From positions 1-34,328 of the IMG/VR virus record IMGVR_UViG_3300011115_000722: a DNA stretch of 34,328 bases; one strand, written 5' to 3'. Made by a program: the position numbers and the translations under genes. Position 1 is the stretch's first letter, and each line of letters opens with the position of its first letter. Shown piece after piece: positions 1-34,328 of the stretch. The DNA is from a virus. The notes under the pieces are model-generated. The model did not search any database, had not been told where the DNA came from, and saw only the letters and a list, made by a program, of their open reading frames with translations.

Positions 1-32
1 TGCCCCACTGGAACGCCTACCTAGAGGTGTGA
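1..32 (+). CDS. 3' end of an unidentified upstream gene (partial)
   Basis: One frame is open from the window edge to a TGA at 30-32 and would end in PHWNAYLEV. It stops one base before the ATG of the next gene, and its last codons overlap the likely Shine-Dalgarno of that gene (GAGGTG, 24-29). Tight spacing of this kind is the rule in this module. A second frame is open to 37, so the choice of frame is an inference. Nothing can be said about function. Confidence 0.35.
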   Translation, partial: PHWNAYLEV

Positions 33-33
33 G

Positions 34-255
34 ATGAAATACGACAACATTGAAAAAGTGAAACGACTCGATTTTGACCGCCTTGATATGCTGGTGAGCG
101 AACGACTCGGGGCGCTTAAAATCTACGCGCAGAGCGTTGGCAAAACGGAGTCTGATATACACGATGCGATCTGCCGCGACCTGATACTGCCCTGTGTCTA
201 CTTGTTGGCGGAGTTTCTTGAGTCCGTGAAGATTGACGATAAGGGGGAGAAATGA
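34..255 (+). CDS. hypothetical small protein, 73 aa
   Basis: I do not recognise this protein. It is 73 residues, mostly helical in character, rich in Lys, Asp and Glu, with a hydrophobic stretch near residues 50-62 that includes the only Cys pair (C47 and C54). The ATG is preceded by GAGGTGTGAG, a good ribosome binding site. The stop overlaps the ATG of the next gene (ATGA at 252-255), so the two are probably translationally coupled. Its place among plus-strand accessory genes downstream of the (off-window) integrase side suggests an early or accessory role; this is inference only. Confidence 0.7.
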   Translation: MKYDNIEKVKRLDFDRLDMLVSERLGALKIYAQSVGKTESDIHDAICRDLILPCVYLLAEFLESVKIDDKGEK

Positions 256-800
256 ACCAGCTATACGAACTGCGCGAGTGGCTTCTTGACCGCATCGACG
301 GCGGCGAGGAAATGAGGGGCGAGGACGGCCTGGTGAGCAACTTCATTTGCCAGATCGACGCTGCAACGGCTGAACTTGCCGATCTCAAGCAACGCCTCCT
401 GCCGCAGTTTCAAGGACGGGCGCAGAGGGCCGAGCACGAGCGCGATGCGTTGCTGGAGCAGTTGATTGCGGCGCGATCCGCAACGGCAGCGACAGATCGC
501 CCTGACTGGGCGCAGCAACTACCCGGCGCGGAGATATTTGATCGCGCAGCACGGTACGAGTACATCCGCACACTCAACCCGAGGAAGTTTGCCGCGTTGT
601 ACAACGAGGCGCTGATGGGTGTCCATCAGTTTGACGATCTGGTGGATCGCTACCGTGCGAAAGGAAAAACGGTCGAGTGCGGCTATGACCGTAGCGCGTC
701 CCTCAACGCAGGGAAGTATGTCTGCACCTGCGGAGGAGCCTGTAGCCACTATGACGCAGGGCAGAGCCATTCGCACCACACCACAGGGGAGAAACCATGA
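252..800 (+). CDS. hypothetical protein with coiled coil and C-terminal Cys/His cluster, 182 aa
   Basis: No family is recognised. Residues about 30-75 are Ala/Leu/Glu/Arg-rich with heptad character (likely coiled coil). The middle is mixed, and the last 35 residues hold a cluster of four cysteines (one isolated, then C-x-C-x3-C) followed by several histidines, which could bind a metal ion such as zinc. The start is supported by GGGGGAG seven bases upstream and by the ATGA overlap with the preceding gene. The stop overlaps an ATGATG at 797 that opens a ten-codon reading frame ending at 829. That mini-frame carries the Shine-Dalgarno of the next gene, so coupling through re-initiation is possible. 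Metal binding is an inference from residue spacing only. Confidence 0.7.
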   Translation: MNQLYELREWLLDRIDGGEEMRGEDGLVSNFICQIDAATAELADLKQRLLPQFQGRAQRAEHERDALLEQLIAARSATAATDRPDWAQQLPGAEIFDRAARYEYIRTLNPRKFAALYNEALMGVHQFDDLVDRYRAKGKTVECGYDRSASLNAGKYVCTCGGACSHYDAGQSHSHHTTGEKP

Positions 801-831
801 TGGCTGCCATACGCGAGGGGAGCGATTAGGG

Positions 832-1389
832 ATGCTGACCGTAACGCCCATCGACTTCGCGGAGGCCAATGCCTTCGTTGCGACCCTGCACCGTCACCAT
901 AAGCCGATGCCGGGGTGCAAGTTCTGCATCGCAGTATCAGATGAGGGCGGGAAGGTGCGCGGGGTGGTTATGGTCGGTAGACCGGTAGCGAGGAACAGCG
1001 ACAACGGCTACACGCTGGAGGTCAACCGCTGCTGTACAGATGGGGCGCGGAACGCCTGTTCGATGCTCTACGGGGCCGCGTGGAGGGTTGCCAAGGCATT
1101 GGGCTATCGCAGGCTGATGACGTACACGTTGCCAGCGGAAGGCGGGGTTAGTCTCCGCGCAGCTGGTTGGAAACTGATTGGCGAACGGGGGGGGGGGAAT
1201 TGGAACGTGCCAAGCCGCCTCGCGTCGATACCGCAGAAATACTGCAAGGACAGAAACTACTATGGGAAGCCCCGTGATCGCTCCTATTGCAAAGGAAAGC
1301 GCCGCGTGAAACCGTGGCCCGATTGGGCGCTCTGGCTGATGTTTGTCCTGTGCTTGGTCGCCAGCATTGGCATTGCTTTATTTGCATGA
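832..1389 (+). CDS. XF1762-family (GNAT/Mom-like) protein, apparently frameshifted near its C-terminus
   Basis: The start is the ATG at 832, not an upstream frame that runs through the previous gene. Residues 1-129 match what I know of XF1762-family phage proteins: an HRHHKP motif at 20-25, GVVMVGRP at 44-51, LEVNR at 62-66, NACSMLYGAAWR at 74-85, and SLRAAGWKLIGE at 107-118. The layout recalls the GNAT-fold Mom protein of phage Mu; this is inference. After residue 129 the raw frame loses family resemblance and runs into a membrane-like tail ending at 1389. The family-type ending (RVDT, then KLLWEAP and a stop at 1277) is found in the neighbouring frame. One extra base near 1208-1212, or one extra G in the 11-G run at about 1187-1197, would restore it. 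Coordinates follow the raw frame; the functional product probably ends at 1277. A sequencing error is the simplest explanation. Confidence 0.72.
   Translation: MLTVTPIDFAEANAFVATLHRHHKPMPGCKFCIAVSDEGGKVRGVVMVGRPVARNSDNGYTLEVNRCCTDGARNACSMLYGAAWRVAKALGYRRLMTYTLPAEGGVSLRAAGWKLIGERGGGNWNVPSRLASIPQKYCKDRNYYGKPRDRSYCKGKRRVKPWPDWALWLMFVLCLVASIGIALFA
1306..1389 (+). CDS. candidate small membrane protein, 27 aa
   Basis: If the frameshift in the preceding gene is corrected, the end of the raw ORF becomes free-standing. A GTG at 1306, with AAAGGAAA about nine bases upstream, would start a 27-residue protein with a short charged/aromatic head (KPWPDW) and one transmembrane segment (residues about 8-26, Leu/Val/Ile/Ala). 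A 15-codon mini-frame (1262-1309, ATG to TGA) overlaps its start and could couple it to the gene before. Small one-span proteins are common in phage accessory operons. Function is unknown, and it could instead be the real C-terminus of the upstream protein. Confidence 0.4.
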   Translation: MKPWPDWALWLMFVLCLVASIGIALFA

Positions 1390-1398
1390 GGGACTAAT

Positions 1399-1950
1399 AT
1401 GATTTTGCTAGGTGACACGCCGTACATTCAATGTTTCGTGCGTAACGAATTCCTGTTTGACGAAAAGCAGGGCCACGGAGAATTCACGCCCGCGGTGGCC
1501 TTTGCGTTCCGCGCCGAGCCAGCCCGTGTACCCATGTTTCAGGTCATGCTCGACAGCGGCGCTCAATGGGCGCGAGTTCCGATCCACATGATATGCAGCA
1601 AACCGTGTGATCCTTTGCCGGTAGAGCAGTCCTGCTGGTGGGACAGCTATGGGTATGAGTTTACGGTGATCGCGCTGCCGTTCCTGAAAAACCATGCGGT
1701 GACGGCGCTCGGCAGGGACGGTGAGATCCGCAAAGGCAACTATCTGTTCACGATTGACTGGATGCAGACCGGCTGGAGCGAAACGCCAGACCAGCACAAG
1801 AACCACCACATCATCGCGCTAGAATCTGGTCAATGGATTGCGTACCCCAACAATCGGCTGGTTTGGCACGATCTGTCGTGGATTACGCCAGCGCCTAACA
1901 AGGAATGGCAGACTCCGACCCGCAGTTACTCCGTTGAAGGCTTGATTTGA
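1399..1950 (+). CDS. conserved-type phage hypothetical protein, 183 aa
   Basis: No family or catalytic motif is recognised. The protein is soluble, rich in Trp (nine or so) and Pro, with no membrane segment or signal peptide, suggesting a compact beta-rich fold. GAGGGA stands nine bases before the ATG. It is the last gene of the left-hand plus-strand module, and the transcription terminator at 1987-2025 lies 36 bases after its stop, so it is probably co-transcribed with the genes from base 34 onward. The role is unknown. Confidence 0.7.
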   Translation: MILLGDTPYIQCFVRNEFLFDEKQGHGEFTPAVAFAFRAEPARVPMFQVMLDSGAQWARVPIHMICSKPCDPLPVEQSCWWDSYGYEFTVIALPFLKNHAVTALGRDGEIRKGNYLFTIDWMQTGWSETPDQHKNHHIIALESGQWIAYPNNRLVWHDLSWITPAPNKEWQTPTRSYSVEGLI

Positions 1951-1986
1951 CGTTGCGGGATCTGCTCCTATCACCCGTGGCGTTTT

Positions 1987-2025
1987 TGGCGGCTGGCTCT
2001 TGCACAGGTCAGCCGCCATTTTTTT
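1987..2025 (+). terminator. Rho-independent terminator
   Basis: A perfect nine-base inverted repeat (TGGCGGCTG at 1987-1995 and CAGCCGCCA at 2010-2018) closes a 14-base loop and is followed directly by seven T residues (2019-2025). This is a textbook intrinsic terminator for plus-strand transcription, placed 36 bases after the stop of the 1399-1950 gene. It should end the left plus-strand operon before it meets the converging late operon. Confidence 0.9.
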
Positions 2026-2034
2026 ACCTAGACT

Positions 2035-2193
2035 ATGAACAAAGACAAAAACCCGCTCCAAAAACTATGTGGTTCCTGCCAGCTTAACCCCGGCGTGAAG
2101 CTGGTCCCAAAGGGGCGGGGCGGCAAGATCAAGACCTGGCGCTGTCAGGGGTGCCTACACCGCCGCCAGCCCAGTTGGATCAGCGGGAAATAG
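2035..2193 (+). CDS. small zinc-ribbon-like protein, 52 aa
   Basis: The ATG at 2035 opens 52 codons. The product has two CxxC pairs (CGSC at 12-15 and CQGC at 36-39) separated by a basic stretch, the pattern of a small zinc ribbon, and ends in a basic tail. That points to nucleic-acid or protein binding, but the function is unknown. Oddities: it begins only ten bases after the terminator, has no clear Shine-Dalgarno, and its last 39 bases overlap the 3' end of the lysis peptidase gene on the other strand. It might be expressed by read-through, or be a relic. The paired cysteines are the reason to keep it. Confidence 0.45.
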   Translation: MNKDKNPLQKLCGSCQLNPGVKLVPKGRGGKIKTWRCQGCLHRRQPSWISGK

Positions 2194-2610
2194 CCTTGTC
2201 CCCTGCTTGTCGATAATCAGCACCATCTTGCGCGGGGCCGCTGCCGGCAGAGCGGGGATGCTGATGTGCGTCCAGCTATCAAACTCCTTGATGAGTTGGT
2301 CATAGGCCAGCCCAGAGGCCATTACAGCCCTCACCACAGCGTCAGGACTCATCCCCGGTACTCGGATGTCGGCGGCGCAGCCGAGCCTGTGCTGGCTCGT
2401 ATCCTTGCTTCCTACAGCATCGTTTACAGCTTTGCTGCGGTAGGCCGAATTGACCATCACCGCCCTGCCGCCCAGCACCTCGCGGACTTGCTCAAGGAAC
2501 GCCGCCAGCCGGTGCAGGTTGGCTAGGGCGGCGGGATCTGGAGTGTTGTCGAGGCTGCGGTGATCTGTAGCCGTCAGTTCCGCAAGGGTGAAATGTTCAC
2601 TTAGCTGCAT
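2155..2610 (-). CDS. endolysin, peptidase M15 (D-Ala-D-Ala carboxypeptidase type)
   Basis: This is a 151-residue single-domain peptidase of the M15 family (Peptidase_M15_3 type), which cuts peptide bonds in peptidoglycan cross-bridges. The family signatures are visible: SAYRS at 55-59, SQHRLGCAAD at 72-81 with the zinc ligands H74 and D81, and EFDSWTHIS at 109-117 with catalytic E109 and third ligand H115. There is no signal peptide, so export should depend on the holin encoded just upstream; the start overlaps that gene by 14 bases. It is the last gene of the long minus-strand late operon, the usual position for lysis genes. Confidence 0.92.
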   Translation of the reverse strand: MQLSEHFTLAELTATDHRSLDNTPDPAALANLHRLAAFLEQVREVLGGRAVMVNSAYRSKAVNDAVGSKDTSQHRLGCAADIRVPGMSPDAVVRAVMASGLAYDQLIKEFDSWTHISIPALPAAAPRKMVLIIDKQGTRLFPADPTGLAAV

Positions 2611-2815
2611 TTTGATTCACTTGTATTCCTGCCAATAAACCAATAAACCCACCCACAATGGTCTGAAAGGCGGGGGCAATTAACTTGAATATGTCGGCAT
2701 TATTAACAACTGGATCAAACAACCCGATGCACATCACCGCAACCATTGACAGCAAAATCAAGCAAAGAGTCACGCTAACCATCAAGATCACAATGAATAG
2801 CGTCTGCTCTTTCAC
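2597..2815 (-). CDS. putative holin, 72 aa, two membrane segments
   Basis: The protein has two strongly hydrophobic segments (residues about 5-33 and 47-66) with a short polar linker, and a short charged C-terminus. This is class II holin-like topology. It starts with GTG, and the GTGA overlaps the stop of the preceding small membrane gene. Its own end overlaps the endolysin start by 14 bases. Size, topology and position next to a leaderless M15 endolysin support a holin role; no sequence family is recognised, and the neighbouring 56-residue protein is an alternative holin or antiholin. Confidence 0.65.
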   Translation of the reverse strand: MKEQTLFIVILMVSVTLCLILLSMVAVMCIGLFDPVVNNADIFKLIAPAFQTIVGGFIGLLAGIQVNQNAAK

Positions 2816-2982
2816 TTGTTGCTCGGATCTGCCCGTCCAGCCGCACCCAGACCCAGAGCCGCTGCCAGCCCTTGCGCCAGCATTTGATATTGCGGCGGCA
2901 CCATCGGGATGCCAACGGCAAACAGAATGCCAAGACCTGCAAGAGTCGATGGTTCACCAAACCGTTTTCTGAGCCAGCCCAT
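2812..2982 (-). CDS. small hydrophobic lysis-cassette protein, 56 aa
   Basis: The ATG at 2982 follows AAAAGGAAAA at a good distance and opens 56 codons ending in the GTGA overlap with the putative holin. The N-terminus is basic (GWLRKRFG), followed by one or two hydrophobic stretches (about 14-30 and 33-49) with many Gly and Ala. Proteins of this kind are often found in phage lysis cassettes as pinholins, antiholins or accessory membrane proteins. Assignment is by context. Confidence 0.7.
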   Translation of the reverse strand: MGWLRKRFGEPSTLAGLGILFAVGIPMVPPQYQMLAQGLAAALGLGAAGRADPSNK

Positions 2983-2984
2983 GA

Positions 2985-3527
2985 TTATTTTCCTTTTGAT
3001 GGAATGTCGCCGCCGACGGGGTTTGCGGCTCCAACCGGCGCGGCGGTGAACGCGGTTGTGCCTGGTGCTACATGACCGTTATTCCACGGTGATTCGTTGA
3101 TCGGGCCGTAGCAGTTGGCAAGCTGCACGTTGTTCACTTTCTTAGCCTGTTTGTCGCACAGGAACGACCATTGGTTGCTCATGCCGCCACCGGGTTCAGT
3201 AGAGGTCACAAACGATCGCGGGGTCATCGGCACAACCGCCCAACTGGGTGCCTGAGGATACTCTTTCACGGTCGAGAACAGGCTCCAGACCTTGCCAGCC
3301 GGGGCTTTGCAGCTACCCTGCATCAGTTTGCCGTTGGCTACGGCTTTGCCGGTCAGCACCGGACAGACCGCCATGCCCTCTTGGAACTCTTTACCTTCAA
3401 CGCGGATCGTCTTGCCGGTCGGGACGCTGGCAGAGGCCGCGCACAAGGCAAACTCACCGTTGCAGATCATCAAGTCGGCAGCAAACACGTTGACCGGGAG
3501 CAGCAAGAGGAGGAGCAGCTTTTTCAT
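2985..3527 (-). CDS. secreted cysteine-containing protein of the lysis region, 180 aa
   Basis: A typical signal peptide is present: MKK, then seven Leu, ending VFAAD with likely cleavage after residue 17 or so. The mature part has six cysteines (about residues 22, 28, 55, 73, 124 and 139), fitting disulfide bonds in the periplasm, and a Gly/Pro/Ala-rich tail. No family is recognised. It lies between two small membrane-protein genes of the lysis cassette, with two bases separating it from the next gene. A periplasmic role in lysis or in changing the infected cell envelope is an inference. It is not a lipoprotein (no lipobox) and so is not a standard outer-membrane spanin. Confidence 0.8.
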   Translation of the reverse strand: MKKLLLLLLLPVNVFAADLMICNGEFALCAASASVPTGKTIRVEGKEFQEGMAVCPVLTGKAVANGKLMQGSCKAPAGKVWSLFSTVKEYPQAPSWAVVPMTPRSFVTSTEPGGGMSNQWSFLCDKQAKKVNNVQLANCYGPINESPWNNGHVAPGTTAFTAAPVGAANPVGGDIPSKGK

Positions 3528-3529
3528 GG

Positions 3530-3697
3530 TTAGACCTTCAAGACAAGGTGGATGAGCAAGGCAATGATGAAACCCGCAACGGTAAAGCCGATATGCTCAA
3601 TCCGTTTCAGACGGGCGTTGATGGTTTCATACCGCAACTCGCAGACCGCCTCATGCGAGGTCAGGCGAACGTCGAGTTCGTTGGTGGTAGCCATCAT
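3530..3697 (-). CDS. small coiled-coil plus membrane-anchor protein, 55 aa (XhlA-like architecture)
   Basis: The ATGATG at 3697-3692 overlaps the stop of the tail-fibre gene (TGA at 3696-3694), so either ATG may be used; the longer form has 55 residues. Residues 8-34 are polar and heptad-like (possible coiled coil) and residues 36-53 form a single membrane span. This layout resembles XhlA/hemolysin-type phage lysis accessory proteins. It ends three bases before the secreted-protein gene. Family membership is not certain. Confidence 0.7.
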   Translation of the reverse strand: MMATTNELDVRLTSHEAVCELRYETINARLKRIEHIGFTVAGFIIALLIHLVLKV

Positions 3698-4842
3698 TCT
3701 TCCACAACCGGCGGTTTCAACGGCTCAACGATTACCCGCCCATTATCGTCAGTCCATGTCGCGTCCATCATGTGCTTGTCCTGCCGCTCACCGATCACCA
3801 TCCAACTAATCGTAGCGACCGACGCGGTATCCTGGCATTCAATGGTCAGTAGGTTTCCGGCAACAGATCCGCGCACAGGGTTCCAATCTGTCTCATTGCT
3901 GGTAAAGCATTGGACATCACGACAGAGTAATTCAAACGTACCGTCAGACATTGACGCAACGCAATCTATATTGACGGTGGCTTTTCCATCAACCAAATCA
4001 ACGCGCCCACGGTAGATCAAATCAGCCTGCGGCCCTTCGATAAACGAATGGACTAGATCGTGCGTTTCGTTCAGCGCCGGTAGCGGGTGAGCAATGCGAA
4101 ACGACCCCGAGCCTTTAGAGAGCGCACCTACGATAGACACGTTGGCAGGAAAGTTACACGCCAGCGCCCCTTTTACGTCAAACGTCGAGGTGTTTATGTT
4201 CAGCACTTCTGTGCCGTTCAGCCCCGCCAGAATGGAAGAACCCGTACCTTTGAAAAACCCTGAATCAGCGTCCCCAGCGAATACTAGCGAAGGCGCAGCA
4301 ACAGTTCCGTTTGCAATGGTGGTTATGCCCGTCACGGCAAGGGTAGACGAGAGCGAGGTCGCTCCGGTGACCCCAAGCGTTGACGAAAGCGTGGTGGCCC
4401 CGGTTACGGCAAGGGTTGACAGGAGCGTAGTGGCTCCGGTCACGCTGAGCGTCGAGGAGAGGGTTCCCGTTGTGCCAGCAATCGAACTGCCGCGCAACAA
4501 GATCGACCCCGCCGTCCCTACGTTAATCGCAAGCGCAGCGGTTACACCCGTGCCGTAAACGACCGGCGTGACTGCCGTTATGTTGTCCGCCGTCCAGATC
4601 AGCACATCGGCGGCGGTTTTGAGGATCATCTTGTAGCTGGCCGAGCCGAACCAGATCGACGCTTCGCCGCGGCTGTTCAGGATGACTGGGTTCGCGTTAG
4701 GTGTTGCGCCGCCGTAGTCCGTATAGGTTGCCAGCGGCGTACTGGTGCCAGCCGCGTAGGTGTAGACCTTTCCGCCGACCAACGGGTTGCCGTCCGCGTC
4801 AAGGAACTGCATAACGGGTGTGGGGATCAGAGCAGCGGTCAT
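3694..4842 (-). CDS. tail fibre / tailspike-like protein, 382 aa
   Basis: The N-terminal 90 residues (MQFLDADGNPLVGGKVYTYAAG and onward, with a NPVILNSRGEA motif at 51-61) match the virion-binding head domain common in podovirus tail fibres and spikes. Residues 130-177 are four 12-residue repeats of the form STLxVTGATTLS, a beta-rich shaft. The C-terminal part (about 180-382) would be the receptor-binding region. No enzymatic motif is seen. The start overlaps the stop of the preceding ejection-protein gene (ATGA, 4839-4842). It should bind the host surface and set host range. Confidence 0.82.
   Translation of the reverse strand: MTAALIPTPVMQFLDADGNPLVGGKVYTYAAGTSTPLATYTDYGGATPNANPVILNSRGEASIWFGSASYKMILKTAADVLIWTADNITAVTPVVYGTGVTAALAINVGTAGSILLRGSSIAGTTGTLSSTLSVTGATTLLSTLAVTGATTLSSTLGVTGATSLSSTLAVTGITTIANGTVAAPSLVFAGDADSGFFKGTGSSILAGLNGTEVLNINTSTFDVKGALACNFPANVSIVGALSKGSGSFRIAHPLPALNETHDLVHSFIEGPQADLIYRGRVDLVDGKATVNIDCVASMSDGTFELLCRDVQCFTSNETDWNPVRGSVAGNLLTIECQDTASVATISWMVIGERQDKHMMDATWTDDNGRVIVEPLKPPVVEE
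4312..4455 (-). repeat. four 36-bp coding repeats in the tail fibre
   Basis: Codons 130-177 of the fibre gene encode four consecutive 12-residue units (STLSVTGATTLL, STLAVTGATTLS, STLGVTGATSLS, STLAVTGITTIA). The DNA units are similar but not identical. Such repeats form trimeric shafts in fibres and can change in number by recombination or slippage. Confidence 0.85.
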
Positions 4843-7166
4843 GGTGATTGCCTTAGTGAGTTTTGATTTTCAGACGGGGCTAGTTGGTTAACTGCGCCTT
4901 GCCTTGCAGCCGCCGTAAGTTGCGGACTCCATGTCGCACTGTCGGTCATGATCCGCAAAACCTTAATGCGTTCTTTTGCTGGCAGCATGTCTAGCATAGC
5001 GTTAGCACTAGCGCCGGATTTCATGCCTTCCGTCAACGCGGCCAGTGTAGCCTTGTTGACCTTGCCTTCAAACTCGCGCAAGCCTTGCCGAGCAACAGCG
5101 ATCTTGGTACTGAGTGACGGCGGAAAGTTAAACTTGGGCGTAGCATCTTGGATAATGTTTGACAGCGCCTCGCCGCCTTTTGTGGCTTGTTCTGCCAGTT
5201 TTTTATCCCGTGCAATGTCAGCGGCTATTTTTTCAAACTGTACTGCTGACTTGCCCATTTCTTTGGCAAAGTCATACTTGCCAGAGCCAAAGACATCCTC
5301 TACCAACTTGGGGTTGCGGCCTGTAACCAAGGCCACAAACCCTTCTTTATCGCCGGACGTATACAAGTTACGCGCAACGTCGGCTAGTTTCTTTTCTTCA
5401 ATGCCGTGCATACCATGCTCAAAGGTCTTGAGGTACGCGCCCCAACCCGTGCCGCCAGCCTGTTCTATTGCATCGTCAAACAACGGGCGGACATAGCCCA
5501 TAACCGACTGAGCAAATTTTCTGCGTTGGTCTTCTGTTGCGCCAGGGTTCAGATCCGCAATTGCACCCGCCACGCCATTTTTGCGAATTGCGTACAACGC
5601 TTCTGGGGTGATAATTCCGTACTTGTTTGTCCAATCTTGCAGCATCTGGGACACACGCGTTATAGCGCCCGCCGCATCTCGGTTCGTGCCTATGTCGGGG
5701 TTTGCTAATTTTGATTTCAAAGCAGACATAAGGCTTTCGGTCTTGAGTGGCTTTAACCCATTGGCTTCCAAACTAGCCAAAGCTGATTTTGCGTCCCGCG
5801 CTACTTCGCCAAACCGTAACGATGACTCTGCTGCGTCCGTTGCTACTTGATCTGCTTTTACGGCTAGTTGGCTGGGGTATGTACCTGCTGCGGGGTAACG
5901 CGGAATACCGAGACTCCGCACATCGCCGCCCATTGCGCTAGGCGCCCACGTTTTTGACCAATTATCAGCGCGATCTGCCGCCGCCGTAAATCGGCGAACG
6001 TCTTCTACTTTAGCCGCCGCGCCTTGTTCAAATTTAGCTGCTTTGGCTTCTAAGCCTGGTGCTATGCGCCCCGCTTCGCCAGCCGCGCCAAGTTCAATTT
6101 CCCGCATCGGCGTGGTGATGGCGTTCAAAGCATTTTTTGACCCTTCGCGTACTGCGCGGGATTCCGTTGCCGTAGCACCGCCCGCCAACCGCGCCAACTC
6201 ATTTGCTGTTGCGTCTGCTTGCGCTGCTGCTTGTCGGCTATAAAAGCTGGCAGGGTTTTGCTTTACCGCCAAAGCATCCAATGCCGCCCAGGTGGCGTTA
6301 TCTATTCCAGCCGCCGCTTGACCTGAACTGCCGCCCTGTGCCGCAACAGCGTTGGCCGCACGAATTGCAGCCAGATCCCCACCAGCTACCTTACGGGCAA
6401 TTTCACCCGCCTTAACCGCGCCTAGTTTTCCGGTTGTAGCATCCCATAGCCAACCACCGCCTTGGCCGAATAGTTTGACTACTCCCGCACCAACCGTGGG
6501 CAACGCCGCGCCTACTGCCGCGCCAGTGCCTATGTCTTCTGGGTTGACCGCAGCCGCGCCAGCGCCGCCAGCAATTGCACCACCCCCCGCCCGTAGCGCA
6601 ACATTGCCAACGCGTTGCAAGCCTGTGGTCGCCTGCGGCAAGCCTGTGGTCGCCTGCGGCAAGCCTGTCCTAAAGCCGCCGGTTTCAATAGCAATAGCTA
6701 ACGGGGCTAAGCGAGGTGCAACAGTAGTTACGCCCCTGCCGATAAGCCCACCGATTGGCAACGTACCGGCTATTTCTGTGCCGATCTTTCCCAATGCAAA
6801 AGCCGTAGACTCGGGGTCAGCGCCCATTGTCTCTAACGATTGCGTCATCTGCTGGCGACGATCATCTAACCGACCGGGGATGAAGGTTGATTCTTTACCC
6901 CGCGCTTGAGCGATTACATCAAATGGTGCCATTAGCGTAGCGCCGATAGATCCTGCGCCTCGCAGTGCGCCAGCCAGCACATCGCCCGCCATACCGGCGA
7001 CACCGCGATCTTGTGGGATCTCGCTAACGGGTGCGGCAGTAGGGGGCGCGCCCAAATGCGGGTTTTGACGGGTCACTTCCGCTTTAATTTCCTCTTGCGA
7101 AGCACCGGCTGGCCCTTCTATGCGATACGTTTTGCCATCTGGCGCAAGTATGCGGTAGGTAGTCAT
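4839..7166 (-). CDS. putative DNA ejection (internal virion) protein, 775 aa
   Basis: The start is the ATG at 7166, which overlaps the stop of the preceding gene (ATGA); the frame is open further upstream but only through that gene. The N-terminus (TYRILAPDGKTYRIEGPAGASQEE) is a short domain often found at the front of podovirus internal or ejection proteins. The rest is long, Ala-rich and largely helical, with a Gly/Ala-rich hydrophobic region near 85-240. It is the third of three long Ala-rich genes between the head and the fibre, matching the P22 gp7-gp20-gp16 arrangement, so it probably leaves the virion with the DNA. No lysozyme or transglycosylase motif was seen. Codons near 6617-6668 carry a 21-bp tandem repeat. 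Confidence 0.65.
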   Translation of the reverse strand: MTTYRILAPDGKTYRIEGPAGASQEEIKAEVTRQNPHLGAPPTAAPVSEIPQDRGVAGMAGDVLAGALRGAGSIGATLMAPFDVIAQARGKESTFIPGRLDDRRQQMTQSLETMGADPESTAFALGKIGTEIAGTLPIGGLIGRGVTTVAPRLAPLAIAIETGGFRTGLPQATTGLPQATTGLQRVGNVALRAGGGAIAGGAGAAAVNPEDIGTGAAVGAALPTVGAGVVKLFGQGGGWLWDATTGKLGAVKAGEIARKVAGGDLAAIRAANAVAAQGGSSGQAAAGIDNATWAALDALAVKQNPASFYSRQAAAQADATANELARLAGGATATESRAVREGSKNALNAITTPMREIELGAAGEAGRIAPGLEAKAAKFEQGAAAKVEDVRRFTAAADRADNWSKTWAPSAMGGDVRSLGIPRYPAAGTYPSQLAVKADQVATDAAESSLRFGEVARDAKSALASLEANGLKPLKTESLMSALKSKLANPDIGTNRDAAGAITRVSQMLQDWTNKYGIITPEALYAIRKNGVAGAIADLNPGATEDQRRKFAQSVMGYVRPLFDDAIEQAGGTGWGAYLKTFEHGMHGIEEKKLADVARNLYTSGDKEGFVALVTGRNPKLVEDVFGSGKYDFAKEMGKSAVQFEKIAADIARDKKLAEQATKGGEALSNIIQDATPKFNFPPSLSTKIAVARQGLREFEGKVNKATLAALTEGMKSGASANAMLDMLPAKERIKVLRIMTDSATWSPQLTAAARQGAVNQLAPSENQNSLRQSP
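6617..6668 (-). repeat. 21-bp tandem repeat inside the ejection-protein gene
   Basis: Two identical 21-base units (6617-6637 and 6638-6658) and a 10-base partial third (6659-6668) encode TGLPQAT repeats. The units are identical at DNA level, which suggests a recent duplication that could expand or contract in frame by slippage. Confidence 0.9.
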
Positions 7167-8812
7167 TCGGCCACCGCCGCGCCCCACGAACCAGACGCGC
7201 CGCCGCCGATATTACCCGCGCTTGCACCTCGCGCCTTATTCAACCTTTCTTGTGCGCGGCCTATCCCAACGCGAATAATGTTTTGGTATTCTCTTGCAGC
7301 GGTTACAAATTCTTTTTCGCTTTGCGCCAGACTCATGCGCGTTTTTGCAGCGGTAGCTTTTTCGCCTTCTTTTTCTGTTATGGAACCGCCGCCTCTAAGA
7401 GACTCAAACGCTTCCAAAAATGCGCCGCTAGTAACTTCGCGGAATCGTTCTTGAAAATCGGACGCGCTAGTGCCGGGTATAAAGCGCAACCCTATTCCAG
7501 CACCAACGGCGTTTTCAAACCCAGGGTGTGGGCCTTTACCTTTGCTGTGTACTATCTTGTCGCCCACCACTCTGCTATCACCCAACATAGCGTCAATATT
7601 AGCCAATGCCTTTTGACTGCTTGCTATTGCGTTAGGCAGTGTTCTTACCGCCGCTACCATATCTTTACCTGTTGCAGTGCCTTCAGCCCTAGCTGATTCA
7701 AGCCTTACTATAGCCGCCGGGTCTTTTTCGCCGCCAGGTATAAAGGTTTGCCCGCCTTTGCCATCCGGTTGCATACCTTTTGCCGCCATCTCGCGCAATA
7801 CTCTGTTTGAATACCCGCCCGTTGCTGCGGGTGCGGCGGGGCGGGCAATCATTGCGTTAACAGGCGCGGCGGGTGGTGTGCCTATTGCGTTAGTTGGCGC
7901 GGCTACAGATGCGTTACTTGCCGCTGGGGGCTGCATCGCCGTTCCCGCAGGCACAACATTTACAAATTTAAGTTGTTCAGGATCCCATTTCATACCCGCT
8001 GCATTGGCGGACAATAGCGCCGCAACAGTGCTTGGCGCTGCCCCCATCGGGGTATCAACCGGGATGCCAACTGAATTGCCAAAGAAATCTACTTTTTCTG
8101 CTCTACTGACGTTACCCAGAGGCGTGGTTCTTGTCGTAAATTTCAACAGGTCAACAAATTTATCTGCTGACATACCCATGTTTTGCGTGGCCCATTTGTT
8201 CGCGCCGCCGGGCGAATTGAACAAATTTACAGCATCAGCAACATCTTGGTCTTCTGTCTTGAACCTACTCACTATCGGCCCTAACAACTTATCTCTATGA
8301 GTTGCTCTGACATATCTTTCAACGCCTGCTGCGTCGGTAACTCTAGGTACTTCGGTTTGAAATTGTTTCAATGTATGGTCAACAGCCTCACGCGCTTGTT
8401 TTTCTACTTTCCCTTGCGCTTCTCTGTTAATCGTTTCTTTATGTTCCCTCTCATTAATTTTTGCCAACTCGCCAGGAATTAGGTAAGCACTAGGAGTTCC
8501 AAGAAGTTTTTTAACAATACTTTCTCTCATTGAAGGATATGGTGATTGACCAGCACCACCTGCCATTCCTCCCGCAGTTCCGCCTGTCCCAAAATCGGCT
8601 CCTGCGTAGGCTTGACCAAGCAGGGCTTGTCCTTCTTCGGCGCGTCTAGCAGTTCTGAGTTGTGATTGCGCTAGTTCATTTTGATTTACCAACCCCTGCA
8701 TCTGCATCGCTTGGAGCATATTGGCGTTCTGCTGCTCCGGCGTGCGGATAAACGCATTGCCGATCTTCGCGGGGCTTTGCGTGTCGAGTATGCCAAAGTT
8801 GATGTCTGCCAT
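7163..8812 (-). CDS. putative DNA ejection (internal virion) protein, 549 aa
   Basis: A long Ala/Gln-rich protein. Residues 20-70 are helical with many Gln, residues about 60-80 Gly-rich, 260-345 a low-complexity Ala/Pro linker, and the C-terminal third helical (about 375-530). No enzymatic motif is seen. The ATG at 8812 lies two bases after the stop of the previous gene, so translation is probably coupled. Position as the middle of three long genes between gp10/fibre genes and the tail spike supports a role equivalent to one of the P22 ejection proteins; sequence family is not recognised. Confidence 0.6.
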   Translation of the reverse strand: MADINFGILDTQSPAKIGNAFIRTPEQQNANMLQAMQMQGLVNQNELAQSQLRTARRAEEGQALLGQAYAGADFGTGGTAGGMAGGAGQSPYPSMRESIVKKLLGTPSAYLIPGELAKINEREHKETINREAQGKVEKQAREAVDHTLKQFQTEVPRVTDAAGVERYVRATHRDKLLGPIVSRFKTEDQDVADAVNLFNSPGGANKWATQNMGMSADKFVDLLKFTTRTTPLGNVSRAEKVDFFGNSVGIPVDTPMGAAPSTVAALLSANAAGMKWDPEQLKFVNVVPAGTAMQPPAASNASVAAPTNAIGTPPAAPVNAMIARPAAPAATGGYSNRVLREMAAKGMQPDGKGGQTFIPGGEKDPAAIVRLESARAEGTATGKDMVAAVRTLPNAIASSQKALANIDAMLGDSRVVGDKIVHSKGKGPHPGFENAVGAGIGLRFIPGTSASDFQERFREVTSGAFLEAFESLRGGGSITEKEGEKATAAKTRMSLAQSEKEFVTAAREYQNIIRVGIGRAQERLNKARGASAGNIGGGASGSWGAAVAE

Positions 8813-8814
8813 GA

Positions 8815-10392
8815 TTACACCACCGGCCGTCTATTGAGTTGGTTTTGGAAAAACTCGTTCATTGGGTTGGGCGCAAGGTAGTTTGCAAATGCGTTGCCGA
8901 CGTTGCCGTATGCCGATTGGTTGGCTTGCGCGGCGGTCAGCCCCGCGTTAGCTTGAGTGCCTGCGGCGCTCATGCCAAGGTTGCCCACGTTGGTTGCGTA
9001 ATTAGTCGAAGCCGCATTTTGCACGGCAGCAGCCGGTGGCCCATAGCCCGCCAAATTTCCTAGCGCGGTGCGCTGCGTACTCAAGTCTTGGTTGTACCGA
9101 TTGTAAGCGTTCGTAATATCTTCTTGACCCGCCGCGCTCGCGATGTCCAAAACGCCCCGTCGCATCGGCCCTGAATCAACTCGCCCCATTGCAGCTAGTT
9201 TGTTAGTGTAGTCTTTTAGCTTTTTATCTAAACTAAATTGATAATACGGTGACTGTATGTAGTCCTTATTAGGGTCAAACGGGCGCACTAGCGGGCCAGG
9301 TCGTCCAGCAGCTTGGTCTTCCGATGAACCCATAATGCCTTTTGTGTATGGGCCTAAAGCATTTACGCTTGTTTGATAGAACGGTTGCGACCGCGACAAT
9401 TGGTCTTGATACATCTGCGTTTGGAGTGCCGTAGCGCGGTCAGCCGCACCCGTACCAATGTTTGCCGCAGTAGAGGCGGCTTTACCGATCCGGCTGGCCC
9501 CGTACAGCGAGGTAAGGCTGGAGATCCCCGCCGCGCCTAAGCCCATAAGCTGCTTTTCGGACAAGCCGGTAGCTGCCATAAGTTTCTGGAGCATCCCTAG
9601 CCCAGACGCGGTGGCACCGGGCGCACCAACGCCTGCATTGGCCGCAAACTCGTCCGCGCTCAATGTCCCCTCACCGCCAGCACCGGGGGCGTACCCTCCG
9701 CTAGGGGATGGGGCCGGGAAACTCTGATAATCGCCTAAGTCCGTGTAGTCGGGACTGCTAGTCGGGAAACTTTGATAGTCTCCAAGGTTAAATTCTCCGG
9801 CCATATTGCCTCCTGTGTACGCGGGGCCAGCATTGGCCGCAAACTCTTGGGCTGATAATGCGTTCTCGCCGCCAGCACCGGGGTTGTACCCTCCGCTGAA
9901 ACCGTTATAGGCTCCAAGCGCGTTTGTTCCTGCACCAATCAAATCGCCTTGGCTTAGACTGTTTGCCGCATTTGCCGCCAGTAGAAACGGTTGCTGCGGG
10001 CCGGGAAACAACGCGGCAATTTTGGCAATCGGCCCAAGATTGCCAAGCAACCCGCCATCCGGCTTTTGTGTGGCTTGCCAGCGTTGCTGTGCTTGCTGTG
10101 CGCCTTGATCCACAAAGCCTTGCGTAGCTTGATTAAAACGCGATGGGTCTGCCCCCCGCGCAGCCAAGGCATCCGAGACCGCCCGTTGAGCAATGGCAGA
10201 ATAGTTGCTGCCTTCGGTGTAGCCGCTGTTGTACGCCGCCCGATGCTCGTCGCCAAACACCGGAACGGCAGCGGCTAGTTCGTCTTCTGTCAGCCCCACT
10301 TGTTGCCCAAGCTGGCGGATGAGCGCCGCAGTCGAGCGGATATCAAAATTGCTCTGGTCGTATTGGCCGAGTACGTCTTCTAGCATTGCCAT
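8815..10392 (-). CDS. putative DNA ejection / virion structural protein, 525 aa
   Basis: The ATG at 10392 follows AGGAGAAAGAC, a good binding site. The N-terminal 130 residues are mixed helical. Residues 160-260 are low complexity with internal duplications: a 23-residue unit at 167-189 and again at 232-254 (both ending EFAANAG), and LGDYQSFP at 203-210 and 219-226. Residues 290-525 resemble a region found in podovirus DNA-transfer proteins (DNKDY-like, then YYQFSLDKK, MGRVDSGP and Ala/Asn-rich repeats). It is the first of the three presumed ejection genes. Function is assigned by position and general character. Confidence 0.62.
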   Translation of the reverse strand: MAMLEDVLGQYDQSNFDIRSTAALIRQLGQQVGLTEDELAAAVPVFGDEHRAAYNSGYTEGSNYSAIAQRAVSDALAARGADPSRFNQATQGFVDQGAQQAQQRWQATQKPDGGLLGNLGPIAKIAALFPGPQQPFLLAANAANSLSQGDLIGAGTNALGAYNGFSGGYNPGAGGENALSAQEFAANAGPAYTGGNMAGEFNLGDYQSFPTSSPDYTDLGDYQSFPAPSPSGGYAPGAGGEGTLSADEFAANAGVGAPGATASGLGMLQKLMAATGLSEKQLMGLGAAGISSLTSLYGASRIGKAASTAANIGTGAADRATALQTQMYQDQLSRSQPFYQTSVNALGPYTKGIMGSSEDQAAGRPGPLVRPFDPNKDYIQSPYYQFSLDKKLKDYTNKLAAMGRVDSGPMRRGVLDIASAAGQEDITNAYNRYNQDLSTQRTALGNLAGYGPPAAAVQNAASTNYATNVGNLGMSAAGTQANAGLTAAQANQSAYGNVGNAFANYLAPNPMNEFFQNQLNRRPVV

Positions 10393-10411
10393 GTCTTTCT
10401 CCTGTGGCCTA

Positions 10412-10747
10412 TCAGCTAACTTCCCGCCCCGAGGCGCGGATGTTGATGGCCGAGGCCGTTCCAGCGATGGTGGAGATAAACCCGCTTGCCATCAGCACCT
10501 GGCCGACAATCTCAGGGAAAGTGTACACCTCGGACGCGGCCAGAGTCTTGGTCTTAGTGATCAAGTTCTGGTTGCCCGCCGTGTCCGCCGCCGTGACCAA
10601 GTTGACGCTCAAGGTCGCCGCAGTTGCGCTGAAGTTGGTCGCCGTGAACTTGTCGATGATCGTGGTGACGTTGGTCGCGGTGTATTGGGTTGTTTGGCTA
10701 TTCTCGGCGGTCTTGGCCGGGATCAGTACTTTTACGGTGACGGTCAT
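10412..10747 (-). CDS. small structural-type protein, 111 aa
   Basis: This is a Thr/Ala/Val-rich protein with alternating polar and hydrophobic residues, as in beta-sandwich virion proteins. It has no cysteine or membrane span. It lies between the fibre gene and the first ejection gene, 19 bases before the latter, so it is probably a minor virion component. The family is not recognised. The ATG follows CCGGGAAAAACC, a modest binding site. Confidence 0.7.
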   Translation of the reverse strand: MTVTVKVLIPAKTAENSQTTQYTATNVTTIIDKFTATNFSATAATLSVNLVTAADTAGNQNLITKTKTLAASEVYTFPEIVGQVLMASGFISTIAGTASAINIRASGREVS

Positions 10748-10778
10748 GGTTTTTCCCGGTTAAATAATTGGATGCTGT

Positions 10779-12239
10779 TTAACACGCTTGTTCTGTAATT
10801 GCGCTTGCTACGTTGTAAGTTCCAGCCGCCATTGCTAGTTGCAAAGATGCGCCGCTTGAAGTCCATGTTCTTACTGCTGGTACGCCCCGGTTTATAGAAC
10901 TAATCACCATCGGCACTCCGCTTGGCATGAACAAAACCAAATCTACAAACGAATTTGTTGGCGAAGCCGTGTTGTAACCGTTAGCTAAAACCAAAGCTAC
11001 AGAAGCCCCGACACTTGAACCGCCAGAAACAATCGACCATATCGTTGTTGCGCCGGTAACAGAAATTCGTCCTGTACCGTCTTGGAATGAACGCTGCCCA
11101 AAGGAAAATAACCCAGTTGCCGATAGCGTTGTAAAGTAACCAGTATTTGCCGTTGTAACGCCAACCGTCCCGTTGATGTTGATGCTAGCCGTGCCGGTCA
11201 GGTTTGTTACCGAACCGCTAGACGGTGTGCCTAACGCACCGCCGTTGACCAGATAACTGCCCGCCGGTTGCTTGTTGTTGAACGTAGTCCAATCCGCGCT
11301 GGTTAGGTAGCCGTTGACGCTTGTTGTTGCAGCCGCCATTGAGATTGCTGGGGTCGCGCCGCCAGAACTGACAACCGGCGCTGTGCCGGTCACGCTGGTG
11401 ACGGTTCCTTGCGGATTGGCAGCGGTTGTGATGCTGGTCACCCGCCCGTAGGTGTCGATGGTGACTACGGGGATGAGCGACACAGATCCGGTCGTTCCCG
11501 GCGTGGCAATGCCAGAAACCAAGTCGATGACAGGAGTTGCCCCGCCCGTGCTGGTAATCCGCCCGGCAGTACCGCTAACAGAGGTTACGGTGCCGCTGCC
11601 CTTGCCATTAAACGTATTCCAATCCGTGCTGGTCAGATAGCCGTTGACCGACGTTGTAGCAGCGGGCATTGAGATTGCTGGCGTAGTGCCACCAGAGGAC
11701 ACAACGGGGGCGGTTCCGGTCACGCTGGTCACCGTGCCAGCCGCCGCCGTTGCCCAAGTCGGCGTACCGGCTCCTGCGCTGGTCAGCACCTGGCCTACTG
11801 TCCCCGCTGCGCTGACCGCCAACGCTGGGCCGGTGCCGTAGACGATGCCCCCCGCCGTTGGGCTACCGTCAAGGTTGTAGTTGGCAATGGTGCCGGTCTG
11901 CACAACCGGGTGGAGGTACGCGCCTTGAATGGCGGCTTCGGCGTTCTCAAACCGCGCCATCATCGACATGAGTTGCGCGGTGTCCAAGGTAGCCAAGAAG
12001 TCGCCCGATTGATCCTCGTACTGCGGGGCGATGTTCTGGTTGATCTGGATCAGCAACTCGGTCAGATCGGGCTGATTGGGTGGCCCAAGCTGCACTTCCT
12101 CAAGCGATATGGGGTTGTTGCCGTTACCGGCCAGAGTAAACAGGTTGAGGAAAAACCGATACCACTCCCGCGCCATAAGGCCGGTGCGCTCGTCAATAAA
12201 CGGCACCCGAGGCGCGGGGATGTTGGTGACGTTAGGCAT
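10779..12239 (-). CDS. fibre / tail-needle-position protein with repeated beta domains, 486 aa
   Basis: The N-terminal 110 residues are conserved in style (PNVTNIPAPRVPFIDERTGLM, then a helical 80-105 segment) and probably attach to the tail. Residues 168-213 and 278-323 are near-identical repeats (GTVTSVTGTAPVVSSGG, then AISM, ATTSVNGYLTS and DWTTF), and a diverged copy begins near 216. These are typical of phage fibre shafts. The last 100 residues would be the tip. It follows the gp10-like gene with an eight-base overlap, the position of the P22 gp26 needle, but size and repeats argue for a fibre rather than a needle. Confidence 0.7.
   Translation of the reverse strand: MPNVTNIPAPRVPFIDERTGLMAREWYRFFLNLFTLAGNGNNPISLEEVQLGPPNQPDLTELLIQINQNIAPQYEDQSGDFLATLDTAQLMSMMARFENAEAAIQGAYLHPVVQTGTIANYNLDGSPTAGGIVYGTGPALAVSAAGTVGQVLTSAGAGTPTWATAAAGTVTSVTGTAPVVSSGGTTPAISMPAATTSVNGYLTSTDWNTFNGKGSGTVTSVSGTAGRITSTGGATPVIDLVSGIATPGTTGSVSLIPVVTIDTYGRVTSITTAANPQGTVTSVTGTAPVVSSGGATPAISMAAATTSVNGYLTSADWTTFNNKQPAGSYLVNGGALGTPSSGSVTNLTGTASININGTVGVTTANTGYFTTLSATGLFSFGQRSFQDGTGRISVTGATTIWSIVSGGSSVGASVALVLANGYNTASPTNSFVDLVLFMPSGVPMVISSINRGVPAVRTWTSSGASLQLAMAAGTYNVASAITEQAC
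11271..11408 (-). repeat. fibre repeat, copy 2 (46 codons)
   Basis: Codons 278-323 of the fibre gene repeat codons 168-213 (11601-11738) with only a few changed residues, at an exact offset of 330 bp. This is a domain duplication that offers a substrate for in-frame recombination. Confidence 0.85.
11601..11738 (-). repeat. fibre repeat, copy 1 (46 codons)
   Basis: Codons 168-213 of the fibre gene, repeated 330 bp downstream in the gene at 11271-11408. Both carry TAPVVSSGG and ATTSVNGYLTS. Confidence 0.85.
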
Positions 12240-13668
12240 TGGTCGGGGTAACGAACAGTTCCGCGCCCATGATGGCGATCTTGACCGGATCGGTTCCAGA
12301 CACCTCGTACACCCGGTCGCGGATCTTCTCCGTCATGCCGAGCCGCCGCCAGATTGTGCGGTAGCCATAGCCGCCGATTGCGCCCATTGACTTCCAATGC
12401 TCGTTTGACCAAGTATGCCCTGCGTCATCCGACCAGCGCAACATGACCTGTGGGTCGCTGCCTTGCCCGCTGTTGAGGCCCACGCCCGTTTGAGCATCGA
12501 GTTGCAGCGAGTGATGCGCGGTGCGCTTGAGGTTGTTCTGCCCCGTAGCCAGCGCCCGCCACGACCGCAGCCACTTCTGGATTTGGTCGTCGTCAGCGTA
12601 GACCTCAAGGTCAAAGGCGTACACTCGCCCGTCCTCATAGTCGCCCACCACAATCTCGTCATTGAACGACATCTGGCAGTTGCTGCGGTGCCGGACAAAT
12701 TCCCCGTCCTGAAACGCTGCCCGCTCGTGCCACAGCATGGTCGATACGTCAAAGACCCATGTCGCGTTGGCAGACGGGAAGATCAGCACATAGAACGGGT
12801 GACCGTCCTGCTGGTAGGTGTAGCCAATCGCGTCAGTAATGTTGCCGTAGCTTTGGATGGCGTATTCCACCGCGTTGGTCGAGATCCGTGCGGGCGTGTA
12901 GCCGTTGGCCCGGTAGACAATCCCACGGCCCCGAGCGTCCGACCCTAGCCAGAACACGCTGTTGTCTAGTTTTGCCACAGAGTACGCGGCCTCGCAGCCA
13001 ACTTCCATAAACGCGCCCTGAACACGCGCTAGGGGAAAGTCCGGCGTTCCCGCGTCGTACCAGACCTCCACGCTGTTGTTGCCGAATAGATAGACTTCGC
13101 GATGGTCTACGATCAGCGCCACTACGTCATCGGGGTAGCCCTCCGCGCTGGCAAAATCCAGAGGGTCAACCGACGCGCCGTCTAGCAAGCTGGTTACCCA
13201 AAACTTCTGGCTGTTCGGTTCGTTGAATACGAAGTACCCGTCAAGGTAGCCCACTGATCCCGCGCCGGGAAAGTCAACGTCCGTGATCTGGGCAAACACC
13301 GCCGTAGATATGTTGTAGATGTAGCTTAGCGGGTTGCAGGCGATAAAGATCTGCGTCCCGTTGTCGGCCATGCTAACCGGGCCGGTGCCGGTGACGGTGC
13401 CAAGCAGGGTAGCCGTGTAGCTGGTAGACAAGCTGTAGAACTGACTTCCCGACACCACATAGGCCACGCCGTTGGTAACCCATAGCCCGCGAATAGGGCC
13501 GGTGCCAACGGTTGCAAGTAACCGCAAGCCGGGACACCGCAGCAGGAACCCCGCCTCTTTTCCTCCGCTGCCTTCGGGGATAGCTTCAGGAAAAAGATTA
13601 ATCATGCGATTGTCTGCCGCATTGATTGACCGGGTGACGTAGCTACCGCCAAGGATAGGCGTTTTCAA
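12232..13668 (-). CDS. P22 gp10-like packaged-DNA stabilisation protein (tail hub)
   Basis: The N-terminus (TPILGGSYVTRSINAADNRM, then NLFPE and CPGLRLLATVGTGPIRG) is characteristic of the gp10-like family (Phage_stabilise type), which forms part of the tail hub under the portal and keeps packaged DNA in. At 478 residues it has the usual length. The start appears to be TTG at 13668, immediately after the TAA of the gp4-like gene; the next in-frame ATG is at codon 22, inside conserved sequence, so TTG with translational coupling is the better choice. The gene order gp4, gp10 is as in P22. Confidence 0.88.
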   Translation of the reverse strand: MKTPILGGSYVTRSINAADNRMINLFPEAIPEGSGGKEAGFLLRCPGLRLLATVGTGPIRGLWVTNGVAYVVSGSQFYSLSTSYTATLLGTVTGTGPVSMADNGTQIFIACNPLSYIYNISTAVFAQITDVDFPGAGSVGYLDGYFVFNEPNSQKFWVTSLLDGASVDPLDFASAEGYPDDVVALIVDHREVYLFGNNSVEVWYDAGTPDFPLARVQGAFMEVGCEAAYSVAKLDNSVFWLGSDARGRGIVYRANGYTPARISTNAVEYAIQSYGNITDAIGYTYQQDGHPFYVLIFPSANATWVFDVSTMLWHERAAFQDGEFVRHRSNCQMSFNDEIVVGDYEDGRVYAFDLEVYADDDQIQKWLRSWRALATGQNNLKRTAHHSLQLDAQTGVGLNSGQGSDPQVMLRWSDDAGHTWSNEHWKSMGAIGGYGYRTIWRRLGMTEKIRDRVYEVSGTDPVKIAIMGAELFVTPTNA

Positions 13669-14382
13669 TTAGTAATTGCCACTGTAGATATTGAACCGCT
13701 GGCGGGTTGCCACGATGCTGTACGGCAGGCTCATTACATCGTCGGGGTTGTTGATCCGCTTGATGTTGCGCTTGGAGGACATCGCAATCCGCTGCACTTG
13801 GGGCGGCGGCTCCACGCCAAACTCGGCAGCAATCTCACACGCCAGATTGAATCGGAAACAACGCAAATAGCCGGGAGGCACCACTAACGTGGTCGCTAGA
13901 GTCGCTGGCTCGACCAGTTCGGTAACGCTGATGAAGTGCCACTCCAGCGCCTTTGTCGGCACGGGGTAGATGTACATGTCCATATTGGGCATGTCCATGT
14001 TTACCCAGATCACCTGCGGATAGGTGCTGGTGACGGTCTTTACCGCAATGCCGTCGTACTGTTGCTGGTTGATAATCTTGATGCCAAAACTGATGTTGTT
14101 ACTTGGATCTCGAAAGTACGTTGCGTCATCCAGTAACACGGGTCGGTTGCCAACAAAGTCGCCAGTTGGCCCAATGGTTCTGGATTTGGTAGACGCAGGC
14201 CAGGTGAACACTTGGTCTTGCGTTGAGAACACGGACAGGCGCTCAGCCGACCAGCTATCCAACATCTGGTTCAGCGCAGTCAGCGCGTCATCGGAAGTCG
14301 CCGCAGAAGGCGTTTCCCCTTCGGCCAATTGACCGATAAGGCGCAACGCTCCGTTGATCTGATCGCCAGCGGAAGTGGTCAT
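13669..14382 (-). CDS. P22 gp4-like tail accessory factor
   Basis: The 237-residue protein begins with a helical region (GDQINGALRLIGQLAEGE, then ALTALNQMLDSWSAERL) typical of the P22 gp4-like packaged-DNA stabilisation proteins that bind beneath the portal ring. A beta-rich middle and a C-terminal segment with SSKRNIKRIN and SIVATRQRFNI follow. P22 gp4 also has muramidase activity; no catalytic residues can be assigned here. The start overlaps the stop of the previous small gene (ATGA, 14379-14382), and the stop abuts the TTG of the gp10-like gene. Confidence 0.85.
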   Translation of the reverse strand: MTTSAGDQINGALRLIGQLAEGETPSAATSDDALTALNQMLDSWSAERLSVFSTQDQVFTWPASTKSRTIGPTGDFVGNRPVLLDDATYFRDPSNNISFGIKIINQQQYDGIAVKTVTSTYPQVIWVNMDMPNMDMYIYPVPTKALEWHFISVTELVEPATLATTLVVPPGYLRCFRFNLACEIAAEFGVEPPPQVQRIAMSSKRNIKRINNPDDVMSLPYSIVATRQRFNIYSGNY

Positions 14383-14564
14383 GCCGCGAGTTCCTTACGC
14401 GGTCGCCCGCGAGGTTTAGCCAGTTCGTTCAGCACGGGTTCTCTGGGTGTCAGCAACGCACCTGCGTCATAGCGTTCCCAACCGTTCTTCGCATCGGCCT
14501 CGGCCTCGGCCTCCGCAATAGCGACCTTGGTGCCGTGAACTGGGTGCCGCATGTAGATGACCAT
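14379..14564 (-). CDS. small basic-tailed protein with AT-hook-like motif, 61 aa
   Basis: The frame is open from a TTG at 14576, but the ATG at 14564 with TTGGAGAAG just before it is the better start and gives 61 residues. The N-terminal part reads MVIYMRHPVHGTK, the middle is an Ala/Glu run (AEAEAEADAK), and the C-terminus has KPRGRPRK, an AT-hook-like core (RGRP) that would bind AT-rich minor groove. It lies between a structural gene and the gp4-like gene, just after a strong hairpin. Similar small proteins occur at this place in other P22-like phages. The function is unknown. Confidence 0.7.
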   Translation of the reverse strand: MVIYMRHPVHGTKVAIAEAEAEADAKNGWERYDAGALLTPREPVLNELAKPRGRPRKELAA

Positions 14565-14578
14565 GATCTTCTCCAAAT

Positions 14579-14604
14579 CCCGCCCCCTATTGCTAAGGGG
14601 CGGG
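14579..14604 (-). promoter_or_regulatory. strong hairpin between head genes (weak terminator or RNA-processing site)
   Basis: A perfect eight-base stem (CCCGCCCC at 14579-14586 with GGGGCGGG at 14597-14604) closes a ten-base loop. On the transcribed (minus) strand it is followed by ATTTGG, so the T tract is short. It lies between the 140-residue structural gene and the 61-residue gene. It may attenuate transcription into the tail genes or protect upstream mRNA. Confidence 0.7.
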
Positions 14605-14610
14605 TGTTAC

Positions 14611-15033
14611 TTAGGCTACACGGTACACGGTGTAGGCTGCGGTGCCGGTTTTGCGGAACAGGAACTGCGCCGCGCCGCCAACGCCAGCCGCGCTGCCGGT
14701 GATAGCCACAACCAGGTTGCCAACAGCAGTAATGCCCGTACCAACGGCCATTGTGATGAGGCCGGTGCTGGTGCCAAGGTTGATAACCGTCAGCCGGAAC
14801 GTGCTGTTGGTCTTCATGTTGGTCATTACTGCGTCGATTGCCGTGGCGGTGGGGAAAGTGTAAGTCGCCGCCGTGGTCGTCGGATCGCCCACCAACAGGC
14901 CGCCAAGGGTTTGCGTGGTAGACAAAGTTGCCGTGGACGTTGCCGTTTGGGGTGCTGCTTGGGTGTCGATTTCCAGTTCATTCGTATTGCCATCAGTGAA
15001 CTGATAGCCGCCACCAACTGAAGGAAGTGCCAT
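14611..15033 (-). CDS. minor head structural / decoration-type protein, 140 aa
   Basis: A Thr/Ala/Gly-rich beta-type protein with few charged residues, following the coat gene in transcription order. Its ATG follows AGGAGAAG at a good spacing. Strong hairpins lie on both sides of the gene (15060-15080 and 14579-14604), so it may be expressed as a separate high-level unit together with the coat. A head decoration or fibre role is an inference from composition and position; the family is not recognised. Confidence 0.72.
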   Translation of the reverse strand: MALPSVGGGYQFTDGNTNELEIDTQAAPQTATSTATLSTTQTLGGLLVGDPTTTAATYTFPTATAIDAVMTNMKTNSTFRLTVINLGTSTGLITMAVGTGITAVGNLVVAITGSAAGVGGAAQFLFRKTGTAAYTVYRVA

Positions 15034-15059
15034 GATTGCTTCTCCTGAAAGATTGAATT

Positions 15060-15080
15060 GCCCCCGCGCTAGGCGGGGGC
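15060..15080 (-). promoter_or_regulatory. hairpin after the coat gene (attenuator or 3' stabiliser)
   Basis: A perfect eight-base stem (GCCCCCGC at 15060-15067 with GCGGGGGC at 15073-15080) closes a five-base loop, starting eight bases after the coat stop. On the minus strand it is followed by CAATTCAATC, without a T run, so full termination is unlikely. Partial termination or protection of coat mRNA from 3' exonucleases is more likely. Confidence 0.75.
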
Positions 15081-15087
15081 GTTTTGG

Positions 15088-16296
15088 TTAACCCCAGATA
15101 CGGCAGGCCATCGGCGGGCGAATGGTGTTGAAACCATACAGCACATCGACCCGGCAAGGCATACGGTCGTTGTTGATATCGTACTGACGCACGATACGCA
15201 TCGAGATCCCGTTATGCACTTGGCGCGAAGCCATATCAACACCTTGCGGGAGCAAGAGGTCAGCCGTAGCCAGCGTGATCGCGTTCTTGTGATAAACCAA
15301 GTTTTGCGGGTACACGGTGGACGCGGTTCCAACGAACGTCACCGCAGCGTTGTTAGCCGGGAACGCATCGATGGTCGCCAGCGCATTTGCAGCCGTGTAC
15401 ATGGGCGGCGAGATAGCCATGTTAGCCATGTCGCCACCGGACGCTGTTTGCGCTGCGGTTACCACAAACTGTTGCAGGCTACCGGTGCTAAGACGGGTTT
15501 GCGGGTTGACCGCATACACGCCAGCAATGGTAAACACGTCGCCCACAGTGACTGTGGTGGTCGAGGTAAGGCCATCAAGCGTAATGGTAGCTTGCCCTTG
15601 AGTAGCGACCGTTTCGTTGACCAGAATGGTTCCTGCGCGGCTGCCCGTGGTGTGGTTAACAATCGACTGCGACATGTTCATTTCATCGTAGCCAAGAACG
15701 CCCTCACCCATCATGCCGGTCTTGAACTGGCGGGAGATCGTGCTTTGCGGGTTGAAGAAACCCGACAGGCCGTTCACCAGACCAGCGTTCGCAGCCGGGT
15801 TGACAGTCGCGTAGCGCGGCGACATAGGCGCAGCCGACTCGTTCAGTTTCTGTTGCGCTTGCAGCAGAACCAGAGCGGTCGCAGGCGTGGTGCCGGGAGT
15901 GCCAACGGTGTTGAAAATCGACTTGTACGCGTTGGCAACATCAGCGTCCACGCTCGCAGCCAACTGGCTGATACGCGGCTTGAGAACGCGCTCCGCGAAG
16001 TCGTCCAACTGCATGGTCAGTTCGGCGGAAGTGAAGTTGATGCCGATGTGCTTCTGGCTGGAAACCGTCAGCGTGGTGTACTGCTCGTTGTCGTCCTGCA
16101 CTTGCAGCGCGGCCCCGTCGGTCACCAGAGCGCGATCCGGCAGACGAATCCGCAGGGTCGAGCCGATCTTGGCACCTTCGACGGCAAACGAGTCGTCGTA
16201 CTCCTTGTTTACGTTGCGGGAGATAACCAGGTTGTTCTCAAGGATTTCGAGAGACTTCCTGGTGATCATATCAATTGTGAGCAAACTATTGGCCAT
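15088..16296 (-). CDS. major capsid protein, P22 coat-like, 402 aa
   Basis: The ATG at 16296 follows TTGGAGAAG; the frame is open 63 bases further, but that extension has no binding site and lacks family character. The N-terminus (MANSLLTIDMITRKSLEILENNL) is typical of the P22-type coat protein family, and the length (402) fits (P22 coat has 430). The central region holds repeated Val/Thr-rich strands as in the inserted domain of this family. It forms the icosahedral shell around scaffold. In this genome it is separated from the scaffold gene by an antisense HNH endonuclease gene of about 620 bases; co-transcription with scaffold is still possible. Confidence 0.92.
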   Translation of the reverse strand: MANSLLTIDMITRKSLEILENNLVISRNVNKEYDDSFAVEGAKIGSTLRIRLPDRALVTDGAALQVQDDNEQYTTLTVSSQKHIGINFTSAELTMQLDDFAERVLKPRISQLAASVDADVANAYKSIFNTVGTPGTTPATALVLLQAQQKLNESAAPMSPRYATVNPAANAGLVNGLSGFFNPQSTISRQFKTGMMGEGVLGYDEMNMSQSIVNHTTGSRAGTILVNETVATQGQATITLDGLTSTTTVTVGDVFTIAGVYAVNPQTRLSTGSLQQFVVTAAQTASGGDMANMAISPPMYTAANALATIDAFPANNAAVTFVGTASTVYPQNLVYHKNAITLATADLLLPQGVDMASRQVHNGISMRIVRQYDINNDRMPCRVDVLYGFNTIRPPMACRIWG

Positions 16297-16302
16297 TATA
16301 CT
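16275..16302 (+). promoter_or_regulatory. candidate promoter for the HNH gene
   Basis: TTGTGA (16275-16280) and TATACT (16297-16302) are spaced by 16 bases and lie 56 bases before the HNH start codon. The -10 is strong and the -35 moderate against the sigma-70 consensus. The promoter would lie across the first codons of the coat gene on the other strand. No other promoter for the HNH gene is evident. Prediction by eye. Confidence 0.4.
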
Positions 16303-16357
16303 TCTCCAAGAAACTAGGTTAGAATGACGATTCCATAACCACCAAAGAAGGCACAAC

Positions 16358-16981
16358 ATGATTAGCGTTACGATAGAAGGAACCGAATACCGATTCTTTG
16401 ACCATCTTTACGCGGTTTCGCGTTGCGGGAAAGTTATCAGAAAGATGCAACCTTGTACCCCAACTGTCCATCCGCAGGGGTACTTGTGGTTTGGGGGTAG
16501 GCTTATGCACCGCATTGTGGCGACATGTTGGCTTGACGATTTTACGCCAAGCAAACAAGTCCACCACATTAACGGCGACAAAACCGACAACCGCGCCGAC
16601 AACCTTGAATGTCTTACGCAAAGAGAGCATTTGCAAGAAAGACATGGCGACCTTCTCCAAAAAAATGGCCGCTACATCCGTAGCCCTGAAACGCGGGAGA
16701 AGATTCGCAAATATCGCACCGGACGGGTTACGTCCGACGAAACAAAAGCAAAGCAACGCGCCGCACTTCTTGGCCGCAAACGTCCTCTTTTTGCCCGTGC
16801 TGGTCATAGCGATGCGTCCAAAAAAGAGCGAAGCCTTGCCCACCACCGCAACACTGCTTGCAGAGTTATGGGTGTTGAATATCGCTCCTTTGCGGAGGCT
16901 GCTAAAGTCATTGGCATTCATAGGTTTACACTTAGGAAAAGATGCCTTTCTGATAACTTTCCGGATTATGAATTGTGTTAG
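16358..16981 (+). CDS. HNH homing endonuclease with NUMOD3 and IENR1/NUMOD1-type DNA-binding modules
   Basis: The 207-residue protein has an HNH core at about 50-95 (HRIVATCWL, then VHHINGDKTDN with H69-H70, N82 and H91). Two NUMOD3-like units follow at 109-122 and 125-139 (SPETREKIRKYRTG and SDETKAKQRAALLG), and a C-terminal segment (166-207, with YRSFAEAAKVIGIHRFTLRKR) resembles IENR1/NUMOD1 helix-turn-helix domains. It is a free-standing homing endonuclease: it would cut a cognate phage lacking it and spread by repair. AAAGAAGG precedes the ATG. It lies between coat and scaffold but on the opposite strand, and its stop interlocks with the scaffold stop (16978-16981). Confidence 0.92.
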   Translation: MISVTIEGTEYRFFDHLYAVSRCGKVIRKMQPCTPTVHPQGYLWFGGRLMHRIVATCWLDDFTPSKQVHHINGDKTDNRADNLECLTQREHLQERHGDLLQKNGRYIRSPETREKIRKYRTGRVTSDETKAKQRAALLGRKRPLFARAGHSDASKKERSLAHHRNTACRVMGVEYRSFAEAAKVIGIHRFTLRKRCLSDNFPDYELC

Positions 16982-17739
16982 CGGTTCCTCGCTTCCTGCT
17001 TTTTCACTTGTCGTGCTCTTTCAGCTTCAATCCACTGGCTTGTGGTCATGGTTTTAAGTGACCTTGGGTCTGTGGTATCGAAACCGCTGGAGTGACCTCC
17101 GCGAGCGGTGACGGGTGAAATCGGCGCAGGTGCGCTGGATGTACGTTTTGTAGCGGGTTCGGAAGCAACCTTCGCTTCCAATCTTCCTATTTCTTTAGCC
17201 TGCAAGATCGGCGTGAGTCGGGCAATGCGGTCAGCTTCCTTTGGATTCGTGCCAAGATAATATGCAATATCTGGGCCGTTATCCGCAGCCTGAATCGTCT
17301 GGGCCATCACATCAGTAATCGGCAGCTTGGGGTTGTACGCGACTTGTTCGAAGTCCTCGTACCGGCCACGCGCATCCTCTTCCTTCTCGTGATAACTACC
17401 AAGCAACTCTTGTTGCTGTTTCGCGTACTGTTGCTGCTGAACAATTTGTTGCGCCTTGGAAGTCGTCAGTGCCTCAACGTATTCCTCGGTCGTCGTAAAC
17501 TGTTCCGGCGTAACATGCTCCACAGGGACGGGCTTTGGTGCTTCGGCCTGCCGTGCTTCGCGTTCCCACTTCCTCTGCTCTCTTGCAAGCCTCTTCCCGA
17601 TAGCCGCGTCCAGTTCCTCTTGCGAGAAACTTTTCGGTGACTCCGGTTGTGCTTCTACCGGCGCTGCAATCTCAGGTTCAGGTGCCGCCGTGGCAACCTG
17701 TTCCGGCGCGGGTGCTTCCGCTAGTACTTCGTCAGACAT
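16978..17739 (-). CDS. scaffold protein, P22 gp8-like role, 253 aa
   Basis: The protein is highly charged, with a Pro/Glu/Ala-rich N-terminus (1-40), FSQEELDAAIGKRLAREQRKWERE at about 38-61, Gln-rich helix (about 95-115), and a basic C-terminus (KKQEARNR). These are hallmarks of phage scaffold proteins, where the C-terminal basic helices bind coat. The order portal, scaffold, coat supports this. The ATG follows AAGGAATC, part of a hairpin. It ends in a four-base tail-to-tail overlap with the HNH gene. Confidence 0.85.
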   Translation of the reverse strand: MSDEVLAEAPAPEQVATAAPEPEIAAPVEAQPESPKSFSQEELDAAIGKRLAREQRKWEREARQAEAPKPVPVEHVTPEQFTTTEEYVEALTTSKAQQIVQQQQYAKQQQELLGSYHEKEEDARGRYEDFEQVAYNPKLPITDVMAQTIQAADNGPDIAYYLGTNPKEADRIARLTPILQAKEIGRLEAKVASEPATKRTSSAPAPISPVTARGGHSSGFDTTDPRSLKTMTTSQWIEAERARQVKKQEARNR

Positions 17740-17744
17740 GGCTT

Positions 17745-17776
17745 GATTCCTTGGAATCCCTGGCGTTCCGCGCCAG
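17745..17776 (-). promoter_or_regulatory. two adjacent hairpins before the scaffold gene
   Basis: In the leader of the scaffold gene, CTGGCG/CGCCAG (17760-17776, five-base loop) and GATTCC/GGAATC (17745-17758, two-base loop) form successive stems. The second includes AAGGAATC, the only Shine-Dalgarno candidate for scaffold, so it could lower scaffold translation. P22 is known to autoregulate scaffold after transcription; a parallel here is inference. Confidence 0.45.
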
Positions 17777-17781
17777 TGCGG

Positions 17782-18075
17782 TTATTCGTAAACAAAAGTC
17801 AATTCCATCGTGCCTGTAGCCAGAACATACAGGCCACGGCTAAATCCAATACCGCTATCAGCCCCACTCAACGGATAGTTCTCGCTGGCTTGTGGGGTCA
17901 GAATGCTGATGATTGTGGGATCTGTTGCTGTTTGCGTTGCAGAGTCATGCACCGTCACGCGAGGCGTGGCTGATGCAGAACTACAAAATATGCCCTTAAG
18001 TTTTCCAAACCCCACCTTAATCGTGGTTTTGTTTGGCACACTGGCAGTTACGCTCAACTGATAATAATGGGCCAT
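17782..18075 (-). CDS. small structural-type protein, paralogue A, 97 aa
   Basis: This protein is a clear paralogue of the one encoded directly upstream (18084-18362). They share IKVGxGKLKGIxCSxASATP near the middle, DSAT, and GLYV...TxxxTFxYE at the end. They are beta-rich, with one Cys each, without membrane spans. The ATG follows AGGAACG. The pair lies between portal and scaffold genes, so a head-associated role is likely (for example decoration or head fibre), but the family is not recognised. Copy A has an insertion of about four residues near position 14. Confidence 0.75.
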   Translation of the reverse strand: MAHYYQLSVTASVPNKTTIKVGFGKLKGIFCSSASATPRVTVHDSATQTATDPTIISILTPQASENYPLSGADSGIGFSRGLYVLATGTMELTFVYE

Positions 18076-18083
18076 GTTCGTTC

Positions 18084-18362
18084 CTATTCGTAAATGAACG
18101 TGACACCAACGGTGCCGCCGATCACTACATACAAACCTTTGCTGAACCAGATTCCACCGTCATCCCCCGTCAGCGAATACATCGTATGTGCGCCGGGTAC
18201 AAATTCCGCAATTATCGTGACCGCGTTTGTAGCCGCAGTTGCCGAGTCATAGACCGCAATCGTCGGCGTGGCAGACGCGGTGCTGCACATGATGCCCTTG
18301 AGTTTACCGGCACCGACCTTGATTTGCGTGGTTGCGCTAATGTTCAGGTAATTTGAGGCCAT
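18084..18362 (-). CDS. small structural-type protein, paralogue B, 92 aa
   Basis: The upstream copy of the tandem pair. It shares IKVGAGKLKGIMCS at 14-27, ASATP, DSAT and the GLYVV...TFIYE ending with the 97-residue neighbour; there are eight bases between the two genes. The ATG follows ATAGGAAAAATC. The tandem duplication with marked divergence suggests that both copies are used, perhaps as two different subunits of one virion feature. The function is unknown. Confidence 0.75.
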   Translation of the reverse strand: MASNYLNISATTQIKVGAGKLKGIMCSTASATPTIAVYDSATAATNAVTIIAEFVPGAHTMYSLTGDDGGIWFSKGLYVVIGGTVGVTFIYE

Positions 18363-18370
18363 GATTTTTC

Positions 18371-18733
18371 CTATGCCAGATATTTGAGTTTGTACAATGT
18401 CCTGGCGTACAACTCAATGATGTTGTCGATGAGTTGCTGCAACGCGCTATCAGACTTATCCACAACGTCATACCGGACGGATTCGATCTCTTGCATCTGA
18501 TCTTCCAGAAACTCAATGATGTTGCCTGTCTTCTTGGCAGACATCAGCGAGATCGGGCCGATCAGACCGTAGCGGCCTTGGTAGGCTTCGGCAAAGTCGT
18601 CCGCAACGCCCACGACACGCTCGTAGAAGATGTTCAGCGCAACGTGCTTAGCGTAGCTGCGGGTATTAAGATGCACAGAATGCGCCACATCCCGCGCTAG
18701 AAACAGCATCCCTAGAAAGTCGTTGCATTTCAT
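18371..18733 (-). CDS. small helical protein, DUF5856-like, 120 aa
   Basis: This is an almost entirely helical protein (FLARDVAHSVHLNTRSYAKHVALNIFYE at about 11-38; IIEFLEDQMQEIESVRYDVVD at about 72-92). The spacing of His and Glu in long helices recalls a ferritin/Dps-like bundle. I associate this pattern with the DUF5856 family seen in phages near the portal, but without a search this is tentative. Its ATGA overlaps the portal stop (18730-18733). Confidence 0.75.
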   Translation of the reverse strand: MKCNDFLGMLFLARDVAHSVHLNTRSYAKHVALNIFYERVVGVADDFAEAYQGRYGLIGPISLMSAKKTGNIIEFLEDQMQEIESVRYDVVDKSDSALQQLIDNIIELYARTLYKLKYLA

Positions 18734-20919
18734 TGCGGCAGTCCTTGCGGTGGCATCTGACCCATGTCAGGCGGCGGCATCATTTCCATAGGCATGGACT
18801 GCTCACGCATCACCGGCATCATCTGGCTTTGCGATTCGATTGCCGCAGCAACCACGCCCATTGCAATATCTTGAATCTGCTCTTCGCTCATCCCGGATTG
18901 CGTTGCAGAGATCCGTTTGGTTTCGGCATCGTAGGCTTTGACCTGGCTATCAAACTCTTTGACCCTAAGCGTTTGGGCTTCCATCGACTGACTGACGTTT
19001 TGCAGCATCGCTTGCATCTGCTGCATCTCTTGAGCCATCCCCTGCATCTGCTGGTTAGCCGCTTGCAGCGCCGGGTCGTCCTCGTTGGACAACAGCTTGG
19101 GATCGATCGTTTTGGCTAACCGTGCGGCCATTTCCTGCGCCCCCGGCCAATCCATGTGCTTGACAAACAAGTCGCCAGCCACGGCCCACAGTTGCGGGTT
19201 GCCTTGCAAGAGCCGCGACATGGCATCCAGCGACTCCTGCCGCTTGGTCATGTAGCTTGGGCCGGTCGTGACCGCAACATCGTACTTGCCGACGTTGGGG
19301 TTGTAGATCTTCTTGATGACGATGCCCGCCTCGTTCTGAATCCGCTTGACCGGCATGGGCTGCATCGGGTCAATCATGGCTTGTTCTGTCTCGCCGTCGA
19401 TGCCAATGATGCGGGCGATGCGCTGCGTGTCGTAGATCTTCGGGATCAGATCAACCAGTTGCCGCGTGGCGTACCGGATCGCCCGCGCCAGGTTGTCAAC
19501 ATAGTGGTAGGTGCCGGTGTCGGACTGCTTCTCGCGGGCCAGAATCGCCCGTCCCGACCGCTCGTTGCTGGTGGCCCCAAGGCTTGAGTCGTACTGCCCG
19601 GTCGACGACTTGATGTCGTCTGCCGCGCCCGCTTTGGCTTGCAACAGGCCGCTTGAGGCCATCGGAGGTTGTGACCGTGCTGGCAACGGCAGCGGCCCGC
19701 CTTGGCCGTCGGTCACATCGGGGTTGACCTCAAGGTAGGGCCAGTTGTTGATGTTGGCCGTCTTCCACTGCTGCTCGTAGCCCTCAAACTGACCGCCGTA
19801 GCCGATAAACGGTGCCTTGGGTGCCAGCGCCAGCATCTCGGCCTCTTGGCTGACCCAGTAGTTGTACATCCGTTGCGCGTCCTTGGCGTTTCGCACCAAA
19901 CCGCTGATGTACATCCGCCGATCTATCTCAAATTCGTTGCCAATCACGCGGATAACGGGGATGTATTTGCCCGCCCAATCGCGCTCTTCCAGCACCTCAA
20001 ACCCGTTGGTTTTGCACCATTTGACCGTGCGAACGTCTACATCGCGGGTCTTTACGGCTTGCAAACCCATCATTTCAATTTGCTTTGCCTCGGGCGAACC
20101 CGCCATTGCGGTCATTCCACCGGCGTACTGGTTCAGTTTCTTGGCTTCGTGCTTGATGTAGAAGTACTCGGCAATCCGCACCGTGTCTTGGTTAATCCAC
20201 GCATTCAGTTGCCCATCGCCCACACCGTAGGCAAGGCTGGACAGGGGCGAGGCATCGGGGAACTCGCGTTCGTATTCTTCGGTGGTCAACTCTTGGTTGA
20301 TGAAGCACCACTCGGCATCCGAGCCGCACGGGTCTTGGATCGTCGGATCCATGTACACGCTGAATGAGTCCCGAATGCGCCCGATCCGCAGATCCTGTTC
20401 AAAGGTGTTGTCGTCGCAGTACTCGGTCAGAATGCGGAAGTACCCCTCGCCAAACGTGACCTGGTTGTCGCAGGCCGTGTCGTAAGCAACATCGGCATCC
20501 GAGATGTACTCAATGTGCCGCACCAGACCGTTGAATATCTCGGCCACCTCAATGTCGGCTTTGTCGTCCGCCGGGATTACTTTGCCGCTGGGCCGGTTCT
20601 GACGCTGGTCGTTGGTGACTTGCAGCACATGCTGCGGCAGCTTGTTGATCGTCAGGCAGGGCCGAGCGTTGATCGTCTGGCCTTGCACCGAACCACGGGT
20701 CGCCAGTACGTCTGCGGGCCATTGCCACTGGTTGTCGGGAGAGGCCGCACGAAAGCGCAGGTCGTCCAGTTCGTCCTCACGCGAGTCCGAGTAGGCCGAA
20801 ATCGCCATTGTAAGGCGCGTCCGCATGGTCGCCAGCATCTCGCCGTTGCCACGGTCGGACTTAGTGCCGCCGCTTGCAACCGCGCCTGCTTCGTTGATGC
20901 CGGTGTCTTGATAGGCCAC
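18730..20919 (-). CDS. portal protein, P22 gp1-like, 729 aa
   Basis: The protein has the length of P22-type portals (P22 gp1 has 725 residues) and characteristic segments: LTINKLPQHVLQVTNDQRQNRP near 88-109, VTFGEGYFRI near 148-157, and FSVYMDPTIQDP near 184-195. The C-terminal 130 residues are a Gln/Met-rich helical barrel-like region. It forms the dodecameric channel through which DNA is packaged and ejected. The start is GTG at 20919, overlapping the TAG of the preceding small gene (TAGTG), and no better ATG lies near. Confidence 0.93.
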   Translation of the reverse strand: MAYQDTGINEAGAVASGGTKSDRGNGEMLATMRTRLTMAISAYSDSREDELDDLRFRAASPDNQWQWPADVLATRGSVQGQTINARPCLTINKLPQHVLQVTNDQRQNRPSGKVIPADDKADIEVAEIFNGLVRHIEYISDADVAYDTACDNQVTFGEGYFRILTEYCDDNTFEQDLRIGRIRDSFSVYMDPTIQDPCGSDAEWCFINQELTTEEYEREFPDASPLSSLAYGVGDGQLNAWINQDTVRIAEYFYIKHEAKKLNQYAGGMTAMAGSPEAKQIEMMGLQAVKTRDVDVRTVKWCKTNGFEVLEERDWAGKYIPVIRVIGNEFEIDRRMYISGLVRNAKDAQRMYNYWVSQEAEMLALAPKAPFIGYGGQFEGYEQQWKTANINNWPYLEVNPDVTDGQGGPLPLPARSQPPMASSGLLQAKAGAADDIKSSTGQYDSSLGATSNERSGRAILAREKQSDTGTYHYVDNLARAIRYATRQLVDLIPKIYDTQRIARIIGIDGETEQAMIDPMQPMPVKRIQNEAGIVIKKIYNPNVGKYDVAVTTGPSYMTKRQESLDAMSRLLQGNPQLWAVAGDLFVKHMDWPGAQEMAARLAKTIDPKLLSNEDDPALQAANQQMQGMAQEMQQMQAMLQNVSQSMEAQTLRVKEFDSQVKAYDAETKRISATQSGMSEEQIQDIAMGVVAAAIESQSQMMPVMREQSMPMEMMPPPDMGQMPPQGLPQ

Positions 20920-21056
20920 TATTTCTTCTTCATCATCGCGCCGCGTTTGACTGCGGATGCAATTGCAACGGCTTGCTTGACCGGTTTGCCCGCAGCGACT
21001 TCTGCCTTGATGTTCTTGCGAAAGGCGGCGGGTGACTTTGACTTGACCAGTGGCAT
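20919..21056 (-). CDS. small basic phage protein, 45 aa
   Basis: The ATG at 21056 opens 45 codons. The protein reads PLVKSKSPAAFRKNIKAEV, then GKPVKQAVAIASAVKR and ends in three lysines. Small Lys/Ala-rich proteins with this KSKS...F..NI..E...GKP.KQAVAIA..V pattern are common in Caudoviricetes, usually near terminase or portal; the function is unknown. It might bind DNA or RNA or be a minor virion component. The stop overlaps the portal GTG. Confidence 0.75.
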   Translation of the reverse strand: MPLVKSKSPAAFRKNIKAEVAAGKPVKQAVAIASAVKRGAMMKKK

Positions 21057-21058
21057 GG

Positions 21059-21217
21059 CTACCTCTTCTTCGCAGTTTTGGCCGACTGCTTGAACGCCTT
21101 CGCAGTCGGTGCGCCGGGTGCGCCGGGCTTACGCATTTTCTCTTTGCTGCCCGCAGCGATGCGGTCGCGCTTGGCGTTGATTGCAGCGTACAAACCGGGG
21201 CTACCAGGCTTCTTCAT
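21059..21217 (-). CDS. small basic phage protein, 52 aa
   Basis: The ATG at 21217 is preferred over the upstream frame because the conserved part begins there (KKPGSPGLYAAINAKRDRIAAGS, then EKMRKPG and PTAKAFKQSAKTAKK). This is a recurrent tiny Lys-rich protein type in phage genomes near portal/terminase, of unknown function. It is followed after two bases by the 45-residue basic protein and preceded by the 84-residue one, with an overlap-type junction (TGACATG). Confidence 0.75.
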   Translation of the reverse strand: MKKPGSPGLYAAINAKRDRIAAGSKEKMRKPGAPGAPTAKAFKQSAKTAKKR

Positions 21218-21218
21218 G

Positions 21219-21473
21219 TCAGCACTTCCATCGTTTGAGAGAGGCTTTTGCACGTTCGCCGTTCTTTGCGTTGGCGGCTACTGCTCCCATACGCGCACAA
21301 AATGACGCTTTGCGCCCTTTGTCGGCTGCGGTCTTGGGGCTGGGCGCGGGGGGCTTCAAGTTGCTGCCGGTGGCCGCGTTGTACTTGGCGCGGCCTTTGG
21401 CGGTCAGGCCAGCGCCCTTGCTCACTGGGAGTTTCTCGCCGCGACCCACCGCTAGAGACACGCTTTTCTTCAC
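21219..21473 (-). CDS. DUF6321-like small basic protein, 84 aa
   Basis: The sequence GAGLTAKGRAKYNAATGSNLKPPAP (about 21-45) followed by KGRKASFCARMG (53-64) and ERAKASLKRWKC at the end matches my memory of the DUF6321 phage family. It is Lys/Arg-rich; two cysteines stand near conserved positions (59 and 84). The start is GTG at 21473. It lies in a row of three basic mini-proteins upstream of the portal; nucleic-acid binding is likely but unproven. Confidence 0.75.
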   Translation of the reverse strand: MKKSVSLAVGRGEKLPVSKGAGLTAKGRAKYNAATGSNLKPPAPSPKTAADKGRKASFCARMGAVAANAKNGERAKASLKRWKC

Positions 21474-21505
21474 AACGCACCCATAAGTTAGTCTGCCTCA
21501 CGCAC

Positions 21506-21534
21506 CTTGTACTCTTGATTTGTCAATCCGTCAA
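21506..21534 (-). promoter_or_regulatory. weak candidate promoter before the small basic genes
   Basis: On the minus strand, TTGACG (21534-21529) and TACAAG (21511-21506) are 17 bases apart, 33 bases before the GTG of the DUF6321-like gene. It lies in the only intergenic gap (21474-21560) between terminase-side and head genes. The -10 has four of six consensus bases. Low confidence. Confidence 0.25.
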
Positions 21535-21560
21535 ATATGTTGCATAAACGGGCGGTTGCA

Positions 21561-22583
21561 TTATTTGGCCCGCAAGAACCGTAAAGGCAAATCGTATGAT
21601 TGTTCTGGCAACAGGTTTCTTCGTTCGGCAGCGGTTAAGTTAGCCCGCGCTTGCGTGGCCCGCGCTTCAGCTTCGCCCATTAACGCTTGGTAATTAGCCA
21701 TTGCTTCTTTGTTTGCTGCTTGGGTTAATTGACTTGGCGGTACGCGAGGATTTTCCGCCATCAACCGAGATAACGCTGCGTTATAAAACTCTCCTGGCAT
21801 GCCACCGGACGCAAATTTTTCTGTATCTTGAACCGCGTGTTGTAACTCATGTAACACAGTAGACCTTGCGCCCTCTTCGGTTTTATTACGCACGGTAAAC
21901 TTATCCCCGCGTGAAGTGCCTGCATTGCTTGACGCAGGCATCCATTCTGGTGATTTTGCAACCTCAATACGCCCCTTGCGGAGTATGTCTGGGTACGCCG
22001 CATATAACTCAGGGTGGTTAAACGCGCCGCCAATAGGCATCTCTTTGACAGACGCATAAGCATTGCTTTTGCTTGGCATAGCGGCGTTAAAGTCCATCCT
22101 AAATCCGGCTGATGCGTCGGGTATTTCTTGCCGCCACATACCATCGGGGGCTTTCCAAGTGCCGGTTTGTTGCCATATTGCTTTTGCATCTACACCGGCT
22201 TTTTCTAGTTCTATTGCTTTAGCGGCTGCGCGGGCATCCCAAGTCTTAGCCGTTTTGCCAATAAACATTCCTAACGAACCAGCGGGTGCAGGCGCGGCCC
22301 TTGACGCGCCAATACCACCACCCATTACGTTCATAGCAAAGTTTGCGGCTTCTTCTTCTGCGCTGAAGTTAGGGTCGCTGCCGCTGTAAGCCCGCCCTGG
22401 TGCGGTTGCCGCGTTGACTGCGCCAGCAATAACACCCGGCAACGCAAAACTTCGTTGGTTCATTACTGAACCCGGCATAGTGTCTTGGAATGGCAAAAAG
22501 GCAGCGCGGCCTTCCATTGACAACGCCTGTTCATACCAAGGCAGTTTGTTCTTGCTTGGGGGCGCAAGTTTGTTATCAGCCAT
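21561..22583 (-). CDS. polyvalent-protein-type zinc metallopeptidase (LPD23-like), 340 aa
   Basis: The C-terminal half has VLHELQHAVQDTEKFASGG with the zinc-binding HELQH at 245-249, and MGEAEARATQARANLT at 302-317, where a Glu could be the third ligand. KAIWQQTGTWKAPDGMWRQEI at 134-154 is typical of the 'large polyvalent protein-associated' domains (LPD23-like), which phages and conjugative elements deliver into or express in the host, probably to cut host defence proteins. The N-terminal 110 residues are Ala/Gly-rich and hydrophobic in part (45-60, 83-95). It sits between the large terminase subunit and the portal cluster, 21 bases after the former, with GGGATGG before the ATG. The target is unknown. 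Confidence 0.78.
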   Translation of the reverse strand: MADNKLAPPSKNKLPWYEQALSMEGRAAFLPFQDTMPGSVMNQRSFALPGVIAGAVNAATAPGRAYSGSDPNFSAEEEAANFAMNVMGGGIGASRAAPAPAGSLGMFIGKTAKTWDARAAAKAIELEKAGVDAKAIWQQTGTWKAPDGMWRQEIPDASAGFRMDFNAAMPSKSNAYASVKEMPIGGAFNHPELYAAYPDILRKGRIEVAKSPEWMPASSNAGTSRGDKFTVRNKTEEGARSTVLHELQHAVQDTEKFASGGMPGEFYNAALSRLMAENPRVPPSQLTQAANKEAMANYQALMGEAEARATQARANLTAAERRNLLPEQSYDLPLRFLRAK

Positions 22584-22604
22584 TGGCTACCATCCCGTTG
22601 CTCA

Positions 22605-24191
22605 TCAATGCCCCATCCAGCCAGTATTAACGTGGTGGTTCTGAGCGTTAACCCGCCGATCCGGTGCCTCAAGCTGCACCTCTTTCGGCCAGACCAATTT
22701 CAAGTTCGGCTCCTCAATCCGCGCAAGGGAGTCAATCATGTCCTTGTGGGCGCTAACAGGGAACGGCAGGTACTCCTGTTCAATGAAGTCATGCACCAGG
22801 TTCCGAGTGTTTTTCTCGTAATCGGTCACATAAAAACTCTTGGGAAAGTAAATCCTCCCCTGCTCAAATATCGGTATCAGCCGCGAGATACGGTCATCCT
22901 TACCCGTCCTGCCCGCAACCTCCATGATGTCAAACCGATACCCCTCGGCCTCCTGCACAGACTTGATGTGCTGAATGTCCGCCATCAATCCGTACTGCTC
23001 CCACCGCACTTGCTTGGGTTTCCACTTGCGATGCAGTTCAATCAACCGAGCCGCACGTTCAGTCAGGTTCAGCCGATCACGCACCATGTCCAGCACATAA
23101 TAGTTTTGGTCTTGACCTAGCCCAATCACCCACATCGCGGTGTAGTCGGAGTCCTTGCGTTTGGAGTTTGCCGAGTCCACCAAGATGTAGTTGTTCGTCT
23201 TGGTCGGCTTTTTGCTGTAATACCGCAACCACTCGCGCTGGAACCCTTGCAACGAATCGGCCTTCGGGTTCAGCAATATCTGCGCTGCATAGGTGTACGG
23301 CCCCATGTCCTTTCGCTTCTGGTGGTGCGTCAGGTCGTCCCACACAATCGACTGGCCGTCCTCAACGCCACCAATCCTGCCCGGATACTCCCGAGCCGTC
23401 AGCGTCCCGCGATCCGTCAGCGTTTTATAGGCATCGTTAAAGTGCCACCGCGTCCCGGCCCCGCGTTTTATCCCCGGCGTTGTCCCAAGGTTATACGAAC
23501 GCTCCATCTCAATCATCACCTTGGCGATCATTTCCGGAGTCGTCACGGAACCCGCAACCACAACGTCATCGTAGTGCAGCACCTTGAAGTGCTTCGATGT
23601 CGGCTGGCCGTCCACCAACCCCCACGCCTCAACGGTCGCCTCATTGGGGTTCGACTTACGCTTTACAATAATCCCGTCGTCCTCCGACCACTTCGCGGCC
23701 TTACGGATATCCTTGCCGTACAGCACATCGGGAAACGCCGCGTGCAGCGTGAGGTTTTCTTCCAACTCGCGCATGATCTGGCGCAAAAACGCTTTCGCAA
23801 TGGGTCGTGTGTGGGAGAAAATCCCGATCGTTATCTCGGGGTCTTTCAAAATGCTCTGAATCGACAACCCGAACGTAATCGTGGAGGACTTCCAGTGTTC
23901 GCGTGACCACAGATCCAGATACCCGTTGGGGTTCGCCTCAACTTCCCGGCACCGATCAAACGCAAACGAGTTATCCACAAACCCCGGTCGCCCGACGCAC
24001 GGCAGCATATCCACGCGATTACACACCCGCACCATCAGATAATACAAATCCGCGCAGACCAGCATCCGCACCACCTGGTTCAGTTTCCCCTGCTGCCGCC
24101 CGATCTCCTCCAACTCATCCCAGTACCGAATCGCGCCCTCGACCGGCAGCGCGTGCAGCATCTTCACCTGCTCTGGAGTCAATTCGCTCAT
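22605..24191 (-). CDS. terminase large subunit
   Basis: The 528-residue protein is a large terminase: an ATPase that pumps DNA plus a nuclease that cuts it. A variant Walker A is at 96-103 (SREHWKSS), Walker B at 204-209 (VLHYDD, with DD rather than the usual DE), and nuclease acidic residues at D339 (YILVDSANS), D348 and near the C-terminus (KDMIDSLARIE). The C-terminal nuclease region 335-505 has the RNase-H-like pattern. The ATG overlaps the stop of the small-subunit gene (ATGA, 24188-24191). Confidence 0.93.
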   Translation of the reverse strand: MSELTPEQVKMLHALPVEGAIRYWDELEEIGRQQGKLNQVVRMLVCADLYYLMVRVCNRVDMLPCVGRPGFVDNSFAFDRCREVEANPNGYLDLWSREHWKSSTITFGLSIQSILKDPEITIGIFSHTRPIAKAFLRQIMRELEENLTLHAAFPDVLYGKDIRKAAKWSEDDGIIVKRKSNPNEATVEAWGLVDGQPTSKHFKVLHYDDVVVAGSVTTPEMIAKVMIEMERSYNLGTTPGIKRGAGTRWHFNDAYKTLTDRGTLTAREYPGRIGGVEDGQSIVWDDLTHHQKRKDMGPYTYAAQILLNPKADSLQGFQREWLRYYSKKPTKTNNYILVDSANSKRKDSDYTAMWVIGLGQDQNYYVLDMVRDRLNLTERAARLIELHRKWKPKQVRWEQYGLMADIQHIKSVQEAEGYRFDIMEVAGRTGKDDRISRLIPIFEQGRIYFPKSFYVTDYEKNTRNLVHDFIEQEYLPFPVSAHKDMIDSLARIEEPNLKLVWPKEVQLEAPDRRVNAQNHHVNTGWMGH

Positions 24192-24841
24192 ATCGGCCCG
24201 AGACTACTCGGTTCGTGCAGCGTCCGCCGGGGAGGACTATCGGGAAGGGGGTTCCCGTGCTGCTCACGCGTTCCGCTGGGCGCGGACTCTCGCACCACCT
24301 CCCCGGCTTCGCTAACTTCGCTTCCAGACTCTCGCTGTGCAACGATTTCCACCTCAACGGGGTCATCCGCCTCCACTTCCTCAACAACCTCGCCGTCAAT
24401 AATCTTTTCTGCCGCAACCGGCGCGGCCAACCTCGCCAGCAACGCACCGGCCAGCCCGATCAATCCCGCATCGGCCCCAAACGCCGCCGACTTCTCAATC
24501 GCTACCCGGTCGCCATACTGCTCCCGGCTCCACACTTTCGCCTCATCCCGCCGCCACGCACTTCGCAGCTTCGCCACCGCAACATCGTCCGGCCCAGCCC
24601 GATCCACAATCTCCCCCCCTTCGTGGAACCGAACCTCCGCCCGCGCCTTCAACGCATCCTGGTACCCGCCCCACCGATCATCCGAGGCCCGCAACCAGTT
24701 CAGCACCGCCCCCAACGTCCAAATCCGGTTCGCACACGCCCCCACCAACCCGACCTCAACCACATCATCAAAAAACGCCTCCAACTCCTCCTCGTCCACC
24801 CGAGTAAGCGAGTCACGCGTCATCCGGCTCCGTATCCCCAT
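24188..24841 (-). CDS. putative terminase small subunit, 217 aa
   Basis: The protein overlaps the large terminase start by four bases, the normal place for the small subunit that recognises DNA for packaging. Residues about 10-65 are helical and could hold a helix-turn-helix (ACANRIWTLGAVLNWLRAS). The C-terminal 60 residues are acidic, then Pro/Ser-rich and disordered. Three starts are possible: GTG 24889, ATG 24841 and ATG 24823; the last has GGAG five bases upstream, the middle one is given. It is the first gene of the long minus-strand late region, next to the noncoding control region. Confidence 0.7.
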   Translation of the reverse strand: MGIRSRMTRDSLTRVDEEELEAFFDDVVEVGLVGACANRIWTLGAVLNWLRASDDRWGGYQDALKARAEVRFHEGGEIVDRAGPDDVAVAKLRSAWRRDEAKVWSREQYGDRVAIEKSAAFGADAGLIGLAGALLARLAAPVAAEKIIDGEVVEEVEADDPVEVEIVAQRESGSEVSEAGEVVRESAPSGTREQHGNPLPDSPPRRTLHEPSSLGPI

Positions 24842-25019
24842 GGCCCCGTTATACGCCCGAATTCTTCCAACTGCAACCGCCTGCCGCACAAAACCGCTCA
24901 GAAGCCCTACAGCGCGTTATTCAGCCTTCGCACATACCATCCCCTACCCCGCATCCAGAAAACCCAGCCTGACTGCCTTGCCGCCAATCCTTGGGCACTT
25001 TGCAAAGGTGGGGAATCCT

Positions 25020-25045
25020 AAATTTTTTTGCGCGGCGAAAAATTT
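25020..25045. repeat. AT-rich perfect inverted repeat
   Basis: AAATTTTT (25020-25027) and AAAAATTT (25038-25045) flank a ten-base GC-rich centre. The T runs on each strand could let it act as a weak bidirectional terminator; a melting or bending site is also possible. It is about 200 bases upstream of the small terminase gene. Confidence 0.7.
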
Positions 25046-25137
25046 GCGAAAGGTATGACGGGGAGTCCCAGACCTGCACACGGTCGGCCAAGGCCCTTGC
25101 TCCCCCGGCCTGCCGGAATCAGCCCGGCAAGCCAGCA

Positions 25138-25173
25138 TTGACCACGCCCGACCACGCTTGACCACGCCCGACC
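25138..25173. repeat. 20-bp direct repeats built on TTGACCACGC
   Basis: A 20-base unit (TTGACCACGCCCGACCACGC, 25138-25157) is followed by a 16-base second copy (25158-25173). Each contains a ten-base half-unit GACCACGCYY, giving three full ten-base periods. The TTGACCA core recurs at 25498 and 25509, and inverted at 25336 and 25356. Confidence 0.85.
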
Positions 25174-25335
25174 GGCGGAAATGCCTGCGATCCGCGCCGA
25201 AACCGGACGCGCTGCCATGATGCAGGGGAGCGATTGGCCCATCGCGCCATGCACTTAGCGCAAGCTGCGGCCCCTGTTTTGGCGCTTGTTGCTGGCTCGC
25301 AACGATGCCCAGGTTGCTGCGCTTTCGCCTTTGCT

Positions 25336-25377
25336 TGGTCAAGCTGGGTGAAACGTGGTCAAAGTCAAACTGGGTGA
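25336..25377. repeat. inverted TTGACCA (TGGTCAA) pair with CTGGGTGA repeats
   Basis: TGGTCAA occurs at 25336-25342 and 25356-25362, exactly 20 bases apart, and CTGGGTGA follows at 25344-25351 and 25370-25377. The motif is the reverse complement of the TTGACCA core at 25138 and 25158, which also has a 20-base step. Confidence 0.75.
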
Positions 25378-25497
25378 TGATGGGTTGAATTTCCCGTAAG
25401 AGCGCTAGAGAGGCAGATATAGAGAAAGAAAGATCAAATCCTAGCGCTATCTCGCGTGGCGCGTACCCATCTACACCACGAAAATAATCCACATAGA

Positions 25498-25515
25498 TTG
25501 ACCACGGTTTGACCA
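25498..25515. repeat. TTGACCA direct pair near the early genes
   Basis: TTGACCA occurs at 25498-25504 and 25509-25515, an 11-base step. It is the same core as in the arrays at 25138 and (inverted) 25336. Confidence 0.7.
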
Positions 25516-25525
25516 AGACTATATG

Positions 25526-25580
25526 CCGAGATTCCGACACATTGACGAAACGCCGACACATTTTGACGGAATGCCGACAG
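25526..25580. repeat. CCGACACATT direct repeats
   Basis: CCGACACATTGACGAAACG (25534-25552) is followed by CCGACACATTTTGACGGAATG (25553-25573) and a truncated CCGACAG (25574-25580); a CCGAGA at 25526 may be a degenerate first copy. The step is 19-21 bases. The arrangement looks like iterons or clustered operators. Confidence 0.8.
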
Positions 25581-25607
25581 GTGGATTGCTGGCCGATTTT
25601 GGGAACC

Positions 25608-25659
25608 TATGCATATCAATCACTTAGTATATGCATCAATCTGGCACGGGTTATGCATA
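25608..25659. repeat. three TATGCAT sites with an exact 22-bp period
   Basis: TATGCAT occurs at 25608, 25630 and 25652. The first and third extend to the palindrome TATGCATA, and the first two are followed by ATCAATC or CAATC. The step of exactly 22 bases would put the sites on nearly the same DNA face. The array ends 47 bases before the first plus-strand early gene, as expected of an operator or an iteron array. Confidence 0.88.
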
Positions 25660-25705
25660 TAGATAGGCGCAGGAATCGACTAACTAACGAATAAGGGGCT
25701 ACAAG

Positions 25706-25870
25706 ATGAACGATTACCGCAAAAAGTCCGACGCTGAATTGCGTTACATCATTAAAGATGCGGGCGAAGCTGCCCAGGCGATGCGCGACATTGATCGCAA
25801 TGCAGAGTGTAAATATCTGGATCAAGTTAATGATGCCTGTACGGAATTGCATCGCAGGGGGAACAAATGA
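25706..25870 (+). CDS. conserved small phage protein, 54 aa
   Basis: The ATG at 25706 follows AAGGGGCTACAAG. The product (NDYRKKSDAELRYIIKDAGE, then DRNAECKYLDQVNDACTEL) belongs to a recognisable type of tiny phage protein found in many proteobacterial phages; I know of no function for it. It is helical and polar. It is the first gene of the rightward early-type cluster, and its stop overlaps the next ATG (ATGA, 25867-25870). Confidence 0.8.
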   Translation: MNDYRKKSDAELRYIIKDAGEAAQAMRDIDRNAECKYLDQVNDACTELHRRGNK

Positions 25871-26118
25871 ACGGACTGCCGCAGGTAAATATAAACGGCA
25901 CATCGCGCCATGCACTGCTAGAGGCCAGGATGATTGCCATTGAGGCGATCCGTGCTGCCATGCAGGCACTGGGGGAATGTTCGCCCAATAGCCGCGATTA
26001 TCAAACCGCGCCGAAAGGCGAATTCGAGATAGCACGCAGGGCCTACATGGAGCGGTTCGCTTTTCTGGATCGCATGGCTAATGAGTTAGAGGATGAGGCG
26101 ATAGCGATCCAAGGCTAA
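25867..26118 (+). CDS. conserved-type hypothetical protein, 83 aa
   Basis: A helical, mixed-charge protein without membrane span or cysteine pair apart from a single Cys near residue 38. The start overlaps the stop of the previous gene. CAGGGGGAAC is at a good distance upstream. It is followed by an 86-base leader with two small stems (TGCGCC/GGCGCA at about 26129-26146 and CGGCA/TGCCG at about 26165-26179) before the clamp-like gene. No family is recognised. Confidence 0.72.
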   Translation: MNGLPQVNINGTSRHALLEARMIAIEAIRAAMQALGECSPNSRDYQTAPKGEFEIARRAYMERFAFLDRMANELEDEAIAIQG

Positions 26119-26204
26119 TCCTAACCTATGCGCCTATGCGGGCGCATTGGCTAGAGTTAACCGCCCGGCACGGACTGCCGGATTAGTAGATAGGGGGAAT
26201 TACC

Positions 26205-26837
26205 ATGCAATTGCAGCTTCGCAAGTCCGATCTAAAAGCCGCTCTGATTTGTTCCGCCGTGAAAGATATCCGGTATTACCTGGATGGCGTGCTTGTGGAA
26301 TTTTCGCCCTGCGAGTCTGGCGGGATTCTTACATTCTGCGGCACTGACGGCCATATCCTGTTTGCAGGTACCGCGCCTGCCGAGTTTACGGACGGGGAAC
26401 ACGCTACAGCTTTTAGCCTAATCATTCCGTCGGACACTGTTAAAACCGCGTGCAAGGGGAAAATGCCGATCGTAACGCTATCCAGCCTGCCCGACGGACG
26501 CTATAGCCTGGGCGATGCACTGTTTGCCGCGATCGACGGCAGGTTTCCTGACTTCCGGCGCGTTATACCGGCGAAAGTGTCGGGGGAATTCGCGCACTTC
26601 GATTTCGATTTGCTGGCACGCGGCAATGATGCGCTTTGCGAATACTTCAATATGCCTAAAAAGACGTTTTCACTGCATCCCGGCGGGAACGGAGCCGGAG
26701 TTATGTGCGGCAATTCGCGGGATGCCGTCGTCGTCGTAATGCCGATGCGGGAACCTAACGGCGGCACGGGGGAATACACGGGAACCGATATACCGCCCGC
26801 GCAGGATAACGTGACGCAATTGCGCGAAGCCGCGTAA
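26205..26837 (+). CDS. DnaN (sliding clamp)-like protein, shortened, 210 aa
   Basis: Residues 10-125 read like the second domain of bacterial DNA polymerase III beta subunit. VKDIRYYLDGVLVEF at 19-33 and GTDGHILFAG at 46-55 match the DnaN pattern VRYYLNGMLFE...ATDGHRLA; IDGRFPDFRRVIP at 110-122 matches VDGRFPDYRRVLP. Residues 126-210 could be a reduced third domain with a low-complexity tail. Domain one is missing, and the length (210) is a little over half of the usual 366. A normal clamp is a dimer of three-domain chains, so this protein may form a different ring, cap or compete with host DnaN. The start follows TAGGGGGAATTACC. Similarity is judged by eye. Confidence 0.78.
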   Translation: MQLQLRKSDLKAALICSAVKDIRYYLDGVLVEFSPCESGGILTFCGTDGHILFAGTAPAEFTDGEHATAFSLIIPSDTVKTACKGKMPIVTLSSLPDGRYSLGDALFAAIDGRFPDFRRVIPAKVSGEFAHFDFDLLARGNDALCEYFNMPKKTFSLHPGGNGAGVMCGNSRDAVVVVMPMREPNGGTGEYTGTDIPPAQDNVTQLREAA

Positions 26838-26850
26838 TAGTCCCCACTTC

Positions 26851-26913
26851 GAACCCTTTGCGGAGGGTTCCATAATGTGGATTGACGGTAGCCTGACCGA
26901 TTCGGGCGCATAG
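26851..26913 (+). promoter_or_regulatory. hairpin-controlled leader with a 12-codon reading frame
   Basis: GAACCCT (26851-26857) and AGGGTTC (26864-26870) form a perfect stem. GGAGG (26862-26866) overlaps its right arm and stands eight bases before an ATG at 26875 that opens a 12-codon frame ending at 26913 (MWIDGSLTDSGA). The next gene starts 19 bases later with its own AGGGGG. The arrangement resembles a translation-coupled leader peptide whose binding site can be masked. Confidence 0.4.
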
Positions 26914-26931
26914 ATAGGGGGATTGGCAGAT

Positions 26932-27426
26932 ATGAACAAGCAAGCAATCATCGAAGCACTGCGGGCATTCGTGAATCAGCGGCCCGGTTTGGAGTGGGCG
27001 AATTATGGCGAAGCGTCCAGCTACCGCGCCGAAATGCGCCAGATCATGCGCGACCGGAAAGAGGCGCACATTTTGCTGAATGCCTGCGGATGGCGCGACT
27101 CGATCACGGCTGAAATGATGCTGGCCGGGTTCCGCGCCTACTCGGGCAGGCTGACGATCAGCGAGGACGCGAGGGGGCGCGTGAAGCTGGATTACTGCAC
27201 GGGGCAGTATTACCCGACGGAATACCGTAAAGCGGTGTGCGCCGTAGCTTCGTCCGTGCTGTGGGCCTGGCTGCGCGACTTTTGCATGCCCGAGGGTGAG
27301 CTTGTGCATAACTCGGAAACGGGCGACACCTTCAAGCGTTACAAGGGGATGCGTGCGGGCGATTACCTGCGCTCCACGTTCCGCCGTGAATTCGGGCGCG
27401 GTATCGGTTCGCGTTGGTTTAACTGA
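26932..27426 (+). CDS. conserved-type phage protein, 164 aa
   Basis: The ATG at 26932 is preferred over a TTG at 26923; TAGGGGGATTGGCAG is upstream. The N-terminal part (FVNQRPGLEWANYGEASSYRAEMRQIMRD, residues about 13-41) is a segment I have seen in many uncharacterised phage proteins from proteobacteria. No catalytic motif is recognised; Cys residues at about 49, 86, 97 and 115 are not paired. It lies in the early-type cluster beside the clamp-like gene. Confidence 0.78.
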   Translation: MNKQAIIEALRAFVNQRPGLEWANYGEASSYRAEMRQIMRDRKEAHILLNACGWRDSITAEMMLAGFRAYSGRLTISEDARGRVKLDYCTGQYYPTEYRKAVCAVASSVLWAWLRDFCMPEGELVHNSETGDTFKRYKGMRAGDYLRSTFRREFGRGIGSRWFN

Positions 27427-27435
27427 GGGGGCAAT

Positions 27436-27624
27436 ATGAACACTGAATTCGAATTAGAAAATCGGCGCTTTGTACCGGGCAGGCCCGTCACATATAACGG
27501 CACGCCTGGGCGATTCTGGACGGCATACACGAAGCACAGTAACGCATGGGTGCGGACGCGGAATTACTTTTTCGCTAACCGGACAACGAAACGCGAAATT
27601 ATCGAAACGGCGGGGGAATCATGA
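27436..27624 (+). CDS. hypothetical protein, 62 aa
   Basis: A small aromatic- and Arg-rich protein. The binding site and first codons (AGGGGGCAATATGAACAC) are identical in 18 bases to those of the gene at 27878. The stop overlaps the next ATG (27621-27624). No family recognised. Confidence 0.68.
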   Translation: MNTEFELENRRFVPGRPVTYNGTPGRFWTAYTKHSNAWVRTRNYFFANRTTKREIIETAGES

Positions 27625-27869
27625 ACGCGACTTACCTGTTTATTTATGTTGCAACGCACCGCGCAGGCACGAGCGGTTATTACGCGGATCGCCAGCGCGG
27701 AACAATTGACGTTTGGCACGACGGCAAGCGGTACATCTACCGCAAGCCGGATGCCGATGTTCCGGCGCGAATGGTGAAGCGCGACATTGTGGCAGCGTTT
27801 GAGTCCGATGGCCGCTGCACGATGCGGATCAGCGGGCGGTTTCCCAGCTACAGAATCGAATCAGAATAG
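27621..27869 (+). CDS. hypothetical protein, 82 aa
   Basis: The product has YLFIYVATHRAG near the N-terminus, a beta-rich middle and a basic C-terminal half (about pI above 9 by composition). The ATG overlaps the stop of the previous gene and is preceded by GCGGGGGAATC. No family is recognised. Confidence 0.68.
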   Translation: MNATYLFIYVATHRAGTSGYYADRQRGTIDVWHDGKRYIYRKPDADVPARMVKRDIVAAFESDGRCTMRISGRFPSYRIESE

Positions 27870-27877
27870 GGGGCAAT

Positions 27878-28162
27878 ATGAACACATTTGACACCACCAC
27901 ACCGCGCACGGACGCGGCCCTGGCGCTAGTCGCAAAGGCCCGCGAAACCGAGTCCGACTACAAGTGCCACGATGCGCTGATCATGTCGCACGTTAGTCTG
28001 GAAATTGATTACAACGACCTGCGCGCCGAGGTTAAGCGGCTGCGGGAGGCGTTGGCGGGAGTGACGCGGATATTAGAGGCGTTTTCCTACACCACGCAAT
28101 TGGGGAAGACTCAACGCGCCCGGCTTGACGCTGCCCGCGCAGCACTAGGGGCGGCATCATGA
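27878..28162 (+). CDS. hypothetical coiled-coil protein, 94 aa
   Basis: Residues about 40-66 (SLEIDYNDLRAEVKRLREALAG) have the pattern of a coiled coil, and the C-terminus is an Ala/Arg-rich helix. Start: see the 18-base repeat shared with the 27436 gene. The stop overlaps the ATG of a 19-codon membrane ORF at 28159. The N-terminus (NTFDTTTPRTDAALA) resembles those of several small phage proteins. Function unknown. Confidence 0.72.
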   Translation: MNTFDTTTPRTDAALALVAKARETESDYKCHDALIMSHVSLEIDYNDLRAEVKRLREALAGVTRILEAFSYTTQLGKTQRARLDAARAALGAAS

Positions 28163-28218
28163 TCGCGCTGGGCGTGTTCCTGGCGCTTGCAATGCTCGTA
28201 ATTATTTTCGATCTATGA
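28159..28218 (+). CDS. candidate membrane micro-peptide, 19 aa
   Basis: An ATG overlapping the stop of the previous gene (ATGA) opens 19 codons of nearly pure hydrophobic residues (GVFLALAMLVIIF), enough for one membrane span. GGGGCGG is 7-8 bases upstream. It is too short for statistics, but the ATGA overlap and composition make it worth recording. Confidence 0.42.
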   Translation: MIALGVFLALAMLVIIFDL

Positions 28219-28228
28219 GAGGCCGACA

Positions 28229-28426
28229 ATGAACGAACCAAAACAGAGAATGAAGCGCCTATGCCTGACGCTGGACGCGTTCACCATCGCGGAAGCCAAG
28301 CGCCGAGGGGATGGAAACGTGTCGCTAGGCATCCGGCGGGCGTTCAGTCCTCCCCAGGTTCGCGGCCCTGCGCCCGAACCATTGCCGGGTGCATCGCGTC
28401 TCGATAGCGAACCGCTGCCGATTTAG
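28229..28426 (+). CDS. ribbon-helix-helix-like small protein, 65 aa
   Basis: Residues 8-40 (KRLCLTLDAFTIAEAKRRGDGNVSLGIRRAF) follow the pattern of small ribbon-helix-helix proteins: a strand, a helix, and a GDGN..SLGIR turn-helix, which usually bind operator DNA as dimers. The C-terminal 25 residues are Pro-rich and probably disordered. GAGAGGCCGAC precedes the ATG. The last 83 bases overlap the 3' end of the DUF3987 helicase gene on the other strand. It may regulate this cluster; targets are unknown. Confidence 0.7.
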   Translation: MNEPKQRMKRLCLTLDAFTIAEAKRRGDGNVSLGIRRAFSPPQVRGPAPEPLPGASRLDSEPLPI

Positions 28427-30407
28427 CGGTAAAAGCCTGCGCCCGAAATCGCCCGTCATAGACTCGCGGGTTGATTTCGTAGGCGCGGGCGATTGCATTG
28501 TTCCGGTCGAACGCTCCCAGAGGGCGAACCCATCCTACCTGTTCAACTCGCGCCCAAAATTCGCGGCGCTGCTGGATGGTCTTGAACCGCCTGTAATGGC
28601 TCCACCGTTGCGTCATCTCGTAGGGCTGAACTGCCTCTACATCACGCGCTAGGCAAAAGTCCGCGAAAGCCTTGACGGAGGCGTACTCGTCGCCCTGATC
28701 GGCCTGTCCCATGTAAAACGTCACCGCGTGCGGCCAGAGTAGTGATTGCATCCAGGCCCATGCTTGCTGCGCGATTCTCAGGGGTACATAGGCGGCAGGG
28801 GATCGCATCCCGAGGGCGGCTGCGCTGATGCACTGGCTGACGAGCATCAAGCGCCCGAATAGCCCTTCCCACTTTCCAAGGGCAGCGACTAGGGCCGGGG
28901 CGACTCCCGATTGCATGGCGTTGGATATCCACTCCACCTGCTGATCCATAAATGCAGCGGCTTCGGGCGATAGCTGCACGCTCTGGGTATCGGGCTGCAT
29001 CGCGGCGAGGTTTTCCATGATGCGGTTCCAATCGCGCACGGCATCGGCATCGGCTGGGCGCTTTGCGATCTGGCGCTTCGGCTTGCTGACGATTATCTGG
29101 AACCGCTGGAGCATTCCATCGGCCCCTAGCTTGCCGCTGATCTTGGACAGGACTTCGGGCTGAATGCCGCCGAGGATCACGCCGCCCCAAGAGTCAACAT
29201 GGTACGAGCGGCCCTCCATTGCCCGGTCGATGTAGCGTTCCTTCGACTCATAAAACGATAGCCAATCGGGGCGATCCTTATCTGATTTTCCGTTGCCGTA
29301 AGCGTCGAATCCGCCGAACCAGGAGGCTAATTCGTCCTTGATTATGGCAATTTTGCCGCGTGGATTCTCCGTTAGCAGTTTGGCGACCACCTCTTTCGTC
29401 ACGTCATCCGTCCAAAGCCGCTCCCGAGGCGGCTTACTCGGCGCTGACGGTTCCATCAACCCTGTCGGAGTTTTCGCCTGCTCAACGTACCAAGACTGCA
29501 TACGCTTTTCATAAATCTTGCTGTCCTTGTCGTACTGCTCCCAGAGGGACTCATCCTTCGCCCGCAACGCAGCCGCGATCTTGTAGAATTTGTGCAGAGC
29601 AATATCGAGGGCCGGCCCCTTGCCGGTAGACGGATCACCTACCACCGCGCCCCAGAGAATGGGCTTCTCGCGCCATGTGCGGCCATCCTCGCCCGAGTCT
29701 TCCTGCATTTGCAGATTGATGCCGACTCGGATCAGCCCAGCGCAGGCTACATAGCAATTTAGCGCGACTTGCGCCGGGTCTACGCCTGCCCGATCTGCTT
29801 GGTCTAAAACGTAGGGGGCGATCTCAGGCGGCAGGCAATCGGGCGGGAAATTCGGGAGCGGCGAGGTTCCCCAGAGGTCAGCAGGCTCCGACCATTCGTG
29901 CGGCCCAGACTCTGCGAACGCTTGCTTTTTAAGGTCAGAGGCGATTCGGACGGAGTGCTGGTGCATTTCCAGCGCGTCCGGTATCTCGTTCATCCACTCG
30001 GGCGGCTCGTCAAGTCCAGCCCCGTCAGGTTCGGTGTGGGCCTCATTCGCCGCACCGGGGGGAATCGGTTTGGCTGGCTTTTGAACCTGCGGGGCCGGAG
30101 CGGGGATAGGACTGCCTTTATACTCAGCGAGTCCGCCTTGTTGGTGCCACTGTACCACTTCCTCCCGCGTGGTGAACGCGGAGATGTCATCGGTGCTATA
30201 CCGGACTAGGCGGCAGCTTGCCGAAACGACCTGCTGGCAAAAGTCCGTCAGCCTTTCCGCGTTCGTGCTGACGATAATGCAGTCGTCGGTCTCCAATGCT
30301 TCCAATGGCAGGGAACCATTCGCGTAAACAACGAGAGCACCGGGAAACAGCGTTTCGCCGCGCTTGGCGATCTGCGGCCAATCAACGACCACCACACGCT
30401 CACTCAT
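28344..30407 (-). CDS. DUF3987 replicative helicase-like protein, 687 aa
   Basis: The central region is a P-loop ATPase: Walker A at 257-265 (GDPSTGKGP), Walker B at 353-359 (IAIIKDE) and GGIQPEVL at 413-420, the usual series in DUF3987 proteins, which serve as phage or plasmid helicases in replication. The N-terminal about 95 residues contain VVYANGSLP and CIIVST, which could be a degenerate Toprim-like domain; residues 100-150 are a Pro-rich linker. No primase zinc finger is seen. The start overlaps the stop of the 67-residue gene, so it belongs to the same minus-strand operon as the VRR-NUC gene. Confidence 0.85.
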   Translation of the reverse strand: MSERVVVVDWPQIAKRGETLFPGALVVYANGSLPLEALETDDCIIVSTNAERLTDFCQQVVSASCRLVRYSTDDISAFTTREEVVQWHQQGGLAEYKGSPIPAPAPQVQKPAKPIPPGAANEAHTEPDGAGLDEPPEWMNEIPDALEMHQHSVRIASDLKKQAFAESGPHEWSEPADLWGTSPLPNFPPDCLPPEIAPYVLDQADRAGVDPAQVALNCYVACAGLIRVGINLQMQEDSGEDGRTWREKPILWGAVVGDPSTGKGPALDIALHKFYKIAAALRAKDESLWEQYDKDSKIYEKRMQSWYVEQAKTPTGLMEPSAPSKPPRERLWTDDVTKEVVAKLLTENPRGKIAIIKDELASWFGGFDAYGNGKSDKDRPDWLSFYESKERYIDRAMEGRSYHVDSWGGVILGGIQPEVLSKISGKLGADGMLQRFQIIVSKPKRQIAKRPADADAVRDWNRIMENLAAMQPDTQSVQLSPEAAAFMDQQVEWISNAMQSGVAPALVAALGKWEGLFGRLMLVSQCISAAALGMRSPAAYVPLRIAQQAWAWMQSLLWPHAVTFYMGQADQGDEYASVKAFADFCLARDVEAVQPYEMTQRWSHYRRFKTIQQRREFWARVEQVGWVRPLGAFDRNNAIARAYEINPRVYDGRFRAQAFTAKSAAVRYRDAMHPAMVRAQGREPGED

Positions 30408-30603
30408 GGCGCAACACCTTGTAGGAGGTTTGGCAAATCGCCATGCACTCTAAGAACGGCCTGTGCATTTCCCGTGGCAAGGTTGCGATAGCCTGGTTAG
30501 CGGCAGCGTCCATGCGGGCTAGGTACAGCATCGCATAACTGCGATCCAGCCCCCGAATTTCCGCTTGTGCATCGGCCAATTCCTTCCCCCAATCGGCATC
30601 CAT
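30400..30603 (-). CDS. hypothetical small helical protein, 67 aa
   Basis: A wholly helical protein with two Cys (53 and 57) and a Met/Ala-rich middle. It is locked between two genes: its start overlaps the VRR-NUC stop at 30603 and its stop overlaps the helicase start by eight bases. The tight linkage suggests that it works with one of them, possibly as a subunit or loader of the helicase, but no family is recognised. Confidence 0.7.
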   Translation of the reverse strand: MDADWGKELADAQAEIRGLDRSYAMLYLARMDAAANQAIATLPREMHRPFLECMAICQTSYKVLRHE

Positions 30604-31142
30604 TATGCTTTTATCCCCCCGAGATATGCTTCCACCTCTGCAACGCTGGTTGCGAACATTGCGTAGCCAGTTGCTGCGAGGACATGGTTGATATAGTTTT
30701 CCTGCTCAATCTCGCGCTGATTGCGCGGGTGCGTCCAGCCGGTGCGCTTCACTTCGATGCACAGGCGCTTGCCGTTGATAAGCTGGCAGTCAATGTCGGA
30801 CTTCCTCATCCTTACGCCGCCGACCTTGAACACTGTATTGTAGGCAATGAATCGCTTGTTGCCCTCTGCATCCTGCTCCATTGCCGTGCCGCTGTTGTGC
30901 CGCTCAACGATGGACACTTTCGGATGCTTGCGTAGCATGGCAATGATGTCCCGCTGGATCGTGGCCTCGTATGTGCCGTCATCAACGCGGGGAGCCATTG
31001 TGCGCTTCGCCTTCATAACTAGCGACCGCTGCAACTCAGGCGCAGGCTTACCGGCAGATTTAGCAAGTGCGCCGAGGATTCGCATATTCCGCGCAATCGT
31101 GTCACGGAGGTCTTCGCGCTTGGCTATGCGTCTAGCGGCCAT
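30603..31142 (-). CDS. VRR-NUC domain nuclease, 179 aa
   Basis: The C-terminal domain is a VRR-NUC PD-(D/E)xK nuclease: E59 in YEATIQRDI, HNSGTAM at 82-88, GGVRMRKSDIDCQL at 108-121 with D116 or D118, and CIEVKRTG at 128-135 (E130, K132). Such domains cut branched DNA, such as Holliday junctions; stand-alone phage versions are common near replication genes. The N-terminal 55 residues are basic. The ATG at 31142 is preferred over an upstream TTG; it overlaps the end of the HTH gene by 11 bases. Confidence 0.88.
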   Translation of the reverse strand: MAARRIAKREDLRDTIARNMRILGALAKSAGKPAPELQRSLVMKAKRTMAPRVDDGTYEATIQRDIIAMLRKHPKVSIVERHNSGTAMEQDAEGNKRFIAYNTVFKVGGVRMRKSDIDCQLINGKRLCIEVKRTGWTHPRNQREIEQENYINHVLAATGYAMFATSVAEVEAYLGGIKA

Positions 31143-31281
31143 TCTTGGCAATCTGCTGGATACGCTGGCGGGTCACGTTAAACTTCAACGCTGCCTGTCC
31201 CTGCGTCTTGCCGGTTGCTAGGTACGCGAGGATCTTAGCCCGTCGCGCTTTGAAGGTATCTAATACAGTTTTATAGTCCAT
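31132..31281 (-). CDS. small helix-turn-helix regulator, 49 aa
   Basis: The ATG at 31281 is preferred over the upstream frame. Residues 23-46 (ATGKTQGQAALKFNVTRQRIQQI) form a clear helix-turn-helix of the sigma-region-4/resolvase type. At 49 residues it is little more than the DNA-binding unit. It is the first gene of the minus-strand replication operon, facing a divergent promoter region with a GCAAG/CTTGC palindrome. Autoregulation and control of the rightward operon are plausible inferences. Confidence 0.75.
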   Translation of the reverse strand: MDYKTVLDTFKARRAKILAYLATGKTQGQAALKFNVTRQRIQQIAKNGR

Positions 31282-31305
31282 GCGCCGGATTCTGACTAAG
31301 CGGTG

Positions 31306-31333
31306 AAAATAAAGCAACAACTATTTCATGCAA
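31306..31333 (-). promoter_or_regulatory. candidate promoter for the HTH/VRR-NUC/helicase operon
   Basis: On the minus strand, TTGCAT (31333-31328) and TATTTT (31311-31306) are spaced by 16 bases, 25 bases before the HTH start codon. The -35 overlaps the left arm of the palindrome at 31330-31343. Prediction by eye. Confidence 0.42.
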
Positions 31334-31343
31334 GGGGGCTTGC
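31330..31343. promoter_or_regulatory. palindromic operator candidate GCAAG-N4-CTTGC
   Basis: A perfect five-base inverted repeat (GCAAG at 31330-31334, CTTGC at 31339-31343) lies in the divergent region and overlaps the -35 elements of both predicted promoters. It is well placed for a dimeric regulator, such as the adjacent HTH protein, to block both directions. Confidence 0.5.
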
Positions 31344-31369
31344 TTTACAAAAAGACCTGTGCCTACAAT
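31340..31369 (+). promoter_or_regulatory. candidate promoter for the rightward recombination operon
   Basis: TTGCTT (31340-31345) and TACAAT (31364-31369) are spaced by 18 bases, 30 bases before the ATG at 31399. The -10 has five of six consensus bases. Transcription would begin about 31376, after the ATG at 31375, which supports the choice of 31399 as the start codon. Confidence 0.45.
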
Positions 31370-31398
31370 GCGCCATGTTCAGCAAACAAGGAAAGCAA

Positions 31399-31542
31399 AT
31401 GCAACTGCCCACCGACATGAAAGGCTATCGCGCAAAGGATTACGATAGCTTCAGCCTAATCCCGCCGAACTGTGCCGGGTGGGCGTTGCTGGTTGTAGTC
31501 GTACTGGCTTGCATCCTTGAACCACTTTTCCGCGCTGGCTAA
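31399..31542 (+). CDS. small single-span membrane protein, 47 aa
   Basis: The ATG at 31399 has AAGGAAAG six bases upstream and lies after the predicted transcription start; upstream in-frame starts are less likely. Residues about 25-43 (AGWALLVVVVLACILEPLF) form one membrane span after a polar N-terminal segment. It is the first gene of the rightward operon. A small membrane protein at an early position may be a superinfection-exclusion or host-takeover factor, but the sequence does not show which. Confidence 0.65.
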   Translation: MQLPTDMKGYRAKDYDSFSLIPPNCAGWALLVVVVLACILEPLFRAG

Positions 31543-31639
31543 AAGGCGCAGCGACCACCGTGCCAAAAGCATCAAGGTGGCGCAGAGTACCGGCCCTCTG
31601 GCGGACGACCGGCTTTACTCAACCTTTAGGGGGCAACAA

Positions 31640-31867
31640 ATGAACGACCACGTTAATCCTGTATTTGGCGACATCCTCGCGGCAGTCGCACCGCCCAAGG
31701 AAATCCTTGAGCATGAGGCGCAAAGCAGGAAGCTGATTGAAGAGGTTGCAAAGATCCTGTGCAACACGGACACGCAGCGGATTTTGCTGCAAAACATCTA
31801 CTCAATGGGTCGTGCTGATGGGCTGATCGAAGCGGCGCACGTTGCGTTAGAGAAGATCCGCGCATGA
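31640..31867 (+). CDS. hypothetical helical protein, 75 aa
   Basis: The ATG at 31640 follows TTAGGGGGCAACA, the same type of binding site as at 27425 and 27868. The protein is helical, acidic and soluble, with no recognised motif. The frame is open upstream, but that part crosses the 97-base intergenic gap without any binding site. The stop overlaps the next ATG (31864-31867). Confidence 0.7.
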   Translation: MNDHVNPVFGDILAAVAPPKEILEHEAQSRKLIEEVAKILCNTDTQRILLQNIYSMGRADGLIEAAHVALEKIRA

Positions 31868-32127
31868 AGCCGCGCACATTGACAGAAGTTCCGCGCTCCG
31901 CTCCGCAAGGTCTGGGCAGAACAACTTGGGAGGAACGCCGCCAGATGACCGCTGCCCAACTCATCGAACTCATGGGGCCGTTGCACGTTAATCATCCCAA
32001 GTACAAGGCGAGGTCGCGGTCGTTGCTGCCTATACCAAATATTGCAGGGGTGCAGCCGGTGTACGAGTGCAAAGACCCGTCGTTCTGGGCGTTGTGCAAG
32101 AACGTCATCCGGTGGTGCGCCCAATGA
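31864..32127 (+). CDS. hypothetical protein, 87 aa
   Basis: A basic, Pro/Arg/Trp-containing protein without recognised family. Both ends overlap neighbours in ATGA junctions (31864 and 32124), so it is translated as part of the recombination operon. C69, C78 and C85 near the C-terminus are spaced like part of a metal site, but this is weak. Confidence 0.68.
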   Translation: MKPRTLTEVPRSAPQGLGRTTWEERRQMTAAQLIELMGPLHVNHPKYKARSRSLLPIPNIAGVQPVYECKDPSFWALCKNVIRWCAQ

Positions 32128-32459
32128 ACCGCGCTCAGACAGTAGGTTATGAGCCGACAGGGATTGGCCTGCGCTGGACGGTTGACCGCATTCTGGCGAA
32201 GCGCATCCCGCCCAAGCGTTACCAGAAAAGCCGCAGCAGATTTGAGCCAGGCGTGCCGAAACTCCGCAGCGTTGAGGCGATTGCCTTGTGGAGCGTGATC
32301 GGCATGGCATTTAAACCGCTGAGTAAGGCCGAGTGGCTAGACGTTGCCGGAATCTACGGACACAACAAGCGGATACTCGGCGCGTCGGCAATTTCCAATC
32401 TCCGCAAGGGCCATTGGGTCACTTGCAAACTCGGGCTTTATGCTAGGAGGGAAGCATGA
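32124..32459 (+). CDS. hypothetical basic protein with HTH-like C-terminus, 111 aa
   Basis: The ATG at 32124 overlaps the previous stop. The N-terminal half is basic (RILAKRIPPKRYQKSRSRF); the C-terminal half (KPLSKAEWLDVAGIYGHNKRILGASAISNLRKGHWV) could form a winged or simple helix-turn-helix. It directly precedes the lambda-type exonuclease, with an ATGA overlap at 32456. No family recognised. Confidence 0.7.
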   Translation: MNRAQTVGYEPTGIGLRWTVDRILAKRIPPKRYQKSRSRFEPGVPKLRSVEAIALWSVIGMAFKPLSKAEWLDVAGIYGHNKRILGASAISNLRKGHWVTCKLGLYARREA

Positions 32460-33142
32460 TTATCTATTATAAGGAAATGATTCAAGGGTCGGAAGCGTGG
32501 CATTCGATCCGCTGCGGCCTGCCGACTGCCAGCGAAATGAAGCTGTTGGTCACGCCCACGTTGAAGGTCGCGGCCAACGAAAAGGAACGGGCGCACATGT
32601 GGGAACTGTTGGCCCAGCGCCTGACCAAGCACGTTGAGCCGCGTTACATCTCCGACGACATGCTGCGGGGCCAGGAAGACGAGATTGAGGCGGTCGCGCT
32701 GTACGCCAAGACCTACGAGCCGGTAGAGCGGGTTGGCTTTATCACAAATGACCGCTGGGGGTTCACGGTTGGCTATTCGCCGGACGCTCTGGTTGGCGCT
32801 GACGGTCTGGTTGAGTGTAAGTCACGCGGGCAGAAATACCAGATCCAGACCATCGTTGATTACGTTTCCGCAGACAAGATCGACCCAGATTTTATGATTC
32901 AGGTGCAGACCGGGCTGATGGTTAGTGAACGCAAGTGGTGTGATCTGATTTCGTTCTGTGGCGGTTTGCCGATGGCGACCGTGCGCGTGTACCCAGACGA
33001 GAAGATCCAGACGGCGATTCTGGAAGTTGTTACCGCGTTTGAGGAACGGTTAGCGATTGCCATGCGTAAGTATGGCGAAGTCGTGAGTTCCAGCAAGCGC
33101 CTCATTCCCACCATTCGCCGCATTACCGAGGAGATTTACTAA
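32456..33142 (+). CDS. lambda/YqaJ-type exonuclease, 228 aa
   Basis: The protein has the motifs of lambda-exonuclease (YqaJ) nucleases, 5'-3' exonucleases that resect double-strand ends for single-strand annealing: QGSEAWHSIRCGLPTASEM at 10-28, RGQEDEIEAV at 71-80 with a conserved Glu, YSPDAL at 107-112 (D110), VECKSR at 119-124 (E120, K122), and MIQVQTGLMV at 147-156. The ATG follows AGGAGGGAAGC, the strongest binding site in the window. The next gene, with an overlapping start/stop, is its likely recombination partner. Confidence 0.93.
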   Translation: MIIYYKEMIQGSEAWHSIRCGLPTASEMKLLVTPTLKVAANEKERAHMWELLAQRLTKHVEPRYISDDMLRGQEDEIEAVALYAKTYEPVERVGFITNDRWGFTVGYSPDALVGADGLVECKSRGQKYQIQTIVDYVSADKIDPDFMIQVQTGLMVSERKWCDLISFCGGLPMATVRVYPDEKIQTAILEVVTAFEERLAIAMRKYGEVVSSSKRLIPTIRRITEEIY

Positions 33143-33690
33143 TGGACATGCGCGAGGCAATAGTCCCGAAAAGCGACCAGCTTAACGCGGACGATCTGAT
33201 TGCAGGGCCGATGACCGTCAAGGTTACGGGCGTGGCGATCAAGGGGGGCCAGGAGCAGCCCGTTTCGATTAGCTTTGAGAACGACAACGGGAAGCCCTAC
33301 AAGGCTTGCAAGAGCATGTGCCGGGTTCTGGTACACGCATGGGGGGCGGATTCTGCTAAGTACGTTGGGCGCTCCATGACTCTGTACTGCGATCCAAAGG
33401 TTAAGTGGGCAGGCATGGAGGTGGGCGGCATTCGCATTAGCCATATGAGCCACATCCCCGAAACGCTGACAATGGCGCTGACAGCTACTCGCGGCAACAA
33501 GAAGCCGTTTAGCGTCAAACCGCTGGCCGTTGAGGAAATGCAGGATTGGGAGCCAGCCATTAACGCGGTTGAGACTGCCGAAGAACTGGCTGCTGTATGG
33601 AAGTCGATGCCCGCCGATGCCAAGAAGAAGTTTGAGAGCGTTAAGGATGCGCGTAAGGCCGCGTTTACTAAGCCGGTGGGGTCAGTATGA
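33142..33690 (+). CDS. putative single-strand-binding / recombination partner of the exonuclease, 182 aa
   Basis: The start is immediately at the exonuclease stop. Residues 1-115 (NADDLIAGPMTVKVTGVAIKG, then PVSISFEND, VLVHAWG and YVGRSMTLYCDPKVKWAGMEVGGIRISHM) look beta-rich and may be an OB fold. The C-terminus (AEELAAVWKSMPADAKKKFESVKDARKAAF) resembles the tails of phage recombination proteins. Similar proteins are found beside phage exonucleases. Whether it anneals or only coats single strands cannot be told from the sequence. It ends in an ATGA overlap with the next gene. Confidence 0.72.
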   Translation: MDMREAIVPKSDQLNADDLIAGPMTVKVTGVAIKGGQEQPVSISFENDNGKPYKACKSMCRVLVHAWGADSAKYVGRSMTLYCDPKVKWAGMEVGGIRISHMSHIPETLTMALTATRGNKKPFSVKPLAVEEMQDWEPAINAVETAEELAAVWKSMPADAKKKFESVKDARKAAFTKPVGSV

Positions 33691-33851
33691 CCCGCGATGA
33701 GGCGGCTAAAGCCTGCCCCGAGGCCAGCGCGTTCATCGCAGAAATGCGGGAGCAGTTTGGCGAGGTCAAGGTGCTGTTCGTGGCGGAAGCGGGCCATACA
33801 TTCGGAAAGATACCTGCCTGGAGGCAAGATGAAGATAAGCCAGTTGGTTGA
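33687..33851 (+). CDS. hypothetical small protein, 54 aa
   Basis: The ATG overlaps the stop of the previous gene (33687-33690). The product is acidic and has no recognised motif. Its last 23 bases overlap the start of the integrase gene in another frame. The tight overlaps support translation. Confidence 0.6.
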   Translation: MTRDEAAKACPEASAFIAEMREQFGEVKVLFVAEAGHTFGKIPAWRQDEDKPVG

Positions 33852-34328
33852 AGCGTACATCCAAGCATCGCCCGAGATTTGCGGGAGCCAGCTTGCCGTT
33901 TTGAAGCGCATGGCAAAGGAGTCTATCGGCCAATGCACCGTGCCGCTCACCGCCAAGAATGTAATCGACCACGCTAAACTCCGCAGCCGCACGGTATGCC
34001 CCGCCACGGTCAATGCGGATATCGTGTACCTGCGCGGGATGCTGGACTATGCCAAGCACGGGCTAGGTGTTGAGAACGTGACCGCGCAGCCGGTGGCCGA
34101 TGCAATGCCCATTCTGCGCCGCCAGCGTCTTATTGGGGAAAGCGAGACTCGGACACGCATCCCAGCGCCGGATGAAACCAAGCGCATCGTGGCGCGTTTG
34201 AAGGGCATTCACGCTGATGTGGCAGCTTTCCAGAACGAGTCTGGACGGCGCATCGGGGAAACCTGCCGCTTGCAATGGGGCGATCTGGACGAGGGCAAAC
34301 GCACGATCCTTGTCCGCGACCTGAAGCA
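33829..34328 (+). CDS. tyrosine recombinase/integrase, N-terminal part (cut by window end)
   Basis: The ATG at 33829 follows TGGAGGCAAG. The first 166 residues are present. Residues 1-90 form the helical core-binding region; from 105 the catalytic domain begins, with SGRRIGETCRLQWGDL at 138-153 containing the first catalytic Arg (R141), as in tyrosine recombinases. The remaining His-x-x-Arg and Tyr motifs lie beyond the window. It would join phage and host DNA at att sites, or resolve multimers. No att site could be seen. Confidence 0.85.
   Translation, partial: MKISQLVEAYIQASPEICGSQLAVLKRMAKESIGQCTVPLTAKNVIDHAKLRSRTVCPATVNADIVYLRGMLDYAKHGLGVENVTAQPVADAMPILRRQRLIGESETRTRIPAPDETKRIVARLKGIHADVAAFQNESGRRIGETCRLQWGDLDEGKRTILVRDLK

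What the first reader, a model, noticed from the sequence alone, without database searches (positions are those of the whole stretch)
21561..22583. Free-standing polyvalent-type metallopeptidase in the packaging/head operon
HELQH and a downstream Glu-rich motif mark a zinc peptidase next to a GTWKAPDGMW segment typical of the LPD domains described in large polyvalent proteins. Those are usually parts of giant proteins carried into the host at infection. Here the domain is alone, between terminase and portal, and may be packaged in the virion or act on a host defence protein.
Basis: partly seen in the sequence, partly recalled or inferred. Interest (0 to 1): 0.6.

Follow-up and report, generated by a model that had tools for sequence, protein, structure and literature searches.

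The report
Swappable enzyme cassette in phage packaging genes
The gene is a real zinc-peptidase gene of a podovirus, and it turns out to be one version of a mix-and-match protein in which a constant front part is joined to any of about ten unrelated back parts, which looks like a delivery tag for enzymes that the phage uses against its host.

Summary
ORF 21561-22583 (-) encodes 340 aa with a full Pfam LPD23 match (E 7.6e-12) and a zincin-type peptidase: HELQH and a third-ligand Glu (GEAEAR) are invariant in 54 homologues. Residues 1-106 are a constant module, absent from Pfam, PHROGs and NCBIfam. In other viral contigs it is fused, with a break exactly after codon 106, to about ten unrelated C-terminal families: LPD23-peptidase, ART-PolyVal ADP-ribosyltransferases, and eight small or single families. 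DNA comparison shows clean cassette exchange between otherwise 75-89% identical neighbours, and a tree of the modules needs 20 changes of type. 74 of 76 loci carry packaging or head genes; in 57 the gene lies within 120 bp of terminase or portal. The module is under stronger purifying selection than the enzyme but has no confident fold. Best explanation: a polymorphic, virion-associated effector with a constant loading/ejection leader and exchangeable enzymes. Swapping is shown; virion delivery and host target are inferred. It is a new variant of polyvalent proteins and MuF-type polymorphic toxins, without MuF and without a cassette-specific immunity gene in the cases examined.

The parts
21561..22583 (-). 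Whole gene: 340-aa modular effector (constant leader plus LPD23-zincin peptidase)
   Evidence: ORF list; Pfam; alignments
22266..22583 (-). Residues 1-106: constant N-terminal module, shared with proteins that have unrelated C-terminal domains; predicted helices at residues 50-67 and 75-87, otherwise low confidence
   Evidence: distribution, alignment; structure predictions; dN/dS 0.04-0.08
22265..22266 (-). Exchange boundary behind codon 106 (Met of GSLGM): DNA similarity to L010 and L039 ends exactly here
21564..22265 (-). Residues 107-340: exchangeable enzymatic cassette (LPD23 plus zincin peptidase)
   Evidence: dN/dS 0.075-0.23
22104..22271 (-). LPD23 domain, residues 105-160
   Evidence: Pfam PF18838 E 7.6e-12
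22014..22016 (-). His190 (NHP motif), at least 90% conserved; possibly the strand-2 His described for phage-type MPTases
   Evidence: PMC5512222
21837..21851 (-). HELQH zinc-binding and catalytic motif, residues 245-249
   Evidence: invariant apart from L/I/V at one position; lies on predicted helix 236-255
21660..21677 (-). GEAEAR, residues 303-308, E304 as probable third zinc ligand
   Evidence: G303, E304, A307, R308 invariant; on predicted helix 302-315
21496..21539 (-). 44-bp relic of the TerL508 gene that follows the effector in relatives
   Evidence: blastn to L002 2727-2770, 84% identity, E 5e-8
22605..24191 (-). Large terminase (phrog_38 type), upstream neighbour; relatives have a different large terminase (phrog_2 type) downstream of the effector
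18730..20919 (-). Portal protein
   Evidence: phrog_156 E 1e-126

Best explanation
The gene encodes a polymorphic phage effector. A constant leader of about 106 aa, unstructured on its own, docks the protein to the virion during head assembly or packaging and carries it into the host with the DNA. The C-terminal cassette is an enzyme that modifies host proteins at the start of infection. In this phage the cassette is an LPD23 plus zincin metallopeptidase that would cleave a host regulatory or defence protein; in relatives it is most often an ADP-ribosyltransferase, or one of eight less understood domains. Cassettes are exchanged by recombination exactly behind codon 106 and before the next gene. 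Shown: the two-part anatomy, conserved catalytic residues, clean and repeated exchange, linkage to terminase and portal genes, purifying selection on both halves. Inferred: late expression with head genes, virion packaging, ejection, enzymatic activity, the target, and conflict with hosts as the driver of exchange.
For: Pfam LPD23 and invariant HExxH plus E304; confident fold of 105-340 with the motif on adjoining helices. Constant module with about ten unrelated C-terminal families: 29 ART, 25 LPD23-peptidase, eight small or single families (ART-PolyVal in 15 of 20). Exact DNA breakpoints at codon 106 with 75-89% identity on both sides in two lineages and in the window. At least 20 changes of C-terminal type on the module tree. 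74 of 76 loci near packaging or head genes, 57 within 120 bp of TerS, TerL or portal. Module dN/dS 0.04-0.08 although it has no confident fold. Module also inside giant polyvalent-like ORFs just before a variable end. Homologous domain in a virion protein of phage H66 by the record's own note. Ejection-protein families encoded in the window.
Against: No direct evidence that any short module protein is in a virion. The H66 evidence concerns a giant protein with a different arrangement. No enzymatic activity or target is known. The exact slot in the packaging cluster varies, so location alone does not prove packaging. Fold comparison with solved zincins is weak (best relevant Z 4.4).
Confidence: 0.62

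Rival explanations
1. Late cytoplasmic effector that is not packaged. It acts in the infected cell (host takeover, exclusion of competing phages, blocking abortive infection), and the module is a localisation or membrane tag. Cassette exchange is still driven by conflict.
For: Same cassette exchange and packaging-gene linkage; the module has hydrophobic Ala/Gly-rich helices that could bind membrane.
Against: Homologous domain in a virion protein of H66 and at the internal-virion-protein position in phage AF; the module also occurs in giant polyvalent-like ORFs, a class thought to be packaged (PMC5512222).
Confidence: 0.22
2. Assembly protease: the peptidase matures head, scaffold or ejection proteins, as prohead proteases do.
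For: Peptidase next to terminase and portal in the head operon; P1 DdrB is processed before packaging (PMC5512222).
Against: Relatives with the same TerL508, portal and neighbouring genes at 85-95% identity carry an ART-like or other cassette in place of the peptidase, so the peptidase is dispensable for assembly.
Confidence: 0.05
3. Packaging accessory: the module binds the terminase or portal and helps DNA packaging, and the C-terminal domains are passengers.
For: Adjacency to TerS, TerL or portal in 57 of 76 loci.
Against: The same module is found with two unrelated large terminases, phrog_38 in the window and phrog_2 in relatives. Catalytic residues of the passengers are strictly conserved.
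Confidence: 0.06
4. Classical polymorphic toxin against competitor bacteria, as proposed for MuF toxins, with an immunity gene that protects the lysogen.
For: Constant N-terminus with diverse C-terminal domains is the hallmark of polymorphic toxins; MuF toxins also use metallopeptidase and ART domains (PMC5576092).
Against: In the TerS-effector-TerL lineage the next gene is TerL at the stop codon, with no room for an immunity gene. The window's 84-aa DUF6321 neighbour is found whatever the cassette. No close form in the bacterial genome collection, so prophage carriage is not supported.
Confidence: 0.05

Closest known systems
Phage-type polyvalent proteins with LPD23 and zincin MPTase (Iyer et al. 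2017, PMC5512222; Pfam PF18838)
   Same: Same LPD23 domain, HExxH plus downstream Glu, conserved His before it; phage late-gene context; same enzyme repertoire (MPTase, ART, GNAT, PBECR) in relatives.
   Different: Short two-part protein; a constant leader not named in that work as far as the searched text shows; one enzyme per protein, exchanged at a fixed point instead of many domains in one chain.
MuF polymorphic toxins of temperate phages (Jamet et al. 2017, PMC5576092)
   Same: Constant N-terminal part plus variable C-terminal enzymes including metallopeptidase and ART; gene near portal and terminase.
   Different: No MuF domain; no cassette-linked immunity gene seen; virus contigs only, no close bacterial genome hit.
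Solo effectors in podovirus head operons: Sulfitobacter phage phiGT1 gene 5 (ART-like, QLB38217) and EBPR podovirus 3 gp3 (LPD23-peptidase, AEI70965)
   Same: Single-enzyme proteins in or next to the head and packaging genes of podoviruses.
   Different: Different N-terminal leaders, not the module described here.
ImmA/IrrE (Peptidase_M78) zincins
   Same: Weak profile match in 4 of 54 homologues and weak structural match to IrrE/PprI, Z 4.4 over 98 residues.
   Different: No significant match for the window protein itself; no HTH repressor partner gene identified.
T4 Alt and P1 Dar/Ddr proteins (virion-packaged enzymes)
   Same: Work-alikes: enzymes packaged in the head and injected (PMC5512222).
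   Different: No sequence relation tested or claimed; no known constant leader with exchangeable cassettes.

Membership tests
LPD23 / polyvalent-protein zincin MPTase | LPD23 profile above Pfam gathering score | tested here: met
   45.3 bits against 27; 52 of 54 homologues match
LPD23 / polyvalent-protein zincin MPTase | HExxH plus a Glu on the next conserved helix | tested here: met
   H245, E246, H249, E304 invariant; on predicted helices 236-255 and 302-315
LPD23 / polyvalent-protein zincin MPTase | Large multi-domain polypeptide | tested here: not met
   340 aa with one enzymatic domain; so member of the domain family, not a large polyvalent protein
MuF polymorphic toxins | MuF domain at the N-terminus | tested here: not met
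   No MuF match at E up to 10 in Pfam for the window protein
MuF polymorphic toxins | Constant N-terminus with diverse C-terminal enzymatic domains | tested here: met
MuF polymorphic toxins | Small immunity ORF directly downstream | tested here: not met
   Next gene is TerL at the stop codon in the TerS-effector-TerL lineage; not checked one by one in all loci
ImmA/IrrE (M78) peptidases | Peptidase_M78 profile match | tested here: inconclusive
   Window protein has no match at E up to 10; 4 of 54 homologues match, best 1.2e-5
ImmA/IrrE (M78) peptidases | Shared fold with IrrE/PprI | tested here: inconclusive
   Z 4.4, rmsd 4.1, 98 residues aligned, within the range of chance arrangements
Virion-packaged, ejected effector | Present in purified virions and delivered to the host | not testable with these tools
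   Only indirect: H66 gp60 record note
Prohead maturation protease | Needed by the head genes it sits with | tested here: not met
   Close relatives with the same head genes lack the peptidase at this place

The most novel reading that the evidence does not exclude
The 106-aa module is a general, portable virion-loading and ejection signal: a so far unnamed leader that recruits any downstream domain to the portal or packaging complex and threads it into the host, so that phages swap enzyme cartridges behind it as hosts change their defences.
Probability: 0.4. Interest if true: 0.82.

Novelty: new variant of a known kind. Interest (0 to 1): 0.62.

Why it matters
Phages are known to inject enzymes, but how cargo is chosen and loaded is poorly understood. 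Here a short conserved leader with a sharp boundary is joined to about ten interchangeable C-terminal domains in one packaging-linked locus. If the leader is the loading signal, the locus is a natural catalogue of phage-injected enzymes, and the role of the leader in delivery becomes directly testable with a reporter fusion in a laboratory phage.

Tried and rejected
(1) Solo status as the oddity: rejected, because short LPD23-peptidases with several other leaders are common. (2) Autoprocessing by the peptidase as the general way to free the effector: not general, since ART-type and other members have no peptidase. (3) Module as a known domain: no match in Pfam, PHROGs or NCBIfam, in 50,697 named phage records, or in the bacterial genome collection with the close form. 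One distant relative was found in Hoeflea, followed by PBECR1 just under its cut-off. (4) Internal start at Met106: the boundary residue is Met in many members but not in all (DLALN forms), so not favoured. (5) Structure search: no significant Foldseek match; sequence searches of PDB gave nothing meaningful. Structural aligner: several zincins (IrrE/PprI, VgrG2b effector domain, SprT, MATCAP, PPEP-3) appear among weak matches, together with unrelated helical proteins. (6) Prior description of the module or of such swapping: none found in the paper searches, which cover open-licence papers only. (7) Whether phiGT1 gene 5 was seen in virions: the paper reports its mass spectrometry in a figure and a supplement that could not be read here.

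Full report
Observation. The ORF at 21561-22583 on the minus strand codes for 340 aa. Pfam gives one significant domain, LPD23, at residues 105-160 with E 7.6e-12 and 45.3 bits against a cut-off of 27. HELQH is at residues 245-249 and the Glu-rich motif is GEAEAR at 303-308. In a 54-sequence alignment H245, E246, Q248, H249, G303, E304, A307 and R308 are invariant and H190 is at least 90% conserved. 52 of 54 members match LPD23, 16 match DUF6782 (putative metallopeptidase) and 4 match Peptidase_M78. AlphaFold2 gives residues 105-340 with block pLDDT mostly 75-98 (lowest block 63), with HELQH on helix 236-255 and E304 on helix 302-315. The upstream gene is a large terminase (phrog_38) and the next large gene downstream a portal (phrog_156, E 1e-126), followed by a head scaffold and a major head protein. 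The window also codes for proteins of ejection families (phrog_598, phrog_2534) and a head-closure protein (phrog_578), so it is a podovirus-type genome.

The solo form is not unusual. Among the best viral relatives most peptidase ORFs are 330-580 aa, with several unrelated leaders. In named Pseudomonas phages the homologous domain lies in giant proteins. In phage H66 it is part of the 3787-aa gp60, whose record note says 'verified by mass spectrometry as part ...', and in phage AF of a 2213-aa protein next to proteins annotated as internal virion proteins. EBPR podovirus 3 has a solo form, gp3.

Residues 1-106 recur in contigs whose protein then continues with a different sequence. L010, L011 and L012 share 91% of residues 1-106 and nothing after that. 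Scans with module alignments and a profile search gave 84 distinct module proteins. BLAST clustering of the parts behind the module gave 29 of ART-PolyVal type, 25 LPD23-peptidases, a cluster of 7 made up mostly of giant ORFs, and eight further small or single families. Pfam ART-PolyVal matches 15 of 20 of the ART-type parts, best E 4e-10; the small ART-like family of L010 matches only weakly (E 0.008). The other families have no named domain.

The exchange is clean at DNA level. L002 (peptidase) and L010 (ART-like) are 85% identical from the upstream gene through the last base of codon 106, show no similarity from there to the stop codon, and are 85% identical again from the next gene on. The pairs L004/L010 and L003/L010 behave alike, as does a second lineage (L009, L030, L027) with breaks within a few codons of that point. 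Where the C-terminal type is the same (L002/L004, L010/L039) homology is unbroken. The window breaks at the same base: homology with L010 runs from 22604 to 22266 and ends at codon 106. On a tree of 62 modules the C-terminal type changes at least 20 times, against a possible minimum of 8, and closely similar modules carry peptidase, ART and a third type (L062-L065, L175). In that clade a C-terminal tail, TRKELLQQEFDKLDK, is also shared by three cassette types, so there the variable core is flanked by constant sequence on both sides. The tree rests on about 100 columns, so single forks are uncertain.

Context. 74 of 76 loci with the short form carry terminase, portal, head or the small head-linked genes within the fetched flank, and in 57 of 76 the gene is within 120 bp of TerS, TerL or portal. 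The exact slot varies: before TerS, between TerS and TerL, between TerL and portal, or after portal. In the window the terminase has been exchanged around the effector. Relatives carry TerL508 (phrog_2) downstream of the effector; the window has a phrog_38 terminase upstream and keeps a 44-bp relic of TerL508 at 21496-21539. Giant ORFs L086-L091 carry the module internally, mostly just before a variable C-terminal part, and in L090 the giant ORF lies between a terminase and a portal-like gene (the portal label of that neighbour is a reading of its sequence and place).

The module itself. Invariant residues in 61 sequences are R26, P31, S39, A53, N57, R64, F73, E78, G90 and G105, with M23, E24, G25 and others nearly so. 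Two AlphaFold2 runs give no confident fold, only helices at 50-67 and 75-87. Yet dN/dS in the module is 0.04-0.08 against 0.075-0.23 in the peptidase. A part that is unfolded alone but strongly conserved is what one expects of a docking or loading signal; this last step is inference. It has no match in Pfam, PHROGs or NCBIfam, in named phages, or in the genome collection. A distant form in a Hoeflea genome is fused to a PBECR1-like nuclease domain (27.3 bits against a cut-off of 27.6).

Mechanism. I propose a polymorphic effector: expressed with the head genes, docked through the module, loaded into the virion, ejected with the DNA, and acting through whichever enzyme is in the cassette. Here the enzyme would be a zinc peptidase acting on a host regulator or defence protein. 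The weak profile and structural likeness to IrrE/ImmA peptidases, which act on repressors (general knowledge), makes a regulatory protein a reasonable first guess. A role as maturation protease is unlikely, because close relatives with the same head genes have no peptidase there. A role as packaging accessory is unlikely, because the same module goes with two unrelated terminases.

Comparison. The enzyme belongs to the LPD23/MPTase family of polyvalent proteins (PMC5512222). The architecture works like the MuF polymorphic toxins of phages, which also use metallopeptidase and ART cassettes (PMC5576092), but the N-terminal part is not MuF and no cassette-linked immunity gene was seen in the loci examined. 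It is a new variant of a known kind. Confidence is high for the swapping, moderate for virion delivery, low for the target.

Noticed in passing
window 20918-21473 (-): Three tiny, very basic ORFs between the effector and the portal (84 aa DUF6321, E 2.9e-17; about 52 aa; about 44 aa). The 84-aa one recurs next to many effector loci, sometimes before and sometimes after the effector; possible DNA-condensing head proteins.
   Followed up: partly
window 21496-21539 and 22584-22604: 44-bp relic of a deleted large terminase gene (TerL508) downstream of the effector, and 21 bp upstream of the effector that match the end of the small terminase of relatives: the packaging genes were replaced around the effector.
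   Followed up: partly
L055, L060, L062-L065, L068, L072, L168 and others, last 15 residues: A constant C-terminal tail TRKELLQQEFDKLDK shared by proteins with unrelated enzymatic cores (ART, peptidase, SLFN type); could be a second recognition signal or only the outer recombination point.
   Followed up: partly
L086-L092, giant ORFs: Giant polyvalent-like ORFs (L090: 2048 aa, GNAT match; L089: 2410 aa, PT-HINT match) carry a diverged module internally; the L090 ORF lies between a terminase and a portal-like gene.
   Followed up: partly
L187 3887-4774 (Hoeflea poritis): Distant form of the leader fused to a PBECR1-like nuclease domain in a bacterial genome, beside a phage-like gene.
   Followed up: no
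window 17782-18075 and 18084-18362 (-): Two neighbouring small paralogues (97 and 92 aa, about 53% identical) between portal and scaffold; some relatives have only one.
   Followed up: no
window 18371-18733 (-): 120-aa DUF5856 protein, named a starvation-inducible regulator in PHROGs, directly after the portal; relatives lie near most effector loci.
   Followed up: no
L029, L030, L032, L033, L047, residues behind the module: A 400-aa C-terminal domain (GAREHPVINFNAQ...) without any Pfam, PHROG or NCBIfam match, in exchange with the peptidase.
   Followed up: no
L063/L077/L168/L175 and L046/L076/L180: Two small unnamed C-terminal families that share the look 'SPSxYIxF ... IRxSxH'; they may be one unknown enzyme class.
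   Followed up: no
L003 3644-4202: A low-complexity stretch whose reading frames give long PAGRQAGRPAGR-like repeats, upstream of the small terminase.
   Followed up: no
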